From NCBI GenBank assembly GCA_026195895.1, contig JAPHRO010000008.1:1-49701 (forward strand): DNA of 49,701 bases. Direction: 5' to 3'. The DNA is from Gammaproteobacteria bacterium (GTDB lineage: Bacteria > Pseudomonadota > Gammaproteobacteria > SZUA-229). The number at the start of each line of letters is the position of its first letter. Positions within the stretch are counted from its first letter, which is position 1. The notes under the pieces are model-generated. The model ran no database searches. It worked only from the letters and a program-made list of their open reading frames with translations, and had not been told where the DNA came from. The position numbers were made by a program, and so were the translations under genes. This document shows positions 1-49,701 of the stretch, one piece after another.

Positions 1-89
1 CCAAAATTACGACGCATCGTAGGATGCATGTATTGGAAACCGTCTGGACATCCAGACTCGATGGGCGGACGCATATCTGCCATTGCCAT
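1..89 (-). CDS. dsrB: Dissimilatory sulfite reductase beta subunit, N-terminal part (cut by window edge)
   Basis: Only the first 29 codons are inside the window. The minus-strand start ATG at 89-87 has an AGGAAA ribosome site a few bases upstream. The visible peptide contains RPPIESGCPDGFQYMHP followed by a methionine/arginine-rich stretch, which I recognise as the conserved beginning of DsrB. DsrB pairs with DsrA in the cytoplasmic alpha2beta2 sirohaem enzyme that, in sulfur oxidisers, releases sulfite from DsrC-bound sulfur. It lies 82 bases downstream of dsrA in the same direction, so the two are almost certainly co-transcribed. The rest of the gene and any dsrEFHCMKLJOPN genes would lie beyond the left edge. 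Confidence 0.9.
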   Translation of the reverse strand, partial: MAMADMRPPIESGCPDGFQYMHPTMRRNF

Positions 90-132
90 GATTATTTCCT
101 CAAAATTATAAATTTAAACTTCTAAAAGCAAC

Positions 133-146
133 CGGGGATCACCCCG
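133..146 (-). other. Short GC-rich hairpin between dsrA and dsrB
   Basis: CGGGG-ATCA-CCCCG forms a five base pair stem with a four base loop inside the 82-base dsrA-dsrB gap. There is no T-run after it on the minus strand, so it is not a standard terminator. It may be an mRNA stability or processing element. The hairpin is seen in the sequence; any function is inference. Confidence 0.4.
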
Positions 147-171
147 ATTGCACAATCAATACGACTCAGCC

Positions 172-1422
172 TTATGCTTCAGCTTTACGCTCGAACCATT
201 TAATAGCTTCGTCATCCCATCCGTCCATACGAACGTAAGAGCTTTGGCGAGTGTTGCTAACCATGTTTGGATCAACATCGATATCGATACCTTCCAGGAA
301 GTTAACCAGACCGATACGCTCGATCATTTCACCACAACGCTCATGCTCCAGGCCGTTTTCTGCCCAGAAATCAATGATTTCTTCAGCCAGCTCAACCAGT
401 TCTTCGTAATCGTCAGTCGTATCCAGTTTCTTAAATGGGATAATAACAGTACCCATCAGGTCACCGATTTTCAGTGTGCGTTTGCCACCGACCAGAATAG
501 TAACGCCTTTGTCTGTACCTGTACGCAGTGCTTTAGGCATTACGTTGATGCAGTGCATGCAGCGAACACAGTTGCGGTTATCAACAGCAATAGTGTCATC
601 GTCATTTAGCGCAAGCGCCTGAGTTGGACAACGAGTGATCACGTTGTCGATGATGTATTGACGGCCTTTAGCTTCAACGTAGTTTTTGAATTCAGCCTGG
701 TCAACACGCATGTCATCACGCCATGTGCCGATAATAGCCATGTCAGCACGTTCGATAGAGTTCTGACAGTCGTTAGGGCAACCCGATACTTTGAATTTGA
801 ATTTGTATGGCAGGGCAGGACGATGAACGTCATCAGTGAAGTTATTTACCAGCCAACGCTGAATAGCATGCTCGTTACAGTTAGACATTTCGCAACGCGC
901 CGCGCCTACACATGACATAGCAGTACGTACACATGGGCCAGCACCACCAAGGTCCCAGCCGTACTCATTGATTTCGTCGAAGAAAGTCTGAGTTTTTTCA
1001 GTAGTCGTACCGATGAACATGATGTTACCCGTCTGGCCGTGGAAAGTAACAAGGCCAGAACCGTGTTTTTCCCAGTCGTCAGCTAGCTGGTTCAGCATGT
1101 CTGTAGTGTAGTAATTACCTGGGCTAGGCTGTACACGCAGTGTATGGAATTCTTTAGATTCAGGGAAAGCATCTGCTACTTCAGAGAAACGTGGAATGAT
1201 ACCGCCGCCATATCCGTATACAGATACGGTGCCGCCTTTCCAGTAACCTTTGCGAGTTTCATAAGAGTGTTCTAGCTGACCTAACAGAGAACTAGTTACA
1301 TCATTGATGAATTGGTTTTCATGGTTATCACGCAGAGCTTTAATACCAGAAATGAATGAGGGCCAGGGACCTTCTTCAAGTACGTCAAGCATCGGTGTTT
1401 CATAGATCTTTTTTGCTGCCAT
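172..1422 (-). CDS. dsrA: Dissimilatory sulfite reductase alpha subunit
   Basis: A 416-residue protein with the full DsrA signature. Cysteines 171/177 (C-X5-C) and 215/219 (C-X3-C, in SGCPNDC) are the sirohaem-[4Fe-4S] ligands of the sulfite reductase fold. A ferredoxin-type insert follows, with C265 and the group C285, C288, C291. I chose the start at 1422 because GGAGATCGCC precedes the ATG and the protein then begins with MAAKKIYETPMLD, as in other DsrA proteins; an open frame continues upstream to 1512 but looks non-coding. The gene comes first, ahead of dsrB, as is usual. The dsrS-like gene, NarXL and nap context favour the oxidative (reverse) enzyme of sulfur-oxidising gammaproteobacteria, but direction of catalysis cannot be proven from this gene without a tree. 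Confidence 0.95.
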   Translation of the reverse strand: MAAKKIYETPMLDVLEEGPWPSFISGIKALRDNHENQFINDVTSSLLGQLEHSYETRKGYWKGGTVSVYGYGGGIIPRFSEVADAFPESKEFHTLRVQPSPGNYYTTDMLNQLADDWEKHGSGLVTFHGQTGNIMFIGTTTEKTQTFFDEINEYGWDLGGAGPCVRTAMSCVGAARCEMSNCNEHAIQRWLVNNFTDDVHRPALPYKFKFKVSGCPNDCQNSIERADMAIIGTWRDDMRVDQAEFKNYVEAKGRQYIIDNVITRCPTQALALNDDDTIAVDNRNCVRCMHCINVMPKALRTGTDKGVTILVGGKRTLKIGDLMGTVIIPFKKLDTTDDYEELVELAEEIIDFWAENGLEHERCGEMIERIGLVNFLEGIDIDVDPNMVSNTRQSSYVRMDGWDDEAIKWFERKAEA

Positions 1423-1626
1423 GGCGATCTCCGTAGTAGGGACGACAGGTTTATCAAGGGGGGGGCTTAATGCCTGGTCCCTTTGTGTCTTTAATGTAAT
1501 GGCCGAAGCCATACGGTTTATAAATCTTTCTGAGTTAACAACAGCCGGACTGTCGTTACCCCTTATTCAGTGCGGTGCATTCTAGGACTACTGGTCAAGT
1601 CAGAACATCCTACCCTTGGGAGGGGA

Positions 1627-1686
1627 GGGTATATTCCGAATACCCCTAATGGGATATGTACTTGTAAGGGAATCAAGTCTGATTCC
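1627..1686. promoter_or_regulatory. Inverted-repeat cluster upstream of dsrA (candidate operator)
   Basis: Two perfect inverted repeats are visible. GGGTAT (1627-1632) pairs with ATACCC (1640-1645) across 7 bases. GGAATCA (1669-1675) pairs with TGATTCC (1680-1686) across 4 bases. Between them lies CCCTAATGGGATATG (1643-1657), which resembles CCCTATAGGGGGATATG upstream of the small gene at 27134. The arrangement suggests regulator binding sites for dsr transcription. Which regulator is unknown. Confidence 0.4.
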
Positions 1687-1838
1687 ATGTCCTTGAAATT
1701 GCAATACAAAAAAATTAGGGGTCGTTAATATAGCACAAAATAACCATAACGTGACTAATCCAGGGATAAATTCGACTTAGCGGCTAAATACCCATTAACT
1801 GATGTGGTTTAAATGCGTGGGGCATAAGAGATACTCTA

Positions 1839-1844
1839 TATAAT
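1839..1844 (+). promoter_or_regulatory. Possible -10 box for the dioxygenase gene
   Basis: A perfect TATAAT stands only about 12 bases before the ATG at 1856. No convincing -35 hexamer sits 16-18 bases upstream. If real, transcription would begin near 1851, so either the ATG at 1856 is used almost leaderless or translation begins at the TTG at 1871, which has GGGGAAGG in front of it. Confidence 0.3.
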
Positions 1845-1855
1845 ATGTGTTTTTA

Positions 1856-2755
1856 ATGAGTGGGGAAGGTTTGTTGTCAGATACGTTTTTCTTAACCGCT
1901 AATAATGCGGCATATCAAAAATGGCGGGCCAGTAAGTTATCAGCTTACCCTGTTGAAATCGAAGATGTGACGGTAGACATTGATGGGCCTTTCCCGACGG
2001 TGGGTGAACTAAGATCTATCAGCCAGTTGACCGAGAAGACTAATTTTGCCATTTATCGCTTACGAAAACCGGAGGATGGCACTAAGGGATTTGTGCGTAG
2101 TCTGGGAGAAAAACTTGGCCTGGCTGATATCGACGATAATTTATGTGCTGACGAAGATAGCGTGACCTCACTGCAGGTGATGGATACGGGTCGTCATACC
2201 GGCTACATTCCTTATACCAGTCGAAGGCTGAGCTGGCATACCGATGGCTATTACAACACACCAGAACAGCAGGTCAGAGGTGTTGTTCTGCATTGCGTAC
2301 GACCGGCGGCTGAGGGTGGAGAAAATCTGCTGCTCGATCATGAAATTGCCTATTTGCAATTACGCGATGAAAACCCTGACTATATAAAGGTGTTAATGCG
2401 AAATAACGCCATGACTATTCCGCCAAATATCGAAAATGGTCAGCAAATCCGCGGCGAGCAGACGGGACCGGTATTTTCCATTGAAAAAACTAACGGTCAT
2501 CTCCATATGAGATATTCAGCACGAACTCGAAATATCGTATGGTTCGACGATGAGCTGACCCGTGAAGCGGTGGCCTGTCTGAATAGCCTGCTCACCGAAA
2601 ATAACCCCTATGTTTTTAGCTACAGGATGCAGGCTGGTGAAGGTATAATTAGCAACAATGTATTGCATAATCGTACGAGCTTCAAAGATAGCGAGCAGGA
2701 AGGTCAGGGGCGACTACTTTATAGAGCGCGCTACTTCAATAGAGTAAAAGGTTAA
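1856..2755 (+). CDS. TauD/TfdA-family Fe(II)/2-oxoglutarate dioxygenase
   Basis: About 299 residues. The family's iron-binding facial triad is visible: H128 and D130 in WHTDGYY, and a distal histidine near residue 272 in NNVLHNRTSF. A conserved arginine-rich end (RLLYRARYF) probably binds the 2-oxoglutarate carboxylate. Family members hydroxylate small organic substrates (for example taurine) with release of CO2 and succinate; the substrate here cannot be read from the sequence. The start is uncertain: GTG 1847, ATG 1856 or TTG 1871, the last having the best ribosome site. The gene is divergent from dsrAB and precedes a Cas6-like and a DsrC-like gene, so a link to sulfur metabolism is possible but only by position. 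Confidence 0.75.
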   Translation: MSGEGLLSDTFFLTANNAAYQKWRASKLSAYPVEIEDVTVDIDGPFPTVGELRSISQLTEKTNFAIYRLRKPEDGTKGFVRSLGEKLGLADIDDNLCADEDSVTSLQVMDTGRHTGYIPYTSRRLSWHTDGYYNTPEQQVRGVVLHCVRPAAEGGENLLLDHEIAYLQLRDENPDYIKVLMRNNAMTIPPNIENGQQIRGEQTGPVFSIEKTNGHLHMRYSARTRNIVWFDDELTREAVACLNSLLTENNPYVFSYRMQAGEGIISNNVLHNRTSFKDSEQEGQGRLLYRARYFNRVKG

Positions 2756-2765
2756 TGTTAAAGAA

Positions 2766-2960
2766 ATGTTTTATCTAAGTGATGTTTTAAAGCAGGAGCA
2801 TGAAATCGATAATTTTCAGGATTTTCTGGAAGTGTTACGCGTAAAGGCGCGCCAGGGTGAAATCCATATGAATATTGATGTAAGGCCGCCCTTTAAAGAT
2901 ACGCCGAAAGACTGGGAGAATGTCGTAGAAGTGGCGTTTACCTTTCCCAATCGCTCCTGA
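2766..2960 (+). CDS. Hypothetical 64-residue protein
   Basis: This small acidic protein (MFYLSDVLKQEHEIDNFQ...) follows the dioxygenase after 10 bases and is probably translated from the same mRNA. It has no signal peptide, no membrane segment and no cysteines. The ribosome site (AAAG) is weak. I do not recognise the family. The tight spacing and the protein-like composition, including a proline-rich middle (RPPFKDTPKDW), support a real gene. Confidence 0.55.
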   Translation: MFYLSDVLKQEHEIDNFQDFLEVLRVKARQGEIHMNIDVRPPFKDTPKDWENVVEVAFTFPNRS

Positions 2961-3017
2961 ATCCTGTTTTTTATTGCGTAGGTGTTTGTTATTTAAAGAA
3001 TTATTAGAGTAAATAAA

Positions 3018-3731
3018 ATGTTGTGGGAAGAAGATAAAAAGCAGAAAGCCTTTGTAGTGCCTGATGATGTGGCTGACCTGTCATTCAAGCTTGACTGTAA
3101 GCGCATAGCGCTGGATCACGCTTATGATTTGTTCCAGGCATTGTCTGCAGCATTGCCCTGGTTAGCCAGTGAAGACCGGGCCGGAGTGCATCTGGTTCAT
3201 GGCGCCTCCACCGGTAATGGCTGGCAAAGACCGGAAGAGACCGATGGAGAGAATTTTATCTACTTATCCCGTAGATCCCGTATGCATCTCCGTCTACCCA
3301 AAGAGCGTTATGAGGATGCTAAGCAACTGATTGGTCAAACGCTGGATATTGGTGGTTATGAATTGACGGTGGGTGAGTACCAGATTAAGCCTTTGACTTC
3401 ACAGGGTACTTTGTTTTCACGTTATATTTTACTGGCAGACAATGAGACCGAAGACCAGATGGTTGAGCGTGTTGCCGAAGAAATGAAAACCATGGGTATT
3501 AACCTGAAAAAGGCGCTGGCAGGTATTGATAATGAATTCGCCTCACCCAATGGCAAGATGCGTACCATGAGTTTGATGGTAGCCGATCTGGATCCGGATG
3601 AAGCTGTGACCTTGCAGCAAAAAGGTGTCGGTGAAGGTCGTAAAATGGGTTTTGGATTGTTTATTCCCCATAAAGGCATCAGGCCAGTGGGTGATATGTC
3701 TGAGCAGTCTCACTTTAGCGGTGCTAAGTAA
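3018..3731 (+). CDS. Orphan Cas6-like RAMP protein (Cas6/Cmx6, type I-MYXAN-like)
   Basis: 237 residues whose pattern matches, from memory, the Cas6/Cmx6 family of CRISPR RNA endonucleases. It has an N-terminal ferredoxin-like fold with LDHAYDLFQALS (D33, H34) and LPWL, a central SRRSRMHLRLP segment, TLDIGGYEL, and a C-terminal glycine-rich RAMP loop KGVGEGRKMGFGLFIPHKGI (residues 202-221). Cas6 proteins bind repeat hairpins and cut pre-crRNA at the 3' side of the stem. No CRISPR repeats and no other cas genes occur anywhere in this window. Instead the gene stands between dsrAB and a DsrC-like gene, with about 57 bases to the preceding small gene. H34 is the most obvious candidate catalytic residue. 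I infer a stand-alone RNA-binding or RNA-processing role; family membership is fairly sure, function is not. Confidence 0.7.
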   Translation: MLWEEDKKQKAFVVPDDVADLSFKLDCKRIALDHAYDLFQALSAALPWLASEDRAGVHLVHGASTGNGWQRPEETDGENFIYLSRRSRMHLRLPKERYEDAKQLIGQTLDIGGYELTVGEYQIKPLTSQGTLFSRYILLADNETEDQMVERVAEEMKTMGINLKKALAGIDNEFASPNGKMRTMSLMVADLDPDEAVTLQQKGVGEGRKMGFGLFIPHKGIRPVGDMSEQSHFSGAK

Positions 3732-3908
3732 CTTATTGATAAATAATGAGTTTACGGCTTAAAGTGTTTTGTTAAGTCGAGTTTCGCCTATCTATTTTGT
3801 ATCAACCTTATATAACCAATGGGATAAGTGACATTTAGCTTCGATTATGGGAGAGTATGCGCCCAATAATTTCCATTGATTACAAACAACCGAGATCGAG
3901 GCAGAATT

Positions 3909-4229
3909 ATGGGACTTGAGTCAGTCGAAAGAACAGAAGAAGGCTACCTGGTAAATTCAGGTGATTGGAACGAAGAAATTGGCGCGGCGGTTTTCGCTGA
4001 AGAAGGTATCGAGCCAACTCAGGAACACTGGGATGTAGTTAAGTATGTTCGTGAGGAAACACTGGGCGGCAACGAGCCTAACGAGCGCAGCATCATGAAA
4101 GCGATGGGCAAAATCTGGGGGCGTAAAGTATCGTCCAAGGAAATGTATGAGATGTTTCCTGGCATGCCGTCCAAGCAGGGCCTGAAAATTGGCGGTTGCC
4201 CAAAGAGTACACGTAAAGGCGGCTACTAG
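3909..4229 (+). CDS. DsrC/TusE-family protein lacking both canonical cysteines (RspA-like)
   Basis: 106 residues with the DsrC fold signature: EGYLVNSGDWNEEIG near the start, EEGIEPTQEHWDVVKYVRE in the middle, and a basic C-terminal arm. DsrC normally carries sulfur on a penultimate cysteine that pairs with a second cysteine in KQACKIAG-type sequence. Here that site reads KQGLKIGG (L92), and the tail ends in RKGGY without the terminal cysteine. One cysteine remains, C97, shifted to a place where DsrC has a hydrophobic residue. The canonical trisulfide chemistry therefore seems impossible. Regulatory DsrC-like proteins (RspA) are known to lack such cysteines, which is the likeliest class. The start at 3909 is set by GAGG eight bases upstream. 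Confidence 0.85.
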   Translation: MGLESVERTEEGYLVNSGDWNEEIGAAVFAEEGIEPTQEHWDVVKYVREETLGGNEPNERSIMKAMGKIWGRKVSSKEMYEMFPGMPSKQGLKIGGCPKSTRKGGY

Positions 4230-4370
4230 GATTGAATTCTGGAGCTGTTTACAGACTTTGTCCTCTATTCCCATTGGGGTAGAGGCAAAGTGATCAATTT
4301 CCGGCTATACTTCGCCCACCTGGTCGAAAACCATCCCGGATTACATTTAAAGACTTCATGAGGTGAAGCC

Positions 4371-4574
4371 ATGAGCGATAGAGCTACGTTAATTAAAGAA
4401 CTAATTGAAATGCAGAAGAAGTTTATTGAAAATGAACATAAAAACGGCTTCAATGCACAAGAGTACTTCACGCCTGAGTCTGGTACTGTATTAGACGGTT
4501 ACCGTGAAACTTTTAATACAAAATCTCAGGAGCTGGTAGATGCAGCTCATGCAGATAAAGGTTCACACCGTTAA
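4371..4574 (+). CDS. Hypothetical 67-residue protein
   Basis: A small, charged, probably helical cytoplasmic protein (MSDRATLIKELIEMQKKFIE...) with a strong AGGTGA ribosome site upstream and a clear terminator 23 bases after its stop. It has no cysteine and no membrane segment. It ends the plus-strand set beside dsrAB. I do not recognise a named family; conservation with dsr genes in other sulfur oxidisers would be worth checking. Good translation signals make it a real gene. Confidence 0.7.
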   Translation: MSDRATLIKELIEMQKKFIENEHKNGFNAQEYFTPESGTVLDGYRETFNTKSQELVDAAHADKGSHR

Positions 4575-4596
4575 GATTCAGTTTTACTGATGATTT

Positions 4597-4625
4597 AAAA
4601 AAGCCGCTTATTTAGCGGCTTTTTT
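4597..4625 (+). terminator. Rho-independent terminator
   Basis: A-rich flank, then GCCGCT / AGCGGC stem with a five-base TATTT loop, followed by six Ts. The A-run and T-run extend the stem, so it could work in both directions. It closes the plus-strand gene set and also lies beyond the 3' end of the minus-strand hydroxylase gene. Confidence 0.9.
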
Positions 4626-4645
4626 ATTGCCTGGAAAAAAGATTT

Positions 4646-4753
4646 AGTTCGCAAATGCACGCGAATTAACGCAAATAAAAACATTTATCTGGTGCAGTGT
4701 GCCGCAGGCACACAAGCCAACCATTAGCGCTTATTCGCGTGCATTTGCGGACT
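4646..4753. repeat. MITE-like palindromic repeat, copy A
   Basis: A 108-base element whose 20-base ends are inverted repeats with one mismatch (AGTTCGCAAATGCACGCGAA against its complement at 4734-4753). In the centre GTGTGCC-GCA-GGCACAC (4697-4713) forms a perfect hairpin. Related copies lie at 26784-26872 and 27952-28058. It codes for nothing visible and sits directly after the terminator and before the stop of the hydroxylase gene. Confidence 0.8.
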
Positions 4754-4759
4754 ATGTTT

Positions 4760-5434
4760 TTAAATCTCAGCCCACATACGCATTAGATTAATGTAGGTAT
4801 GGTCAAGCCGGGTCGTTTCTTCATCATCGGGCATTTTTTTCTGTAAAGCATCGCGGGTGCGGTACAGTTCGTAGAGTAATTCCCGTTTAGCCGGATCACG
4901 CACCATGCTTTGTGTCCAGGTGACTGCCACCAGACGCGTACCGTCGGTCACTTCTGCCACATGATGCAGGCTGCCCGATGGGTAAGTGATGGCGTCCCCC
5001 GCGGCCAGTTTGACTTTGCGTTCACCATATTGGGTATGAATGACCGTTTCACCGCCTGCATATTCATCGGGTTCATTTAAGAATACCGTGGTGGAAACAT
5101 CGGTACGGTAGCGGCCATTCATTGGCCCCATAATCGGGTCGTCCACATGATCGCCATAGTATTGCCCCTTGCCATAGCGTGCGTAAAAGGGGGTGGCGAC
5201 CCGATGCGGTATAACACCGGCCTGAAAAACAGGATGGTTGTACAAAGCGTTCATCACGATATGATTTAGCTGATTTAAAACCTGTGCATCCTGAGGTATT
5301 TCCTCATTGTTTTTTACTTTACGAGCAGTTAGCCCAGCAGACAGGCGACCATCAACAAAGCGAGAGTTATTGAGTATTTCACGTACTTTTTTAAGTTGTT
5401 TCTGATCAAGGATACCGGGGATGGGTAACAGCAT
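4760..5434 (-). CDS. PKHD-type Fe(II)/2-oxoglutarate hydroxylase (YbiX/PiuC family)
   Basis: 224 residues matching the YbiX/PiuC hydroxylase family throughout: MLLPIPGILD start, FVDGRLSAG, then the iron triad H96 and D98 (GDHVDDP), a histidine at 157 or 158 (GSLHHVAEV) and R167 for 2-oxoglutarate. These proteins are often found with iron-siderophore uptake genes, but none is present here and the substrate is not known. The start at 5434 has GGAGATATT just upstream; an open frame to 5542 extends past it but runs into the neighbouring promoter region. The 81-base gap to the divergent gene at 5516 contains TATAAT at 5479-5484. Confidence 0.88.
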   Translation of the reverse strand: MLLPIPGILDQKQLKKVREILNNSRFVDGRLSAGLTARKVKNNEEIPQDAQVLNQLNHIVMNALYNHPVFQAGVIPHRVATPFYARYGKGQYYGDHVDDPIMGPMNGRYRTDVSTTVFLNEPDEYAGGETVIHTQYGERKVKLAAGDAITYPSGSLHHVAEVTDGTRLVAVTWTQSMVRDPAKRELLYELYRTRDALQKKMPDDEETTRLDHTYINLMRMWAEI

Positions 5435-5515
5435 AATATCTCCAAATTCATTCAGGAACTTAATCAGAAACCATCTGATATAATTGCGCCAAATTTTTTT
5501 AATGAGCTTACAACA

Positions 5516-5842
5516 ATGATATTGAATATTACCATCGATCAAGAGTCCTATGAACTGGAAGTAAAACAGGAATTACTTGATGAGTTAAAATCTTTTTTTG
5601 AGGATATGGATAAAGAATACGATCGAGGCGTACAAATGGGGCGTTTCTGGGTGGAATCGCCGGATGACGAACAACGTTGCCAGGTGGCGGTTAACAAGCT
5701 GGTCAATGCCATGTACAGCGAGGACAAGCGTAGTTTATATATCATGGCGGCTTATATCGTTTCTAAATTTCCAGATGTTAAAGAACTTATCTACAACTCG
5801 GAATATGAAATGCAGGAAATTGATATTCAATTGCATGGGTGA
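5516..5842 (+). CDS. Hypothetical 108-residue cytoplasmic protein
   Basis: This acidic protein ([38 protein letters not shown]...) is mostly helical in appearance, with no signal peptide or membrane segment and a single cysteine. A TATAAT at 5479-5484 may be its -10 box. Its stop overlaps a GTG codon in the frame of the next gene, which hints at translational coupling. I do not recognise a named domain. Confidence 0.7.
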
Positions 5843-5892
5843 CGCATAGCAAATTAGTAAAAAATAAAGCATTAATTCATTTTTTAAATATT

Positions 5893-8298
5893 ATGAAATC
5901 AATTAGCGTGAACTTGTTTTATGTAATTTTATTGTGGGCAATAAAATCCACTGCCTATGCCAATTTATTTACTTATCCTGACGAACTAAAGGAGACATTG
6001 GTTACCGCACTGAAATCCATGCCCGCAGATTATTTACCACGCACTCAGCATATTTGCAGCAACCAACAACCCTGTTATATCAATCGCTTGATACTGGAGC
6101 GTTCTCCTTATTTACTGCAACATGCCCATAATCCAGTCGACTGGCATGTCTGGGGAAAGGCTGCTTTGGATAAAGCCAGGCGTGAAAACAAGCCCATTTT
6201 TTTATCTGTTGGTTATGCCGCATGTCACTGGTGTCATGTGATGGAAAAGGAAAGTTTTGACACGCTGGAAATCGCCAGGCTTCTTAATAAACATTTTATT
6301 GCCATTAAGGTGGATCGAGAACGCCGTCCAGATATTGATGAATTTTACGGCAATGCGATGATGTACTTTCAGGGGCAGCAGGGCTGGCCTATGTCCTTGT
6401 TTTTAACACCTGACGCAAAACCTTTTGATGGAGGCGGCTATTTCCCGCTTAAAAAATTCAAACAGTTACTCGTTGAAAATGCTGCTCGGTGGAGAGATCA
6501 GCAACAGCAGGTTTTGAGTGATGCTGATAAAGTAATGAGTCGAATTTATACAGGAGTTAAAACAAATGAGCAGGCAGCCACAATTGATCAACACTTAAGG
6601 CATCGAGCCATTAAAGATTTGCTTTCGATTGTTGATAACTATAATGGGGGGTTTGGTGAGGCCAGTAAATTCCCCAGAGAACCCTGGCTATCACTACTAC
6701 TAAATGATGCTCGTAATGATGTCTACGGACAGCAGGAAAACAATGATGCGCTAGCGGCTGTGAATAATACGCTGTTACATATCGGGCAGGGTGGGATTTA
6801 TGACCAGTTGGCCGGGGGTTTTCATCGCTATGCAACCGATCCTTACTGGAAAATTCCGCACTTTGAAAAAATGCTCTATAACCAGGCATTGCTTATGCGC
6901 TTGTATTTGCAGGCAAATGCTTTAAAACCAAACTATTTTTATACTCGGCTGGTCGATCAAACGGCGAAATTTCTGATCAATGAAATGATGCATCCCGCAG
7001 GTGGTTTTTATTCGACCCTGGATGCAGACACCGAGGGTGAAGAAGGTAAATATTATTTGTGGCATTTAAAAGAATGGCAGGAGGTCTTAGAAGCAGGCAG
7101 CCCCTGGTTTGCGGAACTGTATGATGTAGACGATTACGGGGAAATCGATGATGGGAAAAATGTATTGTATCTGGCATATTCTTATGAGGAATTTGCAAAA
7201 GAAAAAAATATTTCAAGAACTATGTTGCTGGAAAAAATTGATCAGGCCAGGCAGCAGCTATTAAATATACGCAACAAACGTGAGAAACCGGCGGTTGATA
7301 AAAAAATCATCATGGGCTGGAATGGTCTGGCAATCAGTGCGCTGGCCGAAGCAGCAAAGCATTTAAATAAGCCAGAATATCTCGTGGCCGCTTCCCGTGC
7401 AGCAGATTTTATCTGGACAGAAATGCGAAAGCCAGGCGATATTGATGGACATTTCTATCGCAGTCAATTCAAGAGCGAGAACTCACAAATAGCACAACTC
7501 GATGACTACGCTTATTATCTGCAAGCTTTAATTAGTTTGTATGATACTGACAAAAATAGAAAATGGCTAAATCGTGCCGAAACGATTAGTAAAATAATGC
7601 TTAATTTATTCTGGGATAAGCAGCAGGGCGGCTTTTTTAATGTGGCGGAATATGCTGATGCACCATTACCTGTGCGGCCGAAATCCGCTTTTGATAAAAC
7701 TCTGCCATCGGGCAATACAGTAGCAGCACACAGTTTGTTACGGTTGTCCCGCCGCACGGGAAAAGACGATTATAAACATAAATCAATCGCTGTTTTGTCG
7801 GCCTTTGCAGCAGAAGCCCAGGAAGTGCCTAGCGCTTTTTCAGGCTTACTGGTGGTTGCAGATGAAATGCAGTCGGGAGAAAAAGACTTGCCCGTTTACG
7901 CTGCTCGGGGACAGCTTCGAGTTGATGCCGATTTGAAATATATCGAAAATAATTATTATGAATTGCAAGTTGAATTGTCCATAAATAAAAACTGGCATAT
8001 AAATTCCAGTAAGCCATTGGAAAAATACCTGATACCTACTTTGCTGACATTATCAGATCAGTCAGGATGGCAGCTTGACGGAGTGCAATATCCAAAGCAC
8101 GATGTAGTTAAGCTGGGCTTCAGCAAACAACCGCTGGCCTTGTATCAGGGGCTGAATCAGATTAGGGCCAGGCTAAAAAAGGTTCAACCTGAAAAGACAA
8201 TAAGCGGATTGAACCCGGTTATTCATTTGCAGCTTCAAGCTTGTGATGATCGGGTTTGCCTGCCGCCAGAAATACTGGTTTTATATCCTCACTTATAA
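5893..8298 (+). CDS. Periplasmic DUF255 thioredoxin-fold protein fused to a DsbD-alpha-like domain
   Basis: About 801 residues. An N-terminal signal peptide ([23 protein letters not shown]) is followed by a DUF255/YyaL-type domain with [14 protein letters not shown] and the redox motif CHWCH (C111, C114), then an (alpha/alpha)6-barrel region typical of the YyaL/SSP411 family ([37 protein letters not shown]). The last 120 residues resemble the N-terminal domain of DsbD, with the cysteine pair C784 and C789 in [11 protein letters not shown] periplasmic thiol-disulfide role is the natural inference. I chose 5893 for the signal peptide; a GTG at 5839 overlapping the upstream stop in ATG-less context is possible. 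Ordinary YyaL proteins are cytoplasmic and lack the last domain. Confidence 0.8.
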
Positions 8299-8366
8299 AA
8301 AATCAATATTCTGAAATCTGGACTCATGTATATTATTTCAAAGTCATTTACAGGAGATATATCTAT

Positions 8367-8777
8367 ATGAATCAGGATAAAATTATTGAGCAACTGGTAT
8401 TAACTTGTATAGATACCGCTAAGGCCATGCTGGATGAATACGGGTTGGTGGTGCCGTTTGGTATTCGAGCGTTTAACGATTCAGATGATTTGAAAATGAA
8501 TTGCCCGGCAGACCAGCAGCAGGATGCTGATTGGCATGAGCAAATAAATAATGTGGCGACTGAGCTAAAAGAATTTATAGCTAATGAAAATATATTTGCA
8601 ACGGCACTGGTGACCGAGCTGGAATCTGGCGGAGAATCGGGAATAGGGTTGCAGATAGAAACAGAAATGTCATCTGTGCTGTTTGTTTACCCGTTTTCTA
8701 AACAGGATGGTGACTGGAAAATTGATGAGCCCATTCAAACAGATCAGGTACTGGCTAGTATATTCTCAGCCCAATAA
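8367..8777 (+). CDS. Hypothetical 136-residue protein
   Basis: A cytoplasmic acidic protein (MNQDKIIEQLVLTCIDTAKAMLDEYG...). The start is fixed by AGGAG eleven bases upstream; an earlier in-frame ATG at 8256 lies inside the previous gene. No catalytic motif is seen. The stop is two bases before the methyltransferase start, so the two are one transcription unit. Its mixed alpha/beta pattern (VVPFGIRAF, LQIETEMSSVLFVYPF) suggests a small folded domain, perhaps a partner of the methyltransferase. Family unknown to me. Confidence 0.7.
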   Translation: MNQDKIIEQLVLTCIDTAKAMLDEYGLVVPFGIRAFNDSDDLKMNCPADQQQDADWHEQINNVATELKEFIANENIFATALVTELESGGESGIGLQIETEMSSVLFVYPFSKQDGDWKIDEPIQTDQVLASIFSAQ

Positions 8778-8779
8778 TA

Positions 8780-9778
8780 ATGGTTAACTCAAATCTCGCT
8801 CAAACAGGCTATGAAAATTATTATCAGATGCTGTCTGATAATGTTCGCATGGAGGCTTACCGTCGGGCTATATTTAAAACTGTAAATCATGGTGATGTTG
8901 TTGTCGACCTGGGTGCAGGTACCGGACTTCTGGGTATCTGGGCCTTACAGGCGGGTGCGGCAAAGGTTTATGTTATTGAAAAAACTGCAGCAATAGAGCT
9001 GGCTAAAGAGGTGGCCAGGGCTAATAATTTTTCAGATAAAATGGTATTTATTCAAGAAAATTCTATGGATGTGGAGTTGCCTGAAAAAGCCAATGTGCTG
9101 CTATCAGAAACACTGGGAAGTTTTGCTGTTGATGAGAATACTCTGCAGTTTACCCAGGATGCTAAAGCGCGTTTTTTGCTGGAGCAGGGCAGTTTAATAC
9201 CCCGTTCAATAGACCTGTTTGTTGCGCCGATTGAAGATGCAAAAACCTACCAAAAAATTGATTTCTGGAGACACATTCCAGATATTGATTTTACCCCTGC
9301 ATTCAACTTGTTTACAAAAAAAATTATGGTTGAGTTGGTTAATGCAAACGGTTTTTTAGCTAAGCCGGTTAAATTATGTCACATTGATTTGACTCAGCCT
9401 GTGTCAACAATATTTCAAACCCGCCAATATATAAAAATTGATCGTCCAGGCACTATACATGGTGTTGCGGGCTGGTTTCATGTTGAACTTTGTGATGGTA
9501 TTGCCATAAATACAGCCCCTGATAGCCCCCAGACTCATTGGAAACAGGCTTTCTTCCCCTTTGAAAATGCCATCGAGGTCATAGTAGACGATGTGCTTGA
9601 CTGGTCGGTGCAGGTGGGCGCTAAACAGGAAAATAGTGATGATACTCAAATCACTTATAACTATCGTTGTACCCAGCTAAAAAATGAACCACAGCCCCTT
9701 GATGGTCGCCCTGTTGGACGAAATGACAAATGCCCCTGTGGCAGCGGAAAAAAATATAAGAAATGTTGTATGGGTTGA
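8780..9778 (+). CDS. PRMT-like SAM methyltransferase with C-terminal SEC-C zinc motif
   Basis: 332 residues. The N-terminal half has the class I methyltransferase glycine loop VDLGAGTGLLG (D43-G49) preceded by YYQMLSDNVRMEAYRRAI, as in protein arginine methyltransferases. SETLGSFAVDE (E110, E119) corresponds to the PRMT double-E loop. The second half is a beta-rich domain like the PRMT barrel (TIHGVAGWFHVEL). The last 22 residues are a SEC-C motif, RNDKCPCGSGKKYKKCC, a zinc site otherwise found at the end of SecA. Bacterial PRMT-like proteins are uncommon, and the target is unknown. The start is immediately downstream of the previous stop, with weak translation signals, implying coupling. Confidence 0.85.
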   Translation: MVNSNLAQTGYENYYQMLSDNVRMEAYRRAIFKTVNHGDVVVDLGAGTGLLGIWALQAGAAKVYVIEKTAAIELAKEVARANNFSDKMVFIQENSMDVELPEKANVLLSETLGSFAVDENTLQFTQDAKARFLLEQGSLIPRSIDLFVAPIEDAKTYQKIDFWRHIPDIDFTPAFNLFTKKIMVELVNANGFLAKPVKLCHIDLTQPVSTIFQTRQYIKIDRPGTIHGVAGWFHVELCDGIAINTAPDSPQTHWKQAFFPFENAIEVIVDDVLDWSVQVGAKQENSDDTQITYNYRCTQLKNEPQPLDGRPVGRNDKCPCGSGKKYKKCCMG

Positions 9779-9828
9779 TTCTTTATTTGAGTTGCCAGTA
9801 CGACTAATATTTATTCTTGTCTATAGAA

Positions 9829-9943
9829 TACCACTAAAAATACCACTCTGTTTTTCAGCTCCGTAGATGCCCGGTAATTGAGAGTTTAATACTAATGTAA
9901 TCAGTTATTTATAACTGTTTGACCGGCTACTACTTTAGTGGTA
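9829..9943. promoter_or_regulatory. NarL-like operator array upstream of the gene at 10042
   Basis: Two direct heptamers TACCACT stand at 9829-9835 and 9841-9847. A perfectly spaced 7-2-7 palindrome, TACTACT-TT-AGTGGTA, stands at 9928-9943. NarL binds TACYYMT-type heptamers, with 7-2-7 inverted pairs preferred; these match except for A at position five. A further perfect palindrome, CAGTTAT-TT-ATAACTG (9902-9917), has the same geometry but a different sequence. With narXL just downstream on the other strand, nitrate-responsive control of the small genes at 10042-10528 is likely. Confidence 0.6.
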
Positions 9944-10041
9944 ATTGGGCACTTTCTGAAGCGTTTTTTTGAATGCAGTTTTCTAGACAGCATAGTCATG
10001 TATTGATTACTCTGTATGTAAATTTAACAGGAGTATCCATA

Positions 10042-10347
10042 ATGTCAGCACCGGTCGCATATCCTCGAATTCCAAAGAACGATGAGCATAAAATCAGAGT
10101 AAAAATATGCTGGTACAAAAAGCACAGTGAAGCGCAGATGGGTGAAGAAATACTGGATGAATTAACACTGCATGATTTGCAGGACATATTTGATGTTTAT
10201 ATTAACAATGCCCTGTATAACTGCTGGCATGTTAAAACGCGTCATGCTCGTGCATTGCAAAGAATGACACAGCATCGAATTGCAATAAAAAACTACAGTT
10301 ATTTTGTTGAGCAGGAAGCTCATTATGGAGATGCAGCAAATGACTAA
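10042..10347 (+). CDS. Hypothetical 101-residue protein beside narXL
   Basis: A basic/acidic mixed cytoplasmic protein (MSAPVAYPRIPKNDEHKIRVKICWYKKHSEAQ...) with AGGAG eight bases before the start. It carries two cysteines and several histidines, and no membrane segment. It is preceded by the NarL-like heptamers and overlaps the next small gene by eight bases. I do not recognise it. By position it may be a nitrate-induced accessory protein. Confidence 0.65.
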   Translation: MSAPVAYPRIPKNDEHKIRVKICWYKKHSEAQMGEEILDELTLHDLQDIFDVYINNALYNCWHVKTRHARALQRMTQHRIAIKNYSYFVEQEAHYGDAAND

Positions 10348-10528
10348 AACAGACTATTTTGATCGGCTAAAATTTTGGCCAATATTACGTGGACTGGAAT
10401 TAATGCAGATGCTGCTGTTGATCATGTTTGGCTTCTTGCTTGCTGGTCTGGTGGCGTCGACTGTAATTATGTGTACCAGGGGTAGTTTTTTTACCTGTAT
10501 TTCCCAGGTTATGTTTGGGACAGTTTAA
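10340..10528 (+). CDS. Small single-pass membrane protein
   Basis: 62 residues with one hydrophobic segment (MLLLIMFGFLLAGLVASTVIM). The start at 10340 has GGAG ten bases upstream and overlaps the 3' end of the preceding gene. Two cysteines follow the membrane span. Its stop lies two bases from the convergent narL stop. Unknown function; probably translated with the upstream gene under NarL-type control. Confidence 0.55.
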   Translation: MTKTDYFDRLKFWPILRGLELMQMLLLIMFGFLLAGLVASTVIMCTRGSFFTCISQVMFGTV

Positions 10529-10529
10529 G

Positions 10530-11165
10530 TTAGTTTTTTTGCTGTTCTACTGCCCATACCGCTGCTTCTACCCGACTTCGAAGATTGAGTTTTTTGAGTA
10601 AATGTTTTACATGTACCTTCACTGTGCTTTCGACGATATCGAGTTCCCGTGCAATGAGCTTGTTACTCAGACCTTTAGCGATGAGTGATAAAATCTCTTT
10701 CTCTCGCTGGGTTAGTTCAGCCGATTTTCGAGATTCATTTTGTGATTCTTCATACAGGCCACGCACCACCAGTTCAGAAACTTTCTGGCTCATCACAATG
10801 TGACCATCAATAACCTGGTGCAGTTGTTCTAGCATGTCTTCCGGTTCCATGTCTTTAAGCAGGTAGCCATCGGCACCAGCGCGCAAGGTGGAAACTATAT
10901 CTTTTTCATTGTTTGATACGGTCAAAATAATAATTTTGCTGTCAATATCGGCTGCTTTCATGGCCTTTAAGGTTTGCAGGCCATCCATTTTATCCATATT
11001 CAAATCCAGTAATATAATATCTGGTTGGTGAATTTTTGCCAGTTCAAGACCAGCAGCACCATTGTCTGCTTCTGCAATGACCTGAAAGGTATTATCCATG
11101 CTCGAAAGATCCTTGATGCCGCGACGGATAAGTGGATGGTCGTCGATAATAATTACGGAATACAC
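10530..11165 (-). CDS. narL: Nitrate/nitrite response regulator NarL
   Basis: 211 residues: a receiver domain with the acidic pair D8/D9, phospho-acceptor D54 (LLDLNM), and the conserved lysine in YLLKDMEPEDM; then a C-terminal LuxR/FixJ helix-turn-helix (LTQREKEILSLIAKGLSNKLIARELDIVESTVKVHVKHLLKKL). YLLKDMEPE and the HTH closely resemble NarL. It starts with GTG at 11165, six bases after narX, so the two are an operon and a cognate pair. NarL-type heptamers occur on both flanks (9829-9943 and 13279-13302), so its own neighbourhood is its likely regulon. Confidence 0.9.
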   Translation of the reverse strand: MYSVIIIDDHPLIRRGIKDLSSMDNTFQVIAEADNGAAGLELAKIHQPDIILLDLNMDKMDGLQTLKAMKAADIDSKIIILTVSNNEKDIVSTLRAGADGYLLKDMEPEDMLEQLHQVIDGHIVMSQKVSELVVRGLYEESQNESRKSAELTQREKEILSLIAKGLSNKLIARELDIVESTVKVHVKHLLKKLNLRSRVEAAVWAVEQQKN

Positions 11166-11171
11166 GCTAGT

Positions 11172-13124
11172 TCACTCATTATATTTGTTGGTATTTATAT
11201 TTATGGGGGTGGCTTTGTTGGTCGGTGTAAACACCAGATCAATTATTACACCACCACCGGGTTTATTATCAATATTAAGTTGGCCATTCAGACTTGTCGC
11301 ACGTTCCTTCATGATTCCCAGGCCGTAATGATGGGTGCGTGACGGATCATCGGGTATGCCTTTACCATCATCCTCAATGCTAAAATGTATGTCGCCTGTT
11401 TGTATGTATTCCAGAATGATGCTTGCAGTATTTGCCCTGGCGTGTTGAACAATATTGGACAAGGCTTCACGGATCAATTGCAGAATATGAATTTCTTCAT
11501 TGGGCGTTAGATCAAAATAGGTAATCTGGTTATTACAATCTATATGGGTTGGGCTGCGCTCATTGAATTCGGCGACCGTTTTTGCCAGGGCATCACTGAA
11601 ATCTTCACCATCAATTTTCAGACGGAAAGTGGTAAGCAGTTCCCGTAGTTCCCGATAGGCGCTGTTAAGCCCAGTTCTGAGTTCCGAAATAACATCTATA
11701 GATTCTTCCTGCGTATTGGGTTGTTTTATCAGGGCCTGTAAGCGGCTTACCTGAATTTTCATAAAAGTAAGTGATTGGGCCAATGAGTCGTGCAATTCTC
11801 TGGCAATAACACTGCGTTCTTCTATAAGTGCGAAGCGCCGTGACTCAGCAGCTTGATGAGATAGATTAATGGCAATACCTATATGACCAGCAATGCTTTC
11901 AAGTAACTGCTGTTGCCAGCTTGCAATAGCATGATGTTGAGCCGATTCAATAATCAGAATGCCGTATTGCTGGTTCTGGTCACTGATGGGTATGGTAAGG
12001 ACCTGTTTGCTGTTTCCTGATGTGTCATATAGATTGTGTAACTGGCTAGTTTCATCCCCGAAGCATTTATTGCATTCTGTTATTTTGCAGAATTGATGGC
12101 AAAAATCATCGGGCTGCAAGGTCGAGGCGAGCATAGCGGATTTTTTTTGCGATGTATCACTCAGACAAATAGCGCCTCTGCCGGTGCCTGTTAATTGTTC
12201 TATGTCCTGAAGGATGTTTGCGAAAGTGACATGTGGGGTAATCGCCTTATTGAGGCGTTTGACTGTTTTGTATAGCAACTCCATGGACTGGTTGCTGCGT
12301 TCCAGATCACGGGTTTTTTGATGAACTCGATCTTCAAGTTCATTATAAATGGCGGATAAATCCTCCGCCATAATATTAAATGCATGACCCAGTTGTCCCA
12401 GTTCGTCACGGCGAGTATGAGGGGTACGAAATGAAAAGTCTTTTTTACGAACCTGCTCAGCACCAATTAGAAGTTGTTGCATAGGTATATGTACGCGTTT
12501 GTAAACAAGGATCAGGGCAGTGATCACCAGGGCAATGGTGAACCCTAGTGCTATGAACTGGTAGAGTCGCAGATGTTGAATTTTGGATTCGGCGTTTTGT
12601 TCTAACAGGCTCACCAGATAATCAATATTATCAACAAAGTCCGCTACTACCAGGAAATAACGATTACGTAAATTGGTTACTGCGCCTTCACTGATGATGG
12701 CCTCGGTGGGCTGACCTGTTTTTGAAATAATACCCAGAATACCGTCCAGATAAATGTCGAACAAAGGTTCTATTTCATCATACCATTGTTGATTAATTTG
12801 CTGATAGGCGAGGCGTAATGGATGCGTTTCATCGGCAGGCAGAGCGTTAAGCAGGTCTTTGTTGCGTAAATGCCTTTCGAATTCGCTAATTAAGGTATAG
12901 GTTTTTTGCCAGTGGTCATCATCGGGAACATCGTAAACCAGGCTGCTTGCAATACGATAGGAGCGCATACGTAATGCGCCTGATTCATTGATTGCGGTTG
13001 CCTGACCCTGGACGGTATCTGCAATAAACAGCGATGCAGTAATGCTGCCAATGGCCAGCAACGTTATGGCGAACATCACCAGGCCAAGGCTTATTAATAG
13101 TGAATATTGTTTGTTTTGCACCAT
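11172..13124 (-). CDS. narX: Nitrate/nitrite sensor histidine kinase NarX
   Basis: 650 residues in the NarX order. There is a membrane segment at about 10-34, and a periplasmic four-helix sensor with the P-box-like INESGALRMRSYRI (45-58) that binds nitrate. A second membrane segment lies at about 188-207, followed by a HAMP domain with the signalling helix to 285. A central GAF-like domain has a cysteine cluster C342, C346, C351, C354. A HisKA_3 dimerisation helix carries phospho-acceptor H445 (ARELHDSLAQS), and the HATPase domain has IEDDGKGIPDD and GLGIMKERA. It reads nitrate in the periplasm and phosphorylates NarL. The upstream gap to the nap operon carries FNR-like and NarL-like sites. 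Confidence 0.93.
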   Translation of the reverse strand: MVQNKQYSLLISLGLVMFAITLLAIGSITASLFIADTVQGQATAINESGALRMRSYRIASSLVYDVPDDDHWQKTYTLISEFERHLRNKDLLNALPADETHPLRLAYQQINQQWYDEIEPLFDIYLDGILGIISKTGQPTEAIISEGAVTNLRNRYFLVVADFVDNIDYLVSLLEQNAESKIQHLRLYQFIALGFTIALVITALILVYKRVHIPMQQLLIGAEQVRKKDFSFRTPHTRRDELGQLGHAFNIMAEDLSAIYNELEDRVHQKTRDLERSNQSMELLYKTVKRLNKAITPHVTFANILQDIEQLTGTGRGAICLSDTSQKKSAMLASTLQPDDFCHQFCKITECNKCFGDETSQLHNLYDTSGNSKQVLTIPISDQNQQYGILIIESAQHHAIASWQQQLLESIAGHIGIAINLSHQAAESRRFALIEERSVIARELHDSLAQSLTFMKIQVSRLQALIKQPNTQEESIDVISELRTGLNSAYRELRELLTTFRLKIDGEDFSDALAKTVAEFNERSPTHIDCNNQITYFDLTPNEEIHILQLIREALSNIVQHARANTASIILEYIQTGDIHFSIEDDGKGIPDDPSRTHHYGLGIMKERATSLNGQLNIDNKPGGGVIIDLVFTPTNKATPININTNKYNE

Positions 13125-13161
13125 GATTTTGAATTATGAAGCTCTCAGCTATAACTTGATA

Positions 13162-13175
13162 TTGATTCTGGTCAA
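13162..13175. promoter_or_regulatory. FNR/Anr-like box
   Basis: TTGATTCTGGTCAA fits the FNR consensus TTGAT-N4-ATCAA with one mismatch. It lies 38 bases upstream of narX and in the shared region before the nap operon, so it could control either by oxygen level. Confidence 0.45.
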
Positions 13176-13278
13176 AAGATACAGAGCTACTACCAATGAA
13201 TATTTGCTCAGTTTAGATACTCAATTTTATCTTGCCGTTTAACCAGTTTTCTTTAATAAACAGTAGTTTATAAAAAAC

Positions 13279-13302
13279 TACCACTATACCTCTTTAGTAG
13301 TA
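13279..13302. promoter_or_regulatory. NarL-like operator upstream of the nap cluster
   Basis: TACCACT (13279-13285) is followed by the 7-2-7 palindrome TACCTCT-TT-AGTAGTA (13287-13302). TACCTCT is a perfect match to the NarL heptamer. The 336-base gap between narX and the cytochrome gene (13125-13460) otherwise holds the FNR-like box and no visible gene. Confidence 0.65.
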
Positions 13303-13460
13303 GTTTGCCTGTGTCATTTCCCCTGTTTAACCAATTCACCCTATGGTACCTGATTTTTGTTCATGTAAAAGTAGGCCCGCAATTTAAACATATTGTGTTT
13401 GTTAAGGGATGTAAAAAACAAATCATAATGAAAATAGTTTATAAACCTGAGGTGAATAAT

Positions 13461-14123
13461 ATGATGCGTCACAAACAGCTTGTTAGCGGGGCAGTAGGTT
13501 TAGCCCTGTTTGTAATAAGCCCGCTGGGTATTGCTGATACCAGGACAGTCGAAGAAGGTAAACAGTTATTTGAAATGAATTGTATGGCCTGTCATCAGGC
13601 AGATGCCATTGGCAAACCCGGCTTCGCACCATCTTTAACCAATAAAGAGCTATTAAGCACAGCATCGGATAAATTTTTTATGTCCACTATTCGTGATGGA
13701 CGGATCGGCACAGGTATGCCGCCGTTTGCACATCTTGGAAAAAAGAAAATTACAAGCATCGTGGCTTATTTACGCTCTCACGAAAAACTGAAAAACCGTT
13801 CCAGTGAGATTGATAAGCAGCGGGAATCTTTTGGTGATCCAAGAAAAGGCGAATTATGGTTTACTCAGATTTGTGAAAATTGCCATGGCGTCAATGGTGA
13901 AGGATACGGTGCAGGTGTGGTGGGTCCCGCTATTGGTCTGTCTGGATTCTTAAATAAGGTATCAGATGGGTTCATTCGTGAAACCATAAAATATGGTCGT
14001 TCCAATACACGTATGCTTGGATTTTCCGGGCCAGGTGGCCTGGCAAACCTGAGAGATTCAGAAATAGAAGACGTGATTGCATTTTTGCGTAGTCTGAAAA
14101 CCAGTAATCGCACCTATAGATAA
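13461..14123 (+). CDS. Periplasmic dihaem cytochrome c
   Basis: 220 residues with a signal peptide (MMRHKQLVSGAVGLALFVISPLGIA) and two cytochrome c domains: CMACH (41-45) with axial methionine in TGMPPF, and CENCH (138-142) with a methionine in NTRML. The start at 13461 has GAGGTGA upstream; the frame is open to 13305 but that part overlaps the operator region. The gene is 60 bases before napA. Since no napB is present in the cluster, this dihaem protein is the best candidate for delivering electrons to NapA, although it shows no sequence likeness to NapB that I can see. Confidence 0.85.
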   Translation: MMRHKQLVSGAVGLALFVISPLGIADTRTVEEGKQLFEMNCMACHQADAIGKPGFAPSLTNKELLSTASDKFFMSTIRDGRIGTGMPPFAHLGKKKITSIVAYLRSHEKLKNRSSEIDKQRESFGDPRKGELWFTQICENCHGVNGEGYGAGVVGPAIGLSGFLNKVSDGFIRETIKYGRSNTRMLGFSGPGGLANLRDSEIEDVIAFLRSLKTSNRTYR

Positions 14124-14183
14124 CGTGCATTGGAAATCAGGACAAATAAAAATATCACATAAACTTTTTATGAGAATTCAAAC

Positions 14184-16880
14184 ATGAAACGTAATAAAGA
14201 TCTTTCCCGACGTGATTTTATAAAAAATAGCACGTTCATTACAGGTTCAGCCGCAAGTGCTGGGCTGTTTGTTGGTAATAATCCTGAACTGGAAGCGGCG
14301 CCTTCACAAGATAAAAAAGAAGTTAAACGCACCACTGCATTGGGCCAGTGCCCATACTGTGGTGTGGGTTGTGGAACTGTAATCGTGTCGGAAAATGGAA
14401 AAATAGTTTCTATGCGTCCAGACAAAGACCATCCTACAAACTATGGTCTGCAATGTATCAAAGGTTTAACCGCAGCCGAACCTATTTATGTTGACCGTAT
14501 GGAAGGTGATGCTTATGTGCGCAAAGATGTATGGGCTGAGTGGAATAAACCGGGTCATGGTGATATTGAATATATCAGTAAAACCAAAAACAATTTCGAT
14601 GAAGACAAGTTTGATCGTGTGCCATACCACGAAGCATCTAACATGGTGGCACATAAAGTTGCGCACTTTGCTAAAAAATACGGCGGTAACTCCATTGCAT
14701 TGTATGGTTCGGGCCAGCTAACAATGGAAGGTCAGTATCTAGAAAACCTGTTTATGAAAGGTGTTCTAGGATCTAACACTATAGAAGCCAATGCGCGCAT
14801 GTGTATGACTTCAGCGGTAACTGGATATTTTGCAACCCTGGGCTCAGATACGCCGCCTTTAGCTTACGATGATTTAGAGCTATCCGACATGGTGATGCAC
14901 TTCGGTCATAACGCCCGTGAATCACATCCAATTATTTACTGGCGTATAGCGGATCATAAAAAGAAAACTGATATTCCTACGGTAATTGTTGATCCTCGCT
15001 GGACCGGTTCCAGTCAGGGGTATGCGGATGTGAATCCAGAAAATCACATTCATTTACCGGTATTGAATGGTGACATCAGTTTGCTTAACTCCATTGCCCA
15101 TGTGTTATTGAAAGATCATGATGATGTTATCGACTGGAACTTCGTTAAGAAACATGCAACGGGCTGGAAAGAATACGTTAAGGAAGTTAAGAAAAGCTAT
15201 TCGCCAGAGCAGGTTCAGGACCGTATGGGCACCGATAAGGTGCCACCTTCAAAAATACGTGAAGTTGCAAAATTGTTTGCAGATGCAACTCGCAAGCGTC
15301 TAAAACGAAGCAAGATGGATCAGGATGGTGATGGTCATGGCGGCGTTATCATTATGTGGGGTATAGGTTATAACCAGCATATCCACGGTCAGCATAATGT
15401 TATTTCCATAGTTAACCTGCTGGCATTAACCGGTAACCTTGCCAAGCCCGGTTGTGGTCCTTTCTCCATGACCGGCCAGCCCAATGCAATGGGTGAACGC
15501 TTCACGGGTGGTTTAACCGATCGTCTGCCCTTTAATATGCCTTTGAAAAACGATAAACATCGTAGGCACATGGCGAAGCATTGGGGGGTGCCAGAGAAAA
15601 ATCTGATTACCGCGATGAATGGCGATAATAAGGGTATGGCCGTCGGCATGATGGAACGTTGTATGAAGGGCGAAGTGAAAGCTATGTTCCTGGTATATGC
15701 AACGCATATTGACATGCCGGATCAGCATAATCTGGTGCGTCCGGGTTTAATGAAAACCTTCAACGTGGTTCAGGAAATTTATCGTCACGCACCGAACAAT
15801 CTGTTTGCAGATGTTATTTTCCCAGCGGCCACCTGGGGGGAAGTTGACGGAGTGTATATCAGTTCAGAGCGCCGTATTAATATTTGTCAGGCCGGTGGCA
15901 CTCCACCTCCAGGTTGTCTACCTGATATGGATATGGTTATCGACAAGGGTAAGGAAATTGCAGACCTGTTAGGAATGGATGGCAACAAAATTTTCCCCTG
16001 GGGTAAAAACAAGCATGGTTTTTACGATGCGGAACAGGTTTTTCGTTCAGTAGTAGAAGCGTCGAAAGGCACAGATGCTGACCTCACAGGTATGCTGGAA
16101 GTTGAAAAAATTGATGGTACAGGTCTGTATCAGCAGTTGATTGACCTGCGCGGTGTGCAATGGCCTGCACCGACTTATACCATTGCTAAAGCGGGTGGTG
16201 CCAAGCGTCGTTACATGGGGCAGGAAGGTGTTTGGGAATCCAGGCCCTATGGGTATTTCCGTACCAATGATGGCAAGGTCCACATAAAATTATGTAAACA
16301 GGATTACAGTCAGCGAAAAGAAATTACTGATAAACTGATGGAATTTGGTGTTAAGAAAGACCATTACGTTATTGATAATCTTGATGTGATTAAGAAAGCC
16401 CGTGACATGGCGTTAACGCCTGATCTTCCTGATGAAGAATATCGCGGTAAAAACTGGAAGAAAGTTCCAGAAAATAAATACCCTTACTGGTTAGGTCTGG
16501 GTGTTGTGTATGAGCATTTCCATACAGCAAAATCTAATCGTAGTCCGACAACTCGTCGGTTAGTACCTGAGCAGTATGTAGAAATGCATCCTGATGATGC
16601 CAAAGCATTAGGTATTAAAGATGGTGATCAGGTTCGTTTGATAACACGCCGTGGCCATTATCAGGCGCGTGCTCAGGTAGGCACTAATAGTATTGTTCGG
16701 CCTGCACGTAATTCGGTGCCACCAGGATATCTATTTAGTCCATGGAATCTGTCAGTAGCAGATAGTGCGGATCCTAAGAAAAACAAATGGTTAGTCAATG
16801 GTGTATCTAATCGCTGTTTTGATCCGGTATCCGGGCAGGTGGACTTTAAGAAACTGGCATGTCGTATTGAAAAAGTATGA
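14184..16880 (+). CDS. napA: NapA-like periplasmic molybdenum reductase (probable nitrate reductase catalytic subunit)
   Basis: 898 residues, longer than usual NapA (about 830). A twin-arginine signal (SRRDFIKNS) sends the folded protein to the periplasm. C56, C59, C63 and C91 (CPYCGVGC and LQCIKG) hold the [4Fe-4S] cluster. C207 in ARMCMTSAV is the molybdenum ligand, in the position used by nitrate reductases of the NapA/NasA class, and TGQPNAMGERFTGG is the usual cofactor motif. Extra length comes from a polar insert at about 103-145 and a DQDGDGHGG segment reminiscent of a calcium loop. NarXL and NarL sites support nitrate as substrate. A divergent clade is likely, so another oxyanion cannot be excluded. 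Confidence 0.8.
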   Translation: MKRNKDLSRRDFIKNSTFITGSAASAGLFVGNNPELEAAPSQDKKEVKRTTALGQCPYCGVGCGTVIVSENGKIVSMRPDKDHPTNYGLQCIKGLTAAEPIYVDRMEGDAYVRKDVWAEWNKPGHGDIEYISKTKNNFDEDKFDRVPYHEASNMVAHKVAHFAKKYGGNSIALYGSGQLTMEGQYLENLFMKGVLGSNTIEANARMCMTSAVTGYFATLGSDTPPLAYDDLELSDMVMHFGHNARESHPIIYWRIADHKKKTDIPTVIVDPRWTGSSQGYADVNPENHIHLPVLNGDISLLNSIAHVLLKDHDDVIDWNFVKKHATGWKEYVKEVKKSYSPEQVQDRMGTDKVPPSKIREVAKLFADATRKRLKRSKMDQDGDGHGGVIIMWGIGYNQHIHGQHNVISIVNLLALTGNLAKPGCGPFSMTGQPNAMGERFTGGLTDRLPFNMPLKNDKHRRHMAKHWGVPEKNLITAMNGDNKGMAVGMMERCMKGEVKAMFLVYATHIDMPDQHNLVRPGLMKTFNVVQEIYRHAPNNLFADVIFPAATWGEVDGVYISSERRINICQAGGTPPPGCLPDMDMVIDKGKEIADLLGMDGNKIFPWGKNKHGFYDAEQVFRSVVEASKGTDADLTGMLEVEKIDGTGLYQQLIDLRGVQWPAPTYTIAKAGGAKRRYMGQEGVWESRPYGYFRTNDGKVHIKLCKQDYSQRKEITDKLMEFGVKKDHYVIDNLDVIKKARDMALTPDLPDEEYRGKNWKKVPENKYPYWLGLGVVYEHFHTAKSNRSPTTRRLVPEQYVEMHPDDAKALGIKDGDQVRLITRRGHYQARAQVGTNSIVRPARNSVPPGYLFSPWNLSVADSADPKKNKWLVNGVSNRCFDPVSGQVDFKKLACRIEKV

Positions 16881-16912
16881 TATGCAGGTCTCTTATCATG
16901 ATTGAGTAGATA

Positions 16913-16944
16913 AAGCACGGCATGCTAACAGGCGTGCCGTGCTT
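16913..16944 (+). other. Strong hairpin between napA and napG
   Basis: AAGCACGGCATGC pairs with GCGTGCCGTGCTT through 13 base pairs, one of them a G-T wobble, around a TAACAG loop. No T-run follows, so it is probably not a full terminator but an mRNA-end stabiliser or attenuator that lets napA be made in excess over the downstream electron-transfer genes. Confidence 0.7.
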
Positions 16945-17003
16945 ATGTCTGTAATAAACAGTGTGCTGATGTCATAGATAGTAAATATCTACGATTAAAA
17001 ATT

Positions 17004-17597
17004 ATGCAAAGACGCCATTTTTTAAAAGATCTTATTGCCGGAGCAGTTGCAACTAGCGTGCTGAAATCATCGCTGGTTGAAGCAGCCTTTGCGTCACAAT
17101 CCAGTCAGCGTTTTTTGCGCCCACCAGGTTCACTATCTGAAAAAGATTTTGAAAGCCGTTGTATTCGTTGCGGTCAGTGCGGTGAAGTTTGTCCCAATCG
17201 TTGTATTGAATATTTTGATCTGGAAAACGGTGTAAATTCTCTAAATACACCCTATATTATTCCACGAACTAAAGCCTGCATTTTATGTATGAAGTGTGGT
17301 CAGATTTGTCCAACCGGTGCTATCAAACCTCTGCAGCGTACGGCCGAAGATATTCTGGGATATGTAAAAATGGGCAAGGCGCGGGTAGAAAAAGCACTTT
17401 GTCTGTCTTATCAGGGAAAGACCTGTGGCGTGTGTTATCGTGCCTGCCCACTACAGGATACGGCGATTAAAGTTCAAATGCTGGAACAGCCCGTTGTGTT
17501 AGATGCCTGTGTTGGCTGTGGTTTATGCGAGCGGTCCTGTATTCAACTTCCTCAGGCGATTAAAATTATTCCAAACCATATAAGAACTGAATCATGA
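17004..17597 (+). CDS. napG: NapG-like periplasmic ferredoxin with four [4Fe-4S] clusters
   Basis: 197 residues. The N-terminus has RRHFLKDLIAGAVATSV, a twin-arginine-like signal or anchor, then RPPGSL as in NapG. Four cysteine clusters follow: CIRCGQCGEVCP, CILCMKCGQICP, CGVCYRACP and CVGCGLCERSC. NapG accepts electrons from the quinol-linked NapH and passes them on in the periplasm. The stop overlaps the NapH start by four bases, so the two are made together. A second protein of the same type is encoded at 18585. Confidence 0.82.
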   Translation: MQRRHFLKDLIAGAVATSVLKSSLVEAAFASQSSQRFLRPPGSLSEKDFESRCIRCGQCGEVCPNRCIEYFDLENGVNSLNTPYIIPRTKACILCMKCGQICPTGAIKPLQRTAEDILGYVKMGKARVEKALCLSYQGKTCGVCYRACPLQDTAIKVQMLEQPVVLDACVGCGLCERSCIQLPQAIKIIPNHIRTES

Positions 17598-18583
17598 CTG
17601 CACAGATAAAACCTTTTTTCCTTTGGCGACATCTAAATAAGCTGCGCTGGCTGGTATTAAGTCTGATATTTATGATGCTGGTGTTTTTGCCTTTTGTGCA
17701 TGTTTATCAAACGTATGTTGCGTCTTTTTCCTACGATCTTTTAGAACAGGATGAAAAGCAGTTATTTGATATCATGGAAACAGTAACCTCGCCGTTTGTT
17801 GATGATCCAGCAACGGATCTGGATGCAATTAAAGGCAATACTTGGTCGGGTACATTTTGGGGTCTACAGTTATCCGATCCATTAGCTGTTGTAGGCCAGA
17901 TAGCTTCGGGTCTGTCTGTATACTGGCCATTCTTTTTAACAGCGCTGATTCCCATAATATTTACTATTATATTTGGACGATTTTTCTGTGGCTGGATTTG
18001 TCCGGCAACATTCCTTTATGAACTCAATACCATATTGTCTTTATGGTTGCAGCGTCTGGGTATTAAATCGGGCAAGCGCCGATTTGATCGACGCTTTAAA
18101 TATCTGGTACTGGCTGTTGGTATTGCAATATCCGCCTTTAGTGGTTCCGTTTTAATTTCAATGATATATCCACCTGCCATTATTGGCCGTGAGATATATT
18201 TTGCTGCTGCCCTGGGAGGTTTTGGTGCAGGCCTGGTATTTTTTGTTTTAACCCTGCTGTTTGATCTCCTGGTTTCAAGGCGAGGATTCTGTCGTTATGT
18301 TTGTCCTGGTGGCGCTCTCTATGCGCTGCTGGGTCGGTTTCGATTGTTTAGAATCAAACGTATTATCGAAAACTGCAATGACTGCGCAAAATGCAATGCT
18401 GTATGTGAGTTTGGGCTTGATCCCTTGCGAGACAACTTTGGTCAGGAGTGTAACAATTGCACAGCCTGTATTGCTATTTGTCCAACCGATGCGCTGACCT
18501 TTAATTTGAAATTATCAGATGATAAAAATCAGGGGCCAGGCCATTTGGGTAAGGCTTATAAAAAACAGAATAACGAGCAATAG
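17594..18583 (+). CDS. napH: NapH-like membrane polyferredoxin
   Basis: 329 residues with about four or five membrane segments. Two cytoplasm-facing CxxxCP motifs, FCGWICPATF and FCRYVCPGGAL, are typical of the NapH/NosR/CcoG group, and two [4Fe-4S] clusters lie near the end (CNDCAKCNAVC and CNNCTACIAICP). NapH is thought to oxidise menaquinol or ubiquinol and reduce NapG. An unusually long periplasmic loop (about residues 35-90) follows the first membrane span. It overlaps napG and is two bases before the second napG-like gene. Confidence 0.82.
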   Translation: MTAQIKPFFLWRHLNKLRWLVLSLIFMMLVFLPFVHVYQTYVASFSYDLLEQDEKQLFDIMETVTSPFVDDPATDLDAIKGNTWSGTFWGLQLSDPLAVVGQIASGLSVYWPFFLTALIPIIFTIIFGRFFCGWICPATFLYELNTILSLWLQRLGIKSGKRRFDRRFKYLVLAVGIAISAFSGSVLISMIYPPAIIGREIYFAAALGGFGAGLVFFVLTLLFDLLVSRRGFCRYVCPGGALYALLGRFRLFRIKRIIENCNDCAKCNAVCEFGLDPLRDNFGQECNNCTACIAICPTDALTFNLKLSDDKNQGPGHLGKAYKKQNNEQ

Positions 18584-18584
18584 T

Positions 18585-19196
18585 ATGCATAGACGCAGCT
18601 TTTTACAAAAACTGATTCTGGCGGCCAGTAGTTTTGGCATTGCGGCAATTCCCTATGGTGTAGCCCGATTATTAATGCCGGGTGTCAATACAAAATTTTC
18701 CAGTCATTTAAGACCTCCCGGCGCTTTGCAGAATGAAAAAGAATTTGCCAAAGCCTGTATTTCCTGCAGCTTATGTGGTGAGATTTGTCCGGCCAGATGT
18801 ATAGATTTTGATAAGCGTAGTGGGGGGAGTGCAGCCGGCTTACCTTTTATTAATCCAGAAAAAAAAGCCTGCATACTTTGCATGAAATGCACTGAAGTAT
18901 GCCCGACGGAAGCTCTTACGAGCATTCCGAGAGAAGATGTAAAAATGGGTGTTGCCCAAATTGATCGTAGCGGCTGTTATCCCTGGGTGGATAAGGGGGT
19001 TTGTGGCGCCTGTGTTGCCGTATGTCCGCTGGGTAAAAATGCCATTGCTTTTCAGTTTGCGGATATGTATCGCCCTTATGTGAAAGAGCAGGGCTGTGTG
19101 GGTTGCGGAATGTGTGTAGAAATATGTCCACATCCGAGTTTACCTATTCGAATCGTTGAGCCAGGTGAAGGTGTTGTTACTCAGCATGACGTATAA
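18585..19196 (+). CDS. Second NapG-like periplasmic ferredoxin
   Basis: 203 residues with RRSFLQKLILAASSFG as the twin-arginine-like signal, LRPPGAL, and four [4Fe-4S] motifs: CISCSLCGEICP, CILCMKCTEVCP, CGACVAVCP and CVGCGMCVEICP. It shares its plan with the protein at 17004 but differs in most residues, so it is an old paralogue rather than a fresh duplicate. The start at 18585 is two bases after the napH stop; an upstream extension of the frame lies inside napH. Confidence 0.82.
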   Translation: MHRRSFLQKLILAASSFGIAAIPYGVARLLMPGVNTKFSSHLRPPGALQNEKEFAKACISCSLCGEICPARCIDFDKRSGGSAAGLPFINPEKKACILCMKCTEVCPTEALTSIPREDVKMGVAQIDRSGCYPWVDKGVCGACVAVCPLGKNAIAFQFADMYRPYVKEQGCVGCGMCVEICPHPSLPIRIVEPGEGVVTQHDV

Positions 19197-19245
19197 GAAT
19201 AGATCTGCAAATAAACGCTAATATTTTTAATTCGAGAATTATTGA

Positions 19246-19845
19246 ATGAAATTATTTATGTTATCTGATTGTCGGTATTTTAATTTACTATCTGTATTTT
19301 TTATATTGGCAATAATTTCTACTGAATCAATTGCACACCATGTTTTAGGTCGTCCCGCTTATAGTCTTAACGAAGATTCAAATACGCCACCCAGTATGCA
19401 GGTGGAAACTCAGATTGGTGATTATTTTATTACCTACATGGTTTTTCCTGCTTTCCCTAAACCGGGAGAAAATGGTCGCGTTAATGTGTATGCCTCACGG
19501 ATCGATAATGGTGATTCATTTGCGGGTGAAATGAGCTTTTCAGTTCGTAATGACGGCTGGCTGGAAGATCCGGATGAAGAGCATCTGGGGTCTCAGCAAA
19601 TGTATGATGGTGTATTCAGGCAGGGTTTTATGTTTAAGGAAAACGGCAGTTATATTATCACGGCTAAATTTGAATCGGGTGGTGAACCTTATATTATCGA
19701 TTTTCCCCTGCAAATTGGTGAAGCCTCATTCATGGGGCCTATAGGTATTGCTTTAGGTATTATTGTTTTTTCTCTGATTAGTGTCAATGTACTGCAGCGT
19801 AAGCGTTTGATGCGTGAAAAAATTCGCAGTATAAGTGAAGCTTAG
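19246..19845 (+). CDS. Unknown periplasmic protein with C-terminal membrane anchor
   Basis: 199 residues: a signal peptide (ending near TESIAHH), a beta-rich periplasmic domain of about 130 residues (TQIGDYFITYMVFPAFPKPGENGRVNVYASRI...), one membrane segment (GPIGIALGIIVFSLISVNVLQ) and a basic cytoplasmic tail. The layout resembles small FixH- or YtkA-like proteins near redox membrane complexes, but I see no diagnostic motif. HH after the signal could bind metal. It sits between two polyferredoxin genes and ends two bases before the next gene, so it likely belongs to the complex. Confidence 0.65.
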   Translation: MKLFMLSDCRYFNLLSVFFILAIISTESIAHHVLGRPAYSLNEDSNTPPSMQVETQIGDYFITYMVFPAFPKPGENGRVNVYASRIDNGDSFAGEMSFSVRNDGWLEDPDEEHLGSQQMYDGVFRQGFMFKENGSYIITAKFESGGEPYIIDFPLQIGEASFMGPIGIALGIIVFSLISVNVLQRKRLMREKIRSISEA

Positions 19846-19847
19846 CA

Positions 19848-21383
19848 ATGATGCATCCGGGCTTACCTGATTTCTGGGCATACCTGGTATGGGGTTTTAT
19901 GCTGGTTCTGCTGGGCCGAATATTCATAATAAAAAAACCGATAGCTGTTTCAACAAAGCATATAAATTTAGCTGATATTAATGCGCTTAAGCCGCTGGTA
20001 CGTTTATTAACTACATCTTCCTGGCCATTATTATTTTTAAAAATTGTTGTTATATCACTTTTTATACTGGTTATTGTCGCAGGGCTTAAGGGAACACCAA
20101 TTCCGGAACGTAATATTGCCACAGTATTAACCTGGAATATTTGGTGGGCTGGACTCATTGTGTCTATTTTCTTTTTAGGTTCGAGCTGGTGTGCAGTGTG
20201 TCCATGGGATGCATTAGCCAGTTGGCTGGTGAAGCCCCGATTCTGGGTTTCAAAAAAAATGAATAACAGTATGGAAATTACTCCACCAAAATGGCTGCGT
20301 AGTGTCTGGCCTGCTGTATTTATGTTTATTGGACTCACCTGGCTAGAACTGGGTGCAGGAATTACTACCAGTCCGTATGGCACTGCTGTGTTGTCATTAT
20401 TAATGGTGGTGCTGGCAACCCTGAGTTTGGCTATTTTTAAAAACAAGGCCTTTTGTCATTATATATGTCCAGTGGGACGAACTGTGGGATTTTATGCCCA
20501 ACTGGCACCCATAGAATTACGCGCTATAGATCCAGACGTTTGCGCCAGTTGTACTAGTCTGGAATGTTTTCATGGTTCTGAGCAAATAGATTCCTGTCCG
20601 ACACAGCTCGTTATGGGTCAGTTAAACCAGAATACTTATTGCACCTCTTGTGGTAACTGTGTGCAGAGTTGTCCAGAGAAAAATGTGTTCTGGCGATTAC
20701 GTCCTCAAAGTTATGAAGCTATGCAAGGTGCCAGGCCTCACTGGGATGAAGCCTGGTTTATGCTGGCTCTGTTAGCTCTAACCAGTTTTCATGGCATTAC
20801 CATGATGGAGTTCTGGGAGAACTGGATTCGTCAACTGGGGCAAGCCCTGGGTGATTCGGGTCAGTTGTTAATGAGTTTTAGCGTAGGGTTTGCGCTTAGT
20901 TTATTGCTGCCGGTATTGATTTATTCCCTGGCCGTATGGCTGACCAGAGCTTTTTCTCGAAAAAAAATAAAATATACAAAACTATTTACTGGTCTGGTAT
21001 TTGTAACCTTGCCTCTGGCCTTTGCCTATCATCTGGCACACAATTTGAATCATATGATTCGTGAATCTGTTGGTGCCAGTCAGATATTTTTAAATCCTCT
21101 GGGTCGTGGAGCGCTACCCGTTTCATTTTCTGAAAATATTTTAAAAGACTACCAGATGCTGATATCACAGGATGTCCTGTTTGCATTGCAGGCGCTGTTA
21201 ATGATGTTTGGTTTCTGGATTGCGCTAAAGGTACTCAGGTATCGCGGTTATAGTTTACTGGGAAATGCCGGTTGGAATCTGTCACCCATGTTATTTTATT
21301 TAATTGCTATTAATGGTTTTCATTTATGGATGCTAACCCAGCCTATGCTGATGCGAATGGGTGCTTTATGTGTGGCGCCGTGA
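19848..21383 (+). CDS. Large NapH/NosR-type membrane polyferredoxin
   Basis: 511 residues with about nine membrane segments. The first half has the NapH-like motifs WCAVCPWDAL and FCHYICPVGR, then a [4Fe-4S] pair CASCTSLECF...CP and CTSCGNCVQSCP. The second half adds several more membrane segments with conserved histidines (YHLAHNLNHMI), possibly a quinone or haem site. This is a second quinol-to-ferredoxin module in the same operon, distinct from the NapH at 17594. Confidence 0.75.
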   Translation: MMHPGLPDFWAYLVWGFMLVLLGRIFIIKKPIAVSTKHINLADINALKPLVRLLTTSSWPLLFLKIVVISLFILVIVAGLKGTPIPERNIATVLTWNIWWAGLIVSIFFLGSSWCAVCPWDALASWLVKPRFWVSKKMNNSMEITPPKWLRSVWPAVFMFIGLTWLELGAGITTSPYGTAVLSLLMVVLATLSLAIFKNKAFCHYICPVGRTVGFYAQLAPIELRAIDPDVCASCTSLECFHGSEQIDSCPTQLVMGQLNQNTYCTSCGNCVQSCPEKNVFWRLRPQSYEAMQGARPHWDEAWFMLALLALTSFHGITMMEFWENWIRQLGQALGDSGQLLMSFSVGFALSLLLPVLIYSLAVWLTRAFSRKKIKYTKLFTGLVFVTLPLAFAYHLAHNLNHMIRESVGASQIFLNPLGRGALPVSFSENILKDYQMLISQDVLFALQALLMMFGFWIALKVLRYRGYSLLGNAGWNLSPMLFYLIAINGFHLWMLTQPMLMRMGALCVAP

Positions 21384-21392
21384 CAGGAGAAT

Positions 21393-22067
21393 ATGTTGGA
21401 TCGTAGAGCTTTTTTTACCCGGGGAGCCGGTAAGGTTGCCCAGAAAGTCACCCAGCATGCGGCACAAAAGGCCCGTGAAAATGCAGCGCGCTGGATAAGA
21501 CCCCCCTTTGCCATAGAAGAGCTGGATTTTCTACTCGCCTGTGATCGTTGTGGTGATTGTGTAAGAGCCTGTCCGAAAAATATTATTTTTCCCCTGTCTT
21601 CAAAGCTAGGAATAAAAGTATTCAATACACCCGCTATGGATTTAGTCAATCACGCCTGTCATTTATGTGAAGACTGGCCCTGTGTACAGGTGTGTGAAAA
21701 AGGCGCCCTGAAACTACCAGAACAAACTTCCGCTAACACCGGTGCTGAGAAGCTGCAATCAGAAATACAGGTGCCCGAAGAAAATAAGCCCAGAGAAGAT
21801 AATCAGCAAGAAATTGAGCAAGCAGAACAGCATGCCCAGAGGATGCTGCCAAAAATAGCAGTAGTGTCTATCAATACAAAAACATGTTTACCCTATAGTG
21901 GCCCGGAATGTGGTGCTTGCAGGGTTTGTCCGGTAGCAGGCGCGATGACCTGGTATATGGAGAAGCCAGATATTAATGAGAGTCTATGTACCGGTTGTGC
22001 CCTGTGTCGGGATGCCTGTATTGTGGAGCCGAAGGCAATTAATGTTCAGTCAAAATATAAGGCATGA
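21393..22067 (+). CDS. NapF/NapG-like four-cluster ferredoxin
   Basis: 224 residues beginning RRAFFTRGAGK and RWIRPPFA, as in NapF. Clusters: CDRCGDCVRACP, CHLCEDWPCVQVC, CGACRVCP and CTGCALCRDAC. A glutamate/glutamine-rich linker of about 45 residues (about 110-155) separates the two halves. AGGAG precedes the start by four bases. It may be the partner of the membrane protein just upstream, or a NapF-type maturation factor for NapA. The stop overlaps the ankyrin gene start (ATGA). Confidence 0.72.
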   Translation: MLDRRAFFTRGAGKVAQKVTQHAAQKARENAARWIRPPFAIEELDFLLACDRCGDCVRACPKNIIFPLSSKLGIKVFNTPAMDLVNHACHLCEDWPCVQVCEKGALKLPEQTSANTGAEKLQSEIQVPEENKPREDNQQEIEQAEQHAQRMLPKIAVVSINTKTCLPYSGPECGACRVCPVAGAMTWYMEKPDINESLCTGCALCRDACIVEPKAINVQSKYKA

Positions 22068-22525
22068 GGCTTTTAGTGAAATATTATTTCACATACAATT
22101 TTTTGTTCTGGCTGTTATTTCCCGGCCTGATGCTGGCAGATAACCTGGGTTATAACCTGAGTGATGCGATTAGTCGGGGTGATCTGGAACATGCCAGAGA
22201 ACTGATTGCAAAAGGTGCTGATGTCAATCAAAAGCAGGAACCCTTTGATCAAACGCCCATTATTATTGCACCCTTGCAAGGAATCGCTTTTGTCCGGCTA
22301 TTGCTGGAAAGTGGAGCCGATGTAAATGCCAGAGACTAGGATAATAATACAGCTCTGATAAATGCCTGCCTGTATGGTGAGCTTGGGGTTGCAGAATATT
22401 TGCTACTCAATGGTGCGAATGTCAGAGTCGTCAACAAAGACGAAATGTCTGTTCTTGATGCGGCAAAACTATCTGGAAATCAGGCATTGATCGAGCTGAT
22501 CCAGTTAAAAATGAAAAAAAACTGA
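22064..22525 (+). pseudogene. Ankyrin-repeat periplasmic protein interrupted by one in-frame TAG
   Basis: The frame starts with a signal peptide (YNFLFWLLFPGLMLA) and ankyrin repeats (LIAKGADVNQKQ, LLLESGADVNARD), then meets TAG at 22337-22339. The same frame continues without any shift for 61 more codons as clear ankyrin sequence (DNNTALINACLYGELGVAEYLLLNGANV) to TGA at 22523-22525, which overlaps the napC start as ATGA. The full product would be about 153 residues. A single base change at a glutamine, lysine or glutamate codon explains it. The 5' piece alone could still be made as 91 residues. Either a recent nonsense mutation, a sequencing error, or read-through. Confidence 0.85.
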
Positions 22526-23184
22526 TGTTTGGTATTTATCGAGATTTATTGACGCGAAAACTGATCTTTGGCGTTACTCTCGGTGCCGCCATATTTTTTA
22601 TGTTGGTTGGCCTGGTTTTCTGGGGCGGTTTTAATACAGCAATGGAAGCGACAAATAATCTGGAGTTTTGTATTAGTTGTCATGAGATGAAAGACACCGT
22701 ATATCATGAATATACTCAATCAGTTCATTATAAAAATCGAGTAGGTATTCGAGTAAGTTGTCCTGATTGTCACGTTCCCAGAGAATGGACTCATAAAGTT
22801 GTACGAAAAATAAAAGCCAGTAATGAAGTGTTGCATAAAATTATTGGTACTATAAATACTGCAGAAAAATTTAATGCAAAACGTCTTGAATTAGCTACCA
22901 GTGTCTGGAAGAGCATGAAACAAACGGATTCGCGAGAATGCCGAAATTGTCATTCATTTTCTGCTATGGATATTAAAGCGCAGCAAAGCCGTAGTGGTCT
23001 GGTTCATAAATATTCGCAACATCGCGATAAAACCTGTATTGATTGTCATAAAGGGATAGCCCATCAACTACCTGAAGGCGTGGATGTTTATCGTGGTGGA
23101 AGTGATGATGATCATGAATTTTATGAAAAGTTAAATCTTCCCTGTTACAAGTGCCATAAGGATATGCAAACAACAGATTTTTAA
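22525..23184 (+). CDS. napC: NapC/NirT-family quinol dehydrogenase with five haem motifs
   Basis: 219 residues: an N-terminal membrane anchor (about 13-35) and the four usual haem sites CISCH (49-53), CPDCH (79-83), CRNCH (139-143) and CIDCH (171-175), spaced as in NapC. A fifth site, CYKCH (207-211), is in a short C-terminal extension. NapC takes electrons from membrane quinol and passes them to periplasmic partners, usually NapB. With no NapB here, the extra haem might contact NapA or the dihaem cytochrome. Last gene of the operon; its start overlaps the ankyrin frame. Confidence 0.88.
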   Translation: MFGIYRDLLTRKLIFGVTLGAAIFFMLVGLVFWGGFNTAMEATNNLEFCISCHEMKDTVYHEYTQSVHYKNRVGIRVSCPDCHVPREWTHKVVRKIKASNEVLHKIIGTINTAEKFNAKRLELATSVWKSMKQTDSRECRNCHSFSAMDIKAQQSRSGLVHKYSQHRDKTCIDCHKGIAHQLPEGVDVYRGGSDDDHEFYEKLNLPCYKCHKDMQTTDF

Positions 23185-23291
23185 TGAGTTGAATACAATG
23201 GATATATCATCTGGTGTCTCCATTTGACAGGCTATTGTTTTAAACGGGTGCATCCAGGTATTATCTGTGTTCTTCAGTTGTTGGTAGTGAC

Positions 23292-23735
23292 TTATTTCTG
23301 CGCCAGGATTCGATCCAGGCAATTGGCAAAGTTCTGGCCATCTCGTTGACTATAAGCTGATGGACCGCCTGATACTTCACCCGTTGAACGCAATTCTTCC
23401 ATTAAGTCCCGCATGCTTAGACGCTGCTTGATATTGTCTTCGGTGTATTTTTCGCCACGGGGGTTAATAACAGTAGCGCCTTTATCGATAGCATCTGATG
23501 CCAGTGGGATATCAGCGGTAATGACCAGATCACCTGATTTTAAATTATCCACTATAAAATTGTCAGCTTCATCAAAACCCTGAGATACCTGTATGGATTT
23601 TATCAGGGCCGATTTAGGTTTTTGGATATACTGATTTGCTACCAGAGTAACGGGTGTTTTAGTCCTGTTTGATGCACGAAAAATAATTTCCTTTACGATA
23701 TTTGGGCAGGCGTCTGCATCAATCCAGATATGCAT
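23292..23735 (-). CDS. yaiI: YaiI/YqxD family (UPF0178) protein
   Basis: 147 residues with the family's conserved [10 protein letters not shown] at the start, [17 protein letters not shown] in the middle and [20 protein letters not shown] at the end. The fold is PIN/NYN-like and suggests a nuclease, but no activity is established. The start ATG overlaps the stop of the upstream acetyltransferase gene by one base (TAATG), so they are translated together. Convergent with napC. Confidence 0.9.
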
Positions 23736-24163
23736 TACAGTTTTTTACTCATCTTGTAGTGTTGAATGGAATCAAATAGTAAATAGGACTTTTCAATAAA
23801 CTTATAACCACGTTTTTCATAAAAACCCACGGCATTTTCTCTGGCATGTAGAAAAATTTCATTAGCCTGTTGCTGAATGCTATAGTTTTCCATCTGCTGC
23901 AGCAGGCGTTTGCCTATGCCTTTGTTCTGCTGGCTGTCATCAACGGCCATATAACGTAACTGCGCCTGGTTTTTGTTGATGAATTGTAAACGGGCGACAG
24001 CAATAACATCTTTGTTCTCAATAGCCATCAGGTGAAAACTGTTGCACTCGTCAATATCTTTTTCGCTGCCCCGGGGTTCATTCCAGGGGGCTCTTAACAT
24101 GCGCCAGCGTAGTTCAAAATATTTTTCAAATTCTTCGTCTGTTTTCGGTGAGATTATTTTCAT
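23735..24163 (-). CDS. GNAT-family N-acetyltransferase
   Basis: About 142 residues with the GNAT acetyl-CoA loop [15 protein letters not shown] and the C-terminal [13 protein letters not shown] motif. The pattern RWRMLRAPW near the start is seen in small ElaA/YjcF-like acyltransferases. I prefer the ATG at 24163 ([12 protein letters not shown]); a longer frame to 24208 has no better signal. Substrate unknown. Confidence 0.82.
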
Positions 24164-24238
24164 ATTTGTTTGCTGTGCACAAATATTTTTTCTGTCTTCT
24201 TTATACACAAGAGTGAGTCAGGCGAAGCTGGCCCGCAC

Positions 24239-24260
24239 TTGCGAGTGTGGAAACTCGCAA
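24239..24260. other. Hairpin upstream of the GNAT gene
   Basis: TTGCGAGT and ACTCGCAA form a perfect eight-base inverted repeat around GTGGAA. It lies in the 164-base gap between two minus-strand genes. Without a clear T-run it may be an operator or mRNA structure rather than a terminator. Confidence 0.4.
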
Positions 24261-24327
24261 ATAGATCCTGCGCAGCATACAAATCATAAGCAATTAAATT
24301 CATAACTAAGCTAATAAGTAAAATGTC

Positions 24328-24936
24328 TTACGCAAAACTAACCCATGTAGTCGCCACATACTTTACACCTTTCTGTAATTGCGAGTTTCGGTGTTCGTGG
24401 GTCCAGAATGGCGGAAATAATGCAAGCGCGCCTTCTACCGGTTGAACAGCAGTTTCCTGAAACATAAACTCAGTGGCACCCCCGGGGCCAGGAACATCGT
24501 TCAGGTACCATAGGGCAACTAATTGTCGATCAGCAAAATCATGGCTGCCACCATCAATGTGCCAGTTATAGTATTCACCTTCCTGTGTGCGTTGCATAGC
24601 ATAGCCAACGTCTTTAAACGGGCCTTTAAAGAATGGGAAGCCCTCGCTAAATTCACGCAGGGCCTGACTCAACGAACGAAACAGTTCCTGGTTGATATCT
24701 TTCCAGTGTTCATGGGTGCTGATGGCAATATCGGTGGATTTTTTTATATTGTGGTCTTCTTTAAAGTCCTGGCCAATGCGGCCCCGATACTGGTCTTCGG
24801 GTTGAGCTTCAAAACGGCGAATCATCTCACGGCAAATATCCCTGGCCAGCGCGTTTTCTTTCAGGAAAATAAAGCTGCCCGGTTTTACTTCTTTGATATT
24901 CGGTATTTCTTTAGCTTGCGTAGAATCGTGATACAT
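24328..24936 (-). CDS. Fe(II)/2-oxoglutarate oxygenase
   Basis: 202 residues with the prolyl-hydroxylase-like core: H126 and D128 in YNWHIDGGSH, LVALWYLNDVPGPGGATEF, and a distal histidine in PPFWTHEHRN. A lysine (VKYVATTW) occupies the place often taken by arginine for 2-oxoglutarate. This is the third iron/2-oxoglutarate oxygenase in the window. The substrate may be a protein side chain, but nothing in the context identifies it. Confidence 0.78.
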   Translation of the reverse strand: MYHDSTQAKEIPNIKEVKPGSFIFLKENALARDICREMIRRFEAQPEDQYRGRIGQDFKEDHNIKKSTDIAISTHEHWKDINQELFRSLSQALREFSEGFPFFKGPFKDVGYAMQRTQEGEYYNWHIDGGSHDFADRQLVALWYLNDVPGPGGATEFMFQETAVQPVEGALALFPPFWTHEHRNSQLQKGVKYVATTWVSFA

Positions 24937-24980
24937 GGTGTGAACTCGTGAAAAATTTTAGATATTGTAAATGGTATTGT

Positions 24981-26012
24981 TTATAAATAATTGCTTTTTA
25001 TCAATGATTCCATGTAGGGGGCTGATTCTTCACCATGTTGGCTATGTAGCTCTAATATTGATTGACCAATGCCCAGCCAGTGTTTTTCTGCTTTGTTAAT
25101 TAATTTTTTCATTGGCGATAAATCGCTATTTTTTAGCCATTGTTGATAAGTATCTAGCAGGCTTGGAAATATCAGTTTGCTCATGCTGCTGAGATTGGCG
25201 AAATAAAAATGTATTTGTGCGGGTTCCGCGTTTCTTATCAGTTGCGGCAAAGTGGACAGGCTGTCGGCAATATTATCCCGTATGGCGCGAGCCATCAGTT
25301 CAGCCTGGGAGCGAGGTAAATCGGCCAGCATCTGCTCCCAGCTTTCTCCGAGTAGCTGGCCAGCTTTAATCTCACCAATTTCATGTTGTAGTACAGTATC
25401 GACTTCATTGTTAGTCATGAATTCAACGGCATCTTCCGGTTTGTTTTTAAAATCGTAACAGGCCAGTGCCCGAGATAAGGCGGATTCATTTTTATGCCAT
25501 TGTGATTCTTCAAATTTTTCCCAGATGTAGCGACGCAAGGATTCGCGGCGAATGAACACGCATTTGTCCAGCGCCATGCCGGGTGGTGCTGCCAGATCTC
25601 TGGCCAGTTCAGTTGCAGACACATAGAGTGAATAGTCGTCGTAGTTTTGCTGATGAACCAGTTCGGCTAAAAAGAATACTGGTTTTCCGTAGAGGCCATA
25701 ACCGCCGCTGTACACAAGATTTTCCGCTGTCAGGTGTTGATTGATACGACGTGTTTCAAAAGGATTGATTTTTTCGCCGCCAACAATAACTGGAGAGTAT
25801 TCATTATCTTCCATGGTATCCCATAGCGTTTCCCGTTCGGTTAACCATGGGCCGATAAGATCATTGGGTATTGCTTCTCCGAAAGGCTGCTGTTTTTCCC
25901 AGCGATAAAACTCTCGCATTTTCAGCAGATAAATGCATAACGTGTAGTTACCCGCATATTGCGCATCGGATATATGGCAATTGTTCTGTACTGTTGTTTG
26001 TAAATCGTTCAT
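24981..26012 (-). CDS. Uncharacterised protein, possibly Sfum_1244-type family
   Basis: 343 residues, soluble, with the N-terminal pattern NCHISDAQYAGNYTLCIYLLKMREFYRWE followed by WLTERETLWD and ENLVYSGGYGLYGKPVFFLAEL. I recall this pattern from a family named after a Syntrophobacter protein (Sfum_1244), seen in several sulfur-metabolising bacteria; no activity is known to me. The C-terminal half is helical. It stands 44 bases upstream of the oxygenase gene on the same strand and may share its mRNA. Confidence 0.65.
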   Translation of the reverse strand: MNDLQTTVQNNCHISDAQYAGNYTLCIYLLKMREFYRWEKQQPFGEAIPNDLIGPWLTERETLWDTMEDNEYSPVIVGGEKINPFETRRINQHLTAENLVYSGGYGLYGKPVFFLAELVHQQNYDDYSLYVSATELARDLAAPPGMALDKCVFIRRESLRRYIWEKFEESQWHKNESALSRALACYDFKNKPEDAVEFMTNNEVDTVLQHEIGEIKAGQLLGESWEQMLADLPRSQAELMARAIRDNIADSLSTLPQLIRNAEPAQIHFYFANLSSMSKLIFPSLLDTYQQWLKNSDLSPMKKLINKAEKHWLGIGQSILELHSQHGEESAPYMESLIKSNYL

Positions 26013-26059
26013 GCATAAACCCCAGAAATTGAGGAGATAATTCCCTGGTCGTCACTCCT

Positions 26060-26113
26060 GCGCATCCATGCGCTCGCGACATACCGTACATCCTGTATAT
26101 AAAATAGTATAAT
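26060..26113. promoter_or_regulatory. Palindrome and possible -10 box in the divergent gap before the gene at 26185
   Basis: GCGCAT-CC-ATGCGC (26060-26073) is a perfect palindrome, and TATAAT stands at 26108-26113 in plus orientation. No good -35 is seen. The 172-base gap separates divergent genes, so a promoter is expected here. Confidence 0.3.
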
Positions 26114-26184
26114 AACTGGCTATTCAATATCCCTTCCATTTAGGCAGGAATAGAGCAGCATAAAATTAACGGTGAGTAATACCC

Positions 26185-26766
26185 ATGAGAATGAGAACCA
26201 AATGGCATAACAAAGAAAGACAGGTTTCCGTCGAGGAGAAGGCTAATACCATGGCCTTTATTTCCTGGCGAATTGCTATGGGTATGGTGTTGAATCTGGA
26301 AAACGAAAATTTTCAAACCGATACACAAAAACAGCGTATGGATATTATTCAGGAAGTGGTTGCCTTTCTGGTGTCCGTGACCGATCGGCTGGTAGTCGAG
26401 CAGATGGATGAGCAGGAGCGCAGCGAACTGATTACTAAAATGGCGCTGAAATTAGCCACTACTTACCAGGAAAACTGTGAAGATCTTATCGTCCGAAATA
26501 CAGATTATAAATCGGGTTTTATTGATGTGCTTAATAACCGTCTTAACGCCTATGCTGTGTGTGGGTGGGACGATGAAAAAGACATGCCAGGCTACCAGTA
26601 TAAGCGCGATTTTGGTGACTTTGTAACACGTCAGATGGGTGAAAAAGACCGGAAGTGGGTCACCGAGCATGTGATGGAAATCGAAGTCCCCGAAGCCATG
26701 GAAAACCTGAAAAAAGCCAAAACCGAAATGGTGGATGGGCGTAGTACAGCGCGTTTGGGGACTTAG
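26185..26766 (+). CDS. Hypothetical 193-residue protein
   Basis: A soluble, charged, mainly helical protein (MRMRTKWHNKERQVSVEEKANTMAFISWRIAMG...), with two cysteines and no signal peptide. GGTGA stands upstream of the start. The hydrophobic/charged repeat pattern suggests helical bundles. I do not recognise the family. It is a single gene, followed by repeat copy B and a bidirectional terminator. Confidence 0.65.
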   Translation: MRMRTKWHNKERQVSVEEKANTMAFISWRIAMGMVLNLENENFQTDTQKQRMDIIQEVVAFLVSVTDRLVVEQMDEQERSELITKMALKLATTYQENCEDLIVRNTDYKSGFIDVLNNRLNAYAVCGWDDEKDMPGYQYKRDFGDFVTRQMGEKDRKWVTEHVMEIEVPEAMENLKKAKTEMVDGRSTARLGT

Positions 26767-26783
26767 CAGGCAAAAAGCATTCC

Positions 26784-26872
26784 TTCGCAAATGAACGCGA
26801 ATAAACGCAAATGGTGAGTTTGTGCGCCTGCGGCGCTCCACACATAAAAATGCTTTTGATTTTATTTGCGGA
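26784..26872. repeat. MITE-like palindromic repeat, copy B (right end shortened)
   Basis: It begins TTCGCAAATGAACGCGAAT like copy C, has the central GCGCC-TGC-GGCGC hairpin and then TTGATTTTATTTGCGGA. Compared with copy C, about 20 bases are missing from the right arm, exactly between two ATTTGCG words, which suggests a deletion by recombination between short repeats. Confidence 0.75.
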
Positions 26873-26887
26873 TTAAATATTGTGCAT

Positions 26888-26917
26888 AAAAAAGGCCGGA
26901 ACAAGTCCGGCCTTTTT
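26888..26917 (-). terminator. Bidirectional Rho-independent terminator
   Basis: AAAAAGGCCGGA-ACAAG-TCCGGCCTTTTT: a seven base pair GC-rich stem extended by A/T runs on both sides. It follows the minus-strand gene at 26940 and the plus-strand gene at 26185. Confidence 0.9.
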
Positions 26918-26939
26918 AAATTAACTTAAAACTTGACGC

Positions 26940-27134
26940 TTAAGCTTTGAAGTTAGCAGCATTGTCAGTGTTGTGGTTGCTACCGTCTTCGAAACCAGCG
27001 GAGTAGGCATCAGTAACACGCTGTTCTTCACGCTCTGGGTTACATACGTAACCACCCTGCCAACCCTGAATATATTCTGGATCGATACCATCTTTTTCCA
27101 GTTTAACAACTGTATCGTAGTACTCTTGGTTCAT
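26940..27134 (-). CDS. Small 64-residue conserved-looking protein
   Basis: A hydrophilic, acidic protein (MNQEYYDTVVKLEKDGIDPEYIQGWQGG...) with a strong AGGAG ribosome site and its own terminator. It has one cysteine (YVCNPE) and no membrane segment. The GWQGG and NPEREEQRV segments look like a conserved core. The long upstream region with many inverted repeats suggests tight regulation and high expression. Function unknown; the upstream motif shared with dsrA hints at a sulfur link. Confidence 0.75.
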   Translation of the reverse strand: MNQEYYDTVVKLEKDGIDPEYIQGWQGGYVCNPEREEQRVTDAYSAGFEDGSNHNTDNAANFKA

Positions 27135-27280
27135 AGCTTACTCCTGGTAAAGACCATGTCTGTTGCTATTGCCTGGTGCATTAACCAAGCAAAATTAATA
27201 AATTCTGTGTTTTAGCGAAACTGGCATTATAGCCTATTTCAGAATGCGCAGTAGTATATAGATACTCTCTAACAGGCTAT

Positions 27281-27360
27281 ATATCCCTATAGGGGGATAT
27301 GGAACAGGCAAATAGTCCCAATATGCCTGTTTAAATGAGAATTATTCTCTACTATTGGGA
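27281..27360. promoter_or_regulatory. Cluster of inverted repeats upstream of the small gene at 27134
   Basis: ATATCCC-TATAGG-GGGATAT (27281-27300), AACAGGCA (27303-27310) with TGCCTGTT (27324-27331), and TCCCAATA (27316-27323) with TATTGGGA (27353-27360). GGGATAT half-sites recur, as upstream of dsrA. The 372-base gap 27135-27506 holds the promoters of this gene and of the divergent Sel1 gene, and no visible gene. Confidence 0.45.
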
Positions 27361-27506
27361 TATTCATCCGAGGCTGAATTTCCGATAGGCTAAAGCACCT
27401 GAACATCGAGTGGCGCATTATATATTACCTTACATAAGATATGTTGCGTGTTGCTATCGATGCTTTTAGGATTACTCCCCCAGAATTTAATGAATGAGGT
27501 TTTGCC

Positions 27507-27941
27507 ATGACTGAGCAGAACGAGATGATTGATCCAGACCTGGCCAGTGGTTTTGCGGCCTTCGAAGCTAAAAATTTTTCCCAGGCCATGCGCCAGTTAC
27601 TGACTTTTGCCATCGAGGGTAATGCCGATGCGCAGCATAAAGTCGCTATCATGTACCAGAATGGTCTGGGTGTTGTAGCCAGTGATGAAGAGGCCTTCAA
27701 GTGGATGAATGCGGCAGCGAATCAGGATTACGCTATTGCCCAGCATGGTCTGGGGTTTATGTATCTGGAAGGCGAATGTGTCGAGCAGGATCTGGATCAG
27801 GCCATCGTCTGGTTTAAAAAAGCCATGGACCAGGGTTTAATCGGTTCTATGACGACCCTGGCGATGATGTATGAAGAAGGCCGTGGTGTTGAGAAAAATC
27901 CTGAAGAAGCGCAGCGATTGTATAAATTAGCCGGTTTCTAA
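27507..27941 (+). CDS. Sel1-repeat (TPR-like) protein
   Basis: 144 residues with three Sel1 repeats: GNADAQHKVAIMYQNGLGV, DYAIAQHGLGFMYLEGECV and GLIGSMTTLAMMYEEGRGV. Such repeats form a curved protein-binding surface. No signal peptide is present, so it acts in the cytoplasm, probably as an adaptor. TGAGG precedes the start. Copy C of the palindromic repeat begins ten bases after the stop. Confidence 0.88.
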   Translation: MTEQNEMIDPDLASGFAAFEAKNFSQAMRQLLTFAIEGNADAQHKVAIMYQNGLGVVASDEEAFKWMNAAANQDYAIAQHGLGFMYLEGECVEQDLDQAIVWFKKAMDQGLIGSMTTLAMMYEEGRGVEKNPEEAQRLYKLAGF

Positions 27942-27951
27942 AAGCCTCTGT

Positions 27952-28058
27952 CCGCAAATGAACGCGAATAAACGCTAATTTTTGATTAGTGCGCCTGCGG
28001 CGTACGATACAAAAATAAGCCTTTGATTTTATTTGCGTTTATTCGCGTTCATTTGCGG
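27952..28058. repeat. MITE-like palindromic repeat, copy C (most complete)
   Basis: 107 bases with perfect 23-base terminal inverted repeats (27952-27974 and 28036-28058, starting CCGCAAATGAACGCGAAT) and a central CGCC-TGC-GGCG hairpin. It lies between the Sel1 gene and the AAA+ ATPase gene, whose start is 34 bases further on. No coding capacity. Confidence 0.85.
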
Positions 28059-28092
28059 TAAATATTTCTTTTTACATATTTCAAGGTTTTAT

Positions 28093-29133
28093 ATGCGTCC
28101 AGCAAAACTACTCGTTGTTTTGGAGCGAGAATTTAACAGTACCGAAAGCGGTCATCATACCCCGGTGATGCTGTGGGGCCCACCGGGTGTGGGCAAATCG
28201 CAGATGGTGGCCCAGGTCGCGGCCAAACATAAGGTGCCGGTGATTGATATTCGTCTATCCCAGATGGAACCCAGTGATTTACGCGGTATTCCTTTCCGCA
28301 CCGATGACTCGGTGGAATGGGCGGTTCCCGCGATGTTGCCCGATGTCAGACGTCACGGCCCCAAGGGCATCCTGTTTCTGGATGAAATTACCTCGGCACC
28401 GCCCAGCGTGTCCGCCGCAGCTTACCAGTTGATCCTGGATCGCAAGCTGGGCAATTATGAAGTGCCCGACGGCTGGGCGATTTTTGCCGCCGGTAACCGC
28501 CAGGGCGACCGCGGTGTCACCTACACTATGCCGGCCCCACTGGCCAATCGCTTCTCCCATTACGATGTCGATGTGAACCTGGATGACTGGGTAGCCTGGG
28601 CCTGGGATAACGATATTAATGAACGCGTGATCGCGTTTTTACGCTTCCGTCCCGATTTATTATTTGATTTCGATCCGGCGCACAATCCCGTTGCCTTTCC
28701 GTCGCCTCGTTCCTGGGAATTTGCCCATAACGCGCTGCATAAATTTGAAGATCATCCGGAGCTGTTCCTGGGGGCTTTGCAAGCCTGTGTCGGACCGGCT
28801 GCGGGCGTCGAGCTGAATGCCTTTATCGATAGCATGGAACATATGCCCGATCTGGATGCGATTATTGCCGGTGAGAATGTCTCTGCGCCGAAAGAGATCG
28901 ATTTGCAGTATGCCGTCGCTGCTGCTCTGGTCGGTCGTGCGATTCAGGTAAAAGGCCAGGAACATGCTGCCGAAGTGATGGGTAAAATTCTCAGTTTTGC
29001 AAAAAAATTCCGCCAGAAAGAAATGGGCGTGATGATGGTATCTGACATGCATCGCGCCATTGGTGAAGACATTTTTGCCGTGCCTGAATTTTCTGACTGG
29101 GCCAATGATATTGCTGAATTGATGATCTATTAA
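28093..29133 (+). CDS. MoxR-type AAA+ ATPase
   Basis: 346 residues. Walker A GPPGVGKS (29-36), Walker B ILFLDEI (about 94-100), sensor 1 AAGNRQGDRG and an arginine-finger region ANRFSHYDVD mark a MoxR/CbbQ-like ATPase. These act with a VWA-domain partner to remodel or load metal into target enzymes; the partner is the next gene, 20 bases on. The start at 28093 has CAAGG upstream; the frame runs back into repeat copy C, which is not coding. The base composition of this gene and the next looks richer in GC than the neighbours. Confidence 0.85.
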   Translation: MRPAKLLVVLEREFNSTESGHHTPVMLWGPPGVGKSQMVAQVAAKHKVPVIDIRLSQMEPSDLRGIPFRTDDSVEWAVPAMLPDVRRHGPKGILFLDEITSAPPSVSAAAYQLILDRKLGNYEVPDGWAIFAAGNRQGDRGVTYTMPAPLANRFSHYDVDVNLDDWVAWAWDNDINERVIAFLRFRPDLLFDFDPAHNPVAFPSPRSWEFAHNALHKFEDHPELFLGALQACVGPAAGVELNAFIDSMEHMPDLDAIIAGENVSAPKEIDLQYAVAAALVGRAIQVKGQEHAAEVMGKILSFAKKFRQKEMGVMMVSDMHRAIGEDIFAVPEFSDWANDIAELMIY

Positions 29134-29153
29134 TCGCAGCGTCAGCCGAACGA

Positions 29154-30446
29154 ATGCCATTAGATCTAGACAAAAAACTCGCCACTGCGCGCACCAAGCT
29201 GATCCTGGAAAAACCGTTTCTGGGAGCACTGGTGCTGCGTCTGCCCATGGTGCGCGCCAAAGATGACTGGTGCGACACCACTTTTAGCAATGGCAAAAAA
29301 CTCTATTACAATGAGCACTATATCGATGCGCTGTCGCCGGAGCAGACCCAGTTTGCCCTGGCACATGAAGCCCTGCATTGCGCCCTGTCTCATTTTGCTC
29401 GGCGCCAGAACAGGGTAAAACATCGCTGGGATATGGCCTGCGACTTTGCCATTAACCCCATGTTGATCAACGATGGCCTGACACCTCCCGTGGACGCCCT
29501 GTATCTGCGGGAATACGCCGATATGACGGCGGAGGAAATTTACCCCTGCCTGGAAGACAACGACAATGATCAGGAGCGTGAGCTGGAGCAGGAACTGAAT
29601 CCAGATTCAGACAATGATGAAGGTGAAGGTGGTAGCGGCGACCAGCACGACCAGAAAGAAGGCCAGGAGCAGAAACAGAAAGGCGATAAGGGCCAGGGCG
29701 AAGAAGACGGCGGTGCCCGCGAGGATAATTCAGACACTGGTGACGGTGATGGCAAAGGCCAGCGTCCACCCGATGAAGAGGGCGAAGGCGAGCCGGATCC
29801 GCTAACTCCGCAAGAAATTGAATCCCTGAGCCTGCAATGGCAGCAACGCATGGCCAGCGCCGCGCAGCAGGCGATACAGGCGGGCAAGCTGGGTGGCTCC
29901 ATGGCACGCATGGTGGATCATCTGCTGCAGCCCAAATTACCCTGGCGTATGTTACTGGCGCGCTATATGACCATGGTGGCGCGTGATGATTACACGTATT
30001 CGCGTCCTTCCAGTCGTCGTGGCGACCCGGTCATCTATCCCAGTCTGCGTAGTAGTCAGTTAAACATAGTGATTGCGCTGGATATCAGTGGCTCGATTTC
30101 GGATAAGGAAATTGGTGAATTTATCTCCGAAATCGATGCTATTAAAAGCCAGTTACGGGCGCGCATTACCCTGTTAGCCTGCGATTCAAAACTGGCTGAA
30201 GGGGGGCCGTGGATGTACGAGTCCTGGGAAGAATTTGTCATGCCAGAAAAATTTCATGGCGGCGGTGGTACCAGCTTCAAGCCCGTGATTGAATGGGCCG
30301 ATGAGCAGGATCAGGCACCGGATTTAATCGTCTATTTCACCGATGCACAGGGGGAATTCCCTGAACAGGAACCGGCTTTTCCGGTAATCTGGCTGGTTAA
30401 AGGTAAAACACCGGTGCCCTGGGGCCAGCGTGTACAGTTGAATTAA
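29154..30446 (+). CDS. VWA-like protein with N-terminal metallopeptidase-like domain (DUF2201 type)
   Basis: 430 residues. The N-terminal domain carries HEALHCALSH (H71, E72, H75), an HExxH zinc-type motif. A long acidic/glutamine-rich linker (about 130-225) follows. The C-terminal VWA-like domain has the MIDAS-like DISGSIS near residue 311 and GGGGTSF. It pairs with the upstream MoxR ATPase as a chaperone-like module. Placed directly upstream of dsrS, it may service a Dsr or other metalloenzyme; that is inference from position. Confidence 0.8.
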   Translation: MPLDLDKKLATARTKLILEKPFLGALVLRLPMVRAKDDWCDTTFSNGKKLYYNEHYIDALSPEQTQFALAHEALHCALSHFARRQNRVKHRWDMACDFAINPMLINDGLTPPVDALYLREYADMTAEEIYPCLEDNDNDQERELEQELNPDSDNDEGEGGSGDQHDQKEGQEQKQKGDKGQGEEDGGAREDNSDTGDGDGKGQRPPDEEGEGEPDPLTPQEIESLSLQWQQRMASAAQQAIQAGKLGGSMARMVDHLLQPKLPWRMLLARYMTMVARDDYTYSRPSSRRGDPVIYPSLRSSQLNIVIALDISGSISDKEIGEFISEIDAIKSQLRARITLLACDSKLAEGGPWMYESWEEFVMPEKFHGGGGTSFKPVIEWADEQDQAPDLIVYFTDAQGEFPEQEPAFPVIWLVKGKTPVPWGQRVQLN

Positions 30447-30589
30447 AAAATGATCTGTTTTCCAAATCCGTCTTTGTGTGGCAGGTTTTCAATGCCTGTG
30501 TATTCACAATATACTGCATCAGAAAATCGTTGCTTGCTCGGTTTTTGAAAAATATATTCATTTTTTGGTAAAGAATCTGGTTTAAAAAT
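30443..30589 (-). other. Open 48-codon minus-strand stretch, possible gene remnant
   Basis: Between the VWA gene and dsrS, the minus strand has an open frame with protein-like sequence (FSDAVYCEYTGIENLPHKDG) ending in TAA at 30443. It has no ATG/GTG start after the previous stop. It could be the decayed 3' end of a lost gene or chance. Confidence 0.2.
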
Positions 30590-30591
30590 TT

Positions 30592-31704
30592 ATGGATCTT
30601 TCTCCCGAAGACAGTCTTCGCTTAAACGTTTTACTCACCCAGGGTTTACAGGCGGTGCGTATTGATGAATCACGCATGGTTGTGCATGCGCTTACCGAAC
30701 GCGGTGAAGCCAGGGTGCCATTGAATCCCACCGGTCGCGACGAAGCCTATATTCGTGAAGTAAAAGCCCTGTTGTCCTCCCATTCTCTCGGATCTCCCGG
30801 CGGCTATCCGGTGTATCTAAAACGCTGGACGCGGATGGGGCAGGCCAAAGATGAAAGCCTGGAGCAATTACTGGTGCTCGGCGAAGAGGAAGCGGTAGTG
30901 GCCGTGGTACATGCCCAGGGTATTTCAAATGAACTGGCACGCCGCGCCTGGTGGTGTATGCCGACCTCAGACAATGCTCGGCGTATGCTGGAAAAAGAAG
31001 ATGTGATTAAGGGGGATATGGGGCCAGTACTGGCCGAGTTTTTAATCGAGCATCTGCCTTTTGAAGAAGACCAGCTAGGTATTATTGATAGCGTAAAGGC
31101 AGCATTGCAGCCTGGCTTGATAAGCGAAGAATTACGTCAGGCTTTATGGACTAAAGCTAAAACCAGAGGCTCCTACTATGTGGGGTTTCTGCAGGCGACT
31201 CCCGATGATTTGCCGGGTGATGCAGTTGAGCATCATTTATTTGAAGAAACGAAGAAAAAACTATCGACACTCGCTGCAGCCGACAACAAAGCGGCCAGAC
31301 AGTTAATAAAGGTTTTCAGTGCGGCCGGGCAGAACTATCTCAACACCGTTGAAGCAGCGCTGAAAAGACCGAATAACCAGGACGTGGTAATTGTTCTGTT
31401 CAAGGCCATAGAAAGCTATTTTGCGAATGTCTGTCCGGGATTTACAAGTCGGCGCGAAATTGAACTGATCGAAAAAGAAGTCGAGCAGCATTGTGATGCC
31501 TGTTCTGCGGATATGGCGGAGTTACTGTTACAGTTTCCTGAATATAAACCCTATGCCAGGGCAATGATGATGTTGTCCGGTTACTGTGAGGAATTAACTT
31601 TTCCAGTATTTGGTCAAACGGATGCCATTGGTAGTGTGATGCGAAAACGCATCAGGCATTTAACCGATCCCCTGAAACAGCAGCTCACTGTTTTACGTAA
31701 TTAA
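30592..31704 (+). CDS. dsrS: DsrS-like protein
   Basis: 370 residues, soluble. The pattern LSPEDSLRLNVLL, ARVPLNPTGRDE, HSLGSPGGYPVYLKRWTRMGQ and ARRAWWCMPTSDNARRMLE matches what I recall of DsrS, the last gene of the dsr cluster in purple sulfur bacteria. DsrS is a cytoplasmic protein without a known cofactor, reported to influence sulfur oxidation after transcription. Here it lies 29 kb from dsrAB, next to a MoxR/VWA pair, so the dsr genes are dispersed. The 145-base gap upstream may hold its own promoter. Confidence 0.75.
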   Translation: MDLSPEDSLRLNVLLTQGLQAVRIDESRMVVHALTERGEARVPLNPTGRDEAYIREVKALLSSHSLGSPGGYPVYLKRWTRMGQAKDESLEQLLVLGEEEAVVAVVHAQGISNELARRAWWCMPTSDNARRMLEKEDVIKGDMGPVLAEFLIEHLPFEEDQLGIIDSVKAALQPGLISEELRQALWTKAKTRGSYYVGFLQATPDDLPGDAVEHHLFEETKKKLSTLAAADNKAARQLIKVFSAAGQNYLNTVEAALKRPNNQDVVIVLFKAIESYFANVCPGFTSRREIELIEKEVEQHCDACSADMAELLLQFPEYKPYARAMMMLSGYCEELTFPVFGQTDAIGSVMRKRIRHLTDPLKQQLTVLRN

Positions 31705-31712
31705 TTATTTCC

Positions 31713-32252
31713 ATGGTTCAATTAGTCACCACAAAAATTCATATTAGTTTACAGATTACGCTACCGCATGAATTACTGGAACGTCATCTGGCTACGTCAG
31801 TTGAGGTGGTAGGTGAAGCCTTAACGGAGCAGGTAATTGCTTCGGTTAAAAAAAATAATATCGGTTATTTTCCAGCGCTGGATTATTTTCAGCAGCAGGG
31901 CGACATTGAAGATGAGCTTATCGAAGTGGCTGAAACCATTAGCTGGTTTGCCGCTAAAATTGCCCGTGAAGAAGTACAGCGAAAACTGCGCGCTTATTTT
32001 TCATCGATTAGTTTTCAGTCGGTGCAATGTACATCCTATTCCATTCCACCCGTGCGGCCAAATCAGCTAAATGCCTATCAGGCACTACTTGCTCACTATA
32101 CGCCAGACACGGTTAAGCTGGATATCGTGGCCAGCGTACTTAAAAAACATCACAGGCCCGAAGGCATGGCCAACTGGGCGAAACAGTTATTTAGACGTAA
32201 TCTGGAAAACTCTTTCGAAAAGTTTGAAATTACCCAGACGGTTGTCATGTAA
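31713..32252 (+). CDS. Hypothetical 179-residue protein
   Basis: A soluble protein (MVQLVTTKIHISLQITLPHELLERH...) that starts eight bases after dsrS and is probably co-transcribed. It has a single cysteine (VQCTSY), a basic C-terminal region (KKHHRPEGMANWAKQLFRRNLENSF) and no membrane segment. I do not recognise the family; a partner of DsrS is possible from position. Confidence 0.65.
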   Translation: MVQLVTTKIHISLQITLPHELLERHLATSVEVVGEALTEQVIASVKKNNIGYFPALDYFQQQGDIEDELIEVAETISWFAAKIAREEVQRKLRAYFSSISFQSVQCTSYSIPPVRPNQLNAYQALLAHYTPDTVKLDIVASVLKKHHRPEGMANWAKQLFRRNLENSFEKFEITQTVVM

Positions 32253-32286
32253 TATAAAGCTATTCCTTAGTCAGTCACGGGATTAC

Positions 32287-33171
32287 ATGAAATCTTTTCT
32301 GTGCCGTAATGCTGCTCGAATTATTCTACTGTTTTCATGTTCGGTATGGATAATTGATGCTGCTGCTGTCTGTGGACTGGATGCGCCAACAGCGGGCATC
32401 GGTATAAGTTATGCGAGTTATGCTGACGCGCAGATCAACACCAGCTCAGCCTATGCTATGGAGCAGGTGGCGACTGAACTAAACTGGCAAGATGAACTCT
32501 GGCAGGCCAGTCATGCATATCTGTCACTGGAATTTCCGCAAAGTAACTTAACCACGCCGGTCACCACGGGAGATCTGCATACCTTGAGGATCGGGGTGCG
32601 TGATCATTGGCGATTGAATCAGCGTGACTCGCTGGACGGTGCGATTTTGCCAACGCTTGCAGTGTCATCCAGTCAGCTAAAAAATCCAGATTTATTAAAA
32701 CTGGATGCGTTCCGGCTGGATGCGCATTTGCTCTGGCACCATCTGGTGCTAAAAAAAACGCGCCTGTTCCTCGGCTATTGTCTGGGCGCGTTAGCTGGTG
32801 AATATTCCGCTATGCCGATTATTGGTGTCGATTATAAAAGTACTGACTGGCAATTATCTCTGGGCTATCCCGCCACCCGTTTTTCTTTTGATCTGCAGCC
32901 GGCACTTCGTTTTTTTACTGACTGGTCACTGTCGGGTAACCAGTGGCAGGTACTGGATAGCAACCTGCAAAATCGTAGCGACGTTAATTTTGAATCGCAA
33001 CAGTTAAGTGCCGGTTTTATATTCAGCTTTCCCCGTTATGGTGAGGTAGAGATTTACTGGCGCCATCTATTTGATCAACAACTCGAATACCTTGCGCGCA
33101 ATGGTGCACTTCTATCCGTTGAGCCTGAAGATAGTGATGGCTGGATGGTTGGTTATCGCCATTATTTTTGA
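32287..33171 (+). CDS. Predicted outer-membrane beta-barrel-like protein
   Basis: 294 residues. A signal peptide (NAARIILLFSCSVWIIDAAA) is followed by alternating hydrophobic strands with many aromatic residues, ending GWMVGYRHYF; a terminal phenylalanine is the usual end of outer-membrane barrels. The start at 32287 fits the signal peptide; the frame extends upstream inside the previous gene. No family recognised. The role may be a porin or surface protein; confidence in location is moderate. Confidence 0.65.
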   Translation: MKSFLCRNAARIILLFSCSVWIIDAAAVCGLDAPTAGIGISYASYADAQINTSSAYAMEQVATELNWQDELWQASHAYLSLEFPQSNLTTPVTTGDLHTLRIGVRDHWRLNQRDSLDGAILPTLAVSSSQLKNPDLLKLDAFRLDAHLLWHHLVLKKTRLFLGYCLGALAGEYSAMPIIGVDYKSTDWQLSLGYPATRFSFDLQPALRFFTDWSLSGNQWQVLDSNLQNRSDVNFESQQLSAGFIFSFPRYGEVEIYWRHLFDQQLEYLARNGALLSVEPEDSDGWMVGYRHYF

Positions 33172-33233
33172 TCTCATTTTTATCTGCTTTATCGACGAAT
33201 GATTTTTTCTGCAGTTTTCCTGCCCGGGAAGAC

Positions 33234-33250
33234 TTGGCACTCATCCTGCA
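33234..33250 (+). promoter_or_regulatory. Sigma-54 promoter upstream of fliQ
   Basis: TTGGCACTCATCCTGCA: -24 GG at 33236-33237 and -12 GC at 33248-33249, separated by the required ten bases, with TGGCAC a full consensus match. Transcription would start near 33261, before fliQ at 33299. RpoN control of early flagellar genes is normal in polar-flagellated gammaproteobacteria. Confidence 0.75.
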
Positions 33251-33298
33251 ACCCCTTGCGCATATAGTCATTTTTGTCAAAAAAACGTCGGAGGCGTT

Positions 33299-33568
33299 AT
33301 GACGCAAGATACAGTCATGCAACTGGCCTCACAAATGCTGTGGGTCACCATACTGATTGCCGCACCCTTGCTGCTATCCGCGCTGGCGGTTGGTCTACTG
33401 GTTGGCATGTTCCAGGCGGCCACTCAGATCAATGAAATGACCCTGAGTTTTATTCCCAAGCTGGGCATACTGGTGGTCGCGCTGTTTGTGTTTGGTCCCT
33501 GGATGCTGAGTAATATTGTTGATTTCACTCAGCAATTGTACAGCAGCATCCCGTCAATCATTGGCTAG
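33299..33568 (+). CDS. fliQ: Flagellar export protein FliQ
   Basis: 89 residues with two membrane segments and the FliQ pattern AAPLLLSALAVGLLVGMFQAATQINEMTLSFIPK. FliQ, with FliP and FliR, forms the export gate of the flagellar type III system. GGAGG precedes the start. It is the first gene of this flagellar block: fliL, fliM, fliN, fliO and fliP, which usually come before it, are absent and must lie elsewhere. Confidence 0.95.
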   Translation: MTQDTVMQLASQMLWVTILIAAPLLLSALAVGLLVGMFQAATQINEMTLSFIPKLGILVVALFVFGPWMLSNIVDFTQQLYSSIPSIIG

Positions 33569-33577
33569 TGAATTAGC

Positions 33578-34357
33578 ATGCTCTGGCTGACCACAGAACA
33601 GATTGGCAACTATCTCGGTGGTCTGTTCTGGCCCTTTGTACGCATCAGCGCCATGATGATGGCGGCTCCGGTCTTTGGCTCTCAGTTCATGCCGGTACGG
33701 ATTCGGATTATGCTGGCTTTAGCGGTTAGTCTTGTGGCCGTGCCCATGTTGCCATCGGTTCCGCTGGTTGATCCCATTTCCTATAGCGGCTTGTCTATCT
33801 TGTTACAGCAGGTGCTGATCGGCGTTGCCATGGGCTTTATTATCCAGATGATTTTTCAGGCCCTGGTTATCGCCGGTGAGGCCATCGCTAACAGCATGGG
33901 GCTGGGTTTTGCCCGCATGATGGATCCGGCCAATGGGGTGCAGGTACCGGTTGTTTCCCAGTTTTTAATTGTCATGGCGACGCTGTTGTTTGTCATTCTG
34001 AATGGTCATCTGATGCTGATCGAGCTGGTGGTGGAAAGCTTTCGCATATTACCCATAACAGATACCGGCCTGTCAGCCAATGGCGCTCATCAAATAGCCG
34101 GCTGGGCCAGTCATATGTTTGCCGGTGGATTGCTGGTGGCCCTGCCTGCAGTGGCGGCGCTGATGGTGGTCAATATATCCATGGGTGTGATTACCCGGGC
34201 CGCGCCGCAGCTCAATATATTTGCCGTCGGGTTTCCGTTGATGATCCTGCTGGGTTTTGTTTTTCTGGCAGCGACTACGCCGTCTATGCTGACCCAGTTC
34301 TCGCACATGATGCTGGACAGTTTTGAAGCCATCGCCACTATTCTGGCCACCAAATAG
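33578..34357 (+). CDS. fliR: Flagellar export protein FliR
   Basis: 259 residues, about six membrane segments, with RISAMMMAAPVFGSQFMPVRIRIMLALAVS near the start and GEAIANSMGLGFARMMDP in the centre, both FliR hallmarks. It builds the export gate with FliP and FliQ. It starts nine bases after fliQ and ends 13 bases before flhB, the standard order. Confidence 0.95.
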   Translation: MLWLTTEQIGNYLGGLFWPFVRISAMMMAAPVFGSQFMPVRIRIMLALAVSLVAVPMLPSVPLVDPISYSGLSILLQQVLIGVAMGFIIQMIFQALVIAGEAIANSMGLGFARMMDPANGVQVPVVSQFLIVMATLLFVILNGHLMLIELVVESFRILPITDTGLSANGAHQIAGWASHMFAGGLLVALPAVAALMVVNISMGVITRAAPQLNIFAVGFPLMILLGFVFLAATTPSMLTQFSHMMLDSFEAIATILATK

Positions 34358-34370
34358 CAGGGCGCATTAA

Positions 34371-35537
34371 ATGGCAGAATCAGAAACAGGTCAGGAAAAA
34401 AGCGAACAACCCACCCCCAAACGACTTGATGACGCGCGAAAGAAGGGCCAGATTGCCCGCTCCCGTGACTTCAATACCATGATTATTATTGCGCTGGCGG
34501 CCAGCAGTTTGATGCTGATGGGGCAGGGTATGATCGCGGATTTGAGCGAGCTGATTAAAGCGGGATTTCAGCCAAGTCGAGCCGATATTTTTGACCCCCG
34601 GGGTGCCTTGCGATTTTTCTATAAAGCCGTGCTGGATGGATTCTGGCTGCTACTGCCCTTTTTCGGCATCATGATGTTAGGCGCCATTCTGGCTCCGCTA
34701 AGTATTGGTGGCTGGGCATTCAGCTTCGAAGCGATGCAGCCCAAGCTGAGCAAACTGAATCCCATTAAAGGTTTAAAGCGGGTGTTTTCTGCCAAAGGAC
34801 TGATGGAGCTGGTCAAAGCGATGGCCAAGTTTATTCTGGTAGCGGCGGTCGCGGTTGCCGTTATCTGGACGCAGATGAATGAATTTATGGGGCTGGGCAA
34901 TGAATCACTGGATTTAGCGATTGCCCATGCCGGTGAATTACTGGCCGTAGCGTTTCTAATCACCACCATTGCCCTGATTATTATTGCCGCGATTGATGTG
35001 CCGTTCCAGATATGGGATCACACCAAACAAATGCGCATGACCCGCCAGGAAGTGAAAGATGAGATGAAGGACACCGAAGGTAAGCCGGAAGTTCGCAGTC
35101 GCATTCGCCAGTTACAGTATGAAATGGCCCAGGCCAGAATGATGGAGGCCGTACCTGAGGCTGATGTCGTCATTACCAACCCCACTCATTTCGCGGTGGC
35201 GCTGAAATATGACCCGAACAGCATGCGCGCCCCACTGGTGGTTGCCAGAGGTGTGGATCTGATTGCAGCCAATATTCGACGTATTGCAGAAGAAAATGAA
35301 GTTTTATTGGTCGAAACGCCACCTTTGGCACGAGCCTTGTATCACAGTACAGAAATTAATCAGGAAATACCCGCCGGCCTTTATGTGGCGGTGGCTCAGA
35401 TACTGGCATACGTCTATCAGTTACGAAATGTTCAAAAAAATGGCGGCGAAAATCCGTCACAGCCTAAACCTGAGATACCTGATGAGTTTGAGAAGTTTGT
35501 CAATATGGGTACCGAGCCCGAACAAACGAGACATTAG
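34371..35537 (+). CDS. flhB: Flagellar export switch protein FlhB
   Basis: 388 residues: a basic N-terminus (SEQPTPKRLDDARKKGQIARSRD), four membrane segments, and the autocleavage motif NPTH at about residues 267-270 (ITNPTHFAVALKY). After self-cleavage FlhB changes export specificity from hook to filament. The C-terminal tail after YVYQLRN is longer and acidic. It lies between fliR and flhA as usual. Confidence 0.96.
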   Translation: MAESETGQEKSEQPTPKRLDDARKKGQIARSRDFNTMIIIALAASSLMLMGQGMIADLSELIKAGFQPSRADIFDPRGALRFFYKAVLDGFWLLLPFFGIMMLGAILAPLSIGGWAFSFEAMQPKLSKLNPIKGLKRVFSAKGLMELVKAMAKFILVAAVAVAVIWTQMNEFMGLGNESLDLAIAHAGELLAVAFLITTIALIIIAAIDVPFQIWDHTKQMRMTRQEVKDEMKDTEGKPEVRSRIRQLQYEMAQARMMEAVPEADVVITNPTHFAVALKYDPNSMRAPLVVARGVDLIAANIRRIAEENEVLLVETPPLARALYHSTEINQEIPAGLYVAVAQILAYVYQLRNVQKNGGENPSQPKPEIPDEFEKFVNMGTEPEQTRH

Positions 35538-35589
35538 ATATTCATTTCTTCATACCGGTAGAAAGAAGTGAAAAACAAAAGGTGAGCCG

Positions 35590-37674
35590 ATGGAAGCAGT
35601 ACTTCATAACATCCAGCATTTAGGTCGGCGCGGCCTGGTGGCGCCATTTTTAGTCATTGCCATGCTGGCCATGATGGTGGTGCCGCTGCCACCGATTTTT
35701 CTGGACATGCTGTTCACTTTTAATATTTCTCTGTCGATTATTATTTTGCTGGTCAGTATTTATGCCAGCAGGCCACTGGATTTTGTAATCTTCCCCACGA
35801 TTATCCTGGTGGCCACTTTATTTCGGCTGGCGCTGAACGTAGCGTCTACCCGTATCGTGTTGCTTGAAGGCCATACCGGCACCGGTGCGGCCGGTAATGT
35901 GATTGAGGCCTTTGGTGAGTTCGTTATCGGCGGTAATTATGCGGTCGGTCTGGTGGTGTTTTCCATTCTGGTTATCATTAACTTTGTGGTGGTAACCAAG
36001 GGTGCTGGCCGTGTTTCAGAAGTGAGTGCCCGTTTCACCCTGGATGCCATGCCCGGCAAGCAAATGGCCATAGATGCGGATTTGAACTCCGGCATTATTA
36101 CCCAGGACGAAGCCCGCCTGCGCCGCGAAGAAATTGCCTCTGAAGCTGATTTCTACGGTTCAATGGATGGTGCCAGCAAATTTGTCCGTGGCGATGCAGT
36201 GGCCGGTATTTTGATTCTGATCATTAATATCGCCGGCGGCCTGACCATTGGTATGGCGCAGCACGATATGGTGCTGGGTGATGCGGTACGCAACTACTCC
36301 CTGTTAACCATAGGTGATGGGCTGGTCGCACAGATTCCTTCCTTGCTCCTGTCCAGTGCCACCGCCATTATTATTACCCGTGATTCCAGTAAACATGATC
36401 TGGGCTCACAGGTGTTCAGTCAGTTATTTGAAAATACCAGAGTGCTCTGGGTGACGGCAGCCATCATGGCCATTATTGGCGTTATTCCGGGTATGCCGAA
36501 TGTGGCCTTCCTGACACTGGCAGCTGTCTGTGCGGGTTCTGCCAAACTGCTGGATAGACGACAGGAGGAGGCCGAAGTACGTGAGCGAGTGCAGGTCGAA
36601 GAAGCACCGACGAAGCCGGCCGAACCGAAGGAATTGTCCTGGGATGATGTCCAGCCGGTTGATCTGATTGGGCTGGAAGTGGGCTATGGGCTGATCCCGA
36701 TGGTGGATCGTAATCAGGATGGACAGTTGCTCAATCGAATTAAAGGTGTGCGCAAAAAACTGTCTCAGGAGCTGGGTTTTCTGGTGCATTCGGTGCATAT
36801 TCGCGACAACCTCGACCTGAATCCCAATGCCTATCGTATTACCTTGATGGGGGTGCCGGTGGGTGAGTCGGAAGTGTATCCCGATCGTGAAATGGCGATT
36901 AATCCTGGCCAGGTTTATGGTGATCTGCAGGGCACAAAAACTAAAGATCCCGCTTTTGGCCTGGATGCCATCTGGATTGATCCCGGCCAGCGGGATCATG
37001 CGCAGACTCTGGGCTATACCGTGGTTGATCCAACCACCGTCATTGCAACCCATTTAAATCAATTGCTGCACGACAATGCAGCCGACCTGATTGGCCATGA
37101 AGAAGTGCAGCAATTACTCGATAAACTGGCCGCCCAGTCGCCCAAGCTGGTTGAGGATCTGGTACCGAAACTGCTGCCGTTGAGTGTGGTGGTGAAAGTG
37201 ATGCAGAATCTGCTCGGTGAAGGTGTGCCCATTCGTGATGTGCGCACCATTGCTGAAGTGCTGGCCGAGCAGGGTGGTCGTATTCAGGATCCCGGTGCTT
37301 TGACTGAGGCAGTGCGTATTGCCCTGGGCCGTTCGATTGTACAGAAAGTCATCGGCATCGAGCAGGACCTGCCCGTGATTACATTAGAGCCGGCACTGGA
37401 GCAGTTGCTGATGCAGTCGGTTCAGGGTTCTGCCCAGGGTGCCCTGGGTGTTGAGCCGGGGCTGGCAGATCGCATGTTTAAATCACTGGAAGAAGTGGTC
37501 AGGCAGCAGGAAATGGCCGGACAGCCTGCCATACTGGTGGTCGCGCCGCCGCTCAGGTTGTGGTTGGCGCAATTAGTGAAACACTCGATATCAGGTCTTA
37601 CTGTCCTGTCCTACAGTGAAATCCCCGATAACAAAAATATTAAAGTTGTTGCTGCCGTTGGTGCAGGAGAATAA
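35590..37674 (+). CDS. flhA: Flagellar export protein FlhA
   Basis: 694 residues: eight membrane segments in the N-terminal half with the FHIPEP-type LALNVASTRIVLLEGHTGTGAAG and DAMPGKQMAIDADLNSG motifs, and a C-terminal cytoplasmic domain that docks export chaperones (SWDDVQPVDLIGLEVGYGLIP). It is the largest export-gate subunit and forms a nonameric ring. The stop is two bases before flhF, so the two are coupled. Confidence 0.97.
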   Translation: MEAVLHNIQHLGRRGLVAPFLVIAMLAMMVVPLPPIFLDMLFTFNISLSIIILLVSIYASRPLDFVIFPTIILVATLFRLALNVASTRIVLLEGHTGTGAAGNVIEAFGEFVIGGNYAVGLVVFSILVIINFVVVTKGAGRVSEVSARFTLDAMPGKQMAIDADLNSGIITQDEARLRREEIASEADFYGSMDGASKFVRGDAVAGILILIINIAGGLTIGMAQHDMVLGDAVRNYSLLTIGDGLVAQIPSLLLSSATAIIITRDSSKHDLGSQVFSQLFENTRVLWVTAAIMAIIGVIPGMPNVAFLTLAAVCAGSAKLLDRRQEEAEVRERVQVEEAPTKPAEPKELSWDDVQPVDLIGLEVGYGLIPMVDRNQDGQLLNRIKGVRKKLSQELGFLVHSVHIRDNLDLNPNAYRITLMGVPVGESEVYPDREMAINPGQVYGDLQGTKTKDPAFGLDAIWIDPGQRDHAQTLGYTVVDPTTVIATHLNQLLHDNAADLIGHEEVQQLLDKLAAQSPKLVEDLVPKLLPLSVVVKVMQNLLGEGVPIRDVRTIAEVLAEQGGRIQDPGALTEAVRIALGRSIVQKVIGIEQDLPVITLEPALEQLLMQSVQGSAQGALGVEPGLADRMFKSLEEVVRQQEMAGQPAILVVAPPLRLWLAQLVKHSISGLTVLSYSEIPDNKNIKVVAAVGAGE

Positions 37675-37676
37675 AT

Positions 37677-39053
37677 ATGAAAGTAAAGCGTTTTGTGGCT
37701 GATGATATGCGAACAGCGATTCGGCTGGTAAAAGAAGAACTCGGGGCTAATGCAGTCATTCTGTCGAATCGAAAGGTGGATGGGCAGGTGGAAATTCTGG
37801 CCGCGATGGATTACGACGAGCAGTTGATTAACCAGGCACTGGATACCCAGTTAAATACTAACAAACCCGGCAGTGCAGCGGCTTATTACGAACAGGCTGC
37901 TGCCCAGCGTGACGCCATGGAGAAGCAGACTATTGCTTCATCGGATATGGGCGATACCAGTAAATCAGTCACCGAGCAGAATATTTCTGAACATGAATTA
38001 GCTCCAGCGGCAGCACCGGCACCGGTAGAAAAGCCTGCCGCAGGCTTAGAAAACTCCCCTGCATCGGTGTCAGATCATCAGGCCGCCGGTTTATATCAAT
38101 CAATGGCGCAGGAGAAACATGGCATCACCGAGATGCGTGATGAGCTTAAATTGCTGCGTGCCATGATCGAAAACCAGCAGACCATGAGTGAATGGGGTAG
38201 CCTGACTGAAAAACATCCTTTGCGTGTCACCCTGTACAAGCGTTTAACTGAAATGGGATTAAGTCAGGATGTGTGTAAATATCTGGCCAAAGGGCTGGAT
38301 AACCACGCGCATATTGATCAGGCGATGCAGGCTGCGCTGAAGCAGTTGGTACATCAATTGCCGGTTGCTGATGATGATATCCTTAATCGCGGCGGTGTTT
38401 ACGCCATGGTTGGGCCAACAGGGGTGGGTAAAACCACCACCATTGCCAAATTGGCGGCCCGTTTTGCCATGCAACACGGTCAGCGCCATGTGGCCTTAAT
38501 CAGTACAGACAATTATCGTATCGGCGCCCATGAGCAACTGATGACTTATGGCCGTTTACTTGGCGTGCCTGTTCACCAGGCCGCCGATAAACAGGAATTG
38601 CAGGCACTGTTGCACAAACTGTATGACAAGAAACTGATCTTGATTGATACTGCGGGCATGAGCCAGCGAGATCTGCGCCTGAGTGAACAGTTTGTCCATC
38701 TGGGTAACCATGAGGCGATTATCAAATCGTATCTGGTGTTATCGGCCAATGCGCAGTTGCCGGCTTTAAATGAAACGATAAAATCATTTAAAAAAGCCAA
38801 TCTGGCGGGATGTATTCTGACCAAAACTGACGAGGCGGTGAGTCTGGGCGGTGTATTGAGTGCTATGATTAAACACCATTTGCCAGCGGCATTTGTGAGT
38901 GACGGTCAGCGGGTGCCTGAAGATTTGCATCGAGCGCGCGCCAGAGAACTGGTTGACGAGGCGCTGAATCTGATGAAACTCCATCGCGAACCCAGTGATG
39001 ATGAATTTATGGCGGTGGCGTTTAGCGGTGGTGTCAGTCATGCGCATTTATGA
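37677..39053 (+). CDS. flhF: Flagellar SRP-like GTPase FlhF
   Basis: 458 residues. Order: a short B domain (MKVKRFVADDMRTAIRLVKEELGANAVILSNRKV), a variable linker (about 70-150), an N domain, and the G domain with P-loop GPTGVGKTTT at about 245 and later DTAGMSQRD and TKTDEAVSLGG. FlhF recruits the first flagellar parts to the cell pole and, with FleN, sets flagellar position and number. This supports polar flagellation. Confidence 0.95.
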   Translation: MKVKRFVADDMRTAIRLVKEELGANAVILSNRKVDGQVEILAAMDYDEQLINQALDTQLNTNKPGSAAAYYEQAAAQRDAMEKQTIASSDMGDTSKSVTEQNISEHELAPAAAPAPVEKPAAGLENSPASVSDHQAAGLYQSMAQEKHGITEMRDELKLLRAMIENQQTMSEWGSLTEKHPLRVTLYKRLTEMGLSQDVCKYLAKGLDNHAHIDQAMQAALKQLVHQLPVADDDILNRGGVYAMVGPTGVGKTTTIAKLAARFAMQHGQRHVALISTDNYRIGAHEQLMTYGRLLGVPVHQAADKQELQALLHKLYDKKLILIDTAGMSQRDLRLSEQFVHLGNHEAIIKSYLVLSANAQLPALNETIKSFKKANLAGCILTKTDEAVSLGGVLSAMIKHHLPAAFVSDGQRVPEDLHRARARELVDEALNLMKLHREPSDDEFMAVAFSGGVSHAHL

Positions 39054-39165
39054 AATGCCTATGCTTAAGGAATAGCCAGACTGCGATTAATAATCGGTGA
39101 TTGAAATATTTTGGCTTACGCAAAAAGTGTCAGGCCAGCCTACAATATAATTAATGAGCATATAG

Positions 39166-40020
39166 ATGAGTGACCAGGCAGCGGGCTTAAGAAGAATGAC
39201 AAAACAAAAACCAGTACAGGTTATTGCAGTGGCAAGTGGCAAAGGAGGCGTGGGTAAAACCAATGTCTCGGTAAACCTGTCTATCTCCATGGTGGAAGCA
39301 GGTAAAAATGTGTTGTTGCTGGATGCTGATCTGGGTCTGGCAAACGTCGATTTGTTACTGGGACTCCATTCTGAATATAACCTGTCACACGTCATCAGTG
39401 GTGAACGTACCCTGGAAGAAATTATCGTTGCTGGCCCCGAGGGGCTGAAAATAGTGCCTGCAGCTTCCGGCACGCAGATGATGTCGGAATTAACGCCGGC
39501 TCAGCACGCAGGGGTCATTCGCGCCTTTAGCGAAATTAATATGCCGATTGATATTCTGGTGGTGGATACTGCCGCCGGCATTTCCGATGGTGTGGTGAGT
39601 TTTACTCGAGCCTCGAATGAAGTCATTGTGGTGGTTTGTAATGAGCCGACTTCTTTGACCGATGCCTATGCGCTAATAAAAGTGTTGAGTGAAGATCATG
39701 GCGTGCAACGTTTTAATATTTTAGCCAATATGATTCGCAGCCCGAAAGAAGGTCTCAATCTATTTGCAAAACTTTCTCGAGTTACTGATCAGTATCTGGA
39801 CGTGACACTGGATTATCTGGGTGCTATACCCAATGACGAGTATCTGGTGAAAGCCGTTAAACGGCAGCATGCGGTCGTTCAGTCTTATCCGCAGAGTCCA
39901 TCGGCATTGGCTTTTCGCAAGATAGCAAAAAAAGTAATTAACTGGCCCTTGCCTGAGCAGGCAGGAGGGCATCTGGAATTTTTCGTTGAGCGTCTTATTC
40001 AATACAGTGCTGCAGGATAA
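39166..40020 (+). CDS. fleN: Flagellar number regulator FleN (FlhG), MinD-like ATPase
   Basis: 284 residues with the deviant Walker A SGKGGVGKTN (24-33), DADLGLANVDLLLG and VVDTAAGISDGVVSFTRA. FleN antagonises the master regulator FleQ/FlrA and limits flagellar number, working with FlhF. The 112-base gap after flhF contains no clear promoter. The N-terminal helix (MSDQAAGLRRM) may be the FlhF-activating segment. Confidence 0.95.
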   Translation: MSDQAAGLRRMTKQKPVQVIAVASGKGGVGKTNVSVNLSISMVEAGKNVLLLDADLGLANVDLLLGLHSEYNLSHVISGERTLEEIIVAGPEGLKIVPAASGTQMMSELTPAQHAGVIRAFSEINMPIDILVVDTAAGISDGVVSFTRASNEVIVVVCNEPTSLTDAYALIKVLSEDHGVQRFNILANMIRSPKEGLNLFAKLSRVTDQYLDVTLDYLGAIPNDEYLVKAVKRQHAVVQSYPQSPSALAFRKIAKKVINWPLPEQAGGHLEFFVERLIQYSAAG

Positions 40021-40031
40021 TATTTCGATTT

Positions 40032-40763
40032 ATGTTTACGGGTTGTGCCATGTATGCTGAAGCACAAAAAGATCAACGTGATCAACGTATCGTTGACAAC
40101 ATTGGTCTGGTCAAACGCATCGCCTATCATCTGATCAGTCGGTTGCCATCATCTGTTCAAGTTGATGATATGGTGCAGGCGGGCATGGTCGGATTGATCG
40201 AGGCGGCCAAACATTATGATCCTACCCAGGGTGCAAGTTTTGAAACCTATGCCGGTATCCGGGTGCGGGGTGCCATGCTGGATGAAGTGCGGCATGGCGA
40301 CTGGTCGCCAAGATCCCTGCACCGAAAAATGCGCGAGCTAAATCAGGCGATACGGGAAATTGAAAACGCAACAGGCCGCGATGCCAAAGACCATGAAGTT
40401 GCGGATAAGCTGGGTATCTCGCTGGATGAATTTCACCGCATCATGCGGGACAGTGCCAGCGCCCGCTTATTTAGTCTGGAGCAGGCCGATGATGAAGGGC
40501 ATCCGATAAGTCTGAGCACTGGAGAAAAAGAGCCATTTGCCGCGTTGCAGAAAGAAGGTTTCCAGCAGGCGCTAGCAAAATGTATTTCGGAATTGCCCGA
40601 GCGTGAACAAATGGTTATGTCACTGTATTATAATGAAGAGCTGAATCTGAAAGAGATTGGCCAGGTGCTGGATATTAGTGAATCCCGGGTATGCCAGATT
40701 CACGGTCAGGCACTCGCTCGAGTTCGTTCAAAATTATCTGACTGGACGAAACCTGAAAGCTGA
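40032..40763 (+). CDS. fliA: Flagellar sigma factor FliA (sigma-28)
   Basis: 243 residues with sigma regions 2 (LVKRIAYHLISRLPSSVQVDDMVQAGMVGLIEAAKHYDP), 3 and 4 (LPEREQMVMSLYYNEELNLKEIGQVLDISESRVCQIHGQAL). It directs late flagellar and chemotaxis genes. It may start at 40032 or at 40050, where MYAEAQ resembles other FliA starts. No anti-sigma flgM is nearby. It is 11 bases after fleN. Confidence 0.95.
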   Translation: MFTGCAMYAEAQKDQRDQRIVDNIGLVKRIAYHLISRLPSSVQVDDMVQAGMVGLIEAAKHYDPTQGASFETYAGIRVRGAMLDEVRHGDWSPRSLHRKMRELNQAIREIENATGRDAKDHEVADKLGISLDEFHRIMRDSASARLFSLEQADDEGHPISLSTGEKEPFAALQKEGFQQALAKCISELPEREQMVMSLYYNEELNLKEIGQVLDISESRVCQIHGQALARVRSKLSDWTKPES

Positions 40764-40856
40764 AATAAATAGCTGATTTATCTGGTAGAAACTGGAAATT
40801 ACACAAATGTCTGCCAGAATCCTTATTAAACAAGTAAAACACTGAGGGCTATTGCC

Positions 40857-41243
40857 TTGGATAAAAATATGAAAATCCTTATCGTGGATGATTTCTCCAC
40901 TATGAGGCGAATTATTAAAAATCTGCTGAGAGATTTGGGCTTTAACAATACTGATGAAGCAGATGACGGAAACACCGGGCTTCCTAAACTTCAATCGGGT
41001 AATTATGATTTTCTGGTAACCGACTGGAATATGCCCGGCATGACCGGTATTGATTTGTTACGTGCGGTTCGCGCAGATGACAAATTGAAAGACCTACCTG
41101 TGCTCATGGTGACGGCTGAAGCCAAGAAAGAACAGATTGTGATGGCGGCTCAGGAAGGCGTAAATGGTTATATTGTTAAACCATTCACCGCACAAACACT
41201 GAAAGAAAAAATTGATAAGATTTTTGAGCGTATAGAAGGCTAA
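40857..41243 (+). CDS. cheY: Chemotaxis response regulator CheY
   Basis: 128 residues. Acidic pair D11/D12, phospho-acceptor D56 ([11 protein letters not shown]), threonine in MVTAEAK and lysine in VKPFTA complete the CheY site. It binds the flagellar switch when phosphorylated by CheA. The start is likely TTG at 40857, with GAGG ten bases upstream and [12 protein letters not shown] resembling Vibrio CheY3, or the ATG at 40869. Confidence 0.96.
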
Positions 41244-41249
41244 GGCTGT

Positions 41250-42008
41250 ATGGAAAATAATCCACTTGATAAACAGGCCTTACTTGAAAAAGCCAGATCA
41301 TTAGTTAGCTTACTGGAAAACGATGACGTTAGCGATCAGGATTTAGACACATCACTAGATGAAATTATGTCTCTGCGGGATGCCAGTCTGTTTCATGAGC
41401 TGGGGAAAATGACGCGAGAGATACATGATTCCATTATGAACTTTCGCATGGATTCTCGTATTTCCGATCTAGCAGAAACAGATATTCCAGATGCTAAAGA
41501 TCGTCTCGAATACGTTATTACCATGACAGAGAATGCCGCAAATACCGTGTTGACGGTTGTAGAGAAAGGTTCGCCCGTCGCGGAACGCCTTAGTGAGCAA
41601 GCCAGACATCTGGCCGAGCAATGGGCCAGATTTCGCAATCGTGAATTAAGTGCCGATGAATTACGTGAGATGGGGCAGGAAGTGGAAGGCTTTTTCTCCG
41701 AGTCGGAAAGCATGATGACCGAGTTGTTGTCCGGATTTACCGAAGTACTCATGGCGCAGGACTTCCAGGATTTAACCGGGCAGATAATCCGTAGAGTTAT
41801 TAACCTGGTTGATGAAATCGAAGGTAATCTGGTTGAGCTTATTAAGATCCAGGGTGAGCACTATATCCCTGAGGAAACAAAAGCAGAAGAACAAAATAAA
41901 GAAAAAACCAAACTTGAAGGTCCGCAGGTTCCAGGTAAGGAAACATCTGACGATGTAATGAAAGGGCAGGATGATGTGGATGATTTATTAGCAAGTCTGG
42001 GTTTTTAG
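41250..42008 (+). CDS. cheZ: CheY-P phosphatase CheZ
   Basis: 252 residues. A long helical hairpin carries the catalytic motif LMAQDFQDLTGQIIRRV (about 168-184), and the C-terminal CheY-binding helix is DDVDDLLASLGF (241-252). A flexible charged linker lies between them. It removes phosphate from CheY. Six bases after cheY, ten before cheA. The C-terminal helix closely resembles repeats found in the linker of the neighbouring CheA. Confidence 0.95.
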   Translation: MENNPLDKQALLEKARSLVSLLENDDVSDQDLDTSLDEIMSLRDASLFHELGKMTREIHDSIMNFRMDSRISDLAETDIPDAKDRLEYVITMTENAANTVLTVVEKGSPVAERLSEQARHLAEQWARFRNRELSADELREMGQEVEGFFSESESMMTELLSGFTEVLMAQDFQDLTGQIIRRVINLVDEIEGNLVELIKIQGEHYIPEETKAEEQNKEKTKLEGPQVPGKETSDDVMKGQDDVDDLLASLGF

Positions 42009-42017
42009 AGGGCAGGT

Positions 42018-44183
42018 ATGTCAATCGATCTAGATGATGAAATTCTTCAGGATTTTTTAGTCGAAGCAGGAGAAATACTAGAGCTACTGAGTGAACAGCT
42101 AGTTGACCTTGAACAGTCACCCGAAGATGCTGATTTATTAAATGCGGTTTTTAGAGGATTTCATACTGTAAAAGGCGGTGCTGGTTTTCTTGCGATTGAT
42201 CCCATGGTTGATTGTTGTCACGTATGTGAAGATGTATTCAATGTGTTACGCCAGGGTGAGCGCGCCGTAACACCGGCCTTGATGGATGCCGTATTACAGG
42301 GACTTGATTGCGTACAGATCATGTTCGCCGAAATTCAGAATGGCCAGGAACCCACGGCAGCATCACCCGACTTACTTGCCCAGCTCAAAACCTATTCAGT
42401 GCCCGGTAATGATGAGCCCGAAGCGGTTACCGAGGAGGAGCAAGCTGCCGAAGTTGAGCATGAGCAGTCACCAGCAGCGCACGATCAGACCGATGATGAG
42501 TTTGAAGCTCTGCTTGATGCAATGGATTCATCGAAAAATGAAAAAACTGCGCCGGCAACTGGCGATAGTGATGAGATTACTGATGAAGAATTTGAAGCTT
42601 TACTGGATGATATCCATGGTAAAGGCAAGCACAGTGGCAAACCGGATGAAGCCTCAGACCCTGCTATAGAATCGGCGAAGCCCGCGTCCGATGATGATTT
42701 GATCAGTGATGATGAATTTGATGCCCTGTTAGATAACATTCACGGCAAAGGCAAAGGACCGACTTCTGAAAAAGAAGCTGCAGCTACGACACCACCCAAA
42801 ACAGAAAAACCCGCCTCGCCTGCTGGTGATGACTTAATTACTGATGATGAATTCGATGCGCTGCTGGATGATATCCATGGCGCCGGCAAAGGTCCGACCG
42901 GGGATAAGCCTGTCGCTAAAAAACCGGCGGCCAAGCAGCCTGCTGCAGCAAAACCTGCCGCGCCTAAGCCCGCTGCGCCCAAACCTTCAGCGCCTGCCAA
43001 ACCGGCGGCTGAAACCTCGGTTCGTGTAGATACCGAGCGGCTGGATGAAATTATGAATCTGGTCGGTGAGCTGGTACTGGTGCGCAATCGATTGCAGACA
43101 CTACGGGCCACTATGGGTGAAGGTCAGGTGACCCAGGCGATTACCAATCTGGATATGGTGACCTCCGATTTGCAGACATCGGTGATGAAAACCCGTATGC
43201 AGCCAATCAAGAAAGTGTTTGGTCGATTCCCCCGCGTGGTGCGTGATTTATCGCGCCAGATTAATAAAGAAATCAAACTGGAAATGATGGGTGAGGAAAC
43301 CGATCTGGATAAAAATCTGGTGGAGGCGCTGGCTGACCCTCTGGTGCATCTGGTGCGAAATGCGGTTGATCATGGTATAGAAATGCCCGATGTTCGTGAG
43401 CAAAAAGGTAAGCCACGCGAAGGGACCGTTAGCCTGTCAGCGCAACAGGAAGGCGACCATATTCTGTTGTCGATAGAAGATGATGGAGCCGGAATGGATG
43501 CCGAAGTTTTGCGCGGGAAAGCGGTAGAAAAAGGTTTAATGGATGAAGAAACGGCTTCGCGGTTAGATGATAAAGAATGCTTTAATCTGATTTTTATGGC
43601 GGGCTTTTCCACCAAGGAAGAGATTTCCGATATATCCGGTCGTGGCGTGGGTATGGATGTAGTCAAAACCCGTATTACACAATTGAACGGCACACTGGAT
43701 ATCGATTCCACTTTAGGGAAAGGTACCCTGCTGACCATCAAGGTGCCGTTGACCCTGGCGATACTGCCCACGCTGATGATTGCGCTTGGTGAACGGACGT
43801 TCGCCTTACCGTTATCGAATGTGAATGAAATATTTGAACTGGATACTCGTAAAACCAATGTCGTTGATGGCCAGTTAATGGTTATGGTTCGTGAAAAAGC
43901 GGTGCCGTTGTTTTATTTGTCCAAATGGTTAATGCGGCCTGGCGAAACGGCAAAATATGGTGAGGGTGAAGGCCAGGTTATTATTGTGCAGATCGGTAAT
44001 CGAATGGTGGGGCTGGTAACGGATCAGGTGGTGGGCCAGGAAGAAGTGGTCATCAAACCATTGGGTGCCATGTTACAGGGTTTGCCAGGTTTTGCAGGCT
44101 CTACAATTACCGGTGATGGCGGCATTGCACTGATCATCGATGTCCAGAGTCTGTTAAAAGCCAGAGCGCGAAAAGGTTTTTAA
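42018..44183 (+). CDS. cheA: Chemotaxis histidine kinase CheA with repeat-bearing linker and no evident P2 domain
   Basis: 721 residues. P1 domain with phosphorylated H49 (FHTVKGGAGF), then a long acidic to alanine/proline/lysine-rich linker (about 128-333). Next come P3 (RVDTERLDEIMNLVGELV), the P4 kinase (HLVRNAVDHGIE, SIEDDGAGMD, GRGVGMDVVK) and a P5 CheW-like domain. Between P1 and P3 I see no folded P2 CheY-binding domain, but four copies of a short DEFDALLDDIHG-like motif instead. CheA phosphorylates CheY and CheB in response to receptor arrays. Confidence 0.95.
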   Translation: MSIDLDDEILQDFLVEAGEILELLSEQLVDLEQSPEDADLLNAVFRGFHTVKGGAGFLAIDPMVDCCHVCEDVFNVLRQGERAVTPALMDAVLQGLDCVQIMFAEIQNGQEPTAASPDLLAQLKTYSVPGNDEPEAVTEEEQAAEVEHEQSPAAHDQTDDEFEALLDAMDSSKNEKTAPATGDSDEITDEEFEALLDDIHGKGKHSGKPDEASDPAIESAKPASDDDLISDDEFDALLDNIHGKGKGPTSEKEAAATTPPKTEKPASPAGDDLITDDEFDALLDDIHGAGKGPTGDKPVAKKPAAKQPAAAKPAAPKPAAPKPSAPAKPAAETSVRVDTERLDEIMNLVGELVLVRNRLQTLRATMGEGQVTQAITNLDMVTSDLQTSVMKTRMQPIKKVFGRFPRVVRDLSRQINKEIKLEMMGEETDLDKNLVEALADPLVHLVRNAVDHGIEMPDVREQKGKPREGTVSLSAQQEGDHILLSIEDDGAGMDAEVLRGKAVEKGLMDEETASRLDDKECFNLIFMAGFSTKEEISDISGRGVGMDVVKTRITQLNGTLDIDSTLGKGTLLTIKVPLTLAILPTLMIALGERTFALPLSNVNEIFELDTRKTNVVDGQLMVMVREKAVPLFYLSKWLMRPGETAKYGEGEGQVIIVQIGNRMVGLVTDQVVGQEEVVIKPLGAMLQGLPGFAGSTITGDGGIALIIDVQSLLKARARKGF
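42489..42893 (+). repeat. Four tandem acidic motifs in the CheA linker (coding repeat)
   Basis: Residues 158-170, 188-204, 230-247 and 275-292 of CheA read TDDEFEALLDAMD, TDEEFEALLDDIHGKGK, SDDEFDALLDNIHGKGKG and TDDEFDALLDDIHGAGKG. They are 26-44 residues apart, with variable spacers. The core [ST]D[DE]EF[ED]ALLD resembles DDVDDLLASLGF at the end of CheZ. Confidence 0.9.
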
Positions 44184-44233
44184 CATACGCTAGAGAGCGT
44201 ACTCATAAAAAAATATTATTAGAGAAATTTTCC

Positions 44234-45325
44234 ATGACAATACGTGTCCTGGTTGTTGATGACTCGGGTTTTTTCCGTCGTCGACTAACTGAAATCCTGA
44301 ATTCAGATCCCCAAATCGAAGTTGTAGATGCAGCGGTTGATGGCAAAGATGCTATTGCCAAAGCAATGACCTGCAAACCCGATGTGATTACTATGGATAT
44401 CGAAATGCCGGAAATGAATGGCATCGATGCGACTCGTGAAATCATGAAATCGAGTCCGGTTCCCATACTGATGTTTTCCTCCCTGACGTACGATGGCGCC
44501 AAGGCAACCCTGGATGCGCTCGAAGCCGGGGCAACGGATTTTTTACCCAAGCGTTTCGATGATATTTCCAATAACAAGGATGAAGCCAGGAATATCCTGT
44601 GTTCACGGATTAAAGCTATTGCGTCGGCAAGCAGAACCACGCCGGCACCTGGCAGGCCATCGCAACCGTCGGCTTTACGGCAAACCGCTGCCAGACCCGT
44701 CACAAAACCGGCACCTGCTGCACCGATCCCGTCAAGACCGGCGAAACGATTCAGTAGCTCAGACTTTGATTTATTGGCTATTGGTACTTCAACGGGCGGG
44801 CCGGTTGCTTTGCAGGAAGTATTGATTCAGTTACCCAAAAGTTTTCCCTTGCCGATAATGCTGGTACAGCATATGCCAGCAAAATTCACCGAGGCATTTG
44901 CATCGCGCTTAAACCAGCTATGTGCTATCACGGTGAAGGAAGCCCAGGATGGCGATCTGGTGCAGCCGGGGGTTGCGCTACTGGCGCCTGGTGGTATGCA
45001 AATGGAGCTGGAAAAGCGAGCCGGGCGGCTTCAGGTAAAGGTTAGAGAAGAAACGGATCCTATGCAGAACTACAAGCCCTGTGTAAATGTCACATTTGAA
45101 TCGCTGGCAGGTATTTTGGGTAATCGCGTGTTGGGTGTCATACTTACCGGTATGGGAGCCGATGGACGAGAAGCCTGTCATAAACTGAAAAGCCGTGGTT
45201 CCACCATCTGGGCGCAGGACGAAGCTACCAGTACTATTTACGGTATGCCCGCGGCCGTTGCCGATATTGCAGAACAAATTTTACCTCTAAAAGAAATAGG
45301 CAAGAAACTTGCAACAAATTCATAA
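44234..45325 (+). CDS. cheB: Chemotaxis protein-glutamate methylesterase CheB
   Basis: 363 residues: receiver domain with D9/D10 and phospho-acceptor D55 (TMDIEMPEMNG), a proline-rich linker (about 135-172), and the esterase domain with the catalytic serine in GTSTGGP, histidine in LVQHMPAKFTEAFA and aspartate in GMGADG. It demethylates chemoreceptors when phosphorylated by CheA. No cheR is present in this window. Confidence 0.96.
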   Translation: MTIRVLVVDDSGFFRRRLTEILNSDPQIEVVDAAVDGKDAIAKAMTCKPDVITMDIEMPEMNGIDATREIMKSSPVPILMFSSLTYDGAKATLDALEAGATDFLPKRFDDISNNKDEARNILCSRIKAIASASRTTPAPGRPSQPSALRQTAARPVTKPAPAAPIPSRPAKRFSSSDFDLLAIGTSTGGPVALQEVLIQLPKSFPLPIMLVQHMPAKFTEAFASRLNQLCAITVKEAQDGDLVQPGVALLAPGGMQMELEKRAGRLQVKVREETDPMQNYKPCVNVTFESLAGILGNRVLGVILTGMGADGREACHKLKSRGSTIWAQDEATSTIYGMPAAVADIAEQILPLKEIGKKLATNS

Positions 45326-45329
45326 GTCT

Positions 45330-45347
45330 AGATCATATAATTGATCT
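45330..45347. promoter_or_regulatory. Palindrome around TATAAT upstream of motC
   Basis: AGATCA-TATAAT-TGATCT is a perfect six-base inverted repeat enclosing a -10-like hexamer (45336-45341). It could be a promoter with overlapping operator for the mot genes. No clear -35. Confidence 0.35.
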
Positions 45348-45362
45348 GATTTAGAGGTGTTT

Positions 45363-45404
45363 ATGAATATGAAAAGAAATGGTCCACTGGTAGTACTGTT
45401 CTGA
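45363..45404 (+). CDS. 13-residue leader ORF before motC
   Basis: ATG at 45363 with a good AGAGGTG ribosome site opens a 13-codon frame (MNMKRNGPLVVLF) that ends TGA at 45402-45404, one base before the motC ATG. motC itself has no good ribosome site. The layout suggests translational coupling of motC to a leader peptide. Confidence 0.4.
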   Translation: MNMKRNGPLVVLF

Positions 45405-45405
45405 A

Positions 45406-46146
45406 ATGGATATTTTGAGCATATTAGGTATTGTGATTGCTCTTACTGCAGTAATTGGCGGTAATCTGCTGGATGGTGGCCACACCAGTCAATTATTTCA
45501 ACTGACTGCATTTTTGATTGTAGTGGGCGGTACCGTGGGTGCGGTCATGCTGCAGACATCCATTCCCGTATTTTTTCGGGCCATGTCCATGGCCCGCTGG
45601 ATATTCATTACACCCGATGTGAACATTGCCGCTACCCTGGAAAAACTGGTTGGCTGGAGCCAGATTTCTCGACGCGAAGGTTTGCTTGCTCTGGAAGAAG
45701 CATCGGAAGACGAACAGGATCTGTTTTCGAGAAAAGGGTTGCAACTATTAGTTGATGGCAATGAGCCGGAAACCATTCGTAGTGTGATGGAAACAGAAAT
45801 CGGCGTGATGGAGCATTTTGAATTGCAGGCAGCCAGGGTTTACGAATCCATGGGTGGCTATAGTCCAACGATTGGCATTTTGGGTGCAGTGTTGGGGTTG
45901 ATACACGTGATGAACAATCTGGCCGATCCGACCAGGCTTGGCGCTGGTATTGCCACTGCTTTTGTGGCCACAATATATGGTGTCGGTCTGGCCAATCTGA
46001 TTCTCCTGCCAATGGCGGGAAAATTAAAAGCCATGGTACAAAAACAGGTGATGCAATATGAAATGATGCTGGAAGGCATTGTGGCTATTGCGGAGGGGGA
46101 AAATCCCCGTAACCTGGAATCCAAATTGCAAAGCTATTTGCGCTAA
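45406..46146 (+). CDS. motC: Flagellar motor stator protein MotC (MotA/PomA family)
   Basis: 246 residues with four membrane segments and the MotA/PomA signature (GGTVGAVMLQTSIPVFFRAM, the cytoplasmic loop of charged residues, GGYSPTIGILGAVLGLIHVMNNL and GAGIATAFVATIYGVGLANLILLP). It forms the stator ion channel with MotD. The position after cheB is that of motC in Pseudomonas. Whether protons or sodium drive it cannot be decided from the sequence alone. Confidence 0.93.
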   Translation: MDILSILGIVIALTAVIGGNLLDGGHTSQLFQLTAFLIVVGGTVGAVMLQTSIPVFFRAMSMARWIFITPDVNIAATLEKLVGWSQISRREGLLALEEASEDEQDLFSRKGLQLLVDGNEPETIRSVMETEIGVMEHFELQAARVYESMGGYSPTIGILGAVLGLIHVMNNLADPTRLGAGIATAFVATIYGVGLANLILLPMAGKLKAMVQKQVMQYEMMLEGIVAIAEGENPRNLESKLQSYLR

Positions 46147-46165
46147 ATGATACAGGTTTTAATCA

Positions 46166-47005
46166 ATGTCTCGACGCAGGGTAACCAATCTTGATGAGGA
46201 AAATACTGACCGCTGGTTAGTCTCTTATGCCGATTTCATAACCCTGTTGTTCGCTTTTTTTGTTGTTATGTATTCCATTTCATCAGTTAATCTAGGTAAA
46301 TATCGAGTGCTATCGGATTCCATGACAACGGCTTTTAACAAAACATCCAGTCAGATTGGACAGCCGGGTAGTCAACTGGGAATATCAGTGCAACGCGCGC
46401 CCATATCGATTGGTCTGGAAGGTCAGGCCGGTCTGAAAGCCATGACGGAAACGGCTGCGCAGATAGAAAAAAACATGAAAGAATGGATCAAGAAAGGTCA
46501 GATTGCGGTGCGTGGCAATGAAAAATGGCTGGAAGTGGAGATCAGTAATAATGTTTTATTTACCAGTGGCAGTGCTCAGCTTTCGCAACAGGCCAGTTTG
46601 ATTCTGAGTGGTTTAGCTGAAGCGTTTAAAGAAAGTAAAAATCCATTATATGTATCCGGTTACACGGATAACGTGCCAATTAATACGGTACAGTTTCCCT
46701 CTAACTGGGAACTATCTGCTGCGCGAGCCGCCAGTGTTGTGCGACTGTTCGCGCAGTCGGGCATTAATCCACAACGTATGGGGGCTATTGGCTTTGGTGA
46801 GTTTCGTCCAACTGGTGACAATTCAACGATAGAAAATAGACAGAAAAATCGCCGCGTTGTGATTCGGATACTTGCAGGTGAAGACATGTTTAGTGACGCG
46901 ACACCTTTTGCGGATTCAGCAATAGAGGCTAGCCAGGCAGTTGCAGAGCCTGCGGTGAGAGTACCGTCCTTGCAGGCTGCTGAACCTGCGCGAGATTTAC
47001 AATGA
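46166..47005 (+). CDS. motD: Flagellar motor stator protein MotD (MotB family)
   Basis: 279 residues: one membrane segment with the ion-carrying aspartate D25 in SYADFITLLFAFFVVMYSISS, then an OmpA-like peptidoglycan-binding domain (VSGYTDNVPINT, NWELSAARAASVVRLF, NRRVVIRI). It anchors the stator to the wall. The stop overlaps the following parA-like gene by four bases. Confidence 0.93.
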   Translation: MSRRRVTNLDEENTDRWLVSYADFITLLFAFFVVMYSISSVNLGKYRVLSDSMTTAFNKTSSQIGQPGSQLGISVQRAPISIGLEGQAGLKAMTETAAQIEKNMKEWIKKGQIAVRGNEKWLEVEISNNVLFTSGSAQLSQQASLILSGLAEAFKESKNPLYVSGYTDNVPINTVQFPSNWELSAARAASVVRLFAQSGINPQRMGAIGFGEFRPTGDNSTIENRQKNRRVVIRILAGEDMFSDATPFADSAIEASQAVAEPAVRVPSLQAAEPARDLQ

Positions 47006-47793
47006 AAGTTTGGGCAGTAGCGAATCAGAAAGGTGGCGTAGGTAAGACCACGACAGCGGTAACGCTAGCAGGCGTCATGCAAAAACGTGGTTATCGAGTG
47101 CTGCTGGTTGATCTCGATCCCCACGGTTCTTTAACCAGTTATTTTGGTGCTGATCCAGATGAGATTGAACCCAGTGGTTATGAACTGTTTCAGCGAACGG
47201 CAGGCATTAAATCTGTCGTCCGAAAAACCCGATTTACAAATTTATTTTTCATACCTGCTTCATCAGCATTGGCCACGCTCGATCGACAGTTGGGTGCCCG
47301 AGATGGCATGGGCCTGGTGATAAAAAAAGGCCTTGACCAGATTCAGCAGAGTTTTGATTTTGCGATCATTGACTGCCCACCTATGCTGGGTTTGCTGATG
47401 GTGAATGCACTGGCAGCCTGTGATCGATTACTGATTCCCGTGCAAACTGAATTTCTTGCCTTAAAAGGACTGGAGCGCATGGTGCACACATTGACCATGA
47501 TCCAGAAGGCCGGTAAACAAAACATCGATTTCACTATTGTGCCCACCTTTTTTGATCGTCGCCTGAAGGCTTCTATCGAAACTCTGCGAACCTTACGTAG
47601 CGATTATCAGGAACGTATCTGGGATGGTGTTGTGCCCATAGATACCCAGTTTAGAGAAGCGAGTCAGAAAGGTATTCCGCTATCAATTGCCCGGCCGAGT
47701 TGTCGTGGTAGTCGCGCTTATTCCCATTTGCTTGATTACATGCTGGAAAAAGATGGTACGGGTTTATCTGTTGCTAATGGAGGAATAATTTGA
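47002..47793 (+). CDS. ParA/Soj-family ATPase (ParC-like) of the chemotaxis operon
   Basis: 263 residues with the deviant Walker A NQKGGVGKTTT (8-18), DLDPHGSLTSYFG and IIDCPPMLGLLMVNALAACD. In Vibrio and Pseudomonas the equivalent gene (ParC) places chemotaxis arrays at the cell pole. It lacks a parB and is embedded between motD and a CheW-domain gene, so plasmid-type partition is unlikely. Overlaps motD by four bases and the next gene by one. Confidence 0.9.
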   Translation: MKVWAVANQKGGVGKTTTAVTLAGVMQKRGYRVLLVDLDPHGSLTSYFGADPDEIEPSGYELFQRTAGIKSVVRKTRFTNLFFIPASSALATLDRQLGARDGMGLVIKKGLDQIQQSFDFAIIDCPPMLGLLMVNALAACDRLLIPVQTEFLALKGLERMVHTLTMIQKAGKQNIDFTIVPTFFDRRLKASIETLRTLRSDYQERIWDGVVPIDTQFREASQKGIPLSIARPSCRGSRAYSHLLDYMLEKDGTGLSVANGGII

Positions 47794-48536
47794 TGGCGCG
47801 GCAGGGTGACAAAGCAATGAGCAATCAGCAGCAGGCGATAAATGATTATTTGCAGGCATTGTTGCAGGATGCAAACGATACAGATGCCGTAGAAGATACT
47901 CAGATTGAACAGATAAAACCGGTTGCTATTGGGCTGGAAAAACTGGTTGCTGAAATACCCGAGATAGTTGTTGAAGCAAAACCTGAAACGCTTGTTGAAG
48001 AGAAAATAGTCGCCGCGACAGAAACTGAGGTTGTTAAACAAGCCAAGGCACCGGTAGCAGAAGATAGTGAAGTGCCAGAGTGGGCGCAACAGGCTTTTCA
48101 ATGTTTATTATTTAATGTTTCCGGTTTGAATCTCGCCGTACCACTGGAAAAGTTAAACAGTGTGATTCCCTGGACTGATAAAATAGTTGAAACACCGAAT
48201 CAGACAGACTGGTATCTTGGGCTGGTGAATAATTTAGGTAAAAACGTCAAAGTTATTGATACTGCTTTGATGGTAATGCCAGAAAATCGACGCGTAAACA
48301 TAACACAGCCGCCGGGAGAACGGTTCAGCCATATTTTACTGGTGGATGATAATCAGTGGGGACTGGCCTGTGACAGTATTGGTGATGTTATCTGGCTGAC
48401 GGCGAAAGAGGTTAAATGGCGTACCAATAAGACGCTGCGCCCCTGGCTTGCAGGGACCGCGCTAGAAAGGCTCTGTGCGCTTATTGATAGTGAAATGTTT
48501 GCTGAGATGCTAAACGAAAAAAATAAAGTGACCTGA
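47793..48536 (+). CDS. CheW-domain protein with long acidic N-terminus (ParP-like)
   Basis: 247 residues. The first about 90 are acidic and low-complexity (EAKPETLVEEKIVAATETEVVK); the rest is a CheW-like domain (FQCLLFNVSGLNLAVPLEKLNSVIPW ... DWYLGLVNNLGKNVKVIDT). In Vibrio the protein at this place, ParP, links the ParA-like ATPase to CheA arrays. The start at 47793 has GGAGGA eight bases upstream and overlaps the upstream stop (TGATG). Confidence 0.82.
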   Translation: MARQGDKAMSNQQQAINDYLQALLQDANDTDAVEDTQIEQIKPVAIGLEKLVAEIPEIVVEAKPETLVEEKIVAATETEVVKQAKAPVAEDSEVPEWAQQAFQCLLFNVSGLNLAVPLEKLNSVIPWTDKIVETPNQTDWYLGLVNNLGKNVKVIDTALMVMPENRRVNITQPPGERFSHILLVDDNQWGLACDSIGDVIWLTAKEVKWRTNKTLRPWLAGTALERLCALIDSEMFAEMLNEKNKVT

Positions 48537-48633
48537 TTTCAGGCAATACTTATGACCAGTGTCGGCTGGCTTTTGCCAGCTTCTGGACTAAAATCTCATA
48601 GTGAAGTAATCAATAAAAAGTGTCGGTACGGGC

Positions 48634-48650
48634 TGGCATACAAACTGCAT
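48634..48650 (+). promoter_or_regulatory. Sigma-54 promoter upstream of cheW
   Basis: TGGCATACAAACTGCA with -24 GG at 48635-48636 and -12 GC at 48647-48648, ten bases apart. Transcription would start near 48660, just before the cheW ribosome site and ATG at 48677. Match is slightly weaker than the fliQ promoter. Confidence 0.65.
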
Positions 48651-48676
48651 AAATATAAATTAAGTGGAGCTCTAAT

Positions 48677-49150
48677 ATGAGTGATGATGATTTCGGTAAA
48701 GGTGAGCATAGACAATGTGTCACTTTCATGCTGGACGAAGAAGTATATGGCATTAATGTCATGTTGGTTCAGGAAGTACTGAGAGTCACCGAAATAGCAC
48801 CTGTACCAGGAGCACCTAATTATGTCATTGGCATCATTAACCTGCGTGGTAATGTTGTAACGGTCATTGATACGCGTATGCGCTTTGGCTTACCTCCCAG
48901 GGAAATGGATGATTCGACACGTATTGTTATCATTGAGGCAGAAAATCAGACGGTTGGGATTATCGTTGATAGTGTTTCAGAAGTTGTAGATATTTACAGC
49001 AATGAAATAGAAACTGCACCAAATGTTGGCAATGATGAAACAGCACGCTATATCGAGGGTGTAGTGAGTCGCCCAGAACATTTGTTGATCCTGGTGGATC
49101 TGAACAAATTACTGAGCGATGACGAATGGGCTGAGATGTCAGGTTTCTAA
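48677..49150 (+). CDS. cheW: Chemotaxis coupling protein CheW
   Basis: 157 residues forming one CheW domain: FMLDEEVYGINVMLVQEVLRVTEIAPVPGAPNYVIGIINLRGNVVTVIDTRMRFGLP, then VDSVSEVVDI and FLV-type end replaced by LLILVDLNKLL. It joins chemoreceptors to CheA. GGAG is nine bases upstream. The 140-base gap before it carries its own sigma-54 promoter. Confidence 0.96.
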   Translation: MSDDDFGKGEHRQCVTFMLDEEVYGINVMLVQEVLRVTEIAPVPGAPNYVIGIINLRGNVVTVIDTRMRFGLPPREMDDSTRIVIIEAENQTVGIIVDSVSEVVDIYSNEIETAPNVGNDETARYIEGVVSRPEHLLILVDLNKLLSDDEWAEMSGF

Positions 49151-49195
49151 TCTCTATCCAGTGCATTCTCGTAAGCATGAAAGGCGAGTTTACAA

Positions 49196-49582
49196 ATGAA
49201 TGCACTGATCTTATTAATTGTTTTAGTTCTTTTTGCGGCTTCTTTGTCTATCTGGGTATGGACGCGTAAGCGCATAGATGCGTTTGAGAAAACAATTCAT
49301 CAGCAAGTAACAAGCCATGTCGAAGACGAAATCAAAGCTTTGAATGCCGGATCGATTGGCCTGGGAAGTCGGTTTTTAAAACTGGAAAAAGAATTACAGA
49401 TGATAAGTAGTCGCATGGACGAGCTACAATTACAGTTACAAAGCAATACGCCTTATGCGCAAGCTATTCAGCTAGCGCAAAAGGGAAGTTCTGTTGATGA
49501 AATCACGGAGTTATGTGGGATTAGCCAAACAGAAGCTCAGTTATTAATAATGATGCATCAACATAATACTAAAGCTGCGTAA
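49196..49582 (+). CDS. DUF2802-family membrane-anchored protein
   Basis: 128 residues: an N-terminal membrane segment (ALILLIVLVLFAASLSIWVW), a coiled-coil-like middle (FLKLEKELQMISSRMDELQLQL) and a C-terminal helix-turn-helix-like part (AQKGSSVDEITELCGISQTEAQLLIMMH) typical of DUF2802. The same family follows cheW in Pseudomonas chemotaxis clusters. Function unknown. Confidence 0.85.
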   Translation: MNALILLIVLVLFAASLSIWVWTRKRIDAFEKTIHQQVTSHVEDEIKALNAGSIGLGSRFLKLEKELQMISSRMDELQLQLQSNTPYAQAIQLAQKGSSVDEITELCGISQTEAQLLIMMHQHNTKAA

Positions 49583-49601
49583 ATTAATTGGCGGCTTTTT
49601 T
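49571..49601 (+). terminator. Terminator at the end of the chemotaxis block
   Basis: AAAGCTGC and GCGGCTTT pair through eight bases with one G-T wobble around a 12-base loop, followed by Ts. The stop codon of the DUF2802 gene lies inside the loop. Confidence 0.6.
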
Positions 49602-49637
49602 ATGAGGGCGTTCAAAATTCTGTGTCAGCATAATCGA

Positions 49638-49701
49638 TTAAATATCCAGTACGTCATCTAACCTGCCATCAAAATAAATCGAAAGCTGCGACAAGGTCAA
49701 G
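49638..49701 (-). CDS. C-terminal end of a minus-strand gene (cut by window edge)
   Basis: Reading inward from the right edge on the minus strand gives 20 protein-like codons (LTLSQLSIYFDGRLDDVLDI) and then TAA at 49640-49638. It converges on the chemotaxis block. Too short to identify. Confidence 0.35.
   Translation of the reverse strand, partial: LTLSQLSIYFDGRLDDVLDI

Follow-up and report, generated by a model that had tools for sequence, protein, structure and literature searches.

Why would a gene with the features of Cas6 lie among sulfur-oxidation genes, in a stretch of gammaproteobacterial DNA (contig JAPHRO010000008.1, 49,701 nucleotides; hereafter the window) where a direct-repeat search and an array scan found no CRISPR-like array? 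The only activity known for Cas6, to our knowledge, is the cutting of CRISPR RNA, and it is viewed as a maturase devoted to that task. A preliminary description of the window had placed the gene, free of CRISPR, between dsrAB and a DsrC-like gene. The placement stands with respect to dsrA and the DsrC-family gene, but the contig has practically none of dsrB: the window begins within the dsr operon, and a dsrB-like match is found on contig C24. The genes concerned are as follows.

172-1512, minus strand: dsrA, dissimilatory-type sulfite reductase alpha (TIGR02064, E 7e-184 from residue 42)
1847-2755, plus strand: TauD/TfdA-like 2-oxoglutarate Fe(II) dioxygenase, 302 aa (PF02668, E 9.9e-21)
2766-2960, plus strand: unannotated 64-aa ORF beginning MFYLSDVLKQEHEI, conserved between tauD and cas6
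3018-3731, plus strand: cas6-like gene (PF09559), 237 aa
3117-3119: codon of H34 in the cas6-like gene
3909-4229, plus strand: DsrC paralogue (PF04358, E 2.2e-23; also in the TusE/DsrC/DsvC family, TIGR03342)
4371-4574, plus strand: unannotated 67-aa ORF (c17), near the module 3' end in 66 of 95 loci

The true start of dsrA is likely at 1422 (MAAKKIYETP), about 30 codons inside the longest ORF, a placement that we infer, and the tauD-like gene may start at 1857 instead of 1847.

Sequence and predicted fold of the Cas6 protein

The family assignment, which had been made from motif patterns, was borne out by profile and structure searches. Pfam PF09559 matched residues 20-219, nearly the whole profile (E 8.8e-56; 189.3 bits vs. 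a cut-off of 26.7), NCBIfam TIGR02807 (cas6_cmx6) scored 110 bits, above its curated cut-off of 98.85, six PADLOC Cas6 models matched the protein, and a sequence search of the PDB returned one solved structure, 8fcj_B, the Cas6 of a type I-B CAST (E 1.7e-15). We additionally built an AlphaFold2 model from 23 orthologues (pLDDT 85), whose top matches in Foldseek and VIA were Cas6 structures and which displays the double ferredoxin-like RAMP fold. VIA aligned the model to 8fcj_B with Z 24.7 and an rmsd of 2.1 over 198 residues, and to 5yi6 with Z 16.9. By sequence, and by fold as modelled, the product of 3018-3731 is a Cas6. No relatives of the protein were confirmed among viral contigs.

Residues that would be expected of a working enzyme are conserved. 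H34, whose conservation the preliminary description had proposed to check, occurs in 63 of the 64 dsr-linked proteins (position equivalence by alignment) and in all 7 cyanobacterial-plasmid PF09559 proteins whose sequence extends this far (one from Gloeobacter and six linked to CRISPR); lying near the first helix, it would be a catalytic-type histidine. The C-terminal glycine-rich loop reads GVGEGRKMGFGLF, with G203, G205, G211 and G213 conserved in 98% or more, and R92, R135 and Q200 are, together with this loop, common to dsr-linked and CRISPR Cas6 proteins and almost fully conserved. In Haloferax volcanii Cas6, a histidine (H41) and two loop glycines (G256, G258) are essential (PMC3945376). 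The dsr lineage also has invariant residues of its own, namely W3, W48, H58, an NGW-x-RP stretch at residues 67-72, E145, K165 and an HK pair at 218-219, with NGW-x-RP mostly missing from CRISPR Cas6 proteins. Across five cas6 pairs dN/dS is about 0.04-0.08, a sign of strong purifying selection, and cas6 is therefore a working gene rather than debris.

Distribution across Gammaproteobacteria

Next, we surveyed 276 gammaproteobacterial genomes, at least 90% complete and drawn evenly across the class, using cas1 as a proxy for CRISPR; array scans covered the stretches fetched around cas6. PF09559 cas6 was found in 92 genomes and dsrA in 90, with both in 87, only cas6 in 5 and only dsrA in 3. The two genes are thus tightly associated (phi = 0.93, Fisher p = 2e-61, with related genomes in the sample and p-values that ignore phylogeny), while the association of cas6 with cas1 is negligible (phi = 0.07, p = 0.30, likewise uncorrected) and cas1 is absent from 51 of the 92 carriers. 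The expectation that the gene would co-occur with dsr rather than with CRISPR was therefore confirmed, and the class survey excludes that CRISPR arrays are its constant companions. Adjacent genes may be transferred or lost together, which could inflate the cas6-dsrA figure.

In seven of these eight exceptional genomes, the mismatch coincides with the end of a contig. In all three genomes with dsrA only, the contig stops on the side where cas6 normally sits: 631 bp past dsrA in G132, about 126 bp past dsrA in G222, and 221 bp past the 64-aa ORF in G144. Among those with cas6 only, the contig ends inside tauD or within about 0.4 kb of it in three (G097, G118, G148), G231 has a dsrA fragment truncated where its contig stops, and G299 (91% complete) is the sole case in which no contig end coincides.

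When both genes share a contig, dsrA lies 0.7-4.5 kb upstream of cas6 and is divergent in 65 of 66 cases. Such tight linkage in most genomes is what would be seen if cas6 persisted merely as a neighbour inherited in one block with dsrAB, as is the absence of cas6 from dsrA-bearing genomes outside the class. We nonetheless judge this explanation very improbable: cas6 is kept where dsrA lies on a different contig (21 genomes, some of which may be assembly breaks) or 40 kb away (G131), it is retained in genomes of about 1.0-1.1 Mb (G073, G162, G261, G289), and it is under strong purifying selection.

A wider sample of the phylum set the limits of the association. The four genomes of the same class that had dsrA all carried cas6, whereas a dsr-type cas6 was found in 0 of 32 dsrA-bearing genomes outside it, so that the dsr link first proposed holds within Gammaproteobacteria but not elsewhere in the phylum. 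Cas6 is therefore a class-level rather than a universal partner of dsr, and Dsr as such does not need it.

Independence from CRISPR

The claim that no CRISPR accompanies the gene is correct for the window, but not for the genome as a whole, which holds a type I-E locus on contig C84 (L068 5670-18267) with cas3, cas8e, cas11e, cas7e, cas5e, cas6e, cas1e and an array of about 59 repeats. We accordingly considered whether the window Cas6 processes crRNA in trans for arrays elsewhere, or is the remnant of a lost CRISPR locus. The annotation models that name it cas6_cmx6 and the array in its own genome would fit such a reading. Against it, the I-E locus has its own Cas6e and therefore does not need the window Cas6, cas1 shows no association and is missing from more than half of the carriers, and the low dN/dS speaks against a remnant. 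Nor did the fetched cas6 loci have an adjoining array, with the exception of a repeat about 6.7 kb away in one locus (L117). The gene sits with the dsr module in 95 loci rather than with cas genes or arrays. Taken together, CRISPR independence of the dsr-linked Cas6 is well supported, and we give processing in trans or a remnant origin hardly any credence.

The repeat in L117 (15598-15740, genome G122) is a 3-copy CRISPR-like repeat near the contig end. Its proximity to cas6 is likely due to chance, as G122 has cas1 elsewhere.

A conserved module around cas6

Comparing 95 loci, we found a recurrent gene order: divergent dsrAB, followed by tauD-like, 64-aa ORF, cas6, DsrC-like and 67-aa ORF. 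Within the scored distances, the tauD-like gene was counted in 69 loci, the 64-aa ORF in 72, the DsrC-like gene in 80, the 67-aa ORF in 66 and divergent dsrAB in 79. Three further genomes (L128-L130) have dsrAB, then cas6 and the DsrC-like gene, with tauD further downstream.

The tauD-like product is a TauD-type dioxygenase by its PF02668 match and by an HxD...H iron site that is present in 68 of 69 module copies. The 64-aa ORF had no match in Pfam, NCBIfam or PHROGs. It occurs in 82 of the 276 genomes, 81 of which carry cas6, and its product is predicted to be small and helical (model pLDDT 89.6); the model found no match in the PDB (best E 8.0), which is not evidence of a new fold. The 67-aa ORF likewise had no Pfam match, and both small ORFs are likely to be overlooked by annotation.

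The DsrC-like neighbour belongs to the PF04358 family of DsrC/TusE/RspA-type paralogues, RspA being presumably the name for those that lack the cysteines. CysA and CysB are both missing from it, and its C-terminus is KGGY. This terminus recurs in 78 of 80 module copies, and both cysteines are missing in 78 of 82 cas6-adjacent paralogues vs. both present in 29 of 31 operon DsrC proteins.

DsrEFH and DsrC are homologous to TusBCD and TusE. This homology, together with the membership of the adjoining gene in the TusE/DsrC/DsvC family, raises an alternative in which Cas6 acts on tRNA or in the 2-thiouridine (Tus/Mnm) pathway, processing or checking thiolated tRNA under a high sulfur-relay load. 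Two observations make us regard this alternative as improbable, namely that both relay cysteines are missing from the DsrC paralogue and that cas6 tracks dsrA only, whereas tRNA thiolation is general.

Several features were also seen at the downstream edge of the module. A strong terminator-like hairpin at 4598-4627 (AAAAAAGCCGCT...AGCGGCTTTTTT) directly follows the 67-aa ORF and marks the module end. Beyond it, a PKHD-type 2OG-Fe(II) oxygenase (4760-5542, minus strand) recurs beside the module in many loci, so that two oxygenases flank the Cas6 operon, as does a 108-aa protein (5516-5842, plus strand) without significant Pfam match.

The dsrA promoter and the search for an RNA target

It had been suggested that Cas6 might process the dsr transcript, and we examined the dsrA leader and the module for elements that could serve as its substrate. 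The following elements were located.

1579-1584, minus strand: predicted dsrA -10 element TAGAAT (class consensus TAGACT), 72 nt from the palindrome
1610-1625, unstranded: second conserved operator-like block CTACCCTTGGGAGGGG, near the -35 of the dsrA promoter, from alignments
1641-1656, unstranded: operator-like palindrome TACCCC-TAAT-GGGATA, upstream of the dsrA promoter
3811-3826, unstranded: weaker palindrome copy with 2 mismatches, in the cas6-dsrC intergenic region
4266-4281, unstranded: palindrome copy downstream of the DsrC-like gene and upstream of the predicted promoter of the 67-aa ORF

The form TATCCC-N4-GGGATA is perfect upstream of dsrA in 38 of 75 leaders and has at most one mismatch in 60 of 75, compared with 0.05 and 1.7, respectively, expected for 75 leaders from dinucleotide shuffles. 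In the genome of the window, the exact pattern has a single copy, the one at dsrA. Across loci, related copies lie downstream of the DsrC-like gene, ahead of the 67-aa ORF, with weaker ones before the DsrC-like gene. A TAnAcT -10 element follows the palindrome in 52 of the 60 leaders, at a spacing of exactly 72 nt in 43 of these 52 and of 73-74 nt in another 7. Across the 75 loci, a class-wide dsrA promoter (1579-1656 in the window) can be outlined, with the palindrome, a C-rich/GGGTAGG block near the -35 and a TAGACT -10 element at the fixed distance of 72 nt.

The conserved promoter elements probably serve as the operator for an activator that controls the dsr regulon. The dsrA and module promoters share this operator, which supports their co-regulation.

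The shape of the palindrome and its 4-nt loop resemble the stem-loops of Cmx6 CRISPR repeats, and we tried it as a Cas6 substrate for this reason. The rigid 72-nt spacing to the -10 element ruled it out as an RNA target, since a fixed distance of this kind makes it a promoter DNA operator outside the transcript; the stems of Cmx6 repeats also differ, being GATGCC-N4-GGCGTT in those of cyanobacterial plasmids.

No conserved RNA structure was found family-wide in the dsrA 5' leader, where signals were confined to groups of 2-5 near relatives, and RNAalifold gave no notable consensus for the cas6-dsrC intergenic region or the region downstream of dsrC. Rfam yielded no family, and its sRNA matches were at chance level, below gathering scores and all around the terminator at 4600. 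The suggested processing of the dsr transcript thus gained no support: no conserved RNA structure was found in the dsrA leader, and the best candidate hairpin is a promoter operator.

That neither Rfam nor the leader structure yielded an RNA substrate speaks for a further alternative, in which the Cas6 fold is kept as a non-cutting RNA-binding or scaffold subunit, such as a Dsr chaperone or an assembly factor acting with the KGGY-ending DsrC paralogue (DsrC-KGGY), as with some RAMP proteins. The invariant residues peculiar to the dsr lineage all lie outside the presumed catalytic site and suggest new contacts, and the histidine is missing from certain proteins of the Cas6 fold, 8fcj_B among them. 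The near-full conservation of H34, R92, R135, Q200 and the glycine loop is, however, difficult to account for if the protein neither contacts RNA nor acts as a catalyst, and we consider such a subunit rather unlikely, if worth keeping in mind.

A proposed role in sulfur oxidation

The explanation that we favour, and consider probable though by a long way not certain, is that a lineage of Cas6 left CRISPR and that, in Gammaproteobacteria, it is now a partner of reverse-Dsr sulfur oxidation that either cleaves or binds RNA of the cell. Sulfur-oxidising bacteria would, in other words, probably apply a CRISPR-type RNA enzyme to one of their own RNAs. Because the Cas6 fold, H34 and the glycine-rich loop have been kept, we propose that the protein binds a specific cellular RNA, or a small set of them, and most likely also cleaves what it binds, in the way that Cas6 cuts the CRISPR repeat. 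Cutting might mature an RNA or act as a post-transcriptional control, in either case in connection with dsr expression. DsrC-KGGY, being without cysteines, cannot carry sulfur in the manner of DsrC; it may instead be a protein adaptor, for instance one that docks on DsrC partners and makes Cas6 responsive to the state of the sulfur pathway. RNA cleavage, the identity of the RNA and the adaptor role of the DsrC paralogue are all inferred here.

A more speculative extension, to which we attach little probability, is a sulfur-responsive RNA switch in which DsrC-KGGY reads the state of the Dsr relay via DsrC partners and directs Cas6 to a specific RNA. If true, sulfur-oxidising Gammaproteobacteria would control their energy metabolism through RNA, by means of a CRISPR-derived enzyme.

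Relation to known Cas6 proteins

A maximum-likelihood tree separates 64 dsr-type sequences from 8 plasmid ones (7 CRISPR or CAST, 1 Gloeobacter) with support of 100/99; its inner order is not readable, as branches are long and the bootstrap has not settled. The Cas6/Cmx6 proteins of type I-MYXAN (I-B) on cyanobacterial plasmids belong to the same profile family and share the H34-type histidine, R92, R135, Q200 and the glycine loop, but their genes neighbour cas3, cas8, cas7, cas5, cas1, cas2 and arrays. The dsr-type Cas6, in contrast, has tauD, the 64-aa ORF and the DsrC paralogue as neighbours, forms a separate clade and carries the additional NGW-x-RP and terminal HK. The closest solved structure, 8fcj_B, differs in being part of a transposon Cascade and in having no histidine at position 34 (LDNG).

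The family of Cas6 was known already; it is the CRISPR-free, pathway-bound lineage and its module that appear to be new. In the open-access literature, we found no paper on dsr-linked or CRISPR-independent Cas6, a scope that does not prove absence. The NCBI family model labels the dsr-linked genes "type I-MYXAN Cas6/Cmx6", and this label misleads CRISPR surveys, since nearly every sampled PF09559 carrier in the class is a dsr organism. For sulfur oxidation, the analysis adds an unstudied, near-constant RNA-enzyme partner and four companion genes, two of them unannotated.

Other Cas families also occur outside CRISPR loci, such as solo-Cas4 (PMC5704561) and the cas1-solo of casposons (PMC9939771). 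Compared with these, the protein here is Cas6 and is bound to one metabolic pathway.

Finally, we observed a Cmx6-type Cas6 on the Gloeobacter morelensis plasmid pGMOR1 (L132 3974-4765) around which, out to 4 kb, no cas genes are annotated. It lies near a PAPS-reductase-family gene and a cupin gene, and it is possibly a second CRISPR-free use of Cas6.
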